From Hyphomicrobium sp. CS1GBMeth3 (GTDB lineage: Bacteria > Pseudomonadota > Alphaproteobacteria > Rhizobiales > Hyphomicrobiaceae), in contig NZ_FPHO01000003.1 of the NCBI RefSeq assembly GCF_900117455.1, positions 248,001-312,000 of the forward strand: a DNA stretch of 64,000 nt. The letters run 5' to 3'. Position numbers and translations under genes: made by a program. The notes under the pieces are model-generated. The model was not told the origin of the DNA and did not search any database. It saw only the letters and a program-made list of their open reading frames with translations. Numbering within the stretch: the stretch's first letter is position 1; every line of letters begins with the position of its first letter. Below are positions 1-64,000 of the stretch, piece after piece.

Positions 1-430
1 CGCCACCTTTGGCGCGTGCCAGCGCCTGCACTTCCGTATCCACGGTCAGCACGCCGTTTCCGACCGGAATGTTGTGTCGGATCGCCGTCTCCATCAGCCA
101 GTGATTGGTGTTGTTGCAAACGATGTCATAGTGCGAGGTCTCGCCTCGGATAACGCAGCCCAGCACGATGGCGCCGGCATAGACGTCGCGCCCGCTCCCC
201 GCGAACAGGCCGGCGGTCACGGCCTGCGCCAACGCCTGCGGGATCTCGAGCGCCCCCGGCACCGGCACCCGATCATAGCCCACTCCCGCCTGATCGAGCA
301 CGGCCAGTGCGCCGGCGATGAGCTCGTCCGTCACCTGCTGGTAATACGGCGCCTCGATGATGAGCACGCGCACTGTGCTGCCGGAATGCAGCTCCATTGC
401 TGGGCGCTTATGATGTTCGTCTCTGACCAT
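1..430 (-). CDS. ribH: 6,7-dimethyl-8-ribityllumazine synthase (lumazine synthase), 3' end outside window
   Basis: Penultimate step of riboflavin synthesis: condenses 5-amino-6-ribitylaminouracil with dihydroxybutanone phosphate. The visible 143 codons carry family blocks such as VPGALEIPQAL, GCVIRGETSHYD and NIPVGNGVLTV. The last residues seen (ALARAKGG) are near the usual C-terminus, so only a short piece is missing. The ATG at 430 lies 5 bp after the ribBA stop and is preceded by AGGCGG; an internal ATG at 397 is an alternative. It is the last visible gene of nrdR-ribD-ribE-ribBA-ribH and is probably translated from that mRNA. Confidence 0.95.
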   Translation of the reverse strand, partial: MVRDEHHKRPAMELHSGSTVRVLIIEAPYYQQVTDELIAGALAVLDQAGVGYDRVPVPGALEIPQALAQAVTAGLFAGSGRDVYAGAIVLGCVIRGETSHYDIVCNNTNHWLMETAIRHNIPVGNGVLTVDTEVQALARAKGG

Positions 431-435
431 GCCGC

Positions 436-1575
436 CTACTCGATGGCCCGCGTGCCGACGATGCGCAGACCGTAGCCTTCAAGGCCGACATAAACATCGT
501 CCGGTGCGTTGGTCAGCAGCTCCATATCTACGACGCCGAGCTCGCGCAGAATCTGCGAGCCGACGCCGATGTCCAGCTGCCGCCGCCCGCGGACGGCCTT
601 CTCGCCACCACCCGTTGACGACTGCCGGACAACCCATTCCGAGACGCTCTTCGGCCCGAGGTCGCGGATCAGCACGATAACGCCACGCCCCGCTCGCTCG
701 AGCGCCTGCATCGACTTTGCGACGGAGCCGTGCATGCCGCCGATACCGAGCAGATCGCCCGGCACGTTGACCGCATGTACGCGCACCAGAACGGGGCCAG
801 GCGCCGAGAGGTCGCCCTTGACGAGCGCCAGATGCTCGACCGGCACGACCGTCGTCGTGAAAACGTGAAGGTCGAACGCGCCGCCGAACGCGCTGTCGAC
901 TTTCGTTTGCGCCACGCGCTCGACCAGCCGGTCGTGCTTCAGCCGATAGGCGATCAGATCCTCAATGGTACCGATCTTGAGACCATGCCGCTGCGCAAAC
1001 GGGACGAGGTCCGGCATCCGCGACATGGTGCCGTCCTCGTTCATGATCTCGCAGATCACCGCAGCCGGATAGAGCCCGGCGATGCGCGCCAGATCGACAG
1101 AGGCTTCCGTGTGCCCGGCGCGGATCAGCACGCCGCCCTCGCGCGCGACCAGCGGAAACACGTGACCTGGCGAGACGATATCTTCTGATCCCTTGGTTGG
1201 ATCGATGGCCGTTGCAATGGTGCGCGCGCGATCGTGCGCCGAGATGCCGGTCGACACGCCCTCGCGCGCCTCGATTGACTGTGTAAACGCCGTGCGCTCG
1301 CGCGCCGTCGGCACCATGAAATCGAGGCCGAGCGTTTCGGCGCGCGACTGCATCAGCGCGAGGCAGATGAGGCCGCGCCCGTGCTTGGCCATGAAATTGA
1401 TCGCATCCGGCGTCGCCATCTGCGCGGGGATCACGAGATCACCCTCGTTCTCGCGGCTCTCGGCATCGACCAGGATCACCATGCGGCCATTACGCATGTC
1501 GTCTACGATCTCAGCCGTCGACGACAGGAACCCGCCGCCCTCCGAATACACCACTTTTTCGAGCCCGATGCTCAC
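436..1575 (-). CDS. ribB: 3,4-dihydroxy-2-butanone-4-phosphate synthase with degenerate GTP cyclohydrolase II-like C-terminal domain
   Basis: Makes the four-carbon riboflavin precursor from ribulose 5-phosphate. Residues about 15-215 are a full DHBP synthase with the acidic ESRENEGDL motif, TGISAHDRA and RAGHTEASVDLARIAG. Residues about 220-379 align with GTP cyclohydrolase II but the zinc/catalytic segment, normally H-SEC-TGD with a later RCDCG, reads HAVNVPGDLLGIGG, so the zinc cysteines are gone. The C-terminal half therefore probably has no cyclohydrolase activity. Its start overlaps the end of ribE by 4 bp. It would often be annotated ribBA. Confidence 0.93.
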   Translation of the reverse strand: MSIGLEKVVYSEGGGFLSSTAEIVDDMRNGRMVILVDAESRENEGDLVIPAQMATPDAINFMAKHGRGLICLALMQSRAETLGLDFMVPTARERTAFTQSIEAREGVSTGISAHDRARTIATAIDPTKGSEDIVSPGHVFPLVAREGGVLIRAGHTEASVDLARIAGLYPAAVICEIMNEDGTMSRMPDLVPFAQRHGLKIGTIEDLIAYRLKHDRLVERVAQTKVDSAFGGAFDLHVFTTTVVPVEHLALVKGDLSAPGPVLVRVHAVNVPGDLLGIGGMHGSVAKSMQALERAGRGVIVLIRDLGPKSVSEWVVRQSSTGGGEKAVRGRRQLDIGVGSQILRELGVVDMELLTNAPDDVYVGLEGYGLRIVGTRAIE

Positions 1576-2165
1576 TCGCGAAACTCCATGATCCGCGCCA
1601 CGTATCTGGCGAAGAGGTCGATCTCTACGTTGACCTCGTCGCCGGGCTTTTTGCGCCCCCAGGTCGTCTGGGTCAAGGTCGCGGGGATGAGATTGACGCC
1701 GAAGCGCAGGCCCTCGACCTCGTTGACAGTGAGCGACGTGCCGTTAAGCGCAACCGAGCCCTTGGGCGCTATGAAAGGCGCCAGCTCTGTCGGCACCTCT
1801 ATCAACACCCGCACGCTCTCGCCGTCGGAATGCATGTCCACGATTTCGCCCACGCCGTCGACGTGTCCCGAGACGATATGTCCGCCAAGCTCGTCACCCG
1901 CGCGCAGCGCCCGCTCGAGGTTGACAGCATAACCCGCCTCCCAGGATCCGAGCGTCGTCTTCGACAGCGTCTCGTTGGAAACGTCGACGGTGAACGCGGA
2001 GCCATCGCCGTCCGCCCGCACCGTGACCACCGTCAGGCAGCAGCCGTCGCACGCAATGGACGCGCCGAGCGCGATGCCGTCGGCGTCATAATGCGAGCGG
2101 ATGGCGAACCGCCCGCCTTCGCGGCCGATGATCTCGCCGACGTCGGTAATGATGCCCGTAAACAC
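1572..2165 (-). CDS. ribE: riboflavin synthase alpha subunit
   Basis: Dismutates two 6,7-dimethyl-8-ribityllumazines to riboflavin. The 197-residue protein has the expected two lumazine-binding repeats: the N-terminal MFTGIITDVGEI with IACDGCCLTV, and a second repeat around GGHIVSGHVDGVGEI and SVALNGTSLTV. The length is normal for the family. It starts with GTG at 2165, 11 bp after the ribD stop, and its end overlaps ribBA by 4 bp, so translational coupling is likely. Confidence 0.96.
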   Translation of the reverse strand: MFTGIITDVGEIIGREGGRFAIRSHYDADGIALGASIACDGCCLTVVTVRADGDGSAFTVDVSNETLSKTTLGSWEAGYAVNLERALRAGDELGGHIVSGHVDGVGEIVDMHSDGESVRVLIEVPTELAPFIAPKGSVALNGTSLTVNEVEGLRFGVNLIPATLTQTTWGRKKPGDEVNVEIDLFARYVARIMEFRE

Positions 2166-2176
2166 GTTTTCGCTTC

Positions 2177-3295
2177 CTAGAGTGGGACGGACTGCCGTGC
2201 ACGGAGGAACGCCACCGCGTCCGCTCCGACGCTCCGGTGCGCCGTGAGCGCGAGATCTAGCCCCTGAGCATACCGGGCGGCAAGCTCCGCGAGCCGGGTC
2301 GGCTCGCCTCCAGCCGCTCCGGCCTGAAAAATCACGACTTCGTCCACCAAACCGGCATCGGCGAAGGCCTGCCAGACGGCCTCCCCGCCCTCGACCAGGA
2401 GCCGCGTCACGCCGGCATCAGCGAGTCGCGCCAGCACCTCCCGCAGCACCAGCCCTTTGTCCCCGGCCGGGAGACGCTCGAGGCGGACACCCGCAGCTTC
2501 AAAGGCCTGCGTCCGCTCCGCCGCGGATTGCTCGGCCGAGAAGACCCAGGAGGGAACATCACGGGCGCTCCGCACCAGTTTGAGCCCGTCCGGCAGATCG
2601 AGCCCCCGCGACAGCACGACCCGCGTCGGCGACCGCCCCGCAAGCCCGGGCAGACGGCAGGTCAGCTCCGGATCGTCGTCGCGCGCCGTGCCGGCGCCGA
2701 CGAGAATGGCATCGGCCTCCGCCCTCAGCCGATGCGCAAGCGCGCGTGCCTCAAGCCCCGTCACCATTCGCGCGCGCCCGTCGGCCCCCCGCGGGATCGT
2801 GCCGTCCTCAGCGAACGCCATCTTGAGCTGTACAAACGGACGCCGCTCGGTGACGCGCAGGATGTGCCCCATCGTCACCCAGCGCGCATCCTCGCCAGCA
2901 AGACCGACCTCGACCGTTATGCCGGCATCGCGCAGGCGCGCGATCCCATCACCGCGCGTGCGCGGATCCGGATCCTCGACACCGATGACAACGCGCTTGA
3001 GCCCCCCCGCAACGACGGCATCCGCGCACGGCGGCGTCTTTCCGAAATGCGCGCACGGCTCGAGCGTGACGTAGAGCGTGGCACCCTGCGCCCGTGCGCC
3101 AGCCCGCCCCAACGCCACGGGCTCCGCGTGCGGGCGACCGCCCGGCTGCGTTACGCCGCGCGCAATGAGCTCGCCCGTCGCCTCATCCGCAACGACAGCT
3201 CCGACCGATGGGTTGGGCGCGGCCGTGCCGAGCCCCCGCCGCGCGAGCATCAGCGCGATCTGCATCATGTGCGCGTCGAAAGACGAGAAACTCAT
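2177..3295 (-). CDS. ribD: bifunctional diaminohydroxyphosphoribosylaminopyrimidine deaminase / 5-amino-6-(5-phosphoribosylamino)uracil reductase
   Basis: Second and third steps of the riboflavin pathway. The N-terminal deaminase (residues 1-145) shows the zinc motif HAEPVAL and TLEPCAHFGKTPPC. The C-terminal NADPH reductase (about 150-372) contains QLKMAFAEDGTI, ADAILVGAGTARDDDP and LLVEGGEAVWQAF. Length 372 is typical. It follows nrdR by 42 bp on the same strand and precedes ribE, the usual nrdR-rib order in alphaproteobacteria. Confidence 0.96.
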   Translation of the reverse strand: MSFSSFDAHMMQIALMLARRGLGTAAPNPSVGAVVADEATGELIARGVTQPGGRPHAEPVALGRAGARAQGATLYVTLEPCAHFGKTPPCADAVVAGGLKRVVIGVEDPDPRTRGDGIARLRDAGITVEVGLAGEDARWVTMGHILRVTERRPFVQLKMAFAEDGTIPRGADGRARMVTGLEARALAHRLRAEADAILVGAGTARDDDPELTCRLPGLAGRSPTRVVLSRGLDLPDGLKLVRSARDVPSWVFSAEQSAAERTQAFEAAGVRLERLPAGDKGLVLREVLARLADAGVTRLLVEGGEAVWQAFADAGLVDEVVIFQAGAAGGEPTRLAELAARYAQGLDLALTAHRSVGADAVAFLRARQSVPL

Positions 3296-3337
3296 GACTG
3301 CCTTCCGCCCTTGCCGCCAGAGCAGCGCGGACGTACC

Positions 3338-3826
3338 TTAATGCTTCTTTGCCAGCCGCAGCGCGCCGGAGACGTCGTCGCGCGCGATCTCGCCGAGCAC
3401 CTCCTGGAAATCCGCGGCCTCACGGAAATCACGGTAGACCGACGCAAACCGCACGTACGCCACCGGGTCGAGCGCGCGCAACCCCTCCATCACATAGGCG
3501 CCGATGGTTGAGGACGGAATCTCCGTCTCACCCGAGCTCTCGAGCTGGCGCACGATGCCCGACACCATGCGCTCGATGCGCTCCGTCTCGATCGGCCGCT
3601 TCCGAAGCGCGACCGCGACTGACTTCTGCAGCTTGTCGCGGTCGAACGGCACCTTGCGCCCCGAGCGCTTGACGACGATCAGCTCGCGCAACTGCACGCG
3701 CTCGAAGGTCGTGAAACGGCCACCGCAATCGGGGCACACGCGCCGCCGACGGATCGCCGCATTCTCTTCCGTTGGCCGGCTGTCCTTGACCTGCGTTTCC
3801 TCGCAGGAGCAGTAGGGGCAGCGCAT
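3338..3826 (-). CDS. nrdR: transcriptional repressor NrdR
   Basis: Zinc-ribbon/ATP-cone repressor of ribonucleotide reductase genes that senses ATP/dATP. The ATG at 3826 gives the canonical N-terminus [18 protein letters not shown], with the CxxC pair, then [12 protein letters not shown] and an ATP-cone ([18 protein letters not shown]). The mature length of 162 residues fits the family; longer upstream frames only read through the intergenic hairpin. A likely target, nrdJ, lies 11 kb away in this window behind two NrdR-box-like sites. Confidence 0.96.
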
Positions 3827-3847
3827 CGATCGGTCTCCGAACTGAAA

Positions 3848-3874
3848 GGCGCCGGGGCTCACCACCCCGGCGCC
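3848..3874 (-). terminator. GC-rich hairpin between glyA and nrdR
   Basis: A perfect 10-bp inverted repeat (3848-3857 with 3865-3874) with a 7-nt loop, immediately downstream of glyA on the minus strand. The following minus-strand bases are TTTCAGT, a weak U-tract. It probably ends or attenuates the glyA transcript before nrdR. Confidence 0.6.
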
Positions 3875-3944
3875 TTCTTCTAATTCAGTTTGAGGGATGG
3901 CGAAACGCCAGCCCCGCGCCTCTCCCCAACGGGAAAGTGCCGGA

Positions 3945-5240
3945 TCAGTAGATCGGGAAGCGCTTGCAGAGCTCCGTCGCCTCGGCCTTGATCTTCTCCT
4001 CGACGGCGCCGTTGCCGGCTTCGCCATTCTTGGCAAGGCCTTCCAGAACCTCGGCGATCATGCGGCCGATATCGCGGAATTCCGCTTCCCCGAAGCCACG
4101 CGTCGTGCCGGCCGGCGCACCGAGACGGATGCCCGAGGTGACCATCGGCTTCTCCGGATCGAACGGCACGCCGTTCTTGTTGCACGTGATGTGCGCGCGG
4201 CCGAGCGACTTCTCCGAGATGTTGCCCGTGAGCTTCTTCGGACGAAGGTCGACGAGGATGAGGTGCGTGTCCGTACCGCCCGAGACCAGCGCGAAGCCCG
4301 AGTTGACGAGCACCTCGCCCATTGCCTTGGCGTTGACGATCACCTGCTTCGCGTAGCTCTTGAACTCCGGCGTCAGGATCTCGCCGAACGCCACCGCCTT
4401 GCCGGCGATCACGTGCATCAGCGGACCGCCCTGGATGCCGGGAAAGATCGCCGAGTTGATCTTCTTGGCGATGCCCTCGTCGTTGGTGAGGATCATGCCG
4501 CCGCGCGGGCCGCGCAGCGTCTTGTGCGTCGTCGTGGTGACGACGTGTGCGTGCGGGAACGGCGAGGGATGCTCACCGGCCGCGACGAGGCCGGCAAAGT
4601 GCGCCATGTCGACCATGAGATGCGCACCGACCTCATCAGCGATCGAGCGGAACGCCGCGAAGTCGAATTGGCGCGGATAGGCCGAGCCACCGGCGATGAT
4701 GATGCGCGGGTTCTCCGCCTTTGCGATCTCACGCACCTTATTCATATCGACGCGATGCGTATCAGGCTCGACCTGGTAATGCACTGCGCGGAACCACTTG
4801 CCGGACTGGTTGACCGTCGCGCCGTGCGTGAGGTGGCCGCCGTGGGCGAGGTTGAGGCCGAGGATCGTATCGCCCGGCTTGGCGAGCGCATTGAACACGC
4901 CCTGGTTTGCCTGCGAGCCCGAGTTCGGCTGCACGTTGGCGAAGCCGCAGCCGAAGATCTTCTTGGCGCGCTCGATGGCGAGGTCCTCGACGATGTCCAC
5001 GTACTGGCAGCCGCCGTAGTAGCGCCGGCCCGGATAGCCCTCGGCGTACTTGTTGGTGAGCACGCTGCCGGCCGCGTCCAGCACGGCCTGGGACACGATG
5101 TTCTCAGACGCGATCAGCTCGATCTCGTACTGCTGACGCCCCAGCTCCTTGTCGATGGCCGACGCGACCTCGGGGTCCGTCTCCGCGATGTGCGATTTGA
5201 AGAAGCGATGGGTCGGGCTCTCGGCCTTCGTGTTGAGCAT
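3945..5240 (-). CDS. glyA: serine hydroxymethyltransferase
   Basis: PLP enzyme converting serine and tetrahydrofolate to glycine and methylene-THF; also central to the serine cycle in many methylotrophs. It shows [10 protein letters not shown], the PLP-lysine motif [14 protein letters not shown] and [14 protein letters not shown]. The ATG at 5240 ([14 protein letters not shown]) has a GAGGAAA ribosome binding site; a longer in-frame extension upstream has no such support. It encodes 431 residues. It lies upstream of nrdR and the rib genes on the same strand, separated by a hairpin. Confidence 0.96.
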
Positions 5241-5475
5241 GGACGTTTCCTCGTAGATCCGGCTGGAAATTGAACGGAAGCTGGACAGCGTCGAAAGGGT
5301 TAACTCGAAAAAAGCGGGATGGCGCGCCGCCCGCATCCGGCGCTGGCATGGGATGCGGCACAGGGAACCCTACTTTCGCACGCCCTTACCATGCGCCAGC
5401 CAATAGCAACAGGGAAGTCGCGTCGCACCCAGTAATTGCTGTGCGCTGCAACATGCCCGGCGTAGGCCCGGGCAC

Positions 5476-5514
5476 CAAAAAAATAGGCCCGCCGAGGATA
5501 AACCCGGCGGGCCT
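5476..5514 (-). terminator. Rho-independent terminator of hemA
   Basis: A perfect 10-bp stem (5485-5494 with 5505-5514) with a 10-nt loop, followed on the minus strand by TATTTTTTTGG. It sits 20 bp beyond the hemA stop codon. The rest of the 5241-5475 stretch, the glyA leader, shows no gene. Confidence 0.85.
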
Positions 5515-5534
5515 CGCAATGGGAGAAGACGCGC

Positions 5535-6770
5535 CTATTCGGCGGCGAGCTTGCCGGTACGTCCGACGGAAGCGGGGCAAGCGGCCCACAGTTCGGCGAG
5601 CGCGTTGGTCAAATAGTCCATCTGCGCGTCGGTGTGATGCGGCCCGGGCGTGAGGCGGATGCGCTCCGTCCCGCGCGGCACGGTCGGATAGTTGATCGGC
5701 TGCACGTAGATGCCGTGCTGGTCGAGGAGGCGATCGGTGACCTCCTTGCAGTGCACCGGGTCGCCGATCAGAACCGGCACGATGTGGCTCTGATTCTGGA
5801 ACACCGGCAGTCCGGCCGCCATGAGCCGGCTCTTGAGCGCGCGTGCGCGCTCCTGATGGCGGGCGCGCTCGAGCGAGCTGACTTTGAGATGTCGGATGCT
5901 CGCAAGCGCACCTGCCGCAATCGCAGGCGCAAGGGACGTGGTGAAGATGAAGCCCGACGCGTAGGAGCGGATCGCGTCGCAAAGGTCGCGCGTGCCGGCG
6001 ATGTAGCCGCCCATGACGCCGAAGCCCTTCGCCAGCGTGCCGTTGATGATGTCGACGCGACCCATGACACCGTCGCGCTCGGCGATGCCGCCCCCGCGCG
6101 GGCCGTACATGCCGACCGCATGCACCTCATCGAGGTAGGTCAGCGCCCCGTACTTCTCGGCAAGATCGCAGATCGCCGAGATGGGCGCGATGTGCCCGTC
6201 CATCGAGTACACGCTCTCGAACGCGATGATCTTCGGCGCGTCGCGCGGCACCTGCTTCAGCTTCGCTTCGAGGTCGGCAACATCGTTGTGGCGGAAGATG
6301 CGCTTCTCGGAGCCGCCGTGACGGATGCCCTGGATCATCGAAGCGTGATTCTTCTCGTCGGAGAAGATCACGCAGCCGGGCAGCAGCTTCGCAAGCGTAG
6401 AGAGCGTCGCATCGTTGGCGACGTAGGCCGAGGTGAAGAGCAGCGCCTGCTCCTTGCCGTGCAGATCCGCGAGCTCATGCTCGAGCTCCACGTGATAATG
6501 CGTCGTGCCGGAAATATTGCGCGTGCCACCCGAGCCCGCACCCACCAAGTCGATGGCCTCGTGCATGGCGGCGATAACCTTGGGATGCTGTCCCATGCCG
6601 AGGTAGTCGTTGGAGCACCACACGACGATCGGCTTGGCGCCTTCGGGCGTGACATGGTCTGCGGCGGGAAACTGGCCACGGTGACGCTTCACATCGGCGA
6701 ACACCCTATAGCGTCCCTCGCGCCGGATCGCATCGAGAGATGCCCTAAGCTGCCCCGCATAATCGACCAT
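5535..6770 (-). CDS. hemA: 5-aminolevulinate synthase
   Basis: Condenses glycine with succinyl-CoA to 5-aminolevulinate, the Shemin pathway used by alphaproteobacteria. Family motifs include [28 protein letters not shown], the PLP lysine in [13 protein letters not shown] and [13 protein letters not shown]. The ATG at 6770 (MVDYAGQL) has GAGGAA upstream and gives 411 residues. A longer frame reaching 6878 lacks family similarity. It is monocistronic, with a strong terminator behind it. hemB, the next pathway step, is 5.4 kb away on the other strand. Confidence 0.96.
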
Positions 6771-7068
6771 CGACGTATTCCTCGGACCTTTGTTCTCCGG
6801 CGCGCGGCTGGTTTTAGGTGTGCTTTCGGAAATGTGCAAACCAGTTTCCGAGGAACGGCACCGAGCCAGATCGAGCAAACCGTGTTTTCTTTAGCATCGC
6901 GCGCCAACTGTTACAGTGCAACGGCTCTTATGCCGCAGTAATAGGCCGCGCACCGCCAGTAAGAAACGCGGCAACGGAATGTATCCGTCGCGTCAGCATC
7001 CTTTTTGCAGCGCAAAAACACCGCTTGCCTTGATAGGGATCAAGGGATGCCTAATAGCGCTCAGCGCC

Positions 7069-8352
7069 TCAATAGGAGGTCGCGATTTCCGCTACGCCGT
7101 CACGATTATAGAGATCGCGGCGGAAATGGATGGTTCCGTCCTCGGTCGCCCAGGCCGAAATATAGACGAAATGCAGGGGCACCGGCGTCGCGAGCCGCAC
7201 GTCCTTGCGCTCACCGGTTTCCTTCATTTTTTCGACGCGCTCCTGGTCCCAGCCACTATTTTGGCCGAGCAGCCAGTACGCGAGCCGCTCGACGTTATGG
7301 ACCCGAATGCACCCCGAGCTTGCTGCTCGGAAATTCCGACCGAAAAGACCTTCCGACGGACTGTCGTGCATGTAGACGGAATCGCTGTTGGCGAAATTGA
7401 TCTTCACAAAGCCGAGCGGATTGTCCTTACCCGGTGGCTGCCGATACGCGTAGGACTTCACCGCGGGCGAGCTCCAATCGACCTTCTCGGGATCGACCTT
7501 CTTGCCGTTGCTGTAGGCCTCGATGCCGGTCTTGAGAAGAACGTTCTCGCCCTTGGCCTGCATCTCACGCCCCTGCGGGATGAGATCCTTGCTGATCACC
7601 GTCGGCGGCAGCCGCCAGATGGGGTTGAAGTTCATTTCTGTGATCGACGAGCGCAGGATCGGCGTCGGCCGGTCGACCTTGCCCACCACGCCCGTGTGCC
7701 GCGAGATCACCTTGTTGAGGGCCACCGCCTCGACCTGCGCCGCCGGAATGTTGACCACGACATACTTGCCCTGCGACTTGGCCACGCCGGACAGTTCCGT
7801 GATGCGCTTGAGGTTGACCTTGAGCTGCTTCAGGCGATCTTCTGCCGACACGTTGAGCGAAGCCACCGTCGCCTTGTCGAGACGCCTATTGGGCGTCAGC
7901 CCGTTGGTGGACTGATAAGCCTCAAGCGCTTGCTGTAAAGTTCCGTCGAGCGTGTCGCCACCAGCTGCATCCGGGCTGAGCTCGCCCGAGACGATGAGCC
8001 TGTCCCGCAGCTCGACCAAAGCAAAGTGCTGCTCGCCGGGCTTCACTACGGCGTCAGGGACCGGCTTCCAGCCGCCGGCCTTGACGATCGCCTCGTAGCG
8101 CTCGATGGCCGCGCGCGTCGCGGCGACGTTCTTCGGCGAAAGCGTCGGATATCCCGGCGGCGGATTGCGCTCGAGCTCTCGCAGCCGCTGGCGCTCCGTC
8201 ACGATGTCGCTGGGACCGCCGTCCTTCGGACCGAACTGCAAGGTCCAGAAGTCGTCCATGGCCAAGCCCGGACGGGCGAAAAGCAGAAACGCGAGCGCCA
8301 CCGCTCCCATGCGAATGCTCTTGCCACGCGCGCCTGATATCGACACCGCCAT
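7069..8352 (-). CDS. ldtP: exported L,D-transpeptidase (YkuD domain), LdtR-linked
   Basis: Periplasmic peptidoglycan cross-linking enzyme. The ATG at 8352 follows GAGGGGGAT and gives 427 residues with an N-terminal signal sequence (hydrophobic GAVALAFLLFARPGLA). A peptidoglycan-binding-like segment (QALEAYQSTNGLTPNRRLDKATV) is followed by the YkuD catalytic domain with HDSPSEGLF and the active-site cysteine in SSGCIRVHN. The MarR-type gene directly upstream resembles LdtR, which controls an L,D-transpeptidase in Liberibacter and Sinorhizobium; the symbol rests on that analogy. Confidence 0.9.
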   Translation of the reverse strand: MAVSISGARGKSIRMGAVALAFLLFARPGLAMDDFWTLQFGPKDGGPSDIVTERQRLRELERNPPPGYPTLSPKNVAATRAAIERYEAIVKAGGWKPVPDAVVKPGEQHFALVELRDRLIVSGELSPDAAGGDTLDGTLQQALEAYQSTNGLTPNRRLDKATVASLNVSAEDRLKQLKVNLKRITELSGVAKSQGKYVVVNIPAAQVEAVALNKVISRHTGVVGKVDRPTPILRSSITEMNFNPIWRLPPTVISKDLIPQGREMQAKGENVLLKTGIEAYSNGKKVDPEKVDWSSPAVKSYAYRQPPGKDNPLGFVKINFANSDSVYMHDSPSEGLFGRNFRAASSGCIRVHNVERLAYWLLGQNSGWDQERVEKMKETGERKDVRLATPVPLHFVYISAWATEDGTIHFRRDLYNRDGVAEIATSY

Positions 8353-8620
8353 GGAATCCCCCTCGCAAACGCCGGCCCCAGCCTGGTGCGTGGTGGCCGG
8401 CTCTCCCTGTGCGCCGCTGTGTGCGCTACCGCGCGCAAGCAACCGCATCCCGTACGAGATACCGTTTTACCGGGAGAATTGCATGTTCCCGGCCCGACCA
8501 AAAGCCCCTGCCCCGCTCCAGGGCGGGGGTGATGCGGCTCCGCCACAAGTAAAATGCGAAGCGAGAGACCGGATCTGCGTGCCATAGCTGCCCCTTAGGA
8601 GAGCTGTCCCTCAGAAATGC

Positions 8621-8645
8621 AAAAGGGGCGCCCCGCGGCACCCCT
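8621..8645 (-). terminator. terminator downstream of the ldtR-like gene
   Basis: An 8-bp stem (8624-8631 with 8638-8645, one G-T pair) and a 6-nt loop, then TTTTGC on the minus strand, between the MarR gene and ldtP. It suggests the two genes are separate or only partly co-transcribed. Confidence 0.65.
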
Positions 8646-8679
8646 CATGCGTCTGGCTTTGTATGCAGGCGGCTGAGGA

Positions 8680-9192
8680 CTACAGCCGATAGCGGATCTG
8701 GTCGGTCCAAAAGCGCTCGAGTCGCGCCAGGGCCTTGTTGAGACCCTGCAGCTCATCGCTTGTGACCTGAGCCACGGCTTCGACCGAACCGAGCTGACGC
8801 TGGTAGAGCTTGGTGACGACGTCAGCAGCTTGCCGGCCTTTAGCCGACAGCGACACGCGCACGCTGCGCTTGTCGCTGTCGCTGCGCTCGTAGTCGATGT
8901 AACCCATCTCGACGAGCTTCTTAAGATTATAGGATACGTTCGAGCCCATGTAGAAGCCGCGGCTCTTGAGCTCACCGGCCGTCAGCTCGTTGTCGCCCAT
9001 GTTGTAGAGCAAGAGCGCCTGCACGGCGTTGAGGTCCGACGTTCCGGTGCGATCGAACTCGTCCTTGATGACATCGAGCAGGAGACGGTGCAGACGCTCG
9101 ATGAGATGAAGACTCTGCACATACTCCGAACGAAGATTTGGACCCTGGTCCACGGGCGCACGCTTGCGCTCCGCATTGCTAGCGGTGTTCAT
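8680..9192 (-). CDS. ldtR: MarR-family regulator, LdtR-like
   Basis: A 170-residue winged-helix regulator. The central part (LNAVQALLLYNMGDNELTAG, then YMGSNVSYNLKKLVEMGYI, with the wing around ERSDSDKRSVRVSLSAKG) is the MarR fold and strongly recalls LdtR, which binds the promoter of an L,D-transpeptidase gene and affects osmotic-stress tolerance. Its position just upstream of an L,D-transpeptidase on the same strand supports this. The ATG at 9192 is the first start. The AT-richer 9193-9343 stretch upstream is its probable promoter. Confidence 0.88.
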   Translation of the reverse strand: MNTASNAERKRAPVDQGPNLRSEYVQSLHLIERLHRLLLDVIKDEFDRTGTSDLNAVQALLLYNMGDNELTAGELKSRGFYMGSNVSYNLKKLVEMGYIDYERSDSDKRSVRVSLSAKGRQAADVVTKLYQRQLGSVEAVAQVTSDELQGLNKALARLERFWTDQIRYRL

Positions 9193-9343
9193 AACCCTGC
9201 CTCACACACAACAACCTGTTTGACGCGACCGGTTTTCCGGTTCTGATGATGTGGAGGCTACGCGAGATCCATAAAAATTAGCTCAATCTGTTGGGTAAAT
9301 ATGCGGTGAATCTCGGTCCCGCCATTACACACCGAGACCCGCC

Positions 9344-10432
9344 TTATGCCCGCGCCGCCTGCATCTCCTCGCGCGTCGGCAACGGCATCTCATCAGCGTC
9401 GAGCGACGCGAAATAGCGGTCCAGCATCTCGTCACTGACATCCTCGATGCGCTGAGGCGACCAGCGCGGCGGGCCGTCCTTGTCGATCAGCATCGCGCGC
9501 ACGCCCTCGTAGAAGTCACCGTCCGCCGCCAGGATGTGCGCGGCGATCCTGTAATCGGCGATGAGCGTCTGTCGGAGATCTCGGCCGCGCGACTCTCGGA
9601 TATGCCGGTGCGTAATCTTGAGCGAGACCGGCGAGCGCCGCCTGAGATCCGCAACCACCTCTTGCGCCCAGTCGCGATGCGCGCCGCTCACAGCCTCGAG
9701 ACGCGCCAGGATCGCTTCGACGCTGGGTTCCGAGAAGCAGTCGGCAATCAGCGCGCGACAGGGCAGAAGCTCGCCCGCACCGGGCTCCCGGTGACGCTCG
9801 TCGAGCACAGTATCGACGGGCCACGTATCGGCGAGCGCCGTCTTGATGGCTTCGAACTCGGAGGCGTCGATGCAGTGCGTGACGAGCCCCAGCGCATACG
9901 CTTCCGCGCGCCCGATGCTGCGCCCCGTGAGCCCCAGATACATGCCGACGTGATCCGACATCCGTGACAGCGCGTGGCAGACCCCAACATCCGGAAACAA
10001 CCCGATCTGGGTCTCCGGCATCGCGAACGAATAGCCCTCGCCCGCCACCCGATGCGTGCCGTAGAGCGAGATGCCAATGCCGCCGCCCATGGCCAGGCCA
10101 TTGATCAGCGACACGGTCGGCTTGGAGAAGCACTCGCACTGCCAGTTGAGCGCGTATTCGTCGGCAAACGCCTTACGGCCTCTGGCAAGATCGCTCCGCG
10201 CGAGCTGGATCACTTCCCGCACGTCGGAACCCGTTGAGAACGCGCGCGGACTTTCGGACTGGATGGCGACCGCATAGACCTGCGGATCGCGCGCCCCCGA
10301 CCACAACGCTTCCGAGAGCTTCGCGCGCATATGCTCGGTCAGCGCGTTGAGCGCGCGCGATCGCGCCAGCGTGAGCAACGTCAGAGATCCAACGATCTCG
10401 ACCCTCAGCGTCTCGTCTACCGTCTCGCCCAT
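9344..10432 (-). CDS. 3-hydroxyisobutyryl-CoA hydrolase / enoyl-CoA hydratase family protein
   Basis: A crotonase-fold enzyme of 362 residues. The oxyanion-hole segment (FSTGSDVREV), INGLAMGGGIGISLYGTHRVA and the acidic PETQIGLFPDVG block are typical of 3-hydroxyisobutyryl-CoA hydrolases of valine breakdown, as is the long C-terminal part (SLKITHRHIRES, then DGPPRWSP). The ATG at 10432 follows GGAGAG; a TTG at 10474 is possible but has no ribosome binding site. It is divergent from the extensin-like gene. Confidence 0.88.
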   Translation of the reverse strand: MGETVDETLRVEIVGSLTLLTLARSRALNALTEHMRAKLSEALWSGARDPQVYAVAIQSESPRAFSTGSDVREVIQLARSDLARGRKAFADEYALNWQCECFSKPTVSLINGLAMGGGIGISLYGTHRVAGEGYSFAMPETQIGLFPDVGVCHALSRMSDHVGMYLGLTGRSIGRAEAYALGLVTHCIDASEFEAIKTALADTWPVDTVLDERHREPGAGELLPCRALIADCFSEPSVEAILARLEAVSGAHRDWAQEVVADLRRRSPVSLKITHRHIRESRGRDLRQTLIADYRIAAHILAADGDFYEGVRAMLIDKDGPPRWSPQRIEDVSDEMLDRYFASLDADEMPLPTREEMQAARA

Positions 10433-10640
10433 CAATCTCTCCGTGGACTCGCAATCCGCCGTCGCCAACCCCAAATCGAACTATGCGTGCGTTGCGGGGA
10501 CGGTGCCACTTGGGGCCACATTTCGCGGCTATACAGGCTCCGTCGGCGAGATGAAACTGCCTGCCTGATTCGCAGCGCCCTCGTCGCGCGCCACCTCAAG
10601 GCCGGCCTGCTCCCGCGGGCCCCTGCAATCAAGGGACGGA

Positions 10641-12065
10641 ATGGGCCTCAGCATCGCACCCCGTATGCGGTATCGCTCCGCCGTTGTCTTCGCCCTCGCC
10701 GCGACTGTCGCCACCGGTGCGCACGCTGCCGACCCGTCGATCCCCGAGACGGTGACGAACGCCTTCGAGACGATCGTGATCGATGCCACCAAGGCCGCGT
10801 CGAAAGCCGCCACCGCCGCCAAGAACGCCATCGAGCCGCGCAAATCGAAGTCCCGCAAGAAAAAGCCTGCTACCGACGAGACGGAGCCTGAAACCCCGGC
10901 TGACGAGACGGCCGACATTCCGCTTCCCGAGCGAAATCCAAAAAAGCCCGCCGTTATCGCGAAGAACAAGGCGGCAGCAGAAAGTGCTGCACAAGCCGCC
11001 AAAGCGGAGCCTGCACCCACTGCAAAGCCCGAAGCCGACAAAAAGGCTGACGCAGAGAAGCAGAAGCCCACCAACGCCAACGAATGGCCGGCCGCCGAGG
11101 TCGAGCTGGCGCGGGCCCGCTGTACCCAGCTCCTGAAGGGCGTGGACGCGGTCACGATCCCCGAGCCGCCGATGCGCCAGGGGGATTGCGGAAGCATGGC
11201 GCCCGTCCGCCTCGTATCGATCGGAAAAAGCCCTGAGGTCGCGCTCTCTCCGCCGCCCGTCGTCTCCTGCGAACTGGTCGTCGCACTCACCAAATGGGTG
11301 AAGGAGGACGTGCAGCCGGCCGCCAAGCGCCACCTCGGCTCCGAGGTCATCCGCATGGAATCCATGAGCGATTATTCCTGCCGCATGGCCTACGGCCGCA
11401 TCGGCAACAAGCTCTCGGAGCACGGCAAGGCCAATGCGCTCGACATTCGCAGCTTCACCACCCGCAAGGGCGACCAGGCCGTGGTGCTGGCCCACTGGGG
11501 CGAGACGCGGCGCGACGTCTTGAAAGAGGTCGTGGCCGCCCGCGCCGCCGCCGAGAAGGCCGCAGCGGCAAAGATCGCCGCTGAGAAAGCTGCCAAGGAG
11601 CGCGCGGAGGTGGCCGACGCGGCCGCCGAGGGGCGTGTCACCTCGCTGCCGCGCAAGACCTTAGCCGAAGGTCTGGCCAAGGACGCCAAATCCTCGTTGG
11701 CCGTGAACGCGTCCGTCACCCGCGACGGCGACATCGAAACCCAGTCTACAAACCTTACCGGCACGAAGGAGGCCAAAGGCTCCAACAAGGACAAGCGCAC
11801 CAAGAAAGCGGACCGCCAGAAGCAGGCCGGCAAACGCCGCCTCTCGCGCGAGGAAGCGGCCCTGGTCGCCGCCCTGCCGCCCGAGGAGGCCGCCAAGGTC
11901 AAGGCGCCGCCCCCCAAAAACGCGACCGCCCGTTTCCTGCACGGGGTCCACGCCTCGGGCTGCCAGATCTTCGGCACGACGCTTGGCCCCGAGGCCAACG
12001 AGGCCCACCGCAACCACTTCCACGTGGACATGGCCGAGCGCAAATTCCGCAAGATCTGCGACTGA
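10641..12065 (+). CDS. exported extensin-family protein (extensin-like C domain)
   Basis: A 474-residue secreted protein. It has a signal peptide (residues about 9-30, ending AHAADPS) and a low-complexity Lys/Ala/Pro/Glu-rich segment (about 45-145). The extensin-like domain begins at a Cys block (EPPMRQGDCG) with SCELVVALTKW, YSCRMAYGR and HGKANALDI. It is split by a second charged, Lys-rich insert (about 290-420) and closes with HASGCQIFGTTLGPEANEAHRNHFHVD. The conserved Cys, His and Asp residues recall D,D-carboxypeptidase-like (M15) metal sites. The role is probably in the cell envelope; the substrate is unknown. Confidence 0.88.
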   Translation: MGLSIAPRMRYRSAVVFALAATVATGAHAADPSIPETVTNAFETIVIDATKAASKAATAAKNAIEPRKSKSRKKKPATDETEPETPADETADIPLPERNPKKPAVIAKNKAAAESAAQAAKAEPAPTAKPEADKKADAEKQKPTNANEWPAAEVELARARCTQLLKGVDAVTIPEPPMRQGDCGSMAPVRLVSIGKSPEVALSPPPVVSCELVVALTKWVKEDVQPAAKRHLGSEVIRMESMSDYSCRMAYGRIGNKLSEHGKANALDIRSFTTRKGDQAVVLAHWGETRRDVLKEVVAARAAAEKAAAAKIAAEKAAKERAEVADAAAEGRVTSLPRKTLAEGLAKDAKSSLAVNASVTRDGDIETQSTNLTGTKEAKGSNKDKRTKKADRQKQAGKRRLSREEAALVAALPPEEAAKVKAPPPKNATARFLHGVHASGCQIFGTTLGPEANEAHRNHFHVDMAERKFRKICD

Positions 12066-12135
12066 TTTGATTTACACAGCCCAGACCACGATCGCGTCGG
12101 AACCTATCAGTCCGGAGCGTAAATCATCGGTCTAA

Positions 12136-13242
<1,107 letters not shown>

Positions 13243-13243
13243 A

Positions 13244-13286
13244 GCATTTTCCGGCGAAGCGGCATCGGCTCGTCGTTAGAAAATGC
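13244..13286. repeat. Rhizobiales-type intergenic palindromic repeat
   Basis: A 43-bp imperfect palindrome directly after the hemB stop. The outer arms GCATTTTC / GAAAATGC (13244-13251 and 13279-13286) are perfect, and the inner arms CGGCGA / TCGTCG pair with one G-T. It resembles a short dispersed palindrome I recall from many Rhizobiales genomes. It could also act as a transcription end for the convergent genes. Confidence 0.55.
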
Positions 13287-13306
13287 GCAGAACCAAAGCC
13301 TAGATC

Positions 13307-13567
13307 CTAGATCTGGCCGCCCAGCGCACTGTTGGCGCGCCACGAGAAGCGGTGGCCGACGAGCCGCCGGTACAGACGCGGCGCAAAGGGCAGCAAAGCC
13401 CAGCCGGCAATGTTCACCACCGCAGCCCAGACCTGGTGCGGCCCGAACTCGATGTCGAGCGCGGCGAACGCCAGTAGCAACAGCGACAGCACCGCCATCG
13501 CGGCGGCGAGCCCGATGTAGAGGATCATGAAAGTCGCGTCATACGCGATGGAGCGGGTATCGAACAT
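13307..13567 (-). CDS. small two-TM membrane protein of unknown function
   Basis: An 86-residue protein with two hydrophobic stretches, about residues 13-38 (MILYIGLAAAMAVLSLLLLAF) and 47-62, and a basic C-terminal tail (RLYRRLVGHRFSWR). It is convergent with hemB. I do not recognise the family; a small conserved membrane protein near hemB or ldtR in Rhizobiales is possible. The 13568-13827 stretch upstream has no supported gene. Confidence 0.65.
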   Translation of the reverse strand: MFDTRSIAYDATFMILYIGLAAAMAVLSLLLLAFAALDIEFGPHQVWAAVVNIAGWALLPFAPRLYRRLVGHRFSWRANSALGGQI

Positions 13568-13827
13568 GCGGAGGCTCCCAATGTCTCGGCCGCAAGAAGC
13601 CAGCCAACGGTTGCGCTCACGTTAATAAACCGTCACGCAATCGTCGGTTCCACGAGGAACTTCCGATGGATCAGGCCCCTAGGGCGGCGCAATGTGTTGT
13701 TTGATGCGGAGAATGCTCGCGAAGAGGGATTCGCGGTAGAGAAAAGACGGGGGATTGGTAACCGCACGCGTCATTCCTTACTGGCGTGAGTCCTGGCCGA
13801 CACAGTTGTGAGCGCGGGTGACCTATC

Positions 13828-14337
13828 TCAGCGCCGCACGCGCCGCCGCTGTAGCTCCTGCGGCTCGTCCGTCGGCTCGGTTTCGACGCCCCACGGTACC
13901 GCCCCTTCGGGATTGTCGGGACTGGGCACCGGCCGCTGAGCGACAGCGTTGCGCGGCTTCTGACAATCGGTGAGCCAGACGTCGAACACCGGATGCTCGA
14001 CGGCATTGAGCCCCGGACTCTGCGCAAACATCCAGCCGGAGAAGACGCGCTTCTCATTGCCGTCGAGCTGCACCTCGTCGACCTCGACGAAGGTTGTCGT
14101 CTTCGGCTGCTCGGTCGGCGGACGCGTGTAGCAGACCCGTGGCGTAACCTTCAGCGCCCCGAACTGCACCGTCTCGTTGATCGGGATCTCGAGCGTCTTG
14201 ATGGTCGCCGTCACCTTGTCGAGGGCCGAGAACACCGCGACGCGATTCTCGAGCCGCTCGTTGGCACCCGCCGGCGTGGCCGCGACAGCTGCAACCACCA
14301 CGACGAGCGGCCCACAGAAACGTACCCTTCCCTTCAT
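13828..14337 (-). CDS. exported DUF2155-domain protein
   Basis: A 169-residue secreted protein of unknown function. The ATG at 14337 gives a signal peptide (MKGRVRFCGPLVVVVAAVAA, cleavage near AGA-NE). The DUF2155 core follows: FSALDKVTATIKTLEIPINET, FGALKVTPRVCYTRPPTE and VFSGWMFAQSPGLNAVEHPVFDVWLTDC. The C-terminal tail is Pro/Glu/Arg-rich. It lies 159 bp downstream of the NDUFA12 gene on the same strand, an arrangement common in alphaproteobacteria. Confidence 0.88.
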   Translation of the reverse strand: MKGRVRFCGPLVVVVAAVAATPAGANERLENRVAVFSALDKVTATIKTLEIPINETVQFGALKVTPRVCYTRPPTEQPKTTTFVEVDEVQLDGNEKRVFSGWMFAQSPGLNAVEHPVFDVWLTDCQKPRNAVAQRPVPSPDNPEGAVPWGVETEPTDEPQELQRRRVRR

Positions 14338-14496
14338 CGCGACGTGCCGGATGCCTGTTCCGAGGCCGATCATGAAAACGAATCCTGCATTTGCGATTGG
14401 AGACGCGGCACACCTGACGCGCATGCGCCGAATGCTCAACTGCGACGCAACGATGGCGTAGCCATGGCTGGGCAACCCCATCGGCGCCGTTTTAGG

Positions 14497-14904
14497 CTAT
14501 TCCGGCCGCCACGGCTTGTAATCGCCCGTCGCGCGGGGCCGCTGGCCCGCTCCGAGAATCGACCCGGCTGGGCGATACGCTTCCGGCGTGCCCGTCATGT
14601 TGGGACGATGCGGCTTCTCCCAGTGCTTCGGCGTATAGCGCTCCTCAGTCGGAGGCGTATCGAACGTATAATGCAGCCAGCCATGCCATTCCGGCGGCAC
14701 CTTCGACGGCTCGGCGAGGTCGGTGTACGTCACCCAGCGCCGAAGGCGGCCGAGCGGACCTTCAGGCCCGACCCCCTTGATCTGCTCATAGTAGCGGTTG
14801 CCGAAGTCGTCGCTGCCGACGTACCGGCCCTGCCGCGCGATGGTGAGCCGCGTTCCCCACGTATTGCCGCCCCACCAGCTGAAGATCTCGCTGAAGATGC
14901 CCAT
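14497..14904 (-). CDS. NADH:ubiquinone oxidoreductase subunit NDUFA12 (17.2 kDa-type)
   Basis: An accessory subunit of respiratory complex I, found in mitochondria and alphaproteobacteria. The 135-residue sequence has the family pattern WWGGNTWGTRLTIARQGRYVG, DDFGNRYYE, RRWVTYTD and VPPEWHGWLHYTFD, and ends in YKPWRPE. The ATG is at 14904. The nuo operon itself is not in the window; the gene sits with the DUF2155 gene. Confidence 0.94.
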   Translation of the reverse strand: MGIFSEIFSWWGGNTWGTRLTIARQGRYVGSDDFGNRYYEQIKGVGPEGPLGRLRRWVTYTDLAEPSKVPPEWHGWLHYTFDTPPTEERYTPKHWEKPHRPNMTGTPEAYRPAGSILGAGQRPRATGDYKPWRPE

Positions 14905-15203
14905 GAACCGCGCCTCCGCACCGCAATTCCATTGGGATTAACCTGTCGCTTGCCGGAGCGCCAGTGCGCATTGTCCCGCGCCGGCCGCCACGGAACAGCA
15001 TGCGGCCCGAGTTGCTGCCACAGCCTTTGCGGCAGAATTACAACATGCGCCTGGGTACCTGCGACAAACGGAATCGGATTAGGCTCTGGGAGCCGGCCCG
15101 AAACCCAGGAATGCGAGCTTTTACACACGCTCATTTTTGCGGCATTCGGCGCCAAGCCTGATTTTTCGGGCTTTTCCGGCCCCCAATCCCCAACTTGCCA
15201 ACA

Positions 15204-15251
15204 CCACTAGATATAGATGTGGCTGCCTCTGCGACCCACAAAATCTAGGCC
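15204..15251 (+). promoter_or_regulatory. tandem NrdR-box-like sites upstream of nrdJ
   Basis: Two 14-bp sites, CACTAGATATAGAT (15205-15218) and CACAAAATCTAGGC (15237-15250), start exactly 32 bp apart, about three helical turns. They match the NrdR-box core CAC-A-AT-T-G at 11 of 14 and 10 of 14 positions. NrdR boxes usually occur as pairs with this spacing. They lie about 275 bp before the nrdJ start, in the 14905-15525 intergenic region, which shows no other gene and no cobalamin riboswitch I could recognise. Confidence 0.65.
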
Positions 15252-15525
15252 GCCACTATTTCGCCCTGACTCGAATCAGGCTAGCTTTGACCCATCGCCG
15301 CCCTGCCTGAGGGGGAAATCTGGGGAAGCGGGCGGCGAGCTCAAAAGTGCTCATCAGACATAGTAGCGCCTGCGTCTACGACAGCACGGGAAGCTGTCCG
15401 AAGGGCCGTCAAATGCCTTGGCGGTCCGCAGGTGAAGTGTGTCCGAAATACAACCGATAAATCGCGTCGCCATTCCGTAGCTCGTTGCGCCGCCCGTCCG
15501 AACATCGAAACTGCACGAGGGAAAG

Positions 15526-18500
15526 ATGAAGATCACGCGGCGCTTCACCACTGCCGGCAAATCTCCGTACGAGAGCATCACGTTCCGCCGCGCGACTTCC
15601 GAGATCAAGAACCCCGATGGATCCGTCGTTTTCCGCCTCGAAGGCTTCGAGGTGCCCGAGGATTGGAGCCAGGTCGCAGCCGACATCCTGGCCCAGAAGT
15701 ATTTTCGCAAAGCCGGCGTGCCGCGCCGCCTGAAAAAGATCGAGGAGACGCAGGTCCCGTCGTGGCTGTGGCGCTCGGCTCCGGATGAGCGCGCGCTCGC
15801 AGCGCTCCCGGAGGACGAGCGCTTCGGCGGTGAGACGGACGCCCGCCAGGTTTTTGACCGTCTCGCCGGCACCTGGACCTATTGGGGCTGGAAGGGCGGC
15901 TATTTCACCACCGAGGAGGACGCGCGCGCTTTCTACGATGAGCACCGCTACATGCTCGCTCGTCAGATGGCAGCGCCGAACTCGCCGCAGTGGTTCAACA
16001 CCGGCCTGCACTGGGCCTATGGCATCGACGGCCCCGGCCAGGGCCACTTCTATGTCGACTACCAGACCGGCGAGCTGACGGTTTCGCAGTCCGCCTACGA
16101 GCACCCGCAGCCGCACGCCTGCTTCATCCAGTCGGTGAACGACGATCTCGTCAACGAGAACGGCATCATGGATCTCTGGGTCCGTGAGGCACGCCTCTTC
16201 AAGTATGGCTCGGGCACCGGCTCCAACTTCTCGAGCCTGCGTGGCGCCAACGAGAAGCTGTCCGGCGGCGGCCGCTCGTCGGGCCTCATGAGCTTCCTCA
16301 AGATCGGCGACCGCGCAGCCGGCGCCATCAAATCGGGCGGCACCACGCGTCGCGCTGCCAAGATGGTCGTTGTCGACGTCGACCATCCCGATATCGAGGA
16401 GTACATCGGCTGGAAGGTGAAGGAAGAGCAGAAGGTGGCCGCTCTCGTCACCGGCTCGCGCATCTGCCAGAAGCGCCTCAAGGCCGTGATGAAAGCCGCT
16501 GTCAATTGCGAGGCGGAAGGTGATGCCTGCTTCGACCCCGCCAAGAACCCGGCGTTGAAGCGCGCCATCAAGGACGCACGCCGTGACGACGTGCCGATGA
16601 ACTACGTGCACCGTGTCATCCAGTTCGCGCGCCAGGGCTACAAGGACATCGACTTCGCGACTTACGACACCGACTGGGACAGCGAGGCCTACCTCACCGT
16701 CTCCGGCCAGAACTCGAACAACTCGGTGCGCGTCACCGACGAGTTCCTCAACGCCGTCGAAGAGGACAAGGTGTGGGCGCTGACCTCGCGCACCAGCAAG
16801 AAGACCGTGAAGACGGTGCGCGCCCGCGATCTGTGGGAGCAGATCGGCCATGCCGCGTGGGCGTCCGCCGATCCCGGCATCCAGTTCCACACCACCATCA
16901 ACGACTGGCACACGTGCCCGCAGTCGGGCCCGATCCGCGCCTCGAACCCGTGCTCTGAGTACATGTTCCTCGACGACACGGCGTGCAACCTCGCGTCGCT
17001 GAACCTGCTGACCTTCCGCAAGCCGGAGGACAAGAGCTTCGACACCGAGAGCTTCGCGCACGCCTGCCGGCTCTGGACCATCGTGCTCGAGATCTCGGTG
17101 CTGATGGCGCAGTTCCCCTCGCGTCAGATCGCGGAGCTCTCCTATCGCTACCGCACGCTCGGTCTCGGTTTCGCCAACATCGGCGGCCTCTTGATGGCCT
17201 CGGGCATCCCCTATGACTCGGATGCCGGCCGCGCCATCTGCGGCGCCATCTCGGCGCAGATGACGGGCGTGTCCTACGCTACGTCGGCCGAGATGGCCGG
17301 CGAGCTTGGAACGTTCCCGGACTACGAGCCGAACCGCACCGACATGCTGCGCGTGATCCGCAACCACCGCCGCGCGGCTTATGGCAAGGCGGATGGCTAC
17401 GAGCGCCTGTCGATCGCGCCGGTGCCGCTGGACGTCGCAGGCTGCCCCGACCAGAACCTCGTTGCCGCCGCGCAGAGCGCCTGGGATCTCGCCATCGATC
17501 TCGGACAGAAGCACGGCTTCCGCAACGCCCAGTCCACCGTCGTGGCGCCGACCGGCACCATCGGCCTCGTCATGGATTGCGACACCACGGGCATCGAGCC
17601 GGACTTCGCGCTCGTGAAGTTCAAGAAGCTCGCAGGCGGCGGCTACTTCAAGATCATCAACCGCGCCGTGCCGGAGGCGCTGCGTTACCTCGGCTATCGC
17701 GAAAGCGAGATCGCGGAGATCACGGCCTACGCCGTCGGCCACGGCTCGCTGGCGCAGGCGCCGCACATCAACCACGCGTCCCTCATGTCGCGCGGCTTCA
17801 CGCAGGAGATCATCCAGAAGATCGAGGCCAGCCTCGGCACGGCATTCGACATCAAGTTCGTGTTCAACCGCTGGACGATCGGCGACGCGTTCCTGACCGG
17901 CACGCTCGGCATCCCAGCCTCGAAGCTCGACGACCCGACGTTCGATCTGCTCGCCCACCTCGGCTTCTCGAAGAAGGATATCGAGGCCGCCAACGAGCAC
18001 GTTTGCGGCGCGATGACGCTCGAGGATGCGCCGCACATCAAGCCCGGGCATCTGCCGGTGTTCGACTGCGCCTCGCCCTGCGGCCGCAAGGGCAAGCGCT
18101 ACCTCTCGGTCGAGAGCCACATCCGCATGATGGCGGCATCGCAGCCGTTCATCTCGGGTGCCATCTCGAAGACCATCAACATGCCAAACGAGGCGACCGT
18201 CGAAGACTGCAAAGAGAGCTACAAGCTCTCCTGGCGCCTCGCGCTCAAGGCCAACGCGCTCTACCGCGATGGCTCCAAGCTCTCGCAGCCTCTGAACGCG
18301 CAGGTCCTCGGCGACGATGTCGACGAGCAGGACGAGGCCGTCGAGCAGATGACGGCCGACAAGCCGCAGGTCGATCGCATCATGGCCGCGGCCGAGAAGC
18401 TCGCAAAGCGCGTGACCGAGCTCGAGCGTGAGCTGAAGCTCGCAGAGAGCCGCTCGAAGATCAGCGAGCGCGAAAAGATGCCCGGCCGTCGCAAGGGCTA

Positions 18501-19308
18501 CACGCAGAAAGCCTCTGTCGGCGGCCACAAGGTGTACCTGCGCACGGGCGAATACGACGACGGCTCGCTGGGCGAGATCTTCATCGACATGCACAAGGAA
18601 GGCGCCGCCTTCCGCTCGTTGATGAACAACTTCGCCATCGCCATCTCGCTCGGCCTGCAGTACGGCGTGCCGCTCGAGGAGTACGTGGAGGCCTTCACCT
18701 TCACGCGCTTCGAGCCCGCGGGCCTCGTGCAGGGCAACGAGACGATCAAGAACGCCACCTCGATCCTCGACTACATCTTCCGCGAGCTCGCCGTGTCCTA
18801 TCTCGGCCGCAACGATCTCGCGCATGTCGATCCGCGCGAGATCGTGGGCGAGACCGGCCTCGGCTCCTCAGACGAGGAGACCGACGAGCAACTCGACCTC
18901 GACCTGCCGGAGAGCGTGACCAAGGTCGTGTCGAAGGGCTTCATGCGCGGCAACCTGCGGCTCGCCGCGGCTGGCGGTCGCGCGCACCACGCCGAGACCG
19001 ACCCGGCGCTGAGCCTGTCCTCGCTGCGTCCCGATCTCGTAGCCTATCCGGTGAGCGAGGGCGCCACCGCGCTCTACGCCAGCGAAGGCGCGACCGCGCT
19101 CAAGGCCGACACCGAGGTGATGTTCCGGCGCACGACGGTCTCGGAGACGCAGGTGGTGAAGTCTCGCTCGTCGAACGACCGTGTCGCGGAGGCGCGGCTC
19201 AGAGGCTACGAGGGCGTCTCATGCCCCGAGTGCCAGAACTTCACGATGGTTCGAAACGGCACCTGCCTCAAATGCGATACCTGCGGCTCCACCAGCGGCT
19301 GCAGCTGA
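15526..19308 (+). CDS. nrdJ: vitamin B12-dependent (class II) ribonucleoside-diphosphate reductase
   Basis: Reduces ribonucleotides using adenosylcobalamin, independent of oxygen. The 1260-residue protein contains [15 protein letters not shown], the active-site region [23 protein letters not shown] and [24 protein letters not shown]. It ends in a Cys-rich zinc ribbon (SCPECQNF, then [14 protein letters not shown]) that should carry the redox cysteines. A coiled, charged insert lies near residues 940-985. The ATG at 15526 follows GAGGGAAAG. Probable NrdR control is described under the upstream sites. A terminator follows. Confidence 0.97.
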
Positions 19309-19314
19309 GACAAC

Positions 19315-19350
19315 GAGGGCGGGGCCGCAAGGTCCCGCCCTCTTCCGTTT
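19315..19350 (+). terminator. Rho-independent terminator of nrdJ
   Basis: A perfect 9-bp stem (19315-19323 with 19334-19342) with a 10-nt loop, followed by TTCCGTTT, 7 bp beyond the nrdJ stop. Confidence 0.75.
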
Positions 19351-19414
19351 AAGAGCGACGAAATGTGCTCCTGCGTATGCGCCTGCTTTTGGCGACCATG
19401 ACATCACGCTGACC

Positions 19415-19702
19415 ATGAGACCGGAGCCCGCGATGCCGCCTCACTTCTCGACAGCCGCATCTCTCTTCGAACTGCTCGATCTGCCGGATGGACGTTGTTA
19501 CGTCGCGCGGCCCGCAGCAGCAGCCGCGAGATTGATCGCTGGCTCCTTCGCACCGCTTGAAGCGGTAGCGGACAATGACGGTGAGGCAGCCGACCCCGTC
19601 GGCATCTACGCCTCCCGCAATGAAGCGGAACTTGCGGTTCAGCGCGCAGCCCCCAGACATCCTGCGCCGCTTGCGCCGTTCGCGGCCTGGCTCAGCAAAT
19701 AA
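19415..19702 (+). CDS. hypothetical protein, 95 residues
   Basis: No family recognised. From the ATG at 19415 the frame reads MRPEPAMPPHFSTAASLFELLDL and later DPVGIYASRNEAELAVQRA, a plausible small soluble protein without signal peptide or membrane segment. An ATG at 19433 (MPPHF) is an equally good start. It lies between the nrdJ terminator and the next gene, and overlapping frames exist on both strands, so the call is tentative. 19703-19929 shows no other gene. Confidence 0.45.
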   Translation: MRPEPAMPPHFSTAASLFELLDLPDGRCYVARPAAAAARLIAGSFAPLEAVADNDGEAADPVGIYASRNEAELAVQRAAPRHPAPLAPFAAWLSK

Positions 19703-19929
19703 GCGGTCCCGACGCTCTTCATCCGCCCGCGCACCACTTCGCGCAACACCTCGCCAAGATATGCGAAAGCTGACGACATTGCTGTCGATGCCGTGGCGCT
19801 GGCCCCTTCGAGGCTCCCCGAATCGGTCCACTATTGCGTCGAACGAATGTCAAACAGTCGACCGGACGAGCCGAAGCATCCCGAACGCACGAGAGGGACC
19901 GGCGCGCCGGAAGCAGTTGGGAGCCATCC

Positions 19930-20541
19930 ATGTCGTCCGCCGATCACGCGGCCCCCGCCATCGTCTACCTTCTGGCCGACCATCTCGATTCTGCGCTCGC
20001 CGCGGGCGAAGATCTCCTGAAGTCCACGCTGCGCTGGAACGCCGGCGACGCGAGGGCCTCCGACGGCCTGACCGAGCAGCGTCACGAGGAGCGCGCCGCC
20101 ATCGAGGCCGCGCGCACGCTCGAGATGCTGTTGCTCGCCCGCGTTCTGAAGTCGCGCAAGAGCGCCCAGCAGCTCGCGAAGGTGGACAGCCAGTTCAAAC
20201 TGATCACGCGGCTCTACACGAGCAGCACCGAGATCGTCGCGGACGCAGCCAAGAGCCTCACCGACGAGACGTCCTACGCGTTCGACGCCGGCGACGGCGT
20301 TACGACCTACCTGCGCTCGCGCGGCCTCATCGCCGAGGACGACCCCGCGCCGCTCGAAGCCGCAAGCCTGACCGTCACCGAGCAGTATCTGGTCGCTGGC
20401 AAGATGGAGCTCGGCGCGCTACTCGACCTGGTCGCCATGTTCCTCGACATGCTTGAGACGCACTACGAGCTTTACGATCAACCTCGGCGCGACGCCGCCG
20501 GAGAGGCTGTGCGCTCGCCGACGAACGGCGTGACCGTCTAA
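19930..20541 (+). CDS. hypothetical helical protein, 203 residues
   Basis: The ATG at 19930 follows GGGAG. The product is soluble and mostly helical by composition (YLLADHLDSALAAGEDLL, then ARTLEMLLLARVLKSRKSA) and has no cysteine or signal peptide. It has a middle segment predicted to be helical (VDSQFKLITRLYTSSTEIV) and a short C-terminal tail. I do not recognise the family. Upstream in-frame starts back to 19834 are less likely. Confidence 0.7.
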   Translation: MSSADHAAPAIVYLLADHLDSALAAGEDLLKSTLRWNAGDARASDGLTEQRHEERAAIEAARTLEMLLLARVLKSRKSAQQLAKVDSQFKLITRLYTSSTEIVADAAKSLTDETSYAFDAGDGVTTYLRSRGLIAEDDPAPLEAASLTVTEQYLVAGKMELGALLDLVAMFLDMLETHYELYDQPRRDAAGEAVRSPTNGVTV

Positions 20542-20655
20542 AAAAGAAAGCGCCCGCATCTCCTCCCGGAGACACGGACGCATCGTCGTAGTCGCGCGCC
20601 GCGGACGGGGACGACCCCCCTGCAGCTACGTCATGCTTCGAGCCGCGAACGCGGA

Positions 20656-21969
20656 TCAGCCTTCGTGACCATCACGCGAGTGCGCCAAGCTGGTGTAGGC
20701 CGGACGACGGCGCTTGGGCTCCTGCGATGCCAACCGCTCCTGGCCGGCATGCACATGCCGCGAGAACATCGACATATCGTTGGTGCCGTCCTGCGTAACC
20801 GGCTTGCGGCCCGGCGTCTGTTTGCGGGCCGGCGGCTCGCGTAGCTCCGCCGTCGCGACCGCACGCTTCTGGACGACCGTACGCTCGCGCTTCGCGACGA
20901 CCACCTGGCGCTGCTTGGCAACGACCTGACGCTTCTTCTGCCGCGCGGCGACCCGGTGAGAGCGCGAGTTGCGCTTGGCCGTGCGCTCGGCATGGCTGCG
21001 CTGGCGCACGATGGGAGCCTCAGCAGCGTCGGCCTCGGCAGCCTGTGCCACCACGACCACCGGCTTGGCTTCCTTGACGGCAATTTCTTCGACCTCGGCC
21101 ACGGCGACGAAGCCGGCCACCTTGGCCGTCGGGATGACAGCCTGCGTCGCCGCCAGCTGGATGGCCACGGGCTGGGCGGCCTCAGCCGGCACGGCGGCTG
21201 CGGCTGCGAGTACCGTCGGCGTCTCGAGCGTCGCGCCGCTCTGCGTACCGGCAGAGCCTGCCACCTGCGCGGGATTAACCGCGGCGACGACCGTCGGCGC
21301 GCTTGTCTGCGGGAACGGCGACGGCAGCCCGGCCACCATGTAGGCGGTCGCAGCCCCGGCCTGAGCCTCGTCGAGGCTCGCGAACTCACCGATGTAGCCC
21401 GGAACCGGATCGTACTTGCGGTTACGCTTGTAACGGGCCTCCGCCGCCGTCGGCGCGGAGATCACGCGGACCTGGAGCTTGGCGACGCCGCGCTTGGCAA
21501 AGCCGAGCTTCTCGGCAGCCCGGCGCGAGACGTCGAGCCGACGATTGCCCCAGTAGGGGCCGGCGTTGTTGACGCGCAGCACGATTGAAACCTTGGTGTC
21601 CGGCGACCAGACGAGCAGCGTCGTGCCGTCCGGGTAGATCGGGCTCGCCGCGTTGTCGGCCGCCTCGGAGTTGAACCTTTCGCCTGACGAGGTCAGGCCA
21701 CACGGGTTGTAACGGTCACGCTTACAGGAATCGTAATGGGAGGCCATCAGAACCTCCTCCTTGCCGATCAGCGCCTGCGTCTCGGCGACCGTCTTCACGC
21801 GGTGGCACTTGCCATAAAAGCAGTAGGTCTTACCCGGCGTCTTGGCCTGGGCATCACCCATGCCGGAGGCCAGCAGCAAAGCTCCAACGGCCGGCGCGAG
21901 AGAAGCAAGTCCCACCCGTCCGATCTTATGAACGCCCAAGGCCGCGCGCCTGGTCGAAGGGGTTCTCAT
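20656..21969 (-). CDS. rlpA: RlpA-like septal ring lytic transglycosylase / DPBB-domain protein
   Basis: An exported double-psi beta-barrel protein, 437 residues. A signal sequence (residues about 15-42) precedes the RlpA core: ASHYDSCKRDRYNPCGLTSSGERFN, YPDGTTLLVWSPDTKVSIVLRVNNAGPYWGNRRLDVSRRAAEKLGF. This contains the RVNDxGP-like and LDLSxxAA-like motifs, here N-A-G-P and L-D-V-S. The extra Cys pairs are unusual. A long Ala/Val-rich linker and a Lys/Arg/Gln-rich C-terminal tail follow, with no SPOR domain visible. The ATG at 21969 has GGAGCT upstream. Confidence 0.85.
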   Translation of the reverse strand: MRTPSTRRAALGVHKIGRVGLASLAPAVGALLLASGMGDAQAKTPGKTYCFYGKCHRVKTVAETQALIGKEEVLMASHYDSCKRDRYNPCGLTSSGERFNSEAADNAASPIYPDGTTLLVWSPDTKVSIVLRVNNAGPYWGNRRLDVSRRAAEKLGFAKRGVAKLQVRVISAPTAAEARYKRNRKYDPVPGYIGEFASLDEAQAGAATAYMVAGLPSPFPQTSAPTVVAAVNPAQVAGSAGTQSGATLETPTVLAAAAAVPAEAAQPVAIQLAATQAVIPTAKVAGFVAVAEVEEIAVKEAKPVVVVAQAAEADAAEAPIVRQRSHAERTAKRNSRSHRVAARQKKRQVVAKQRQVVVAKRERTVVQKRAVATAELREPPARKQTPGRKPVTQDGTNDMSMFSRHVHAGQERLASQEPKRRRPAYTSLAHSRDGHEG

Positions 21970-22122
21970 CGATCAGCTCCATCGTTGTTTTCGGGAAAGA
22001 CGGCCGCTTGTGTCCCTCGGCCGCCCGTGTAAGCGGGCGGAAGGAAGCAGCTGCAACGATGGCAAGGGAGCGGCGATGTTGCCGCATGGTTAAAAGTTAA
22101 CGCCGTTCGCCGGCGCCCCGTT

Positions 22123-22860
22123 TCAGAGCAATTCTCGCTCCGCGAGCAGATGCGCGAGGCCTGCACGCGCCTCCTCGAGGCGACCCGGATCGGCGCAGCG
22201 CAAGACCAGCTCGGTCCTATAACGCCCTTCCGCAAAAGAAGGATAGCTGCCCATGGCGACGTCGGGGTAGGCCGCCTGATGCGCCGAGAAAAGATCCGCG
22301 ATCTCACCCTCGGCCTGCGCCACGACGATCGAAACAGCGTTAAGTTTTGGCCCGGTCCTGAGGTGGTTTGTCACAGCAACCAACATAGAACGCATGATGT
22401 CCGGCACGCCGGCCATGACGATGACGTTGCCTTTTTGGAAGCCCGGGGCCGGCGAGATGTCGCTTTCTACGAGTTCGGCGCCGGCCGGAATCCGCGCCAT
22501 GCGCAACCGCGCAGCCGTGAGCTCGATGCCGCGCGCCGCATACGCCGGCGCCATCAGCGCCACCGCCCTCGGATCGATATCGACCGCAACACCGAACGCG
22601 GCACCGATGGCATCGGCGGTGATGTCGTCGTGGGTCGGACCAATGCCGCCCGTTGTGAAGACATAGGTATAGCGGGCGCGTAACGCGTTGACGGCGGAGA
22701 TGATGTCCTCGGCGACATCGCCCACGACGCGGATCTCGCGCAGCGCGATGCCGATGCCGGTCAGGTGCGCGGCGATGGCACTGCTGTTGCAATCCCTGGT
22801 GCGGCCCGAAAGGATCTCGTCGCCGATAATGAGCACCGCGGCGGTGACGGGTTCAGACAC
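22123..22860 (-). CDS. molybdopterin-binding-domain protein (MoaB/Mog/CinA-N type)
   Basis: A 245-residue protein with the competence/damage-inducible CinA-like N-terminal fold: LIIGDEILSGRTRDCNS, VVGD, TTGGIGPTHDDITADAIG and GFQKGNVIVMAGVPDIMRSML. The CinA amidase half is absent, as in the short single-domain relatives annotated 'competence/damage-inducible protein A'. It may bind molybdopterin or act on nucleotides; the substrate is unknown. GTG at 22860 is chosen because GAGGAAA lies 8 bp upstream. It is divergent from sfsA. Confidence 0.85.
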   Translation of the reverse strand: MSEPVTAAVLIIGDEILSGRTRDCNSSAIAAHLTGIGIALREIRVVGDVAEDIISAVNALRARYTYVFTTGGIGPTHDDITADAIGAAFGVAVDIDPRAVALMAPAYAARGIELTAARLRMARIPAGAELVESDISPAPGFQKGNVIVMAGVPDIMRSMLVAVTNHLRTGPKLNAVSIVVAQAEGEIADLFSAHQAAYPDVAMGSYPSFAEGRYRTELVLRCADPGRLEEARAGLAHLLAERELL

Positions 22861-22953
22861 GTGCGTTTCCTCGTTGGTGACCGCATCTATATAGAACGTG
22901 CCATCGCAATTGGCATTGCGGACGCGCGCCGGCGCCACTAATGCTCGCCGGCC

Positions 22954-23667
22954 ATGCAATTCCCTTCCCCCCTCGTCCGCGGTCGCCTCCTCAAGCGCTA
23001 CAAGCGGTTCCTAGCCGACGTGAGCCTCGATACGGGCGAGATCGTCACCGCCACCTGCCCGAACACGGGCTCCATGATGGGCCTCGCCGTGCCGGGCGCC
23101 ATCGTCTGGCTCTCGGTCAGCGCCAGCCCAGCGCGCAAGTATGCGCACACTTGGGAGCTGGTCGAGGCCGACCTGGGCAGCGGCCCGGTGCTGGTCGGCA
23201 TCAACACCAACCACCCCAACCGCCTCGTCACCGAGGCCATAACGGCGGGCCAAATCCCCGAACTTGCGGGCTACGCCACCCTCCGGCGCGAGGTGAAATA
23301 CGGCCTCTCGAGCCGCATCGACATCCTGCTCGAAGACCCCGGCAAGGGCCTAGCCTACGTCGAGATCAAGAACGTGCACTTGTCGCGCAACGATGGCCTC
23401 GCCGAGTTTCCGGATTCGGTGACCGAGCGCGGCGTCAAGCATCTGGTCGAATTGGGAAACATGGTCGCCGCCGGCCACCGCGCCGTCATGCTCTATCTGA
23501 TCCAGCGCGCCGACGCCCAGAGCTTCACGTTCGCAGCCGACATCGACCCGCGCTACGCGGCGGCGTTTCAAGTGGCACGCGAAGCGGGCGTCGAAGCCAT
23601 CGCTTATGCTTGCGAGCTGTCGCCCGCGGAGATCACGGTCGCGCGCCGCGTTCCACTTCGCTTTTAG
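22954..23667 (+). CDS. sfsA: SfsA-family protein (sugar fermentation stimulation / DNA-RNA nuclease)
   Basis: A 237-residue member of the SfsA family, reported as DNA-binding and possibly nuclease-like. It has the expected FPSPLVRGRLLKRYKRFLADV start, TATCPNTGSMMGL, INTNHPNRLV, SRIDILL and YVEIKNVHL (the PD-(D/E)xK-like core), and FPDSVTERGVKHLVEL. The ATG is at 22954, about 93 bp from the divergent gene start. Confidence 0.94.
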   Translation: MQFPSPLVRGRLLKRYKRFLADVSLDTGEIVTATCPNTGSMMGLAVPGAIVWLSVSASPARKYAHTWELVEADLGSGPVLVGINTNHPNRLVTEAITAGQIPELAGYATLRREVKYGLSSRIDILLEDPGKGLAYVEIKNVHLSRNDGLAEFPDSVTERGVKHLVELGNMVAAGHRAVMLYLIQRADAQSFTFAADIDPRYAAAFQVAREAGVEAIAYACELSPAEITVARRVPLRF

Positions 23668-23802
23668 AACCGCAAACCTACGGGCCCTCCGACTGCGCAC
23701 AGAAAATCTTACGGTGATTGTAATAAATCGCCATCTTGAAGGTCATTTTCATGCCCACGTTCGATGACTCCTAGCGGCGCACGCCATGACGAGGGGTCAT
23801 CA

Positions 23803-24351
23803 ATGAGAAAACTTAAACTCATAATTGCCGCGATGGGCATTGTCGTCGGAGCTGGCGCAGCAGCGCACGCAGCCCCCGGTTACTCCACCGCCAACGTCAA
23901 TATGCGAGCTGGCCCGGATATCGACTTCCCGAGAGTCAATCTCATTCCCGAAGGAACGCCGGTTGATATTCGAGGGTGCCTTAGCGACGAATCCTGGTGC
24001 GACGTCGTTTGGGGCGGCAGCCGCGGCTGGGTGGTCAGCGAATATCTCGCCTTCGAGTATCGCGGCCAATATATGCCTCTGCCGGATATCGGCCTGACCG
24101 CCATCCGCATTCCGGCCATCCGTTTCGTCGCCAACGACTATTGGGGTCGCCACTACACAAAGCAGCCTTGGTATGGCGAACGCAACCGCTGGTACGCGTT
24201 CAAGCCTCGTCCTCGACCGGGCTGGCGCGCGCCGCCTCCCGGCCAGCGCAAACCTGGCTGGTGGCGCGCCGATTACAAGCCGTTCGCCGGCATGAAGCCT
24301 CCTCAAGAAACGTGGTCACGCTCAAAGCAGCGTGATGACCGCCGTCGCTAG
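23803..24351 (+). CDS. exported SH3-domain protein
   Basis: A 182-residue secreted protein. The signal peptide (residues 1-27, ending AAHAAPGY) is followed by a bacterial SH3 domain (about 28-80: STANVNMRAGPDIDFPRV, LIPEGTPVDIRGC, WCDVVWGGSRGWVVSEYL). The C-terminal half is rich in Trp, Tyr, Arg and Pro, which is typical of Rhizobiales SH3 proteins that probably touch peptidoglycan. The ATG at 23803 has GAGGGG upstream. Confidence 0.85.
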   Translation: MRKLKLIIAAMGIVVGAGAAAHAAPGYSTANVNMRAGPDIDFPRVNLIPEGTPVDIRGCLSDESWCDVVWGGSRGWVVSEYLAFEYRGQYMPLPDIGLTAIRIPAIRFVANDYWGRHYTKQPWYGERNRWYAFKPRPRPGWRAPPPGQRKPGWWRADYKPFAGMKPPQETWSRSKQRDDRRR

Positions 24352-24360
24352 ACAAAGCGG

Positions 24361-24398
24361 ACCGAATAAAGACGCAAGGGCGTTGGCGCCCTTGCGTC
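24361..24398 (-). terminator. Rho-independent terminator of the EF-G-like gene
   Basis: A perfect 12-bp stem (24371-24382 with 24387-24398) closed by a TTGG loop, followed on the minus strand by TTTATTCGGT. It sits between convergent genes and is oriented for the minus-strand gene. Confidence 0.85.
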
Positions 24399-24407
24399 CT
24401 GACCGCC

Positions 24408-26492
24408 CTACTCCGCCGCCTCGCCGTGGCTGATCAGCACCTGATCGGCAAGCCGTCCTGTCAGCTCGGCGAGGTGATCGAACGCCGCCGTGTAGGTGCC
24501 GACGCCCGCGGTCGCTGAGCGCAGCTCGACGATCAGATCCTCGATCTCGGCCTCCGGAATGTGCGCCGACACGACATCCCACCCCGGCCAGCCGTCCCGG
24601 GCATCGAAGCCAAGGATCTGCCCGCGGCGCTGCGAGATGAGCCCGTTGACGCGCGCCGTCGCCTCCGACGGCACCGAGATCTCGACCGCCATCACCGGCT
24701 CGAGCAGCACCGGCTGACACTTGGGCAGTCCCTCGCTCATGGCGAGGCGCCCCGCCTGCCGGAACGCCATGTCCGAGCTGTCGACGGTATGAAATGAGCC
24801 GTCCGTCAGCGTCACCGCCACGTCGACGACGGGAAAGCCGAGCGGACCGTGCTTCATGTAGTCGGCAACGCCGATCTCGACCGACGGGATGAACTGCTTC
24901 GGCACCACGCCGCCCGTGATCGTGTCGTCGAACGCGAAGCCCGCCCCGCGTGGCTGCGGCCGGATCGTGAGCACGACGTCTCCGAACTGCCCGTGCCCGC
25001 CGGATTGCTTCTTGTGCCGACCGCGGATCTCGATCGGCTTGCGAATGGTCTCCTTGTAAGGGACCTGCCGCTTTTGCCGATCGACAACGACACCGTACTT
25101 GCGCTTCAGCCGCTCGAACGCAACGCGGAGATGCATTTCGCCCTGCCCCTTGAGCAGCACCTGATGCGTGTCCTTGTTGTGCTCGATGACGAGAGACGGA
25201 TCCTCCTCGATCAGCTTGCCGAGCGCCGACGACAGCTTGACCTCGTCCTTGCGGTCCTTGAGCCCGATACCGGATGCCAGCACCGGCTCGGGCGGTCGCG
25301 GCGCCGCGATCTGCACGATGCCGGATTTCTCGGCCGTGATCGTATCGCCGGTCCTGACGCCGTCGAGACGGCCGAGCGCGACCGTATCGCCGGCCTGCGC
25401 CGCGGCACGCTTCTGCGTCTCCTCGCCCTTGAGCGCATGGACGCCGGCCACACGTTCCTCAACCGCCTCTCCGCCACTCACGCTGGCCCCGTCGGGAAGC
25501 TCGCCCGTCAGCACGCGCGCGATCGAGAGCTTGCCGCCGTGCCCCGTGTGCAATGTCTTGAGGACGAAAGCCGCACTCTTGGCATTCTCGACCTTGAGCC
25601 GTCTCGCGGTCGTCTCGACGAACGGCACCTCGTGCCGGATCGCTTTCAGAAGCCGCAGGATACCGCTGCCGTTCTGCGCCGAGCCGATCAGCACCGGGCA
25701 GATCAGCCCATGCTCGAACTCACGCGAGAGATCGGCAAACACCATTCCGTTTTCGGGCGCCGCATCCGACAGAAGGGCTTCCATTAAGTCGTCGTCGTAG
25801 TCGGCGAGCTGCTCGAGCATGTGGAAGCGCGCTTCCTTCTCGCGCTCGATGTCGGCCGCGCGGATCTCGACCATCTCTGATGGCGCGTTCTTGCGGAACA
25901 GGAACGCCCGCTCGAGCGCGAGGTCGATGAAGCCGGTCGCGACGCCGTTCTCCCAGATCGGGATCTGCCGCAGCACGAGCGGCTTGGTGGATGCGGGCTG
26001 CAGCGCCGGGATGATCTCGCGGATCGGCGTCGTGCAGGCATCGATCTTGTTCAGGAACAGAAGGTGGGGGATGCCGCGGTCCTCGAGCTGCTTCAGGATC
26101 ACCTGCAGCGCCGGAACGCGTTTCGGATCAGGTTCAGAGACGACGACCGCCGCGTCGCAAGCCGTCAGCGCCCCGGCGCCTTCGTACTGGAATTCGATCG
26201 ACCCAGGACAATCGACAAATGTGAATGTATCTCCAAGGAAGTTCGCGTCTGCGATGTTGAGCTCGACGCTCATGCTATGGTCCCGCGCCTCGGGCGACGC
26301 GTCACCCACGCTTGTTTTGTCGGCCACCGCGCCCGCGCGCGGGATAGCGCCAGTGCGCGCCAGGATGGCTTCAAGCAGCGTCGTCTTGCCGGAAAGAAAC
26401 GGGCCGATCAGTGCGATGCAGCGGGTGCTGCGGCCCGAAGTATGCCCTGAGCCGGCACCTGTAGTGCCTCTCGGGCCGTCGGATTGCCCCAT
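24408..26492 (-). CDS. elongation factor G-like translational GTPase
   Basis: A 694-residue protein with EF-G domain order: GTPase (P-loop GPFLSGKTTL near residue 30, NKID), domain II (GKLSIARVLTGEL), domain III (GQGEMHLRVAFERLKRKYGV), domain IV (GGHGQFGDVVLTIRP) and domain V (VSAHIPEAEIEDLIVELRSATAG). It differs from canonical EF-G: G3 reads DCPGSIEF, so the catalytic histidine of DTPGH is a serine, and the usual RGITI switch I motif is replaced by HSMSVELN. It is therefore an EF-G-like paralogue, with uncertain GTPase activity and role. Confidence 0.9.
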   Translation of the reverse strand: MGQSDGPRGTTGAGSGHTSGRSTRCIALIGPFLSGKTTLLEAILARTGAIPRAGAVADKTSVGDASPEARDHSMSVELNIADANFLGDTFTFVDCPGSIEFQYEGAGALTACDAAVVVSEPDPKRVPALQVILKQLEDRGIPHLLFLNKIDACTTPIREIIPALQPASTKPLVLRQIPIWENGVATGFIDLALERAFLFRKNAPSEMVEIRAADIEREKEARFHMLEQLADYDDDLMEALLSDAAPENGMVFADLSREFEHGLICPVLIGSAQNGSGILRLLKAIRHEVPFVETTARRLKVENAKSAAFVLKTLHTGHGGKLSIARVLTGELPDGASVSGGEAVEERVAGVHALKGEETQKRAAAQAGDTVALGRLDGVRTGDTITAEKSGIVQIAAPRPPEPVLASGIGLKDRKDEVKLSSALGKLIEEDPSLVIEHNKDTHQVLLKGQGEMHLRVAFERLKRKYGVVVDRQKRQVPYKETIRKPIEIRGRHKKQSGGHGQFGDVVLTIRPQPRGAGFAFDDTITGGVVPKQFIPSVEIGVADYMKHGPLGFPVVDVAVTLTDGSFHTVDSSDMAFRQAGRLAMSEGLPKCQPVLLEPVMAVEISVPSEATARVNGLISQRRGQILGFDARDGWPGWDVVSAHIPEAEIEDLIVELRSATAGVGTYTAAFDHLAELTGRLADQVLISHGEAAE

Positions 26493-26987
26493 GGTGTCCT
26501 CCTTCCCGCTTCCCGGATTGTTTATTCCGGGTGAGCGCTACGAGGCGCGAAGGGATGCGCGTCGCGCACCCCCGCGCCTCCCGAAGGAGCGCAACCTCTT
26601 GATCGTCGCGCCGGGACAGAAAAGACGCAAGAGGCTTCCTACTTAGTCTTGCACTGATCATTGCTGATCAAACTCAAGGCCCCGTGTCTTGAGGGCCCGG
26701 GCCTGACGGCCGATGCAAACTGCTGCAATGCAACAAGTATTCGCACATGCGCAAGCACGGTTCGTGAAGTTTGTTACGAAAAATTACTTGAAGAAAATGC
26801 GCTTCGGCAGCATCATGAACGTGTCATCGCAAGGGCCCAATAAGGCTCTGGAGAACAGACCGAACGGCACTGACACGGCAAAAAGAAACGTCGCCTTGGG
26901 AGAGGCGGAAGCTAGGCGAAAAAGTTGGGCGAGTTGGCGGAACCAAACGGCCCGGTGTAGCGCTTACGCTGAAAAGGACGTGCCCCA
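26493..26987. other. intergenic region without a supported gene
   Basis: 495 bp between the EF-G-like gene start and a small plus-strand gene. It contains AT-richer DNA near 26750-26800 and short overlapping frames on both strands, none with family similarity. It should hold the promoter of the EF-G-like gene. Confidence 0.5.
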
Positions 26988-27248
26988 ATGAGTAAGGAAT
27001 CACTAAACAAATCTCTTCTCCGAGCAGCGGACGCGGCGGGCTATGCCATGGCGTCGCGAGAGGAAGATTTGACGGATTGGACGCTGCTCCAGCCTGAGGT
27101 TGCGCTGCGTAACGGCCATGCCGCCGCAGCGACTGCCGCGCGGCGCATGTCATTGCCGTTCGCGCGGTTCGAGCATTGGATCGCGCACATGCTCTCGCTC
27201 TCGGACATCCGCGTGCATTCCCCCCGTGCACTGCTTCCGAGCCGCTGA
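26988..27248 (+). CDS. small hypothetical protein, 86 residues
   Basis: A small soluble protein (MSKESLNKSLLRAADAAGYAM, then MSLPFARFEHWIAHMLSLSD) with no recognised family, signal or membrane segment. The ATG at 26988 has AAGGA about 9 bp upstream. A strong terminator begins 23 bp after the stop, which supports a real transcription unit. Confidence 0.6.
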   Translation: MSKESLNKSLLRAADAAGYAMASREEDLTDWTLLQPEVALRNGHAAAATAARRMSLPFARFEHWIAHMLSLSDIRVHSPRALLPSR

Positions 27249-27270
27249 GAGCATCCAAGATCCGATGCGG

Positions 27271-27299
27271 CGGGCCGCCAATGCGGCCCGTTTTCTTTT
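27271..27299 (+). terminator. Rho-independent terminator
   Basis: A perfect 8-bp GC stem (27271-27278 with 27283-27290) with a CAAT loop, followed by TTTTCTTTT. It ends the small gene before it. Confidence 0.9.
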
Positions 27300-27329
27300 G
27301 GCTCCACGCATGATGAGCGACCAAGGTCG

Positions 27330-27410
27330 ATGAGCCGCTGCCTTGCCGGAGCAATCGCGATCGTCTTCGGCGGCATCCTGGCTTTGGGCGGCCGCCTCGC
27401 GCTCTACTGA
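27330..27410 (+). CDS. possible 26-residue membrane peptide
   Basis: ATG at 27330 to TGA at 27408-27410 encodes MSRCLAGAIAIVFGGILALG plus six residues, a single hydrophobic helix. AAGG lies 4 bp upstream of the ATG. It lies between a terminator and the 3' end of the aminotransferase gene. Small transmembrane peptides are common, but nothing except the start signal and hydrophobicity supports this one. Confidence 0.3.
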   Translation: MSRCLAGAIAIVFGGILALGGRLALY

Positions 27411-27414
27411 CAGC

Positions 27415-28725
<1,311 letters not shown>

Positions 28726-28902
28726 CTAACAGGCTTTGACAATCCCAACGTGTCGCAATGGGCACAAACACAAGATTAAATTTTCCGTCCCAAGGAATAG
28801 CCTGCAATCGCCACAATCCGGGCTAACCCCCGCCACAGCGCGGCGGTGTCATCGGCTTCGGATCACGTGAGGCTCGAATCTTTGGAAAGGAGGATCCATC
28901 GC

Positions 28903-29205
28903 ATGCCGCGTAAGGACCTATCTCCGCATTTTCGCAAGCACCTGCCTGATCTGCTGGCGGGACTTGCGGTCTTTGCTCTGCTCGCCGGGCTGACGGCCTG
29001 GCACCTGGGTATCGCAGCCAGCTCCGGCACCTCGGCCGGCGCCATGCTCGACAGAAACGCCTCGGCCGTGCTTCTCGCCGGTGCCGTGACGGCCATCGTG
29101 GTCTTCAACGTCGCCTTCGTGGGTCACCTGCGCCGGGCCTATGCCACCACCAGCAAAACCGGCGCTCGGCCCGTTCAGCGCAACGAAAATCTCCCGCGTG
29201 TGTAA
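28903..29205 (+). CDS. small two-TM membrane protein of unknown function
   Basis: A 100-residue protein from the ATG at 28903, preceded by a strong AAGGAGG site. It has a short polar N-terminus (MPRKDLSPHFRKHLPD), two hydrophobic helices (about 17-36 and 52-74) and a basic tail. No family recognised. It lies upstream of another small exported gene on the same strand. Confidence 0.7.
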   Translation: MPRKDLSPHFRKHLPDLLAGLAVFALLAGLTAWHLGIAASSGTSAGAMLDRNASAVLLAGAVTAIVVFNVAFVGHLRRAYATTSKTGARPVQRNENLPRV

Positions 29206-29319
29206 AGCTTTAACTATCTGGAGCCCCGACAATCGGCCACCGGGCTCGCGCGTGAACCACGACCACGCTATAAGCGTTACAGAATATCGTGATCCGGAGT
29301 TTGTCAGAGGGCTGCTTAC

Positions 29320-29814
29320 ATGACGCTTCGCCGCTTCTCGCTCCCCGCAACGCCGACCGCCCGCGCCAGCACGGGCTTGGCCCTGCTCACCCTCATCGGA
29401 GCGGGAATTGCCGCCGCCAATACGGAAGCCCTGGTCGTCGGACGCTTTACGGCGGCCCTTGAGGCACCAGCCCAGCAGGTGGCCATCGAAACCGACCCGA
29501 AGCGGCCGCTGGTCGCCGGCAGCGAAGCCTACTGGCTGACGGAGAAACGTCATCCCAACGCAGCCGGCGCGGCGCTTGAGCCTGCAGCCTGGTCGGTCGC
29601 GCCGTTCGCTGCGGATCTGACCGTGGGAGATCGCATCACCTTTTCGGGGGCCAAGGGTAAGCGTGTCCTCGAGGTGATCTCCGTGACGAACGTCGAGCCT
29701 GCGGAAGGTACCCCGACCAACGGCGCGCGCGATCTCGCCGTGACCTGCCGCGACACTGACGGTCGGTCCTTGACCTTCATCATCCCGGCGGATCCGGCAG
29801 CCCGCACCACCTAG
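29320..29814 (+). CDS. exported hypothetical protein, 164 residues
   Basis: An N-terminal hydrophobic segment (residues about 15-33, GLALLTLIGAGIAAANTEA) looks like a signal peptide or anchor. The rest is a soluble beta-rich region (WSVAPFAADLTVGDRITFSG, KGKRVLEVISVTNV, DLAVTCRDTDG). No family recognised. The ATG is at 29320. 29815-30046 downstream has no other supported gene. Confidence 0.7.
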   Translation: MTLRRFSLPATPTARASTGLALLTLIGAGIAAANTEALVVGRFTAALEAPAQQVAIETDPKRPLVAGSEAYWLTEKRHPNAAGAALEPAAWSVAPFAADLTVGDRITFSGAKGKRVLEVISVTNVEPAEGTPTNGARDLAVTCRDTDGRSLTFIIPADPAARTT

Positions 29815-30046
29815 GTGCCGGCTGTTGCCCGCGCCAAAACGATCGGCCGGCTTCATCCCCGACAATCCCGACCACCGCCGTGATGTGGCCGAGCGACCCC
29901 ATGGCTCCGGCCGAAGTACGTCGCAGACGCGCTCCCCGTTGCACGCCAAGTTTCACTGCCTATGATGCGGCCGCGGGCGCGCTGCGCATCGGGCGTCCGC
30001 GCGACGGTAGGCGTCGGCAATCGAGGCCAGGAACGGAGTTCGCGGC

Positions 30047-30226
30047 ATGAGGCTCAATCCCCCCACGATCCTGATCTTCCTGATCTCGTTCGTTCTCGCG
30101 ACCTTGGCGCTGATCACCAAGCTCGGCTTCGTGCCCGTGCCGCGTTACCTGCCCCACCAGGAGTTCTGGCTGTCGATCACGGCCTATCTGACGCTGATGG
30201 TCGGCAACCTCGTACGCGGCCTCTAG
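30047..30226 (+). CDS. small two-TM membrane protein, 59 residues
   Basis: ATG at 30047 to TAG at 30224-30226. The product begins MRLNPPTILIFLISFVLATL, has a short loop (GFVPVPRYLPHQEFW) and a second hydrophobic helix ending GNLVRGL. The clean two-helix pattern with polar turns looks like a real small inner-membrane protein. It converges with the SDR gene across a 17-bp GC hairpin (30229-30245). Confidence 0.6.
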   Translation: MRLNPPTILIFLISFVLATLALITKLGFVPVPRYLPHQEFWLSITAYLTLMVGNLVRGL

Positions 30227-30244
30227 CCGGCGGCACGGCGCCGC

Positions 30245-30961
30245 CTACCACGCAATCGGCTTGCGATCGCGGAAGAAACCGCCGGTCGGGCCATCATCCG
30301 GCAGCGTGGAGAGCCAGATGGCCGTGTCGGCCCCTTCTTCAGGACTGCGCTGCGCTTCGGGGCCGCCCATCTCGGTCCGCACCCAGCCCGGGCACATGGC
30401 ATTGACCTTGATGTTACCGCCACCGAGCTCGTTGGCGGCAATGCGGGTAAGCGCGTTGAGCGCCGCTTTCGACATCCGGTACGCCGGATAGCCGCTCCCC
30501 ATCTCGGCAAGCTGGCCCGCGCCCGACGACAGGTTGACGATACGACCGTATCCCTGTTCGCGCATCAGCGGCGCCGCGGCCTGGATGAGGCGGATCGGCC
30601 CGAGCAGATTGGTCTCCATCGTGCGCCGCAGCGTCTCCGGCTTGAGGTCGAAGAGGCTGGCTTTGAAGCCGCCCGGCTCGTCGATCAGGATGCCCGCGTT
30701 GTTGACCAGGATGTCGAGGCGTCCATAGATGCGCTTGACCTCGGCCACGGCCTGGAGGGCGCTGTCCTCGTTGTCGACATCGAGCGCCACGACGGGAACA
30801 TCGAGGCCTTCCGACTGCAGCTTCTCGGCCGCGACCATGCCATCCTTTGGATCGCGTGCCCCGATCACGGCCAACACACCGAGCCGTGCCAGCCCCCGCG
30901 CGATTTCGAACCCGATTCCACGGTTTGCGCCTGAGACGAGAGCGGTCCTTGTGACGGCCAT
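30245..30961 (-). CDS. short-chain dehydrogenase/reductase
   Basis: A classical SDR of 238 residues with the cofactor motif SGANRGIG (residues 10-17), LVNNAGIL, the active-site serine in VNLSSGAG and the catalytic YRMSK pair, then CPGWVRTEMGG. Substrate unknown; carbonyl reductase-like relatives are the closest I can recall. The ATG is at 30961. Confidence 0.9.
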   Translation of the reverse strand: MAVTRTALVSGANRGIGFEIARGLARLGVLAVIGARDPKDGMVAAEKLQSEGLDVPVVALDVDNEDSALQAVAEVKRIYGRLDILVNNAGILIDEPGGFKASLFDLKPETLRRTMETNLLGPIRLIQAAAPLMREQGYGRIVNLSSGAGQLAEMGSGYPAYRMSKAALNALTRIAANELGGGNIKVNAMCPGWVRTEMGGPEAQRSPEEGADTAIWLSTLPDDGPTGGFFRDRKPIAW

Positions 30962-31043
30962 GAGGTTCCCTTCTGATCCTGCGCGCTTCGGCGACTCCTT
31001 GCCCCAAGCTTAAAGGAATCAAAAACACCGGGCCAGGAGAGAT

Positions 31044-31078
31044 AAGGCCCGCCGTCCCTCGTTCGGGCGGCGGGCCTT
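31044..31078. terminator. hairpin between the NRPS and SDR genes
   Basis: A perfect 11-bp stem (31044-31054 with 31068-31078) with a 13-nt loop, 29 bp beyond the NRPS stop. No clear U-tract follows on the minus strand, so it may be a weak or Rho-assisted terminator. Confidence 0.55.
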
Positions 31079-31106
31079 GCCTCATGGGAGGAGCAAAAGC
31101 CGAGGC

Positions 31107-34100
31107 CTAGGCAGCAGCGCTGCGCCGCTCCGCGACGGGGACGATCGGCTCGCAGGGCACCCCGTGCCAGTGGGTCAACGCCGGCAGCTCCTCGCCCTTC
31201 ATGAGCACGGATAGCGGCCCAAGCACAGACCCGGCCTGCATCTCGGTCCCGTACAGCACGATCGCCATGTTTCCGACCGAGCAGCCGTCGCCGATCCGCA
31301 GGCGATCCGCCTTGAAGATGCGGTCCTCGAACAGATGCGTCTGCACCGTGGCGCCGAGGTTGAGGCACGCCCGGTCGCCGATCTCGACGAGATCGAACTC
31401 CGAGAACAGCGTGGTCTCGATGAAGCACCACTTGCCGACCTTGCAGCCCATCAAACGCAGGCACGTAGCAACCATCGGCGTTCCCATGAGCGGCTGCATG
31501 GCGTTGGCGGCCACGCTCTCGTAGACGCCGTTGACGAGCTCGTTGTGCCACACGAAACGCGACCAGAGCGGTTTCACGACGGCCGTGTGCGTCCCGGTGA
31601 ATGCCTCCTTGACCATCGCACTGAGCACGATGGAGACGAACGCCAGCGCGGCGGCGACGAACGGCATCCCGACGAGTACGCTCCAGGTCGGATACGAGCG
31701 GAATCCCGCGACGAGATACACGACAAAGAGGATCGTGCATCCCACCGTGATCATGCCCGGAAGCACGATACGCAACGCGTCCGTGAAAGCCCGCTCAGTG
31801 CGCGCGAAGAAGCTCGGCTTGAAGATCTGCGTTTCCGCAAAGCAGCACACCTGCTGCGTGTTCGGTAGCGCGAAGCCAGGCGCGCCGAGCCAGCGCGTGC
31901 CGTCGGGAACCACCGGATCGCCGGCCGGCGGCGTCGACGATACGCCGATCAGCACGTCGTCGCCGATCGTATGGCCACCGGTCACCACGGCGCTGTTGCC
32001 GATGAACGTGCGCGAACCGATCTTGACCGCACCGGTCTCAAGCATGCCGTTGTGAATGCGCTCGCCGCCGACGAGGCAGGCGTCGGCGAGGAAGCTATTG
32101 TCGCCGATCTCAAGCACATCGGGGCAAACCTGAGAGACGGTCGAGATCTCGACGCCCTTGCCGATCTTGGCGCCGAACGCCCGCAGCAGTGCCGGAAAGT
32201 AGACGGTCGCGTAGATCGGCATCAGGATGCTCTTGGTGTTCTCGAGCAGATAGGCCGAGAACCAGTGCCGCAGGTACGTGAAGCTGTTGAGCGGCACCGT
32301 GCCGGCCTTGAGCGGCCCTATCAGGCGCTTGAGCAGGATCGCGCCGCGAATGTACGACAGGATCCACACCGGCACGGCGGCAAACGCGGCCGCCACGCCC
32401 CACCACGGACCGCCGAGGTAGAGGCTGCCCAGCACGAGCGCCGCCGCCGGCAGCGTCGCCAGCAGCAGGAAGTAGCCCATCGCGTAGATGAGCATGAGGT
32501 GCATTAGGCCATAGAATGCACGCGAGAGCGTCTGCCCGGTCCTGCGCACGAGCCCGTCACGGGCTGCGCGCTTCGGCTGCGGAACGGCGACGGTGGCCGG
32601 CAGTGCCGGAATACCGCGACGCGCCTCGCCCGCGCCCACCTCGATGCCATCCGGCAGGAGCGACATGTCGTCGAGCCGGGCGCCATCACCCATGCGCGCG
32701 TTCAGGCCGAGCGAGCACTGCATGCCGATGAAGCAGTCCTTGCCGATCGTGACCGGCGCAATAATGAGATAGCCGTCCTCGACGCGATAGCCGAGGATCT
32801 GGGTCTCGACGCCGATGCTGGTGTTGTCGCCGACCGTGACCATGTCGAAAGCGGTGCAGATGTAGGTCGAGATCGCAACGTTACGGCCGACCTTCGCACC
32901 CATGAGCCGCCAATAGAGGCTCATGAGCGGCGTGCCCTTGAACATCTCGGCCCAAGCCAGCGCCTGGAAGCGGTTCGCGATCCACCAGCGCAGGTAGTAG
33001 AAGCTCCAGAGCGGATAGCGACCCGCCTTGTAGCGGCCGACCACGATCCATTTAACGGCAATGCTGGTCAGAAGCAGCAGCGGCCACAGGACGAACCCGA
33101 CCACCGTCGAGAGCGCGGTCGCAACAGTCCAATGCATTTGTCCGTCGATCACAGCCGTGATGACGAGCACCGCATAGGTAAAGGGTGATGCCAGGATGCC
33201 GTAGTAGAGGATGGCGACGAGCGCCTGCACCGTTGCGGTGGTCCACCGCGCGAGCGGGTGCACGCTGTTGAACGCAACCTCGCTCGGTGTCTGCGACTGA
33301 ATGTTGATCTTCTCGCCGCTGTCAGGGCGCTCATCGGCGTCCACGCGCGGCAGCGCCGACCGGCGGATGTGATCGGCGAGCCCGGCGACGGTCCGGTGCT
33401 CATAGACATCGCGCACGGAAAGGAACGTCGCCCCCGTGCACGCGCGCATGCGCGCCACAGCCTGCGCGGCGAGCAGCGAATGCCCACCGAGATCGAGAAA
33501 GAAGTCCGCCTTTACCGAGATTTCGGCCAGCCGGAACGTCTGCTGCCAGGCGTCCACGATCTGCCGCTCGAGCTCGTCCGAGGGCTTCACCACGACGCCA
33601 ACGTCGAGCAACAGCTTTTGCGGCGCCGGCAATGCCTTGCGGTTGATCTTGCCGCTCGGCAACATCGGCAGCTCGCCGACCACGTCGAGGTACTGCGGCA
33701 CCATGTAGGACGGCATACGGCTGCGCATGAGTTCGGCGAGCGCGCTGCGATCAAGCGCCTCCTCGCCGCCCTCGTAAACGACGTAAGCCGCGAGCTCCTT
33801 GAGGCCTTTGGTGTCGACGACGTTGACCGCCGCGGATTTGATGGCCGGGTGCTGAAGAAGAACGGACTCGATCTCGCTGAGCTCGATCCGGAAACCGCGG
33901 ATCTTAATCTGTCCGTCGAGACGGCCGAGGAAGTAGAGTTCGCCGTTCTCGCCGAGCCGGACATGGTCGAACGTCCTGTAAAGGCGGCTACCGGCCTCCG
34001 CATTGAACGGATTGGCAATGAAGCGCTCGGCCGTGAGCTCGGGAAGGTTCATGTAGCCACGGGCGACAGCCGGACCGCCGATGAACAGCTCCCCGCTCTC

Positions 34101-35153
34101 GCCGGGAGCCACCGGCACGAGATCCTCATTGAGAACGTGCGTCGTGTAATCCGGCAACGGCACGCCGATGCTGACAGGCACGCCGGCCCGGCACTCGCTC
34201 CAGGTGGCGACGACAGCCGCCTCCGTCGGGCCATAGGTATTCAGCATCCGCCGGCCCGGAATCGCCCAGCGCGATACGAGCTCGTTCGAGCATGCTTCAC
34301 CGCCGAGAACGAGCGTGCGAACCGTCGGCAGCTCGCGGTCGATCATCGACAGCATGGTGGGAACGGTCGAGAAGTAGGTGATCTCCTTCTCGTTGACGAA
34401 ATCGGCAACGTCGAGCGGCGAGCGCTCGACGTCCTCCGTCGGCACGACAAGCGTGCCGCCGCGCGAGAATGCTCCCCAGATCTCCTCGACCGACGCATCG
34501 AAGGCCGTCGAGAAACCCTGGTAAATGCGGTCGTCCGGCCGGATCCTGTAGACGGACTTGAGGCTGCGCACGAACGCGGCCGCATTGCGATGCTCGATCA
34601 TCACGCCCTTGGGACGCCCGGTCGAGCCCGAGGTGTAGATGACGTAGCTGAGATCGGACGGGTCCGCGGCCCGCGAAAGCTCAGGATTCGCGGCTGGCAA
34701 TCGCGCGATGCGCAGAGCCTCGAGATCGAGCCGCAGGATCGGCGTCGCAATTTCTCCCTCGAGCGCTTCGGCAAGCGGGCGCTCGGAAACGACCACCTTC
34801 GAATTCGAATCCTCGAGGACGGCGCGGATGCGCTCGAGCGGAAACCGGGGATCGATCGGCACATAGCCGGCGCCCGCCTTAAGAATGCCGAGCATGGCGC
34901 CGTAAAGCCGGGGCGACTTCTTGAGATAAAGCGTCACGAGATCGCCCGGCTGCACGCCGCGCGCGATGAGCGCATGGGCGATCTGGTTCGCATAAGCGTC
35001 GAGATCGGCGTAGCTCAGCATCTCGTCGCCGAACTCGACCGCCGTCTTATGCGGCCGCATCGCGACTTGCGCCTCGAAATGCCTATGAAGCAACCGATAC
35101 GACGACGAAACACGCGCGTACCGGATCTGCGACTCCCGACCCGTATTGAGCAT
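31107..35153 (-). CDS. Pls/PosA-type single-module non-ribosomal peptide synthetase
   Basis: About 1348 residues. An adenylation domain (residues about 15-520) has YVIYTSGSTGRPKGVMIEH, NTYGPTEAAV, GELFIGG, GQIKIRGFRIELSEIE and LPSGKINRKALP. A carrier domain follows with DLGGHSLLAAQ. The rest alternates membrane helices with three left-handed beta-helix (hexapeptide) domains (LMGAKVGRNVAIS, AFGAKIGKGVEIS, LMGCKVGKWCFIE). This matches epsilon-poly-L-lysine synthetase (Pls) and PosA relatives, which make amino-acid homopolymers without a thioesterase. Its substrate cannot be read here. The A7 motif is YRTFDHVR rather than YRTGDLVR. ATG at 35153 is chosen; GTG at 35180 is possible, and neither has a clear ribosome binding site. 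Confidence 0.88.
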   Translation of the reverse strand: MLNTGRESQIRYARVSSSYRLLHRHFEAQVAMRPHKTAVEFGDEMLSYADLDAYANQIAHALIARGVQPGDLVTLYLKKSPRLYGAMLGILKAGAGYVPIDPRFPLERIRAVLEDSNSKVVVSERPLAEALEGEIATPILRLDLEALRIARLPAANPELSRAADPSDLSYVIYTSGSTGRPKGVMIEHRNAAAFVRSLKSVYRIRPDDRIYQGFSTAFDASVEEIWGAFSRGGTLVVPTEDVERSPLDVADFVNEKEITYFSTVPTMLSMIDRELPTVRTLVLGGEACSNELVSRWAIPGRRMLNTYGPTEAAVVATWSECRAGVPVSIGVPLPDYTTHVLNEDLVPVAPGESGELFIGGPAVARGYMNLPELTAERFIANPFNAEAGSRLYRTFDHVRLGENGELYFLGRLDGQIKIRGFRIELSEIESVLLQHPAIKSAAVNVVDTKGLKELAAYVVYEGGEEALDRSALAELMRSRMPSYMVPQYLDVVGELPMLPSGKINRKALPAPQKLLLDVGVVVKPSDELERQIVDAWQQTFRLAEISVKADFFLDLGGHSLLAAQAVARMRACTGATFLSVRDVYEHRTVAGLADHIRRSALPRVDADERPDSGEKINIQSQTPSEVAFNSVHPLARWTTATVQALVAILYYGILASPFTYAVLVITAVIDGQMHWTVATALSTVVGFVLWPLLLLTSIAVKWIVVGRYKAGRYPLWSFYYLRWWIANRFQALAWAEMFKGTPLMSLYWRLMGAKVGRNVAISTYICTAFDMVTVGDNTSIGVETQILGYRVEDGYLIIAPVTIGKDCFIGMQCSLGLNARMGDGARLDDMSLLPDGIEVGAGEARRGIPALPATVAVPQPKRAARDGLVRRTGQTLSRAFYGLMHLMLIYAMGYFLLLATLPAAALVLGSLYLGGPWWGVAAAFAAVPVWILSYIRGAILLKRLIGPLKAGTVPLNSFTYLRHWFSAYLLENTKSILMPIYATVYFPALLRAFGAKIGKGVEISTVSQVCPDVLEIGDNSFLADACLVGGERIHNGMLETGAVKIGSRTFIGNSAVVTGGHTIGDDVLIGVSSTPPAGDPVVPDGTRWLGAPGFALPNTQQVCCFAETQIFKPSFFARTERAFTDALRIVLPGMITVGCTILFVVYLVAGFRSYPTWSVLVGMPFVAAALAFVSIVLSAMVKEAFTGTHTAVVKPLWSRFVWHNELVNGVYESVAANAMQPLMGTPMVATCLRLMGCKVGKWCFIETTLFSEFDLVEIGDRACLNLGATVQTHLFEDRIFKADRLRIGDGCSVGNMAIVLYGTEMQAGSVLGPLSVLMKGEELPALTHWHGVPCEPIVPVAERRSAAA

Positions 35154-35180
35154 TTGGCTTTGCCACGTTGGGCGAGGCAC

Positions 35181-35729
35181 AACCGGGCCGTTGCCGCTGT
35201 CGGCACGACAGCAGCTGTTAACGGCTTCGATTGATTGGGATCGGCTAGGTTAAGCACGGCGGTCCGGGTCTCCCGGACGCATGCGCAAACTCAGACGGCC
35301 ACGACCTCGGCTTCTCGATTTCTAGTTTCGAGAGACCTTGAGCAAAGCCGGTGCCACGGGGTCTGACGGTTTTCTGGCACGACTGCCCGGAGCCACGGGC
35401 CGCACAGATTTTCATCTTATTTCAAGCGCTTATGGACCTATCCCAGATCGGCCAAAGGCCTTTCGGCCAGCGCGCGCGGACGCGATCGCAGGGGCGCGGT
35501 GTGTGTCAGCTGTCTTAGAGTGAAACGCCGGAGAGCGACTGCGTGCGGGATTGGGGCGCGGGACAACCCCCACCGGGAAACACCTGAGCCAATGCCCGCC
35601 GTATTAAGCTTAATTATTATCCTTCACGAACTGTGACGCGAGTGTCCTGTTTTCGCACAGCCCGGCGCGTTTAATGCTCCCGCGGCCCGCCGCAACTGAA
35701 CCTCGGTTTAGGATGGGACAAGAAACAAC
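35181..35729. other. intergenic region without a supported gene
   Basis: About 550 bp between divergent genes. It holds a short inverted repeat TCTCGA/TCGAGA (35313-35333) and small frames without family similarity. It should contain promoters for both the NRPS and the M23-like gene. Confidence 0.5.
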
Positions 35730-36479
35730 GTGCTGAGCAAATCCCTCATCTGCAAATTGGTCGTGCTCTGCAGCTTCGCCTTCTGCGGAGGCCTGCTCGC
35801 TCACAGCGTCGATGAGTCCGAAATGATGAAGAAGGGCTACGACATTCGAAAGAGCCGGCTCATGCCGGTGTACCCGCAGGACTACGCTTGCTCGCCGCTC
35901 AATTCGCTCTACGCAAGCTGGACCGACGTTGACGGATCGCGCCGTGACCAGGTCCATTCGGGCGTCGACGGCGGACGCCTGGGAGAGCGCGTGCTGGCGC
36001 CGGGCTCCGGCGTGGTGAAAGCGGTCTGGCTCGCAAACTGGGGGTGGGGCGAAGAAGGCGCGCTCTTGCTCGAGCACACGGCCTCTGAGCTCAATATGGA
36101 CGACGGCGCACCGCTCTATTACAGCGCCTACGACCACCTGAAGTACGATGACATCAAGCATTTCAAGGTCGGCCAGAAGGTTGCACGCGGCGAGCCGCTA
36201 GCGCGCGTCTATCGGCCGGGCGGACATTCCATCTATCTGCCAGAGGTGCATTGGGAGGTCTGGGAGGTGCAGGCAGACGAGATGACCTGGATCACCAACC
36301 GCCATGGCGGTCGCGAATGGCGCAACCCGCACGCCCGCCTGATCGACCCGCTCTACATGCTTGGGGTGCATAATCCGCCGCTTGACGGGCGCTCGGTTCG
36401 CATCATGCCGTTCGAGCCCGAAAAGGATTATTCGGCCTTCAGCGGCTTCACTTACATCTTCGACTGCCGCAAGCGTTAA
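35730..36479 (+). CDS. exported M23 (LytM)-like peptidase family protein
   Basis: A 249-residue secreted protein. The GTG start at 35730 is followed by a signal sequence (KLVVLCSFAFCGGLLAHS). The LytM fold is visible in HSGVDGGRLGERVLAPGSGVV (the H-x3-D metal motif), LLLEHTA, FKVGQKVARGEPLARV and LPEVHWEVW. The second motif is HWE rather than the usual HxH, so one zinc ligand may be lost and the protein could be a non-catalytic regulator of cell-wall hydrolysis. Confidence 0.7.
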   Translation: MLSKSLICKLVVLCSFAFCGGLLAHSVDESEMMKKGYDIRKSRLMPVYPQDYACSPLNSLYASWTDVDGSRRDQVHSGVDGGRLGERVLAPGSGVVKAVWLANWGWGEEGALLLEHTASELNMDDGAPLYYSAYDHLKYDDIKHFKVGQKVARGEPLARVYRPGGHSIYLPEVHWEVWEVQADEMTWITNRHGGREWRNPHARLIDPLYMLGVHNPPLDGRSVRIMPFEPEKDYSAFSGFTYIFDCRKR

Positions 36480-36589
36480 GCCTTCCGCAACAATCCCTAG
36501 GTGTCGCCGGGACGCCATGCGAGAGCTGGCATTCCGCTTGCTGCTTCCGCTCCACAGTCCTGGCAACGCTTCATGGATAGGAGCTGAAG

Positions 36590-37126
36590 ATGCGTTTTGC
36601 GAATGTTGCGACACTTCTCACGTACGCGCGCGCTCCCGCCATCGCCGCCGTCGCGGCGCTGGCGGCCCACGCCACCCCGGCCCTCGCCGAGGGCTGCACG
36701 ACCCCGGCGGGCACCAACGTCGGCACCGTATGGTGGTCCGAGCTTCTGAGCACGAACCCGGAGCGCACGCGGGCGTTCTATGCCGGCGTCGCCGGCTGGA
36801 CCCCGAAAGTCGTCTCGGCCGAGGACACGAGCCGTACACCCAACGAAGGGGAAGCGGAGTACACGATGTTCACGAATGGCGTGACCGAGGTCGCCGGCTC
36901 GACGCCGCTCGAGACCAGCGATACACGCGACACCCGTCCGCAGTGGATGACGTATATTCAGGTCACCGACGTCGACCACGCCGTGTTCGAGGCTCTGAAG
37001 AACGGCGGGCGAATTCTTAAAGCACCGTTTGAGCAGACCAGCGTGGGACGGATGGCGATCGTGGCCGACCCGGACGGCATACCGGTCGGGCTTGTCACAC
37101 CAACTTCCAGGGCGCCGGCCCATTAA
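36590..37126 (+). CDS. exported VOC (glyoxalase/bleomycin-resistance fold) protein
   Basis: A 178-residue protein with a signal peptide (residues 1-33, ending PALAEG) and one or two VOC modules: GTVWWSELLSTNPERTRAFYAGVAGW and MTYIQVTDVDHAVFEALKNGGRIL, then GRMAIVADPDGIPVGLV. Most VOC proteins are cytoplasmic, so the export signal is of note. The ATG at 36590 follows GGAGCTGAAG. Confidence 0.82.
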   Translation: MRFANVATLLTYARAPAIAAVAALAAHATPALAEGCTTPAGTNVGTVWWSELLSTNPERTRAFYAGVAGWTPKVVSAEDTSRTPNEGEAEYTMFTNGVTEVAGSTPLETSDTRDTRPQWMTYIQVTDVDHAVFEALKNGGRILKAPFEQTSVGRMAIVADPDGIPVGLVTPTSRAPAH

Positions 37127-37409
37127 TCGGTGGTCCTAACATTCAACACTTTGCCGATGTGGCGCAGTCCTTGAACTCGCTCAAGCTGCGCCACGCTGGC
37201 TGCCAAAAAGTTGCATGGCCAAAGTTCAGTGGGGGATTGCGGGGACAAACCCGTGTCTTTGGCGCCATCATCCGCCTACAAACGACAAGACGTCCTAACT
37301 TACGCTCGACAAAATCGCGTGAATCACCCGTTTGTTGAGCGAACTGACTTCCGTGGGATTTCTGTAGCTTGCGTCCTTCCCGCGCCGCAATGCTTAGGGG
37401 GAATTCCCA

Positions 37410-38831
37410 ATGAAAAAACGCGTAGTTACGTCGACCGTGGGCGGCCTTGCGTTGGCACTCATGAGTAGCGTGGCGCATGCGGACGGAATGCCGTCGCTTA
37501 AGGACACGGTCGTCGAGCCCGCGGCTCCGACTTGGTCCGGCATGTACTTCGGCGGCAGCGTGGGCTACGGCTGGAACGAGTCGAAGAACCGCTATCGTGA
37601 CTCCACGGGCACCCGACAGGTGAACGACGAAGACGCAGATGGCGGCTTAGTTTCGCTCGTCTGGGGCTACGATTGCCAGTGGGATCGGTTCGTCTTCGGC
37701 GGCTTCGTTGATGTCGACTGGTCCGACATTAGCCGCGGCAGCGTTGGCGACGGCCTGACGATCGATCGTTCGTTCTCCATCGGAGCCCGCATCGGCGCAC
37801 TGGTGACGCCCAACACACTGGCCTTCGTTACCGCTGGCTACACCCGCGCCCACTTCGACAACGATGGCTGGTGGACGATCCCGGACGACACAACCCCCGG
37901 CACTACCATCCCGGGCCGGTCGGGCGCCTACTTCAACGGTTACTTCATTGGCGGCGGTCTCGAGACGCGCTTGAGCGGCAACTTCTTTCTACGCGGCGAA
38001 GTTCGCTACGCTGACTTCAGCTCAGAGATCTCAAACGCCGGTACCGCTGGCGACGGTGTAACGACCTACGTCGACAAGGAAGATCCCTACATCGTCACCA
38101 CGCGTCTCGGCCTGATCTACAAGCTCGGCGGCCGCGAGCCGTGGCACGGCACGAGCGACGGCAAGTACAAGGTGATCAGCTACACGGGCGTCGACGTCGC
38201 CAAGGACATCTGGACCATCTACTCTGGTAACCTGTTCGCGCTCAACGGCGACTTCGAGCGCAACGGCTTCCTGTTCCGCACCTTCGGCTTCTACTCCGAT
38301 TATGACCTGGATGCCGGAACCTTCGAGGCCAACGCAAAGGATCGCTCCCTCGATGCGATGCTCGGCTACCTCTATTACTTCGGCCAGTTCAGCGCCGCGG
38401 CCTATGTCGGTATGGAGGTCCGCGACATCGACCTCTCGCCCGAGGCTCAGACCGTCGACGAGACCGAAACCGGCTTCAAGGTCGCTTTCGAGCTCGAGAC
38501 AGTCGACAGCGCCCCCTACTACCTCGGCTTCGACACCAGCTACTCGACGGCTTTCGACACCTACTTCGCCCTGCTGCGCGTCGGCTTCAACCGCGACGGC
38601 TGGAAGTATGGTCCTGAGAGCGAGGTCTGGAGCGAGGATGGCGACACGACTTGGCGTCTCGGTGCATTCCTCAAGCTTCCTGTCAACATCCTGCCGAACC
38701 TGCCGACCGAGCTGACGCTCAGCGGCGGCCATCAGTGGGTGGATGACGACGGCGATTCTGACAGTTTCCTCGCTGGAGCACACGGTGGCGAGGGCGCCTA
38801 TTTCAACTCGATGATCAAGATCGTCTACTGA
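37410..38831 (+). CDS. outer-membrane protein with two beta-barrel domains (Omp25/31-like plus BcsS-like)
   Basis: 473 residues with a signal peptide (1-24, ending AHADG). Residues about 38-245 look like an Omp25/Omp31-type barrel (WSGMYFGGSVGYGWNES, FVFGGFVDVDWSDI, AFVTAGYTRAHF, TTRLGLIYKLGG). Residues about 265-473 form a second strand-rich unit (YSGNLFALNGDFERNGFLFR, GYLYYFGQFSAAAYVGMEVRD, LGFDTSYSTAFDTYFALLRV, LTLSGGHQWVDDDG) resembling BcsS-type proteins; the last residues are MIKIVY. A strong terminator follows. Confidence 0.78.
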   Translation: MKKRVVTSTVGGLALALMSSVAHADGMPSLKDTVVEPAAPTWSGMYFGGSVGYGWNESKNRYRDSTGTRQVNDEDADGGLVSLVWGYDCQWDRFVFGGFVDVDWSDISRGSVGDGLTIDRSFSIGARIGALVTPNTLAFVTAGYTRAHFDNDGWWTIPDDTTPGTTIPGRSGAYFNGYFIGGGLETRLSGNFFLRGEVRYADFSSEISNAGTAGDGVTTYVDKEDPYIVTTRLGLIYKLGGREPWHGTSDGKYKVISYTGVDVAKDIWTIYSGNLFALNGDFERNGFLFRTFGFYSDYDLDAGTFEANAKDRSLDAMLGYLYYFGQFSAAAYVGMEVRDIDLSPEAQTVDETETGFKVAFELETVDSAPYYLGFDTSYSTAFDTYFALLRVGFNRDGWKYGPESEVWSEDGDTTWRLGAFLKLPVNILPNLPTELTLSGGHQWVDDDGDSDSFLAGAHGGEGAYFNSMIKIVY

Positions 38832-38855
38832 CGGACGTCAAACGATTGGACTTGG

Positions 38856-38890
38856 AAACAGCGCACCTTCGGTGCGCTGTTTTCGTTTTT
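38856..38890 (+). terminator. Rho-independent terminator of the double-barrel gene
   Basis: A perfect 12-bp stem (38856-38867 with 38871-38882) around TTC, followed by TCGTTTTT. It lies 25 bp beyond the stop codon. Confidence 0.9.
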
Positions 38891-38973
38891 GCGAAAGCCC
38901 GACCATCGCGCAACTTTGCTCACCCGACATCGGCGCCTCTACACTGCATAGCCAGAGCGAACTGGAGAGAAGC

Positions 38974-39441
38974 ATGAGACCGCAAGCCGCCCGCGCCGCA
39001 TTGCTGATGCTTGCGCTTCCCCTAACGGTAGGGCTGGCCAGCGCGCAAGATGATCGCATCGCTTCAGCACGCACTGCGACCAAAGCCTTGGCTGAAGCCC
39101 TGCAAGTGCAGCTCGGCGCAGCCATCAAAGCCGGCGGGCTCGCGTCTGCCGTGACTGCCTGCAATGGCCTCGCCCCTGCCGTCACCAAGGAAGCAATCGA
39201 GAAAAGCGGCCTTACCGTGCGACGCATGGCTCTCAAGGTTCGCAACCCCGCCAATGCGCCGGACGCTTTCGAGCGCAAGATCCTGGAGCGCTTCCGCGAC
39301 GCCACCGCGGGAGGCGCTGATCCCACCACGCTGGAACACGCCGAGACCGTCACCGAGAACGGCCACACAGCCTTCCGCTACATGAAGGCCATCCCGACGG
39401 CGGCAACGCCCTGCCTAGGCTGCCACGGCTCGGATGTTTAG
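38974..39441 (+). CDS. exported Tll0287-like (DUF3365) haem-domain protein, cut by in-frame TAG
   Basis: 155 residues from the ATG at 38974 (GGAGAG upstream). A signal peptide (1-25) is followed by the DUF3365/Tll0287-like region (AVTACNGLAPAVTKEAIEKSGLTVRRMALKVRNPANAPDAFE) and a haem motif CLGCHG near the end. The TAG at 39439-39441 stops translation right after GSDV, where the family normally continues. The next 35 codons in the same frame encode the expected tail, so the gene is probably a recent nonsense mutant, or a sequencing error is present. Confidence 0.75.
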   Translation: MRPQAARAALLMLALPLTVGLASAQDDRIASARTATKALAEALQVQLGAAIKAGGLASAVTACNGLAPAVTKEAIEKSGLTVRRMALKVRNPANAPDAFERKILERFRDATAGGADPTTLEHAETVTENGHTAFRYMKAIPTAATPCLGCHGSDV

Positions 39442-39549
39442 CCAGAGGTCAAGCGGGAGATCCTGCGGCTCTACCCTGACGACCCAGCCACGGGCTTCAG
39501 CGCCGGCGAGCTACGAGGCGCATTCTCGACGATTGAGCCACTGCCGTAG
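39442..39549 (+). pseudogene. detached C-terminal tail of the Tll0287-like gene
   Basis: Directly after the TAG, the same frame reads PEVKREILRLYPDDP, then ATGFSAGELRGAFS, and ends in TAG at 39547-39549. This matches the C-terminus usual for the family (an APEV-type turn, LYP-D-ATGF-GELRGAFS). The segment has no start of its own. Confidence 0.65.
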
Positions 39550-39564
39550 CACGACGCAAGGCGA

Positions 39565-40404
39565 TCATAGCCCTTTGTGCCGCGTCCCACCCTTGAACAC
39601 CGCTTCGTCCGTATCAACCGCCACGACGTCGAAATCGCCATCGCCGGAATTGCCGTACGTGAAGCGGAAATGCGGATCCGCCGAGATCGAGATGCTGAGC
39701 TCGGTGCGGAACACGAGATCGCTGCCGCGCGTCACGGTCACGTCCCGGACGAAGCGGGCCGGCGTGTAAGCGCGCGTGACCGGATCCATCTGCAGCCCGT
39801 TGATGTTGGGGTGACGGATCATGACCTGAGCTTCCCGGAGCGGCGTTGCCGGGAGCGCGGGCTCGAAGCTGCGCGCGACGATCTTGCCAAGGTTTGCGCT
39901 CGTTCCATCGATGTCCTTGGGCGCCGGAGCCGAGCAGCCACCCGACGCTTTCACGAACGTCGACGCCATGTGCAGCTGACCGTCCGCGGTCTCGACGATA
40001 GCGCGAACATAGGAATAGGTATCGATGCGCACGCGCGTCGAGAAGCGGCGCTCGCCACCGCCCTCGCCTGCAGCCGGGCCGAACGTCAGCGAGACGGCGA
40101 CTGGCGCCGGGTTCTGGTCGATGATCAGCGTCAGAGACTTGAGCGCTCCCTTGACGTCGGGAGGCACCCGCACCGTGACCGGCACTAGCGCCGCATCCTC
40201 CGCCCGATCCGGCGCTTCGATCAGCACTACGCCGTCGTTCTCGGCAATCGCGCGGTCCGCGAAGACCTCGGCGCGCAGGGACGTCCACAGATCCTGCTCG
40301 GCCGCGGCCTCTGCCGGGATGCTCCAGGCACCAAGGCACACGACGGCGACGCTCGCCCATGCGCTCCATCTTCCAGCCCACGTGTCGCGGATCAGTGCGC
40401 CCAT
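39565..40404 (-). CDS. quinoprotein dehydrogenase-associated SoxYZ-like carrier
   Basis: A 279-residue exported fusion of SoxY-like and SoxZ-like parts. The signal peptide (about 12-37) is followed by the SoxY-like region with the carrier cysteine in KASGGCSAPAP, and a SoxZ-like region (VMIRHPNINGLQMDPVTRAYTPARFV, ISADPHFRFTY). In known genomes this family travels with PQQ-dependent dehydrogenases and a metallo-hydrolase. The ATG at 40404 follows AGGAGG. It lies 25 bp downstream of the metallohydrolase gene, so the two form an operon. Confidence 0.88.
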   Translation of the reverse strand: MGALIRDTWAGRWSAWASVAVVCLGAWSIPAEAAAEQDLWTSLRAEVFADRAIAENDGVVLIEAPDRAEDAALVPVTVRVPPDVKGALKSLTLIIDQNPAPVAVSLTFGPAAGEGGGERRFSTRVRIDTYSYVRAIVETADGQLHMASTFVKASGGCSAPAPKDIDGTSANLGKIVARSFEPALPATPLREAQVMIRHPNINGLQMDPVTRAYTPARFVRDVTVTRGSDLVFRTELSISISADPHFRFTYGNSGDGDFDVVAVDTDEAVFKGGTRHKGL

Positions 40405-40429
40405 CGGTCGTCCTCCTGGCAGTTCTTTG

Positions 40430-41404
40430 TCATTCCCATTCGAGCTCGGCGAAGGCGGTCGTGACGTTGCGAACATGGTAGCTATCGAAGAGTTGCCAGT
40501 TGCCCCGCTCCGAAAGGCCCGCCGTCTTGCTCGCTTCGCTGAGGGTCTTGTTATCCCGAATGAGCTTGCGCACGTCGTCCGCTACCGTCGCAAGATAACG
40601 CTTCTGCGGCGCGAGCGCGTCCGGGAACGGCATGGCGTGCGGTCCATGTCCCGGCACCACGCGCGCTGCCTTGCGGGCTGCAATCTTGTCGAGCAGCGCC
40701 AGCCAGCCCGTGATGGAGCCGTCGATCGTCGGCACGTGCACCGAGAACAGGAGGTCGCCCATAAAGAGAGTATCGGTCGTCGTATCCGTGACGATGAGGT
40801 CGTTGTCGGTATGCGCGGTCTTCTGGGCTTCCAGCACCAGGCTGCGCCCGCCCAGATCGATCGTTTGGCGATCCTGCACGGAAACGGTTGGCAGCACGAT
40901 CTCCGTACCTGCGAACGCTTCGTCTCCGAGCAGCGTCCTGTTGGTGGCGAGATAGCTCTCCGAGCGCATGGCGAGAGCGCGCTCGAGCTTGAAGTGCCCG
41001 ACGAACGCCGGCTGGTCCTCTTTGAACGCGGCGTTGCCGAGCACATGATCGGGATGCATGTGCGTGTTGATGACGTAGCGGATCGGCTTATCCGTATGGC
41101 GCCGGATCGCGGCCCGTAGCTCCTGCCCAACCTTGAAGCTGCCCAGCGTATCGATGACCGCAACCGCCTCGCGCCCCACGATAAAGCCGGCGTTTGCAAT
41201 ATCACCGCGGTTCTTGGGCGACTGCTCCTCGTAGAGCCCCTGGTGCACGAACACCCCGGGCGCGATCTCCGTCACCGCAAGCTCGGACGACGCCCAAGCC
41301 CGGACAGGCCGCAAAGCGGGCGCCACTACGGACGCCAAGGCAGCCGCAAGAAATGTCCTGCGCTGCAAGGCGGCAATGCGCGCGTTCGAAAGCGTCATCG
41401 GCAT
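40430..41404 (-). CDS. quinoprotein relay system zinc metallohydrolase (MBL fold)
   Basis: A 324-residue metallo-beta-lactamase-fold protein with an N-terminal export signal (RRTFLAAALASVVAPALRPV). Zinc motifs: THMHPDHVLGN, then H in TAHTDNDL, D in LFMGDLLFS and H in VVPGHGPHA. It is SoxH-related and is paired with the SoxYZ-like carrier, as in quinoprotein relay systems. No PQQ dehydrogenase is in this window. The ATG is at 41404. Exact substrate unknown. Confidence 0.85.
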   Translation of the reverse strand: MPMTLSNARIAALQRRTFLAAALASVVAPALRPVRAWASSELAVTEIAPGVFVHQGLYEEQSPKNRGDIANAGFIVGREAVAVIDTLGSFKVGQELRAAIRRHTDKPIRYVINTHMHPDHVLGNAAFKEDQPAFVGHFKLERALAMRSESYLATNRTLLGDEAFAGTEIVLPTVSVQDRQTIDLGGRSLVLEAQKTAHTDNDLIVTDTTTDTLFMGDLLFSVHVPTIDGSITGWLALLDKIAARKAARVVPGHGPHAMPFPDALAPQKRYLATVADDVRKLIRDNKTLSEASKTAGLSERGNWQLFDSYHVRNVTTAFAELEWE

Positions 41405-41754
41405 GTCGATCTACCTACCTACCAACCAGTAGGATGTCAACCATGGAACGCGTCAACATGTCGGTTGCCTCGTCCAATTTTGGGCGGGGACATTGCTGAG
41501 GATCGAAACAGCCGCGTTGCATACGTAAAGGCCAGCACGAACGCGACACGATTGGGAGAGTTGGACCATGCCAATTGGGTACCACAAACACTGCGGACGG
41601 AACTTGCCCGTCCTGGCGAAAAGTGCGAGCGTCTGCAACGAGAGCGAGAACGCTGCGGAATTGCGAACAAGTCGGCAGGCGTTGCACCCAACGCCGAAAG
41701 CAAATGTTTATCTGTTATAATTCATCCTCTTTTCTAGGTACCGAGGAGTCCGGC

Positions 41755-42105
41755 TTGTCCGACAAGCGTATTCTAGATCCCCTGCTTATTGAATTGTCCG
41801 AGCATTGCAGCCGCCTCGATCGGCTATCGAACGACATCCACGCCGCCATCCGGGCGAAGCAAGCGTTGACTGTCGATCCGGCTGTTGTGCTCGACAATGT
41901 GGGAAGCGCCGCCGATCTCTGCGCGCGCGTCATCAAAAGCCCATTAAGCAAGAGATCGGGCACTGAGGGCCCCGTGCGCGCGCTTTCGTTTACGCTCCGT
42001 GCAGCCTATGAGGCGCTCGACGCGTTGATCCTGGCCGGCAAGCAGCCGAGCCATCATGCCCAAGAGACACCCGCTAAGACTGTCCGACCACCCGACGCAC
42101 CTTAG
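41755..42105 (+). CDS. hypothetical helical protein, 116 residues
   Basis: Soluble, probably helical (LLIELSEHCSRLDRLSNDIHAAIRAKQAL, shown in part) with a Pro-rich tail. TTG at 41755 is chosen because GAGGAG lies 7 bp upstream; the frame also allows ATG at 41704, but a TATAAT at 41716-41721 lies between. No family recognised. 41405-41754 upstream has no other supported gene. It is 29 bp before manC, possibly in one unit. Confidence 0.55.
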   Translation: MSDKRILDPLLIELSEHCSRLDRLSNDIHAAIRAKQALTVDPAVVLDNVGSAADLCARVIKSPLSKRSGTEGPVRALSFTLRAAYEALDALILAGKQPSHHAQETPAKTVRPPDAP

Positions 42106-42134
42106 GAACCGCTAAAAAGATCGACGAGCCACAT

Positions 42135-43607
42135 ATGGACGGATCGCACAACGCAATGTCCACGACATCCATCATCCCGGTCATCCTGTCCGGCGGCTCG
42201 GGCACGCGGCTGTGGCCTCTGTCGCGCTCGATGTACCCGAAGCAATTCGTCAGCGGCTTGAACGGCGAGAAGGCGAGTCTTCTGTCTGCCGCTCTGGCGC
42301 GCTTGGCGCCGGACGCCGGCTTCTCCGCTCCCATCGTCATCTGTAACAACGACCATCGCTTCCTCGTGCGAGAGCACGCCGAGCAATCAGGCGTCGTGCT
42401 CGACACCGTCGTGCTCGAGCCTGTTGCGCGCAACACCGCGCCCGCGATCACGGTCGCCGCGCTTCTGGCCGCAAAACGCGATCCCGAGGCGGTCCTCGCC
42501 GTGATGCCCTCCGATCATGTCATTGCCGACGCGGCGACCTTCGCGGAAGCGGTGCGCCGCGCGGCGGACGTCGCGCGCGAAGGACGCATCGTACTGTTCG
42601 GGATTACACCCACCGAGCCGCACACCGGCTACGGCTATATTCGCAAGGGCGAAGCACGCTCCGACGGCGCCGACGCGGCGTTCGATGTCGAAGGGTTCTA
42701 CGAGAAGCCGGACACCGCAACTGCCGAGCGATATCTCGCCGACGGCGGCTACCTCTGGAACAGCGGCATCTTCGTCTTCCGCGCCGACACCTTCCTCGCC
42801 GAGGTCGCCCGCCTCGACAACCGCATCCTCGTCGCCGCACGCACCGCGCTCGACAAGGCGGCGGAGGACATCGGTTTCCTGCGGCTCGAGACGACGGCCT
42901 TTGCCAAGGGGCCCGGCATCTCCGTCGACCATGCCATTATGGAGAAGACCGACAAGGCGGCCGTGCTGCCGCTGTCCGTCGGCTGGAGCGACCTCGGCTC
43001 CTGGTCGTCGCTCTGGGAGGCGGCCCCGCACGATGCGGATGGCAACTTCATACAAGGCGACGCGCTGATCGAGGACACGAGCAACTGCTACATCAGAAGC
43101 GAGAGCGCGCTCATTTCCACCATCGGTGTCGACAATCTCGTGATCGTCGAAACCCCCGATACCGTACTCGTCGCCGACAAATCCCGCTCGCAGGATGTCG
43201 CACACTTCGTGGCGAGGCTGAGAGCCGCGGGCCGCAAGGAGCACGAGCAGAACCTCCGGAACTATCGGCCCTGGGGGTTCTTCGAAACGCTCAACATCGG
43301 CGCTCGCTTCCAGGTGAAGCTGCTTCACGTCAAGCCCGGCGGCATCCTGTCCATGCAGATGCACCACCATCGCTCGGAGCACTGGGTCGTGGTGCAGGGA
43401 ACCGCACGTGTAACCGTCGACGGAACCGAGCAGTTGGTACGCGAGAACGAGAGCGTCTACATCACCGCCACCCAGTGGCATCGCCTCGAAAACCCCGGCA
43501 AGGTCCCTCTGGAGCTGATCGAAGTGCAGATCGGCACCTACCTCGGCGAGGACGACATCATCCGCACCGACGACATCTACAATCGCGCGGCCGAGGAAAC
43601 CCGCTGA
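42135..43607 (+). CDS. manC: mannose-1-phosphate guanylyltransferase / mannose-6-phosphate isomerase
   Basis: Makes GDP-mannose for surface polysaccharide. The N-terminal nucleotidyltransferase (VILSGGSGTRLWPLSR, YPKQFV, VMPSDHVI, YGYIRKG, FYEKPD, WSDLGSWSSLWE) is joined to a C-terminal cupin isomerase (NYRPWGFFETL, VKPGGILSMQMHHHRSEHW, LIEVQIGTYLGEDDIIR). At 490 residues it is a typical type II fusion. ATG at 42135; ATG at 42156 (MSTTSIIPV) is equally possible, with no strong ribosome binding site for either. Confidence 0.94.
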   Translation: MDGSHNAMSTTSIIPVILSGGSGTRLWPLSRSMYPKQFVSGLNGEKASLLSAALARLAPDAGFSAPIVICNNDHRFLVREHAEQSGVVLDTVVLEPVARNTAPAITVAALLAAKRDPEAVLAVMPSDHVIADAATFAEAVRRAADVAREGRIVLFGITPTEPHTGYGYIRKGEARSDGADAAFDVEGFYEKPDTATAERYLADGGYLWNSGIFVFRADTFLAEVARLDNRILVAARTALDKAAEDIGFLRLETTAFAKGPGISVDHAIMEKTDKAAVLPLSVGWSDLGSWSSLWEAAPHDADGNFIQGDALIEDTSNCYIRSESALISTIGVDNLVIVETPDTVLVADKSRSQDVAHFVARLRAAGRKEHEQNLRNYRPWGFFETLNIGARFQVKLLHVKPGGILSMQMHHHRSEHWVVVQGTARVTVDGTEQLVRENESVYITATQWHRLENPGKVPLELIEVQIGTYLGEDDIIRTDDIYNRAAEETR

Positions 43608-43624
43608 GAGGCACCGCGCCCCGC

Positions 43625-43655
43625 AGATAGCGATCGCGAACGGCGACCGCTATCT
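43625..43655 (+). terminator. hairpin after manC
   Basis: A stem of 8 bp (43625-43632 with 43648-43655) extended by 4 bp past one mismatch, 18 bp beyond the manC stop. No T-run follows on the plus strand; it probably serves manC and the broken gene beyond it. Confidence 0.5.
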
Positions 43656-43657
43656 AT

Positions 43658-44006
43658 CTACTTGGTATCCTTGTGACCCTGGCCCTTCCGCGTAGCAAGG
43701 CAGGCATCGTCGGCAACCGCCTTGGCGAGCGCCGACCAGTCAAGATCCCCATAGCCACGGGCGATGCCCGTTAGCAGTCGATCGCGCACAACGCTGATCG
43801 TCGGCATTGGCGGGGAGATGGCTTCGGCTGCGCGCAGGGCGAGATCGACATCCTTTAGGGCCAGCGGAAAGGGGAGCCAGGCGCGAACCGCTCCTTCACC
43901 ATGCGCTCGCCATAGATCCGGTGCGCGCGTCCACCGAACAGTGACGTCGTCATGATCTCGCAAGGGCCGCGCGAAATCCGCACGTCGACGGGAATAAAAA
44001 TCTTTT
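43658..44006 (-). pseudogene. remnant of an NAD(P)-dependent beta-hydroxyacid dehydrogenase (C-terminal part, frameshifted)
   Basis: The minus strand carries the C-terminal half of a 3-hydroxyisobutyrate dehydrogenase-like enzyme in two frames. Up to about 43870 the family sequence reads VRISRGPCEIMTTSLFGG, then RAHRIYGERMVKERFAPG. After that it continues one base off as FPLALKDVDLALRAAE and GDLDWSALAKAV. A single lost base near a run of four G (43865-43880) explains this. The whole Rossmann N-terminal half is missing and a stop lies just upstream. It is clearly non-functional. Confidence 0.75.
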
Positions 44007-44074
44007 GGCCTCACACTCTAAGCAGCCGATCTTTCGACGTATTCTGATTGGCGTAGTCGAGACGAAGTTAAGTA

Positions 44075-44482
44075 ATGCGTATGGACACAACAATGAGTGG
44101 AAGCTCGACCCTGCCTCCTCTTCAGATCCCCCGCCAAGCAATCCTCGAAGGCAACATCACATATCCAGGAAGTCTAGTCTTAGGCGGCACGATACGCGGT
44201 GACGTCCGGTGCACCAGTATCGTGGTCACGGAGCGAGGCGTTGTCGAAGGCTCCATCTGCGCCAACACCGCAACGATCATGGGCGAGGCTCACGGATCCA
44301 TCTACGCCGAGCAGGTCACGCTGAAGACAGCGTGCTCCGTCGCCGGCGAGATCTTTCACAAAAACCTCTCCCTGGAGAACGGCTGCTACTTCGAGGGAAA
44401 ATCGCGGCGCGTCGCCAATCCGATCGGCCTGGCTGACTGGGAAAGGCAAGAGCAGGACACGGTGATAGGTCTGCTCCGCTAG
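44075..44482 (+). CDS. bactofilin family protein
   Basis: A 135-residue polymer-forming cytoskeletal protein. The bactofilin beta-helix is visible as regular six-residue turns with hydrophobic spacing (LEGNITYPGSLVLGGTIRGDV, VVEGSICANTATIMGEAHG, YAEQVTLKTACSVAGEIF). Short polar tails flank the core. Bactofilins help place cell-wall or stalk machinery. The ATG at 44075 has only a weak ribosome binding site; ATG at 44081 is an alternative. Confidence 0.88.
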   Translation: MRMDTTMSGSSTLPPLQIPRQAILEGNITYPGSLVLGGTIRGDVRCTSIVVTERGVVEGSICANTATIMGEAHGSIYAEQVTLKTACSVAGEIFHKNLSLENGCYFEGKSRRVANPIGLADWERQEQDTVIGLLR

Positions 44483-44914
44483 TCGAGCCCGATCACCACG
44501 CCGCACGAGAGTCTTCCCGGCAGACAGCAGCAAGTCGGCACGTTTTTCATGTTATAATAATGACTTAACAGAGAGTGAGCCTATTTTTCGCCGCTAGTTT
44601 TCGTAGAAAGCGGAATTTCGCACGGCATCGGTTGCGACGGTGCTGAGTTGGGCAAAGCACGACCGCAACACCTCCGGAAGCGGACAAAGCAATTATCGGA
44701 CGTGGAAGCGATATTCCCACCTCAAAATGTGCTGGCAGGCGTATAATATAATACTAGTCGGCCGAAGTCCTCGGCTCAGCTTTTCGATGGCCCACGTCTG
44801 AGCAAATCTAAGATCAGCTCAGAGTTTGTGTTTGACTGCTACGTGGCCCAGCGCGCGATGAAGGATACTTGAGAGCGGATCCACTCGGTCGGCTACCATC
44901 CGGTGGAGGATCTC
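44483..44914. other. AT-richer intergenic region
   Basis: 430 bp with lower GC than its surroundings and several A/T clusters (TTATAATAATGA near 44552, TATAATATAATAC near 44742). No reading frame with support. It probably contains the promoter of the following gene; the composition suggests recent acquisition. Confidence 0.5.
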
Positions 44915-45409
44915 ATGGAACATCGAACATTAGAGGAGCTTGATGGCTCCTCGGTGATTTGCCCGCAGAACCTCTCGAAAAGGGAACTCCTCGAGAGATG
45001 GGCTCTGGCGCTTGAAAATCGACGAGGCGACTATCTGCGCACATTAAGGGAGACCGAATACAAACTCGTGCAGGAACGGTCGGCTCTTCGACAAGACAAC
45101 TCCCCACTGACGGTAGCGTTGGAGGACCCAGTGCTTCGGTCAGCTGGCCTGATGAACGATACGTTTGGGGAAGTTGCCCAGTTTTTTGGGCTATCACATT
45201 CGCAACTTCATAACCTAGTTTGTTACTGCCACTTCGGTGAAACCGTGGCGGGTGAGGTGGTGGCGGCGCGCGTGCGGCATTTGCTTAGGACCCCTAGCTT
45301 CGCAAAGCTGACCTGCACATACGCGATCGCCTCTCTACTCTTGACCGGAGTTGTCTGGCTCTCAGTGGCTGTTGGATTGCCGGTCCAAATGGAGTTTTAT
45401 TCGGGCTGA
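44915..45409 (+). CDS. hypothetical protein with C-terminal membrane helix, 164 residues
   Basis: The ATG at 44915 follows GGAGG. The N-terminal 130 residues are polar, with a charged helical segment (RELLERWALALENRRGDYL). The C-terminal 30 residues form one membrane helix (YAIASLLLTGVVWLSVAVGL). No family recognised. Codon use and GC are lower than in neighbouring genes, consistent with transfer. It converges with selD. Confidence 0.65.
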   Translation: MEHRTLEELDGSSVICPQNLSKRELLERWALALENRRGDYLRTLRETEYKLVQERSALRQDNSPLTVALEDPVLRSAGLMNDTFGEVAQFFGLSHSQLHNLVCYCHFGETVAGEVVAARVRHLLRTPSFAKLTCTYAIASLLLTGVVWLSVAVGLPVQMEFYSG

Positions 45410-45487
45410 CGTTGCCCCGGATATTACTCGCTCATAGCTGGAGCACGTTCTGGTGCAAAGGTCTTGTGGTCTTCACACGGCGCATGT

Positions 45488-46531
45488 CTACAGCACCGAA
45501 ACGCCAGCTCCAGCTTCGACTTGGCCAATGCGCCGCGCCGCATCAAAGCCGGCATCGATGATGATTTGCAGGATCGTGTCGACGGCCGCGCCCTCGCAGG
45601 AGACCAGGAGCCCGCCAGAAGTTTGAGGATCGGTCAGGAGCTTGCGTCGCCAATCGGGGCAGTCTACCGGCAGACGGACCTCCTGACCGTAGCTCGCCCA
45701 GTTGCGCTCGGAAGCCCCAGTGACGAACCCTTTCTGGGCGAGGGAAACGGCAGAGGGTAGTAGCGGCACGTCGGCCGACTTGATCGTCAGGGCGGCTTTC
45801 GATCCGCGCGCGATTTCCAGCGCGTGCCCGAGCAGGCCGAAACCCGTAACGTCCGTGATGGCGTGAACCTCCGGCAGCTTCGCAAGCTCCGTGCCTATGC
45901 GATTGAGCTGCGTCGTCGTCGCTATCATATCCGTGTAACCGGATGCCGGCAGGGCGCCCTTCTTGATCGCAGCGGAATAGACGCCGACACCGATGGCCTT
46001 GGTCAGGATCAGCGCATCGCCAGGCTTGGCGTCGGCGTTGCGTCGCACGTGCTCAGGACGGCACGTACCGATTACCGCGAGACCGTAGACCGGCTCGGGG
46101 CAGTCGATGGAGTGGCCGCCGGCGACCGGAATGCCGGCGTCGGCACAGACTGCCGAGCCGCCCGCCAGGATTTGGCGCACGGTATCGGGCGTGATCTTGT
46201 CAATGGGCATGCCGAGGATCGCAAGCGCCATGATGGGCTTGCCGCCCATGGCATAGACATCCGAGATGGCGTTCGTCGCGGCGATGCGTCCGAAATCGAA
46301 CGGATCGTCGACCATCGGCATGAAGAAGTCGGTCGTCGCAATGATGCACGTATCGGTGTCGAGCTGCCACACGGCAGCATCGTCGCCGGTCTCGGTGCCG
46401 ACGAGAAGCTCGCGGAAGGGTCCTGCGGTCGACGTATCTGCCAGGATCTTCTGCAGCATGGAGGGTGCGAGTTTACATCCGCAGCCGCCGCCATGCGCAA
46501 GCGATGTCAACCGAACTTGAGGGGCATTCAT
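45488..46531 (-). CDS. selD: selenide, water dikinase (selenophosphate synthetase)
   Basis: Makes selenophosphate, the selenium donor for SelA. 347 residues with the catalytic [10 protein letters not shown] (cysteine, not selenocysteine), [41 protein letters not shown] (shown in two parts of the family signature), [27 protein letters not shown] and [10 protein letters not shown]. The ATG at 46531 follows GGAG. It lies 74 bp behind a transglutaminase-like gene on the same strand and 2 kb from the fdn-sel operon on the other strand. Confidence 0.95.
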
Positions 46532-46605
46532 TTTCAACGCTCCATAGCGGATGACGCGCAAGGCCGACGCGGCGGTGCGGCGTCGGTCTCTCGCGGGAGG
46601 CGGCG

Positions 46606-47706
46606 TTAGATGGCGAGCTCGCGCGCCGTGATCGCGTACGTGAACGTGTCCGCGTCGAGGCAATCGAGCAGCATGCCGCGAACCTCCGCCTGCGGATACA
46701 TGAGGAAGCCGAGCTTGGGTGCCTGGGAGCCCGGAAGGGCGATGTCGTGGGCGGTGTTGTAAGCAAGCCAGTTGCCCTCCCACGATCCGAAGAGCGCGGA
46801 CCGGGCCTGCACGACCTTGTCGTCGGTGAGCGGCAGATTTCCCGGCGGCTCCTCGAGAATGACCTTGCGCACGTCGGCGGGATCGGCGGGAACCCATCCG
46901 AAGTCGGCAAGAAAGACCTCGGCGCGGCAATGCTGGGCCTTGGTGACGACCTCGTTCTTGGTTCCGAGGCTCCTGTAGCCGAACTCCGAAGGGGCCACTC
47001 GCAGGCCATAGATGTCTCTGGCCGGTAGTCCGGCGGCGCGGGCGAGGCCAACGAATAGCGCGTTGAGATCCGCGCATTTGCCACCGAGGTTGCCGGATTC
47101 CAGCATGCTTGCGACGTCGCCAAGGCCACATCCGCGCGTCGCGGGATCGCGGTAGGTCGCTTCCACGATCCACCCGTATATGAGCTGTGCCTTATCGAGA
47201 TCGCTCTTGGCGCCCGCGGTGAGCCGGTCCGACGTCTCCTTCACGATGCCGTCAACCGGAATAAGTTCGGTGGCGGCGAGGTAGAGTGCGCGCTCGGCGT
47301 CAGAGAGAGTGTGCGGGCCTGTAGGCTTCGTGAGATCGACCGCGCGGCTCTGCGTGGCGAACGTGCTCTTGATCTCGACAACGGGTGCGTTCTCGCCTTC
47401 CGCCCACACGACGTGCAGCATCTCGGCGTCGTATTTGGGATCCCTGACGATCTCGGCGGTCTTCGCGTTGGTCTCCCAGGTGCTACCCGCGGGCTTGAAC
47501 CAGATCGGATCCGAAAATGCCGGGAGCGGGATCCAGCCCTGCATGAAGCCGGTCGGTTCGGCAATTGTCACACGGGTCACAAGTTCAAAGTTGCGCCACG
47601 TACCCGGCCGCGGCGCGAACGCGGCGTGCACCGGCACACTTGGAAATGCCGCGAGCACCGAGATGGCGGCACCGGCCTTCAAGACATCGCGTCTGCTCAA
47701 ACTCAT
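46606..47706 (-). CDS. Tat-exported transglutaminase-like protein
   Basis: A 366-residue protein with a twin-arginine signal ([18 protein letters not shown]). The transglutaminase-like core has the catalytic cysteine in [23 protein letters not shown], the histidine in [23 protein letters not shown] and the aspartate after it. Such proteins can be cysteine proteases or transferases in the periplasm. It immediately precedes selD on the same strand; a link to selenium metabolism is not established. Confidence 0.86.
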
Positions 47707-48462
47707 TAGACGGCCTCCCTTGTACGATCTGTCATTCGGAAATCGGGCAGATGGGCCGCAGCGCGCTCGATTTCACTGCCCAGGTCAGCAATGGTCCAAT
47801 CGAGAAAGCCGGTCGCGGAAAGCTCCATGCCGTCGACGGCCCACGGCTTGGAAGCCGTGCCGCCCGAGTCCCCTAGGACCGGACACCTTACGGACGCTTC
47901 CTTCAGGATACCCGGCGCCCAGGCTATGACCTTGCCGAGTTTGACGGCTCGAAGCCGGACCTCATCGCTGCGTTTTGCACATGTCGCGGCCAACGACACG
48001 CCGGGCCTAGCAGGAGGGAAAAGCCTCTCCGCTATTGCCGAGGGAGAGATTGATCTGAAAACGGAGAAAGCCGGGATGCGAGAAAATAAAAACTGTATTT
48101 TCTTAGTCAATAATAAGCGCACCACTCCCGGGGTTGAATATCCAAGAGGCCTGCGAATGTTGCCCCGAACCTCGGGAGCGCGAATGCAGATCATTGAACA
48201 AAAAATAGACCCGCACGCCGTTGCGGTCAATCTTGGGTGTTCATCCGCGGCCAACGACAGGATGCAGCAGCCATGCTCATTTTCTTTCTCGCGCGTCCGC
48301 GCCTATTCCACGCTTGGATTTGGGGGAAATTTCGCACGCCGCTCCTTGTGCCCTAAACCGATTGCACTAATTGGTACTTTAGCGTGACACGATGTCCTGT
48401 GACTTGAGTTCGGTCGGCTTCTTTGGAAATCCCGTAGGGGCAGCAGTGGAGGAGGCGCATCC
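47707..48462. promoter_or_regulatory. fdn/selD divergent control region with an AT-rich inverted repeat
   Basis: 756 bp between divergent transcription units. A perfect 8-bp inverted repeat AGAAAATA / TATTTTCT (48081-48088 and 48096-48103, 7-nt spacer) lies in an AT-rich patch about 360 bp before fdnG and is a candidate operator. Long frames on both strands here show no family similarity and I do not call them. The fdnG ribosome binding site GGAGGAGG is at the end. Confidence 0.45.
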
Positions 48463-51400
48463 ATGAACATCGAGGTCTCTCGCCGGCATTTTCTGACGCT
48501 GGCAGGGGCAGGTGCGGCGGGGTCGGCAATCGGGGCTTTGGGCTTTGGAGAGGCAGAGGCCGCAGTGGCGGCATATGTCAGGCCCTATAAGCTCGCAAAG
48601 ACCACGGAAACCCGAAACACGTGTCCCTACTGCTCCGTTGCCTGCGGCATCATCATGTACAGCCGCGGCGACCTGAAGAAAGGCGAAAAAGCAGAAATCA
48701 TCCACATCGAGGGCGATTACGATCACCCGACCAACCGCGGAACACTGTGCCCGAAGGGCTCTGCGCTGCTCGGTTTCGTCAAGTCCGAGACGCGCACGAA
48801 ATATCCGTTGGTGCGCGCCCCGGGCTCCAACGAGTGGAAACGGGTGTCATGGGACGAGGCGCTCGATCGCATCGCTCGTCACATGAAGGACGACCGCGAT
48901 GCTAACTTCGTCTCCACCAATAAGGACGGCGTAACCGTCAACCGGTGGACGACGACAGGCTTCCTCGCGGCGTCTGCGACGACGAACGAGACGGCCTTCA
49001 TGACCTACAAGGTGGTCAGAAGCGCCGGCATGTTGGTGTTCGACAACCAAGCCCGTGTCTGACACGGCCCGACGGTGGCCAGTTTGGCTCCGACGTTTGG
49101 CCGTGGTGCGATGACCAACTCCTGGACGGACATCAAGAACACGGATCTCGTTGTTATTATGGGCGGCAATGCCGCCGAAGCGCACCCTTGCGGCTTCAAG
49201 TGGGTGACGGAAGCGAAAGCGAACCGCGGCGCGAAGCTCATCGTCATCGATCCGCGCTTCACGCGATCGGCGTCGGTCGCCGATTACTATGCCCCGATCC
49301 GCCAGGGAACGGACATCGCGTTCCTCCTGGGAGTGATCAACTACTGCATCAATACCAACAAGGTGCAGTGGGAGTACATGAAGGCATTCACCAATGCGAC
49401 CTATCTGGTGAATCCGGAATTCGGCTATCAAGACGGCCTGTTCACGGGCTACGACGAAGCCAAACGCGACTACGACCGTGGCACCTGGGAGTACCAAGTC
49501 GGCGAGGACGGATTCGTCAAGGTCGACGAGACTCTGCAGGACCCGCGCTGCGTCTGGAACCTGCTGAAGGAGCACGTCAAGCAATATACGCCGGAGCTCG
49601 TGTCCCGCATCTGCGGCACGCCTCAGGACAAGTTCCTGAGGATCTGCGAGATGATCGCCGAGACGTCAGCGCCCGACAAGGTCATGACGTCGATGTACGC
49701 CTTGGGCTGGACCCAGCACTCCAAAGGCTCGCAGAACATCCGCACCATGGCGATGCTGCAGCTCATCCTGGGCAACATCGGCGTTCGCGGCGGCGGCATG
49801 AATGCTTTGCGCGGCCACTCCAACATCCAGGGGCTGACCGACGTCGGACTGATGTCGAACATGCTGCCGGGCTACATGACGCTGCCGATGGAGAAGGAGG
49901 CGGACTTCGCTGCCTACATCGAGAAGCGCACTTTCAAGCCGATCCGCCCCGGTCAGATCAGCTATTGGCAGAACTACAAGAAGTTCTTCGTCAGCTTCCA
50001 GAAGGCCATGTTCGGCGCGGCGGCAACGGCGGAGAACGATTTCGCGTTCAACTATCTGCCGAAGCTCGATGTGCCGACCTACGACATCCTTCGCGCGTTC
50101 GACCTCATGTATCAGGGCAATATGAACGGTTACATCTGCCAGGGCTTCAACCCGCTGATGTCATTTCCGAACAAAGCGAAGATAAAGGCGGCGCTCGGCA
50201 AGCTGAAGTTCCTCGTCGTCATGGATCCGCTGCAGACGGAAACCGCCCGCTTCTGGGAGGACTACGGCGAGTACAATCCGTCCAACCCGACCAACGTCCA
50301 GACGGAAGTCTTCGAGCTGCCGACGACCTGCTTTGCCGAGGACGAGGGCTCGCTGACCAACTCCTCACGCTGGCTGCAGTGGCACTGGCCCGGCGGCACA
50401 CCTCCGGGCGAGGCCAAGACCGACGTGTGGATCATGGCGCAGCTCTGGAAACGTCTCGTGGCCCTTTATGAGAAGGAAGGCGGACCGTTCCCGGACCCGA
50501 TCCTGAAACTGCACTGGCCCTATACTGATCCGGACGATCCCCCTTCGGCGGAGATCGCAAAGGAGATCAACGGATACGCGGTTGCCGATGTCTTCGATCC
50601 TGCTGATCCGAGCAGGAAGCTGGTCGAGAAGGGCAAGCAGGTTCCGGGCTTCGCGGCCTTGCGCGATGACGGTACTACGGCGTGTGGCTGCTGGGTCTAC
50701 TCGGGATGTTTCAACGAGCAGGGCAACAATATGGCCCGCCGAGGTACGGACGATCCGGATGGCACAGGTGCCTATCTGAACTGGGCATTCGCCTGGCCTG
50801 CTAACCGTCGCATCATTTACAACCGTGCGTCGGCCGACCTCGCGGGCAAGCCCTGGGATCCGGAGCGCAAACTCCTTGAGTGGGATGGCGAGAAGTGGAC
50901 GGGCTACGACGTGCCCGACATCCCGCCGACCTCAAAGCCCGGCGAGGTGATGCCTTTCATCATGAACGCGGAAGGCACGTCCCGCCTTTGGGTTCGCGAC
51001 CTGATGAAAGACGGACCGTTCCCGGTTCACTACGAGCCGTTCGAGAGTCCGGTTACCAACGTGATCGCGCCGATGATCCGGGGCAACCCGGCGGCCCGCG
51101 TCTTCAAGGGCGACATGGAGGCATTTGGCGACGCCTCCAAGTTCCCGTATGCAGCCGTCACCTATCGCCTGACCGAGCACTTCCACTTCTGGACCAAGCA
51201 CGTGCAGGTCAACGCGATGCTGCAGCCAGAGCCAATCGTCGAGATCTCTGAGGAGCTTGCCAAGGAGAAGGGCATCGCCAAGGGTGACTGGGTCCATGTG
51301 TATTCGAACCGCGGCGGGCTCAAGTGCAAGGCGGTGGTCACTAAGCGCATCAAGCCGTTGATCTGCGACGGCAAGACCGTGCACGTCGTCGGTGTTCCCA

Positions 51401-51543
51401 TCCATTGGGGCTTTACTGGCGCCGCCAAGAAAGGCGCGGGCACCAATTCGCTCACTCCGTTTGTTGGCGACGCCAACATCGAGACGCCGGAGTTCAAGGC
51501 GTTCCTCGTCAATATCGAGCCCAGCTCCGGGCCGGTGGCATAG
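48463..51543 (+). CDS. fdnG: selenocysteine-containing formate dehydrogenase, catalytic alpha subunit (FdnG/FdoG type)
   Basis: The Mo/W bis-MGD catalytic subunit of a membrane-bound respiratory formate dehydrogenase, 1026 residues. Tat signal SRRHFLTLAG (residues 6-15). A [4Fe-4S] site is formed by C54, C57, C61 and C96. Codon 200 is TGA at 49060-49062, set in DNQARV-Sec-HGPTVASLAPTFGRG, the exact context of known selenocysteine formate dehydrogenases, and a SECIS hairpin follows. The frame is open on both sides (48463-49059 and 49063-51543), so naive annotation splits the gene. It is followed by fdnH after 12 bp. Confidence 0.97.
49060..49095 (+). promoter_or_regulatory. SECIS element of fdnG
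   Basis: The hairpin just 3' of the UGA pairs 49073-49075 with 49090-49092 and 49077-49080 with 49086-49089, leaving T49076 bulged and the loop AGTTT (49081-49085). Counting U of UGA as 1, the bulge is U17 and the loop has G23 and U24, the three positions known to be needed for SelB binding in E. coli formate dehydrogenase mRNA. Confidence 0.85.
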
Positions 51544-51555
51544 GGAGGACAGGCG

Positions 51556-52458
51556 ATGGCACCGTTCAAGCCATTTGACGTCGTCCGTCGCTCGGCTTCG
51601 GTGACAGCCGCGCCACCCAGGGATCGCGACGTCGAGGTCGTGAAGCTGATCGACACGTCGAAGTGTATCGGCTGCAAGGCCTGCCAGTCGGCGTGCCTGG
51701 AGTGGAACGACAAGCGTGAGGAGGTCGGCATCAACGTCGGGGTCTACGACAACCCGCACGACCTGACGGCGAACATGTTTACGCTTATGCGCTTCACGGA
51801 GTGGGACAACCCCGACACCGGAAACCTCGAGTGGCTGATCCGCAAGGACGGCTGCATGCACTGTGAGGACCCCGGCTGCCTTAAGGCCTGCCCCTCGCCC
51901 GGCGCGATCGTGCAATACGCCAACGGCATCGTGGACTTCATCCACGAGAACTGCATCGGCTGCGGCTACTGCGTGAAGGGCTGTCCGTTCGACATTCCGC
52001 GGCTCTCGCAGGTCGATCACACGGTCTACAAATGCACGCTGTGCTCCGACCGCATCGCCGTGGGCCAGGAACCCGCCTGCGCCAAGGCCTGCCCGACGCA
52101 CTGCATCACCTTCGGAACCACGGAGGAAATGCTGGCGCTCGCCGACGAGCGCATCGAGGACCTCAACTCGCGCGGCTTCGACAAGGCGGGTCTCTACAAT
52201 CCGCCGGGCGTCAGCGGCACGCACGTGATGTACGTTCTGCATCACGCGGACAGGCCGCACATCTATGCCGGCCTTCCGGACAATCCGCGCATCAGCCCGA
52301 TCGTGGAGGCCTGGAAGGGGGTCGGCAAGTATGCGGGCATCGCCGTGATCGCGCTCACGGCCCTCGCCGGCGTGGTCCACCACCTGCTGCAGGGGCCCAA
52401 CCGCGTCACCGACGAGGATGAGGAGCACGCAGACCAGCTCGCGGGAGATGAATCGTGA
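51556..52458 (+). CDS. fdnH: formate dehydrogenase iron-sulfur beta subunit
   Basis: The electron-transfer subunit, 300 residues. Four [4Fe-4S] cysteine groups are visible: [38 protein letters not shown] and [23 protein letters not shown]-terminal membrane helix ([20 protein letters not shown]) anchors it, as in E. coli FdnH/FdoH. The ATG at 51556 follows GGGAGGA. Its stop overlaps the GTG start of the gamma subunit by 4 bp. Confidence 0.96.
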
Positions 52459-53144
52459 GCGAGAAGCACGGACACATCCGAGTGCATCGCTACTCGGGCA
52501 GCGCCCGCATCAACCACTGGATCGTGGCAATCACCTTCGTGGGTCTTATGATCAGCGGGCTATCGCTGTTCCATCCGAGCCTGTTCTGGCTGACTGGATT
52601 GTTCGGAGGCGGCCAGATGGCGCGCTGGCTACACCCATGGCTGGGTCTCTTGCTGGCCGCGGCGTTCTTTGGCTTGTTTGTGCGGTTCGTCTCGCAGAAC
52701 CTGCCAGAGCACACTGATTGGGTCTGGCTCGCACGCATCCGCGACGTCATGGCCGCGCGCGAAGATTACCTGCCAGAGGTCGGCAAGTACAATGCGGGCC
52801 AGAAATTCGTGTTCTGGTCGCAGACCGTCCTGATCTCGACGCTGCTCATCACCGGCATCGGCCTCTGGCCGGCGGCGATGGCGAACATCGAGACGGTGCT
52901 CGGCTTCAAGGCCTCAATCGATCAGCTCCGTTGGGCGGCTGTTATCCATGCCACCGCCGCGGTTCTGGCGATTGCGATCTGGATCTTACATGTTTATGCG
53001 GCGATCTGGGTGCGCGGAACGTTTAGCGCTATGATCCGAGGAACGGTGACGGGCGGCTGGGGTTGGCGTCACCACCGCAAGTGGCTCAGGAGCGAAGTCG
53101 AGAAGGGTGAGATCGATCGGGACGCGCCCCCGACGCCGCGCTAG
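52455..53144 (+). CDS. fdnI: formate dehydrogenase cytochrome b gamma subunit
   Basis: The membrane subunit that passes electrons to quinone. 229 residues with four hydrophobic helices and conserved histidines ([83 protein letters not shown], each shown in part). It starts with GTG at 52455, overlapping fdnH. A hairpin follows before fdhE. Confidence 0.94.
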
Positions 53145-53165
53145 GATACGATCTGCAGCACGTCC

Positions 53166-53190
53166 GAGCCCGGTGTCGGGCACAGGGCTC
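53166..53190 (+). terminator. hairpin between fdnI and fdhE
   Basis: A 6-bp outer stem (53166-53171 with 53185-53190) and a 3-bp inner stem (53173-53175 with 53181-53183). No T-run follows. It could reduce read-through from the enzyme genes into the fdhE-sel genes. Confidence 0.4.
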
Positions 53191-53298
53191 TGGTATTACG
53201 CCGTCATCATGCTCAAATAAGAGGTTGTGCGTGACTGACCGCGGTCGACGCCGTCACGCACGCGGATAAATCGAGTTTCATCCTCGGTCGAGGTGCTC

Positions 53299-54216
53299 AT
53301 GTCCGAAACCAAGGCGCCCAAGAATGGCTTGATGGATATCGGCAAAGAAGCCGTTCCGACCTTCGTCGTGCGGCCGGAGCCCGCGCTCCTGTTTGACGCC
53401 CGCGCGAAGCGCTTCCGGTCCCTCGCCGTCGATCACCCGCTGGCACCCTATCTCTCGTTCCTCGCTGACCTCACCCAAGCCCAACACGACATTCAAGCGA
53501 ACCTGGCACCGGTTGCCCTGCCCGACCCGGAGGACATGGAACGCGCGCTGGCGAACGACATGCCGCCCTTGCCGGCGCCCGGGCTCGCGCTCGATGACAC
53601 CGCAACACTGACGGTCAAGCGCCTGTTCGAGCGGATCGCCGATCTCGCAGTGCCGCCGCCCACGGCGACCGCGCGCGACACGCTATTGAAAGCCGATGCC
53701 GATCAGCGCAAAGCGATGGCGGTGGATGCCCTTACGACGCCGGCTCCGCCCGACGAGATCGCCCTCCGTGTGTTGGTCCTCGCCGGCCTGCAGGTCCATT
53801 TCGCGCGGCTCGCATCATTGCTCGACGCCAGCCGTTTGAAGCGTATCACTGATGGTGTTTGCCCGGCCTGCGGCAGCGCTCCAGTTTCAAGCTCCGTCGT
53901 CGGCTGGCCGAAAGCGCACAACACGCGCTTCTGTACCTGCTCGCTCTGCAGCACGATGTGGCATGTGGTGCGCGTGAAATGCGTGCTCTGCAGCTCGACG
54001 GAAGGCATCAGCTATCAGACCATTGAGGGTTCCCCCGATACGGTCAAGGCCGAGTGCTGCGACAGCTGCCAGCGCTACGTGAAGATCCTCTATCAGGTCA
54101 AAGATCCGGCGTTGGACGCGATGGCCGACGACGTCGCCACGCTCGGCCTCGACATGGTGCTGGCCGAGAACGGCTGGCAGCGCGGCGGCGCCAGCCCGTT
54201 CCTGCAGGGTTATTGA
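53299..54216 (+). CDS. fdhE: formate dehydrogenase accessory protein FdhE
   Basis: Needed for maturation of membrane-bound formate dehydrogenases. 305 residues; the C-terminal part has the rubredoxin-like cysteine pairs of the family (CPACGSAPVSS, FCTCSLCSTMWHVVRVKCVLC, CCDSCQRYVKILY). The ATG at 53299 has GAGG upstream. It sits between fdnI and selA on the same strand, linking enzyme assembly to selenocysteine insertion. Confidence 0.94.
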   Translation: MSETKAPKNGLMDIGKEAVPTFVVRPEPALLFDARAKRFRSLAVDHPLAPYLSFLADLTQAQHDIQANLAPVALPDPEDMERALANDMPPLPAPGLALDDTATLTVKRLFERIADLAVPPPTATARDTLLKADADQRKAMAVDALTTPAPPDEIALRVLVLAGLQVHFARLASLLDASRLKRITDGVCPACGSAPVSSSVVGWPKAHNTRFCTCSLCSTMWHVVRVKCVLCSSTEGISYQTIEGSPDTVKAECCDSCQRYVKILYQVKDPALDAMADDVATLGLDMVLAENGWQRGGASPFLQGY

Positions 54217-54232
54217 AGAATAGGGATCACGC

Positions 54233-55675
54233 ATGAACGAAGCCCGTCCCGAGCGAACAAAGCGACCACCTCCCGTAGATCAGGTGCTGCGCACTGATAT
54301 CGGCACGGTTGCCAGCGAGCGCTTTGGGCATCCTGCGACCGTTGAAGCCATCCGGCGGACACTTGCCTGCCTGCGCGCGAGTTCGCAGACGCATACCAAC
54401 GTCCTGTACGACGCAGATGCGATCGCTCGACAGGCATCCGCGCTGCTTGAACGCGAGGACCGGTCGAGCATACGGCGTATCTTCAATCTCACTGGAACGG
54501 TGCTGCACACCAACCTCGGACGCGCGATCCTTCCCGAAAGCGCCATCGCCGCGGCCGTGGAAGCCATGCGCTTTCCGGTCGCGCTCGAGTTCGATGTCGA
54601 AGGCGGCGCACGCGGCGAGCGCGACGATCACGTGCGCGGCCTCATTCGCGAGCTGACCGGCGCCGAGGATGCCGCGATCGTTAACAACAACGCCGGCGCG
54701 GTGCTGCTCGTGCTCAACACCTTCGGCGCGGGCCGGGAAGCAATCGTCTCACGCGGCGAATTGATCGAGATTGGCGGCTCGTTCCGCCTACCCGACATCA
54801 TGGCGCGCGCCGGGGCGCATCTCATCGAGGTCGGCACGACCAACCGCACGCATCTGCGCGATTACGAGGATGCCATCACCTCCGACACCGGCCTCATCAT
54901 GAAGGCACACACGTCGAACTTCGTCATTCAGGGCTTTGCCAAGTCGGTTCCGGCTTCCGAGTTGGCGACCCTTGCCCACACCCGCGGGTTGCCGCTCATC
55001 CATGATTTGGGATCCGGCGCGCTGATTGATCTCAGCCGCTTCGGCCTGGCCTCCGAGCCGACGGTGCGCCAGGCGCTTGCCGAAGGGGCGGGCCTTGTGA
55101 CGTTTTCGGGCGACAAGCTGCTCGGCGGCCCACAGGCGGGACTCATCGCGGGCGCGCGCGATCTCATTGCACGGGTCGCGAAGAATCCCATGAAACGGGC
55201 ACTGCGCATCGACAAGATCCGCCTTGCCGCGCTTGAAGCGGTCCTCAAGCTCTACCGTAACCCCGATCGCCTTGCAGAGCATCTACCGACGGCCCGCTAC
55301 TTTGCCAGGACGAAGCCCGAGATCGCCGCCATCGGCGCCCGATTGCAGGAAGCTGTCGCCACGGCCGCGGGCGCAAACTATGTCGTCACCGTCGCCGACT
55401 GCACGAGCCAGATTGGCTCGGGCGCGCTGCCGCTCGAGAAGCTCGCGAGCGCCAGCATCACCATCAGGCCGCGGGATCGCAAACAAGGCGGCCGCCGCCT
55501 CACCGCGTTGGCAGCGGCGTTTCGTAGTTTGCCAATCCCCGTCATCGGCCACATCGAGGACGGAGCCCTGATCTTCGACATGCGTTGCATGGACGACGAG
55601 GACGGTTTCCTGGCGCAGTTGCCGGAGCTCAGCGATGTGCCCGCCCCCAAGGATGAACCGAATGTTCTGGCGTAG
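54233..55675 (+). CDS. selA: L-seryl-tRNA(Sec) selenium transferase
   Basis: A PLP enzyme that converts Ser-tRNA(Sec) to Sec-tRNA(Sec). 480 residues with NLTGTVLHTNLGRAILPE, VNNNAGAVLLVLNTFG, SNFVIQGF, LPLIHDLGSGALIDL and the PLP lysine in FSGDKLLGGPQAGLIAG. The ATG at 54233 lies 16 bp after fdhE. The end overlaps the start of the Sel1-repeat gene by about 14 bp, so the operon is tightly packed. Confidence 0.96.
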   Translation: MNEARPERTKRPPPVDQVLRTDIGTVASERFGHPATVEAIRRTLACLRASSQTHTNVLYDADAIARQASALLEREDRSSIRRIFNLTGTVLHTNLGRAILPESAIAAAVEAMRFPVALEFDVEGGARGERDDHVRGLIRELTGAEDAAIVNNNAGAVLLVLNTFGAGREAIVSRGELIEIGGSFRLPDIMARAGAHLIEVGTTNRTHLRDYEDAITSDTGLIMKAHTSNFVIQGFAKSVPASELATLAHTRGLPLIHDLGSGALIDLSRFGLASEPTVRQALAEGAGLVTFSGDKLLGGPQAGLIAGARDLIARVAKNPMKRALRIDKIRLAALEAVLKLYRNPDRLAEHLPTARYFARTKPEIAAIGARLQEAVATAAGANYVVTVADCTSQIGSGALPLEKLASASITIRPRDRKQGGRRLTALAAAFRSLPIPVIGHIEDGALIFDMRCMDDEDGFLAQLPELSDVPAPKDEPNVLA

Positions 55676-56462
55676 TTCCAAAGCAGTGTCTCTTGGGGAC
55701 AAGAGCGCATCAATCACGGCCCCTTTGGGCGATGCTGAGGGCGCGGCCCTCCGCGACGACTACGACACGGCCCTCGAAATCTGGTCGCGTCTGGCTCATG
55801 CGGGGTCGGCGCGCGCGCAAGCCGAAATCGGCCGATGCTTCGTCGAGGCCCATGGTGTCGAGCGCAATCCGGTGCTGGCGCACGAATGGCTCACACTTTC
55901 CGCTCGCGGCAACGATCCTTTGGGACAGCGCCTCCTCGGAGAATTCTATTTCAACGGCGAGAACGGAGCGCCGGACCGATCGATTGCCGAGGAATGGTAC
56001 GCGCGTGCGGCAAGACAAGGCGAGCCATATGCACAGGACATGCTGTCCTGGCTGCTAGCAGAGAGCGAGCACCGCAAGCCCGACTATGCGGAGGCCCGCC
56101 TATGGGCGCTGAAGGCGGCCGAGCAGGGCATCGTGCCGGCCATGGTGCGCCTCGGAAACTTCTATCACAACGCCCTCGGTGTCGAACGCGATCCCGCAAC
56201 CGCTGCAGCGTGGTGGCGGAAGGCCGCCGAGCGTGGTGACGCTGATGCGCAAGCGATGCTGGGCGCCTCCTACCAAATTGGCGCCGGCGTTCCCCGCGAC
56301 TCGGCTACCGCGCTTGCCTGGCTCACGCGGGCGCGACAGGCTCACAGCAAGCTCGCCGACCGCTTTTATACGGCTGTCCGCAATGGCTGTACGGAGGAAG
56401 AGCGCCGCGAGGCCGAGTGCCTGGCTAACGCGCCACATCCCTCCGAAGGTGATGCGTCATGA
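55662..56462 (+). CDS. Sel1-repeat protein in the sel operon
   Basis: 266 residues with about five Sel1-type repeats (helical solenoid): ARAQAEIGRCFVEAHGVERN, LGQRLLGEFYFNGENGA, AQDMLSWLLAESEHRKPDYA, AMVRLGNFYHNALGVERDPA, AQAMLGASYQIGAGVPRDSA. No signal peptide is seen. The ATG at 55662 has AAGGA 8 bp upstream and overlaps the end of selA; the stop overlaps the ATG of selB (ATGA). It is translationally locked between selA and selB, so a role in selenocysteine synthesis or insertion is likely by context. The repeat name is unrelated to selenium. Confidence 0.9.
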   Translation: MFWRSSKAVSLGDKSASITAPLGDAEGAALRDDYDTALEIWSRLAHAGSARAQAEIGRCFVEAHGVERNPVLAHEWLTLSARGNDPLGQRLLGEFYFNGENGAPDRSIAEEWYARAARQGEPYAQDMLSWLLAESEHRKPDYAEARLWALKAAEQGIVPAMVRLGNFYHNALGVERDPATAAAWWRKAAERGDADAQAMLGASYQIGAGVPRDSATALAWLTRARQAHSKLADRFYTAVRNGCTEEERREAECLANAPHPSEGDAS

Positions 56463-58519
56463 TTGTCGGCACCGCGGGCCACATCGATCACGGCAAGACC
56501 ACGCTGGTCCGCGCACTCACCGGCATCGATACCGATCGACTGAAGGAAGAAAAGGAACGGGGGATCTCGATCGATCTCGGTTTCGCGTACTGGCCGCGCC
56601 CATCCGGCGCCATCATCGGCTTCGTCGATGTCCCTGGCCACGAGAGGCTCGTCCATACGATGCTCGCCGGCGCGACGGGCATCGATTTCGTGTTGCTGGT
56701 GGTCGCCGCCGACGACGGCGTGATGCCGCAGACGCGCGAGCATCTGGCGATCATCGATCTTCTCGGCCTCAACCGCGGTGTGGTCGCCCTGAGCAAATGT
56801 GATCTGGTCGACCCCGATCGTGTCCGGGCAGTGACTTCTGATATCGCTGCGCTGCTCGTCGGCACTGGCCTCGAAGATTCGGAGGTCGTCCCCGTTTCGG
56901 GCGTGACCGGCGAGGGCCTGGATGCGCTTGTCGAGCAACTCGATGCGGCATGCGCCGACGCGCCTCTCCGCTCCGCTGACGGTCGCTTCCGCCTCGGCGT
57001 CGATCGCTGCTTCACTCTGAGCGGTCTCGGCACGGCGGTCACCGGCACTGTTCTCTCCGGCAGCGTTCGTGTTGGCGATCAGGTGACCGTTAGCCCATCC
57101 GGCCTGAATGCACGGGTCAAATCAATCAATGCGCACAACCGACCTGTGGAGCAGGGCGTGGCGGGCCAACGCTGTGCACTCGTATTGAGCGGTCCGAAAA
57201 TTACAAAGACAATGGTGCACCGCGGTGATGTGGTCGTCGATCCAACGCTTCACGCGCCGACGACCCGGATCGACGCTACGCTGCGGATCCTCGCGTCGGA
57301 GCCGCGCCCCATCGGACAGTGGTTTCCCGTCAAGGTGCATCATGCGTCCTCGGAAGTCCCGGGTCGTGTCGTCATCCTCAGCGATGCGCCCATTGCCCCT
57401 GGAAGCCACGATTTCGCGCAGCTCGTACTGGAGCGGCCTGTCGCAGCGGCAACCGGCGATCCGTTCGTTATCCGAGATACGTCATCGAGCCGTACGGTGG
57501 GTGGCGGCCACTTCCTTGACCTGCGCGCGCCCGAGCGACGGCGCCGCACGCCCGAACGGAGAGCGCTTCTCAACGCGTTGGCCGAGAGCGACCCTGCTCG
57601 CGCCATTGACTTGCGTCTCAAGGGCGAGGGTGCCCGCTGCGATCTCACAGCCTTCTGCCGCGATCGTGCGCTCCGCGCCGACGCCGCCGAAGCGATCGTG
57701 TCGGATCTTGGATTGGTTACACTGACGCTGTCCGGAAATGTCGTCGCCATGCGACCGGAATGCTGGAACTGCTTCCGTGACCAAATCGGTCGTTCGCTCG
57801 ACGATTTCCATGTGGAGCGGCCCGATCTCCCGGGTCTTGCACTCGAGACCTTGCGGAGATCGACCAAGCCTCAGTTCCCTGCCGCACTGTTCGTGGTCGC
57901 GCTGCACCAGTTGATCGATGCAGGGGAAGTTGCCTTGGATCGCACCTGGGTTCGTCGGCCTAGTCATACCGTCACCTTCTCGGCCGAGGACGAGGAACTT
58001 TGGGCGACAATTGCTGGCCGACTCGCGCCTCAGCCTTTTCGACCGCCGCGCGTCCGCGATATCGCAAGGGCCATAGATGTCGATGAGGTCATCGTTCGGC
58101 GCGTCATGCGCATGGCGGCCCGGCGGGGCGATATCGAGGAAGTTGCGCACGATCATTTCTTCACGCGCGCCAGCGTGGAAAGCATGGCTGCCATCGCGAT
58201 CGACGTGGCCCGAATTTCGCCAACCGGAAAATTCACCGCCGCTGAATTCCGCGACCGTCTCGACAACGGTCGCAAGGTTGCGATCCAGATCCTCGAGTTT
58301 TTTGATCGTCACGGCTTCACGATGCGCCGGGGCGACTTGCGCCGGATCAATCCGGCCCGTATCGAATTCTTCGCGCCATCGCCAATATCACAACAACACG
58401 GAGGAGTCCCGTCCCCGGTGGGGCGACCGGTCTTCAAAACCGGGTGGGGCTGTCAGACGGTCTCAGGTGGGTTCGACTCCCATCCTCCTCCGCCAAATCC
58501 TCGCGAGACCCGTCAATGA
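56459..58519 (+). CDS. selB: selenocysteine-specific elongation factor SelB, reading frame continuing through selC
   Basis: Delivers Sec-tRNA(Sec) to UGA codons marked by SECIS. The N-terminal GTPase has GHIDHGKTTL (7-16), DVPGHERL and SKCDL, followed by EF-Tu-like domains II/III (HRGDVVVDP) and C-terminal winged helices that bind SECIS RNA (FTAAEFRDRLDNGRKVAIQILEFFDRHGFTMRR, shown as a family block). The family-like sequence ends near residue 640. The frame has no stop before 58519, so residues 648-679 are encoded by the tRNA-Sec gene and 680-686 beyond it. The ATGA overlap with the next gene supports this long version. Confidence 0.93.
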   Translation: MIVGTAGHIDHGKTTLVRALTGIDTDRLKEEKERGISIDLGFAYWPRPSGAIIGFVDVPGHERLVHTMLAGATGIDFVLLVVAADDGVMPQTREHLAIIDLLGLNRGVVALSKCDLVDPDRVRAVTSDIAALLVGTGLEDSEVVPVSGVTGEGLDALVEQLDAACADAPLRSADGRFRLGVDRCFTLSGLGTAVTGTVLSGSVRVGDQVTVSPSGLNARVKSINAHNRPVEQGVAGQRCALVLSGPKITKTMVHRGDVVVDPTLHAPTTRIDATLRILASEPRPIGQWFPVKVHHASSEVPGRVVILSDAPIAPGSHDFAQLVLERPVAAATGDPFVIRDTSSSRTVGGGHFLDLRAPERRRRTPERRALLNALAESDPARAIDLRLKGEGARCDLTAFCRDRALRADAAEAIVSDLGLVTLTLSGNVVAMRPECWNCFRDQIGRSLDDFHVERPDLPGLALETLRRSTKPQFPAALFVVALHQLIDAGEVALDRTWVRRPSHTVTFSAEDEELWATIAGRLAPQPFRPPRVRDIARAIDVDEVIVRRVMRMAARRGDIEEVAHDHFFTRASVESMAAIAIDVARISPTGKFTAAEFRDRLDNGRKVAIQILEFFDRHGFTMRRGDLRRINPARIEFFAPSPISQQHGGVPSPVGRPVFKTGWGCQTVSGGFDSHPPPPNPRETRQ
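58400..58495 (+). tRNA. selC: tRNA-Sec, anticodon TCA
   Basis: A 96-nt tRNA with encoded CCA. The acceptor stem GGAGGAGT pairs with CCTCCTCC (7 pairs, the eighth is T-C). A 6-bp D stem with the short CGGT loop, an anticodon arm CCGGT-CTTCAAA-ACCGG with TCA at 58434-58436, a long variable arm (TGGGGCTGTCAGACGGTCTCA) and the T arm GTGGG-TTCGACT-CCCAT follow. This matches E. coli selC in layout and much of its sequence. It lies entirely within the selB reading frame. Confidence 0.97.
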
Positions 58520-58977
58520 TGCCGGCCGCCGAGAAGCTGGTCACCGATTTTGAAGCTGCCGCCGAGGCCGCCCGCGATGCCGAGGCGCTTCTGCGCAAGT
58601 CCATGGCCGAGGAGATTGCCAGAGCCGAGCGCCGGCGCGCCTTCGCGTTCCGGCGGGCACGGCTCATCCGGCTGCTCGTCGCAGGCGCGACAGGGGCAGA
58701 GACCGAAGAGGCCGCCCTTGCCCAGCAATCGCGGGTGATCTGCGCAGACCTCGGCTTCAGTGTCGACAACCCGGCGCACGTGGAAATTCTTGACCGGCTC
58801 GAGCCTGTCGGCAAAGCCGTCTGGCAGTGTGTGTGCACCACCGACGATCAGATGGATGCGGCCACCGCGAACGATGCGCTTCACAACTTCGAGGCGTGGT
58901 TCGAGAACGCCCGCGGCCAATCGTTCTACGTGCTCTTCGAGCGTCCTGCTCCCAAAACGCCGCTCGTCGATTTCTGA
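58516..58977 (+). CDS. uncharacterised protein downstream of selB-selC, 153 residues
   Basis: The ATG at 58516 forms an ATGA overlap with the selB stop, so it is probably translated by ribosomes coming off selB. The N-terminal 60 residues form a charged helix (EAAAEAARDAEALLRKSMAEE, ARAERRRAFAFRRARLI, in part), followed by a mixed domain (DLGFSVDNPAHVEILDRLEP, VGKAVWQCVCTTDDQMDAAT, FEAWFENARGQSFYVLFERP). No family recognised. Its place suggests a link with selenocysteine use or tRNA-Sec. Confidence 0.7.
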   Translation: MMPAAEKLVTDFEAAAEAARDAEALLRKSMAEEIARAERRRAFAFRRARLIRLLVAGATGAETEEAALAQQSRVICADLGFSVDNPAHVEILDRLEPVGKAVWQCVCTTDDQMDAATANDALHNFEAWFENARGQSFYVLFERPAPKTPLVDF

Positions 58978-59314
58978 CGTCCGCAAATAGGATCGAGTTG
59001 CCCCCTCCACAACATAGAAGTCAACCAGACCAAACGGCTGCAATTAGCCCTGAACACCATCAGACTGACGGCGGGTTTCGCACCATCTCCCGATCAGCAG
59101 AAGGCCGAACCGATCTTCCGGCACGGTGATGGATACCGTCCACTACATCGGTCAGCTTGGCATTACCGGCATGATCCGGGCAGATGCAGAACGTCCAATA
59201 TCAAGTGAATCTCAGACCCGTTACCGAATCATAGCTTGGTGATTGGGGAGCGGATACCCAACGTGCTAAACTGACGTGCGGCAGATCACAGTCACAACGG
59301 CTCTGAGGTGCGCC
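58978..59314. other. intergenic region without a supported gene
   Basis: 337 bp after the sel operon. No reading frame with support and no clear terminator was seen. GC is lower than in the operon. Confidence 0.5.
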
Positions 59315-59848
59315 ATGCAAGATGCGCGGATTGAACTCCTGCAGCGAATGCCAATTTTCGGCGGCATCAAATCGGAGATACTTCAGTTCTTGCTCGGCGT
59401 GTGTCCAATAGTAACGATGCCTACGAACGAGTTCTTTTTCCGGGAGCACGACGAAGGCGACTCGATGTTCGTTCTTGAGACCGGCAAAGTTGCTGTTCTG
59501 AAATCCTGGCGCGGACAGGAATACCTCCTCCAATTCCTGAAGGAGGGAGATTGCTTCGGGGAGATGGCAGTAATGGACCACTGCCCACGTAGCGCCTCCG
59601 TCCGTGCGGTTGAAACTTGCAGCGCAATCCGAATTTCAGCCGCCAACCTCTATCAGGTGTACGCGCAGGATCTGAAGCAGTTTGCGCTGATACAAATGAA
59701 CATGGGCCGGGAAGTCAGCCGGCGGCTCCGGGAGGCGGATAATCTCTTGTTTAGCGCCAAGATGGGGGAACCCTTGGCGGACAGTCGCTCAACGTACGAT
59801 CCCACGCCGGACACCTTGAGTGACGTTGGATGGCAATGGAAATGCTAG
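59315..59848 (+). CDS. cyclic nucleotide-binding-domain protein
   Basis: 177 residues made mainly of one cNMP-binding domain (RIELLQRMPIFGGIKSEIL, FFFREHDEGDSMFVLETGKVAVL, EGDCFGEMAVMDHCPRSASVRAVE). The PRSA segment matches the phosphate-binding cassette. No DNA-binding helix-turn-helix follows; the C-terminus is a short amphipathic helix (GREVSRRLREADNLL) and a polar tail. It may bind cAMP or cGMP and act through a partner. The ATG at 59315 follows GAGG. Confidence 0.85.
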   Translation: MQDARIELLQRMPIFGGIKSEILQFLLGVCPIVTMPTNEFFFREHDEGDSMFVLETGKVAVLKSWRGQEYLLQFLKEGDCFGEMAVMDHCPRSASVRAVETCSAIRISAANLYQVYAQDLKQFALIQMNMGREVSRRLREADNLLFSAKMGEPLADSRSTYDPTPDTLSDVGWQWKC

Positions 59849-59944
59849 TTCGATCCACGAGCGCATACGGCGCTAAGGCGTTCTTGGACGATAGAGACGA
59901 GAGGCCCCAGAAGCAGACACTGCGCGGGGGCCACCGGTTGCGAG

Positions 59945-62900
59945 CTACCGTTGCACTCTATTCCGATTGGGCGCGGTCGGCACTTTGAGTTGCATGGGCT
60001 GTACCTTTGGCACCGGGATCGGCTTGCACTTCGGCGGCGTACCGGCGAAGCCCGGCGGACATACCTTCGGCAGCTTCCGGCAGTTTGGCGGCTTCCCGAC
60101 CATGCCGGCCGGGCAGGTCTTCGGCGGATCGACAATCACGCGCTTGCAGTTGGGCGGCGTGCCGCGGAATCCCTTTGGACATGGCGGCGGTGGATCCTTC
60201 TTGCAGTTCGGTGGACGTCCGCTATAGCCCTTCGGGCACTTCGGCGGATCGACGATCTTGACGCAATTGGGCGGGGTCCCCCGGAATCCGGGACCACACG
60301 TCGTCGGCACCGTTCTGCAGTTCGGTGGCGTTCCGGCCATGCCTTTCGGACACGCAACCGGCTTGCACTTCGGGAAGACACCCGTCGTCCCGTCGGGGCA
60401 CTTCTTTGGAACGCACGCGCACTTCCCGCCGTCCCAGGTCGCCGTGCGGCCGCAGGACTTCTGCACGCATTTCGGCGGGATCACCACGATCGGCTTGCAG
60501 TTCGGATAGTCACCGGCGGTGCCTTTCGGGCATTTGACGTCGACGCAGCGGCAGACACCAGTGTCCCACACCTGATCACGGTCGCACGTTTTCCGCTTGC
60601 AGGTTGTGGGCGGCTCGTCCTTGGAGCACCGCTCGCCGTCCCACCACGAGCGCGGCGGGCAGCACTTGCCGGAAACCGGCGTGCTGGACCAGCCTTGCGG
60701 GCACGTCGGCGGTGGCGGCGTCGTCACGCCGTCGATACCGCAGAACGTCTGTCCGTGCTTTTCGAACGCTGCAAACAGGACCTCAGCTGTCGCCGCATCG
60801 TCCGCGGCGTTCGTGTTCTGAGGCGTTCCACCAGCAGCGACTTCAATCGCCACCTTGTTGGTATAGCCGCACGTCACATCGGACGCGGACGGTGCGATGT
60901 AGCTGTTCGGCATTTCCACTTCGAGATGGAGCGTCACGCTGTCGTTCGGCTTCAGCTCGATAACGGGATGCGAGCACAGGGCATCGTTCGGCTGTCCGGC
61001 CATGGTCTGACCCTCGCACACCCAGGGTGCCGACCAGCTCGCGTTCTGCGGCTCGGTGGGCAGCGTCTCGCGCACCACGATCGGACCGTTGAAAACGCCG
61101 GGACCGGTGTTGGTGACCGTGATGACGAAAGGCGTGTTCTGGCCGGTCGCCGTCTTCGTGCTGGCACCTGCCGTCTTTGTGATCGAGAGGTTGGTCTCGC
61201 GCCCCTCGGGCGACGTGAGATCGTCGCCGGGATCGTGCATCATGGGCGAAAGGCAATACGGGTCTCCGTTGAGCGGAAACACCGGCTCGAACTGGGCCAT
61301 GGCCGTGCTCTTGTCGTCGCCGGCAAAGGTGTTCTGAGCAGTCTCGCCCGGCGCCTTCCAGATGGTGGCCTGGTTCTTGACCCAGCACGCGGCATCCGGT
61401 GCAAGCGATACCTTAACGGTGGCCATGAACTCGACGCTGTCTCCACCGCCGAGACCTGGATCATCGCTCTTGCAGATCTGCTGATGCGGCAGCACGGCAT
61501 TGCACTGCCACTTGGGCGGCGCCGCAATCGACAACGTCTTGCCCGGATGGAAAGGCATCGCCACATGATCGTTGAACTCGAGCGTGTTGGCGTAGAACTT
61601 GCCGAAATTCCAGACACGGACCTTGAACAAACATTCCCACTTGCCGTCCTTGACGGGGCACTTGCCGCCGGTGGCATCGGTGGTCTGAATCTTCAAATTG
61701 CTGAGCTCGAGACCCGGGCACTGCGCCAGAGTTCCCGGAATGATCGCGTCATGCTGGGCCTCGTCGTCGGTCGCATCCGTGTTCTGATCCGAGCCACCGG
61801 GCGCTTTGATGATCTTGACCTTGTTGGTGAGCTTGCAGCCGAGGTCGTCGGCCATGTCCTTCGGCACCTTGACGGCCACCGCGAGCAGTGTGCCCTGGTT
61901 GGCGCCGAACACGACGGGGTCGTGCGTGCACGTGGACGGTGCGCCATTCGTGCACGTAAAGCCCGGCGAGAGGGGTTCGACCGTCGTGCCGGCCGGTATC
62001 TGCTCTTCGAACTCGAACGGACCATTATACGTGCCGGGTCCCGTATTGATCACGCTGATCATGAACTCGCAGGCGAAATGGCCGATCTTGTTCTTGCAAA
62101 CGGGCTCGATGCCGCCCCACCACGACTTATCGATTTTGAGGTTGGCGAGCTCGCCCGCAACCGGCGGACAATGGGCGGCCGGGATGCCGGCAACCGCCAG
62201 GTCGAAATCGTCGCCGGGATTGTTGTCGGCGAAGCCCCACGGCCACTTGAGGCGCGCGGTGTTGGTGAGAGAACACACGGGCGCCGGCGCGGGCGTATCG
62301 ACTGTGACCTTCAGGTCGATGCTGGTTCCGGGCCAAAGGACGGCCGGATCGTAGGTGCACTGGTGCTGCGTCGGCGAGAGGGGAAGGCAGCTCCACGGTG
62401 GCTGGTTGTCAAACGACATCGTCGCACCGGCCGGCGCCGCCGCCAAATGATCCTCCACCGTCACGGCACCGATGTAAGGATTGGGACCGGTGTTCGTCAC
62501 GCGCACCGTATAGGTGCAAAGGAAGCCAAGGCCACCCGGCGCACAGGCAGCAGGATGCGCCTCCTTGTCGACGCGCAGATTGAAATCCCAGGTCGGCCAG
62601 CCTACGGGAGGCACGCCGCCGGGCGGGATCTCTCCCGGCGGATAGTATCCAGGCAGATCCGGCATCGACGCATAGGTTTCGGGATCCACGCCCGCGAGAT
62701 TTTCGCACGGCTGCCAGATCTCGACGTCGCCCATGTGCCCGATCGTCTCCGCGCTGTCGGGCCGGCTGTCGTAGTCGACGAAGTACGCCGCATTCGGCGG
62801 CTCGTTGTCAGGACGCACGAGCGTCCGGTTCGCGCCCTGCAGGCCGTGCACGACGGCCGGACCACCTGCATCGCTCTCACGCGCGCGCAGCTTGTCGCCG

Positions 62901-64000
62901 GTCGACCAGAGCATCCCGCCACACGCGCCGGCGCGCATGTGTCCCGTCTCGTTGTAGCCGTACCCGAGAGCCACGCCGCCCGCCGTATTGCGGTGGTCGG
63001 GCGGCACGCCGATCGCGAACTCGTCCGGTACGGGCACCCATGTCCCGGGTGTGGTCGGATCGTCGGGAATCTCGCGGCGATAGCGGAACACGACCGATGG
63101 CTTGCTGTCTGTGAAGGCCCGATAGTCGTAGCTTCCGCGCACGTCGCCGCGTTGCGCCACGTACATCAGCCCCTTTCCGTCGAATGCGACATCCGAAATC
63201 GGATGATTGCCCGGTGTGCCGGAGACTTCGAATTCGCGCCGCGCATCGGCGCCGAACGCGCCTCTCAACGAGAGAGAGACGGACCACACCTCCGGACCGC
63301 TGGCGATCGCGTAGTACAAGCGTCCGCCGTTGACGGCGAGACCCCAGACGCGGCGCTCTGGCTGGGTGAAACCCCATGTTGCCGGATCGAGGCTGTTGAA
63401 TTTCGCTGCCTTGATGTGTGCCTTCGCCCCGTCATCGGGAACGGGGACGAGACCGGCTTGCGAGCGCCCGCCGACACCATGATCGAATGTGTCGACGAGA
63501 TTCCCCGCCACGTCGACGCGATGGATCAGCCCTGTATCGAGGTCCGATACGAACAGGTGCATCGATGCCGGATCGTATGCGATATCTCCGATTCCAGGGC
63601 CACTGTTGCCGGGGATGGTGGCGAAAAGCGAGGTGGTACGCGAGGCTCCATCGACTTTCCAGATGCTGCCGGGTTCTCCGCCGGGACCAAACTGGCCCGT
63701 CATCCAGTCGGCATTGGGATGGCCCTTCGTGATGCGCTCCGGCTTTCCATCGTCGGCATCGGGGATGACGATTTGGAGGCCGTAGGCAGAAGTGGCGCCA
63801 AGATAGATATTGGGAACCGCCGCCATCGGGTTCGGCAAGAGGCCGTCATCGAGCGCAATCGCGAACACCTGGCCGACGTCACGCGCCTTCACATCGAGGC
63901 GCGACGGATTGGAGAGCAGTTGTCCCGCAGGCGGCGCGCCGGCTTCGAGCGGCAGAACCTTCATCGCCGGTCCGTCGACGTCGATGAACGTTCCGTCCAT
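59945..64000 (-). CDS. giant exported propeller/DUF11 repeat protein with Cys-Pro-rich tail, 5' end outside window
   Basis: At least 1351 residues; the ATG at the edge may be internal. The N-terminal 450 residues look like a beta-propeller (PGNSGPGIGDIAYDPASMHLFVSDLDTG, shown as a family-like block; ISDVAFDGKGLMYVAQRGDV). Four DUF11-type domains follow (residues about 470-1120) with the repeated INTGPGTYNGP, VTNTGPGVFNGP and VTNTGPNPYIGA motif and paired cysteines. Then come two CxC-rich modules and eight copies of C-P-x-G-x-x-G-x-P-P-N-C. It is probably cell-surface or secreted. Function unknown. Confidence 0.8.
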   Translation of the reverse strand: MDGTFIDVDGPAMKVLPLEAGAPPAGQLLSNPSRLDVKARDVGQVFAIALDDGLLPNPMAAVPNIYLGATSAYGLQIVIPDADDGKPERITKGHPNADWMTGQFGPGGEPGSIWKVDGASRTTSLFATIPGNSGPGIGDIAYDPASMHLFVSDLDTGLIHRVDVAGNLVDTFDHGVGGRSQAGLVPVPDDGAKAHIKAAKFNSLDPATWGFTQPERRVWGLAVNGGRLYYAIASGPEVWSVSLSLRGAFGADARREFEVSGTPGNHPISDVAFDGKGLMYVAQRGDVRGSYDYRAFTDSKPSVVFRYRREIPDDPTTPGTWVPVPDEFAIGVPPDHRNTAGGVALGYGYNETGHMRAGACGGMLWSTGDKLRARESDAGGPAVVHGLQGANRTLVRPDNEPPNAAYFVDYDSRPDSAETIGHMGDVEIWQPCENLAGVDPETYASMPDLPGYYPPGEIPPGGVPPVGWPTWDFNLRVDKEAHPAACAPGGLGFLCTYTVRVTNTGPNPYIGAVTVEDHLAAAPAGATMSFDNQPPWSCLPLSPTQHQCTYDPAVLWPGTSIDLKVTVDTPAPAPVCSLTNTARLKWPWGFADNNPGDDFDLAVAGIPAAHCPPVAGELANLKIDKSWWGGIEPVCKNKIGHFACEFMISVINTGPGTYNGPFEFEEQIPAGTTVEPLSPGFTCTNGAPSTCTHDPVVFGANQGTLLAVAVKVPKDMADDLGCKLTNKVKIIKAPGGSDQNTDATDDEAQHDAIIPGTLAQCPGLELSNLKIQTTDATGGKCPVKDGKWECLFKVRVWNFGKFYANTLEFNDHVAMPFHPGKTLSIAAPPKWQCNAVLPHQQICKSDDPGLGGGDSVEFMATVKVSLAPDAACWVKNQATIWKAPGETAQNTFAGDDKSTAMAQFEPVFPLNGDPYCLSPMMHDPGDDLTSPEGRETNLSITKTAGASTKTATGQNTPFVITVTNTGPGVFNGPIVVRETLPTEPQNASWSAPWVCEGQTMAGQPNDALCSHPVIELKPNDSVTLHLEVEMPNSYIAPSASDVTCGYTNKVAIEVAAGGTPQNTNAADDAATAEVLFAAFEKHGQTFCGIDGVTTPPPPTCPQGWSSTPVSGKCCPPRSWWDGERCSKDEPPTTCKRKTCDRDQVWDTGVCRCVDVKCPKGTAGDYPNCKPIVVIPPKCVQKSCGRTATWDGGKCACVPKKCPDGTTGVFPKCKPVACPKGMAGTPPNCRTVPTTCGPGFRGTPPNCVKIVDPPKCPKGYSGRPPNCKKDPPPPCPKGFRGTPPNCKRVIVDPPKTCPAGMVGKPPNCRKLPKVCPPGFAGTPPKCKPIPVPKVQPMQLKVPTAPNRNRVQR
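60015..60540 (-). repeat. tandem Cys-Pro repeats encoded in the giant surface protein
   Basis: Eight degenerate repeats of about 12-25 codons, consensus C-P-x-G-x-x-G-x-P-P-N-C-(K/R), interspersed with two copies of a C-x4-C-x(n)-W-D-x-G-x-C-x-C module. The plus strand shows the matching DNA repeat around GGCGGCGT and TTCGG. Repeat number may vary between strains. Confidence 0.75.

Follow-up and report, generated by a model that had tools for sequence, protein, structure and literature searches.

Reading phase and stop position around a tRNA-Sec gene nested in the selB frame

In the 64,000-nucleotide stretch of Hyphomicrobium sp. CS1GBMeth3 DNA that we analyzed (the window; positions 248,001 to 312,000 of contig NZ_FPHO01000003.1), the tRNA-Sec gene selC lies wholly within the reading frame of selB. 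Judged from the sequences of relatives, the phase in which the selB frame enters selC and the occurrence of a stop codon early behind it are kept far beyond chance. With moderate confidence we regard selC as a real tRNA-Sec gene that occupies the end of the translated selB region, and a transcript of the locus as giving either SelB or tRNA-Sec, the two products competing. The anatomy of the window and the model are already known from previous work (Mukai, 2021); new here are the tests of reading phase, stop position, constraint on the tail peptide and synonymous constraint. The signatures of phase and stop position lend evolutionary support to the first step of the 2021 hypothesis, translation through selC. 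If it is true that each transcript chooses between SelB and tRNA-Sec, the use of selenocysteine would depend at its base on an unusual homeostatic device.

The nested locus and its gene cluster

ARAGORN detects a single tRNA in the window, a tRNA-SeC with the anticodon TCA, and the Rfam model RF01852 matches positions 58400-58491 with a score well above its gathering score of 47 bits (Table 1). The whole genome contains 11 matches to this model, among which the tRNA-Sec of the window is the best and the runner-up reaches 48.9 bits. The predicted fold of selC is a cloverleaf with a long variable arm. The selB ORF extends from 56459 to 58519 (686 codons, 686 aa) and encloses the 96-nt tRNA gene completely, on the same strand and in frame: nucleotide 58400 opens codon 648, nucleotide 58495 closes codon 679, and selC is read in the selB frame from GGA to CCA. 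The first-pass annotation had described a selB frame that stays open to 58519 with the tRNA as codons 648-679, which is borne out by the ORF, ARAGORN and Rfam, and an overlap of the selB stop with the start of the next gene as ATGA, which is indeed present at 58516-58519: the TGA at 58517-58519 overlaps the ATG at 58516-58518 of a 153-codon ORF (ORF2).

The SelB protein is assigned to the NCBIfam equivalog TIGR00475 with a score above the cut-off of 242.25 bits, and the winged-helix domains PF09106, PF09107 and PF21214 of Pfam are present. The match to TIGR00475 and the alignment to E. coli SelB (5lzb) both end at residue 629, and therefore 57 residues lie beyond the conserved core. These begin with a stretch that includes a linker before selC, the length of which varies by multiples of three among open-frame relatives.

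The surrounding genes are arranged in the order fdoGHI-fdhE-selA-sel1-selB(selC)-ORF2. Like the nested selB-selC loci described earlier (Mukai, 2021), this is an fdoGHI-selAB cluster of an alphaproteobacterium, and selD is located about 2 kb ahead of fdoG on the opposite strand. Apart from the TGA at 49060-49062, fdoG is free of internal stops, and the encoded formate dehydrogenase alpha subunit is the presumed client of the Sec machinery. With this gene and its in-frame TGA, fdoH and fdoI, fdhE, selA, selB/selC and selD, the locus therefore has what a working Sec system needs. Due to the in-frame TGA, the fdoG-type gene appears as two pieces in a plain ORF list. The Sel1-repeat gene overlaps selA by 41 nt, provided that its first ATG is the start, and its stop overlaps the selB start as ATGA (56459-56462). 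The product of ORF2 matched neither Pfam nor NCBIfam models at E<=1e-3, and a protein search listed 63 proteins at E<=1e-3 with the window's own in first place. AlphaFold2 predicts an all-helical protein (mean pLDDT 90.5), and a comparison of this predicted fold with the PDB gave no match at E<=1e-3 (best E 1.1).

Table 1. Features of the selB-selC locus and its gene cluster (positions in the window)
Feature	Position	Strand	Basis
selD, extent of model match	45587..46513 (contig 293587-294513)	-	TIGR00476, 430 bits
fdoG-type formate dehydrogenase-N alpha subunit, presumed Sec protein	48463..51543	+	TIGR01553, 1438.4 bits, TGA read as U
Formate dehydrogenase beta subunit, fdoH type	51556..52458	+	TIGR01582, 459.6 bits
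Formate dehydrogenase gamma subunit, fdoI type	52455..53144	+	TIGR01583, 167.2 bits
fdhE	53293..54216	+	TIGR01562, 254.3 bits
selA	54233..55675	+	TIGR00474, 551.8 bits
Sel1-repeat protein	55635..56462	+	PF08238, 4 stretches
selB, conserved core, residues 1-629	56459..58345	+	TIGR00475, 424.6 bits; alignment to E. coli SelB 5lzb
selB, C-terminal stretch and variable linker, residues 630-647	58346..58399	+	Open frame
selC, tRNA-Sec(UCA), CCA encoded, equal to SelB residues 648-679	58400..58495	+	ARAGORN; RF01852, 74.4 bits
Final 7 selB codons, then the TGA stop (58517-58519)	58496..58519	+	ORF
ORF2, 153 aa, start overlaps selB stop as ATGA	58516..58977	+	ORF

Nesting of selC in selB has been reported for diverse Rhizobiales and some other Alphaproteobacteria, and was termed the first case of a tRNA gene within a bacterial protein gene (Mukai, 2021, IJMS 22:4605, PMC8124441). 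According to the same work, the nested tRNA-Sec has 96 or 93 nt, so that the frame is kept, with Gly as first and Pro as last codon; in many nested loci the next ORF starts within the selB stop, and nesting has been lost in some species. The window shares with these loci the whole tRNA-Sec inside the selB ORF, its length of 96 nt, the in-frame reading from GGA to CCA, the fdoGHI-selABC cluster, the Sel1-like gene and the stop overlapping the next start, and no essential difference in anatomy is apparent. Mukai proposed, as a hypothesis, that processing of the tRNA leaves a non-stop selB mRNA and that SelB and tRNA are alternative products; a 2026 review (PMC13188914) restates this model. The conflict between RNase P and ribosomes and the coupling of SelB to tRNA-Sec levels that the first-pass annotation put forward are essentially this same model, which was hypothetical there too. 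Among the matches listed in a literature search, none was an experimental test of nested selB-selC.

Phase, stop position and tail among relatives

Four genome sets were drawn around the taxon of the window and not by SelB. They comprised 103, 397, 385 and 398 genomes with tRNA-Sec in 28, 31, 56 and 53, respectively, the genome of the window being counted in each. To these came relatives chosen by SelB, namely the best 120 of 3808 proteins from a SelB search that included the tail, and the best 80 of 586 relatives, those nearest to an alignment of the window's SelB with 30 of the 120; the SelB-chosen sets are biased towards nested forms. Four loci with weak RF01852 matches in the genome of the window (L002-L005) had been set aside, 235 loci were examined, and 11 were dropped because ARAGORN gave no tRNA-Sec. 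Three loci (L121, L126 and L130) repeat genomes already in the survey. In the remaining 224 tRNA-Sec loci, the selB frame passes through the tRNA in 43, ends inside it in 5 and ends before it in 108 (closed loci), while selB is distant in 7, antisense in 2 and absent from the examined stretch in 59, a class that may include divergent SelB proteins.

A midpoint-rooted FastTree tree was calculated for 149 SelB proteins from the 156 adjacent loci after filtering by score, length and identity of proteins. All 39 read-through rows fall into one clade of 60 rows with a support of 100, which also holds 2 frames ending inside the tRNA and 19 closed ones; the other 3 cases of an end inside the tRNA are found elsewhere. 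Within this clade, the frame changed between open and closed at least 10 times, a count that, like the other counts of changes given below, rests on a tree with many weak forks.

The selB frames that enter selC do so in phase 0 without exception (48/48, or 45/45 without repeats), as compared with a distribution of 51/25/32 over the three phases in the 108 closed loci. The same holds inside the clade of 60, with all 41 entering loci in phase 0 and 7/6/6 among the closed ones (Fisher p 3.6e-8, kinship ignored). The linkers of the 41 entering loci have 14 different lengths, which have changed at least 18 times. After a frameshift at a random position of the linker, ribosomes would on average still get past the tRNA in 73% of cases, and stop codons therefore do not impose the phase.

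The open frame itself is weak evidence, because the tRNA of the window lacks stops in all three forward frames and because 112 of 150 distinct non-nested tRNA-Sec genes are likewise stop-free in the selB-type frame. Openness alone is no more than chance would give, and as evidence of translation it was rejected as weak. The proposal of the first-pass annotation that translation really passes through selC thus gains from the phase and the prompt stop found in relatives, and the open frame and the ATGA on which it had been based are insufficient alone. The comparison of junctions that it had suggested gave a divided outcome, with 41 of the 60 members of the clade entering selC and the other 19 stopping before it, and the overlap is therefore not essential. 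In one group from the window's own family (L028-L032), a stop precedes selC in 2 of 5 loci.

Behind selC, the first stop is met within 10 codons of the tRNA in 36 of 39 read-through rows, versus 12 of 57 control frames from the closed loci of the clade; by the same measure, 75 of 315 frames qualify among all closed rows of the tree. The offset of 7 codons seen in the window is the commonest among relatives (15/39). On the tree, the stop has moved at least 19 times and has been exchanged for another stop codon at least 8 times. In 20 read-through loci, no ORF of 80 aa or more was found to begin near the stop; here the selB frame reaches its first stop after a median of 7 codons, as compared with 29 and 17 codons for the other two frames; when L014 and L140 are left aside, the remaining 18 give medians of 7, 34 and 16. 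A version of this test over 40 distinct read-through loci (medians 7, 32 and 25) was discarded as biased, because ORF2 keeps one of the other frames open. An early stop that is specific to the selB frame is hard to explain unless ribosomes translate selC, and the comparison across relatives supports a constraint on the frame.

The tail residues were compared in distinct 96-nt tRNAs only (31 nested and 81 other), with the exclusion of pairs with more than 30 differences. The synonymous share of one-base codon differences, leaving out those that involve stops, was 1146/3552 in nested and 6085/19511 in other tRNA-Sec genes. No extra conservation of the tail residues was thus seen in nested as compared with other tRNA-Sec, and selection on these residues is unsupported. 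Avoidance of stops within the entered tRNAs was not significant, with an in-frame stop in 5 of 39 distinct entered tRNAs versus 38 of 150 (p 0.13). The difference at tRNA codon 16, where stops occur in 0/31 read-through and 22/81 other genes, was not used, as the zero is built into the choice of the group. A fixed phase and a prompt stop combined with an unconstrained tail fit selection for transit and release of ribosomes more than selection for a peptide. A frameshift would take translation far beyond the tRNA, and this may account for the fixed phase.

Competition on one transcript and its alternatives

We infer that selB and selC are co-transcribed, that ribosomes and RNase P compete for the RNA, and that this has a homeostatic effect on SelB and tRNA-Sec. 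Ribosomes on selB would cross selC in phase 0 and terminate some 7 codons behind it, and in the window the stop would pass them on to ORF2 via the ATGA. On the same RNA, the tRNA could adopt its fold and be excised by RNase P together with 3' nucleases, leaving an upstream selB fragment devoid of a stop codon and an ORF2 fragment devoid of a coupled start. A cut transcript could then not yield full-length SelB by normal termination, and a densely translated one would be a poor precursor for the tRNA; the two products would therefore compete. We also entertain, as a tentative possibility, that selection acts on ribosomes crossing selC and being released promptly behind it, and not on the peptide, with translation setting the amount of tRNA-Sec on an either/or RNA.

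In E. coli, SelB autoregulation works via a SECIS-like element in the mRNA and is not known to involve a nested tRNA. As far as its citation in PMC8124441 conveys, this autoregulation is likewise a device that balances SelB (Thanbichler and Boeck, 2002). According to the summary in the same paper, the mitochondria of Armadillidium vulgare contain a tRNA-Lys within cox1 in the same direction, the excision of which cuts the mRNA as it would in the window. That case belongs to a compact mitochondrial genome, whereas the window is part of a 4-Mb bacterial genome, for which compactness is an unlikely reason.

Competition on a shared transcript has to be weighed against other explanations. If the overlap were a pure accident, in which the selB stop was lost, the tRNA happened to be stop-free and the tail was tolerated without selection, then the three open frames of the window's tRNA, the many stop-free non-nested genes, the repeated opening and closing of the frame within the clade and the lack of special conservation of tail residues would all be expected. 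Neutral drift would, however, randomize phase and stop position, which counts against this explanation given that every entering locus of the clade is in phase 0, as are just 7 of its 19 closed loci, and given the early stops of the selB frame as compared with the control frames. This explanation was already disfavored, and we consider it improbable.

It is rather unlikely, in our judgement, that selC has its own promoter in the 3' part of selB, an alternative raised by the first-pass annotation, so that a short transcript supplies most of the tRNA-Sec and the overlap is compact packing with little regulatory effect. In that case translation of selB would still run across selC, but on a long mRNA distinct from the short one. 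Many tRNA genes carry promoters of their own. Moreover, 14 Hyphomicrobium-type loci (L006-L017, L065 and L070) show an excess of synonymous identity in the last 24 or so codons (about 72 nt) before selC, with z values of 2.8, 5.2 and 3.1, just where a tRNA promoter with a short leader would be situated. Against this stand z values of 2.6 to 3.4 that occur also far from selC in the three sets compared, and such values are therefore not rare. The 9 window-type sequences, scorable only at 12 or more codons from selC, show no excess near it, and the 16 other nested loci could be scored only at 36 or more codons away. A scan for the sigma-70 type of promoter found no promoter-like site in 58000-59300, a result of little power as only 0.3 are expected by chance, and inspection of the Hyphomicrobium-type upstream sequences revealed no recognizable promoter behind the conservation signal. 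An internal promoter or a leader signal upstream of selC is possible for the Hyphomicrobium lineage, as far as the conservation of these sequences tells. In folding stability, the 201 nt around selC do not stand out from shuffled sequences (z -0.36).

Selection might instead act on coupled translation of ORF2, the frame being kept to let ribosomes finish where ORF2 begins and the tRNA being incidental. This agrees with 14 of the 40 read-through loci examined, in which the stop shares one base with the start codon of an ORF of 80 aa or more; this ORF is an ORF2 homolog in 13 cases (ATGA or GTGA, the window included) and another ORF in 1. It also agrees with some Roseomonas species that retain the SelB tail and the ORF2 overlap but no clear nested tRNA (PMC8124441). 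However, ORF2 homologs follow selC in 23 of the 224 loci and only 17 of these are among the 43 read-through loci; in the other 26, none was found downstream, which makes ORF2 unlikely as the sole cause of the open frame. ORF2 is also present behind closed loci such as L043, L044 and L048. The Hyphomicrobium-type loci, behind the selC of which no ORF2 homolog was found, nevertheless keep the phase and the early stop, as do the loci in which no ORF starts at the stop. Coupling to ORF2 therefore cannot be the only reason, and we give this explanation little credence.

Distribution and frames that end within the tRNA

Among at least 8 genomes searched in the genus, only that of the window has a tRNA-Sec match at E<=1e-11; the others, at least 7 in number, gave none. 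The nearest SelB proteins in the tree belong to other genera of the family. In addition, one genome of another genus (G050 of g11, locus L018) has a SelB and tRNA of the window's type, unlike the 12 other rows of that genus in the tree. Horizontal transfer of the Sec locus within the family is likely from this distribution, and the Sec cluster of the window may have been gained in this way.

Partial overlaps of selB with selC are known from Dyella and Luteibacter, with a similar case in Nitrospirae (PMC8124441). As in the window, the selB frame enters selC there, but it stops at tRNA nucleotides 46-48, whereas the window has TGG at this codon and the frame goes on. Four of the 5 survey frames that end within the tRNA do so at nucleotides 46-48 as well, and in L039, L071 and L127 the codon met at this position is UGA. 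These three loci could represent a degraded nested form. More speculatively, their UGA might be read as Sec, which would make the completion of SelB dependent on its own tRNA. Past the UGA of L039, no stop intervenes until the frame overlaps another ORF as ATGA.
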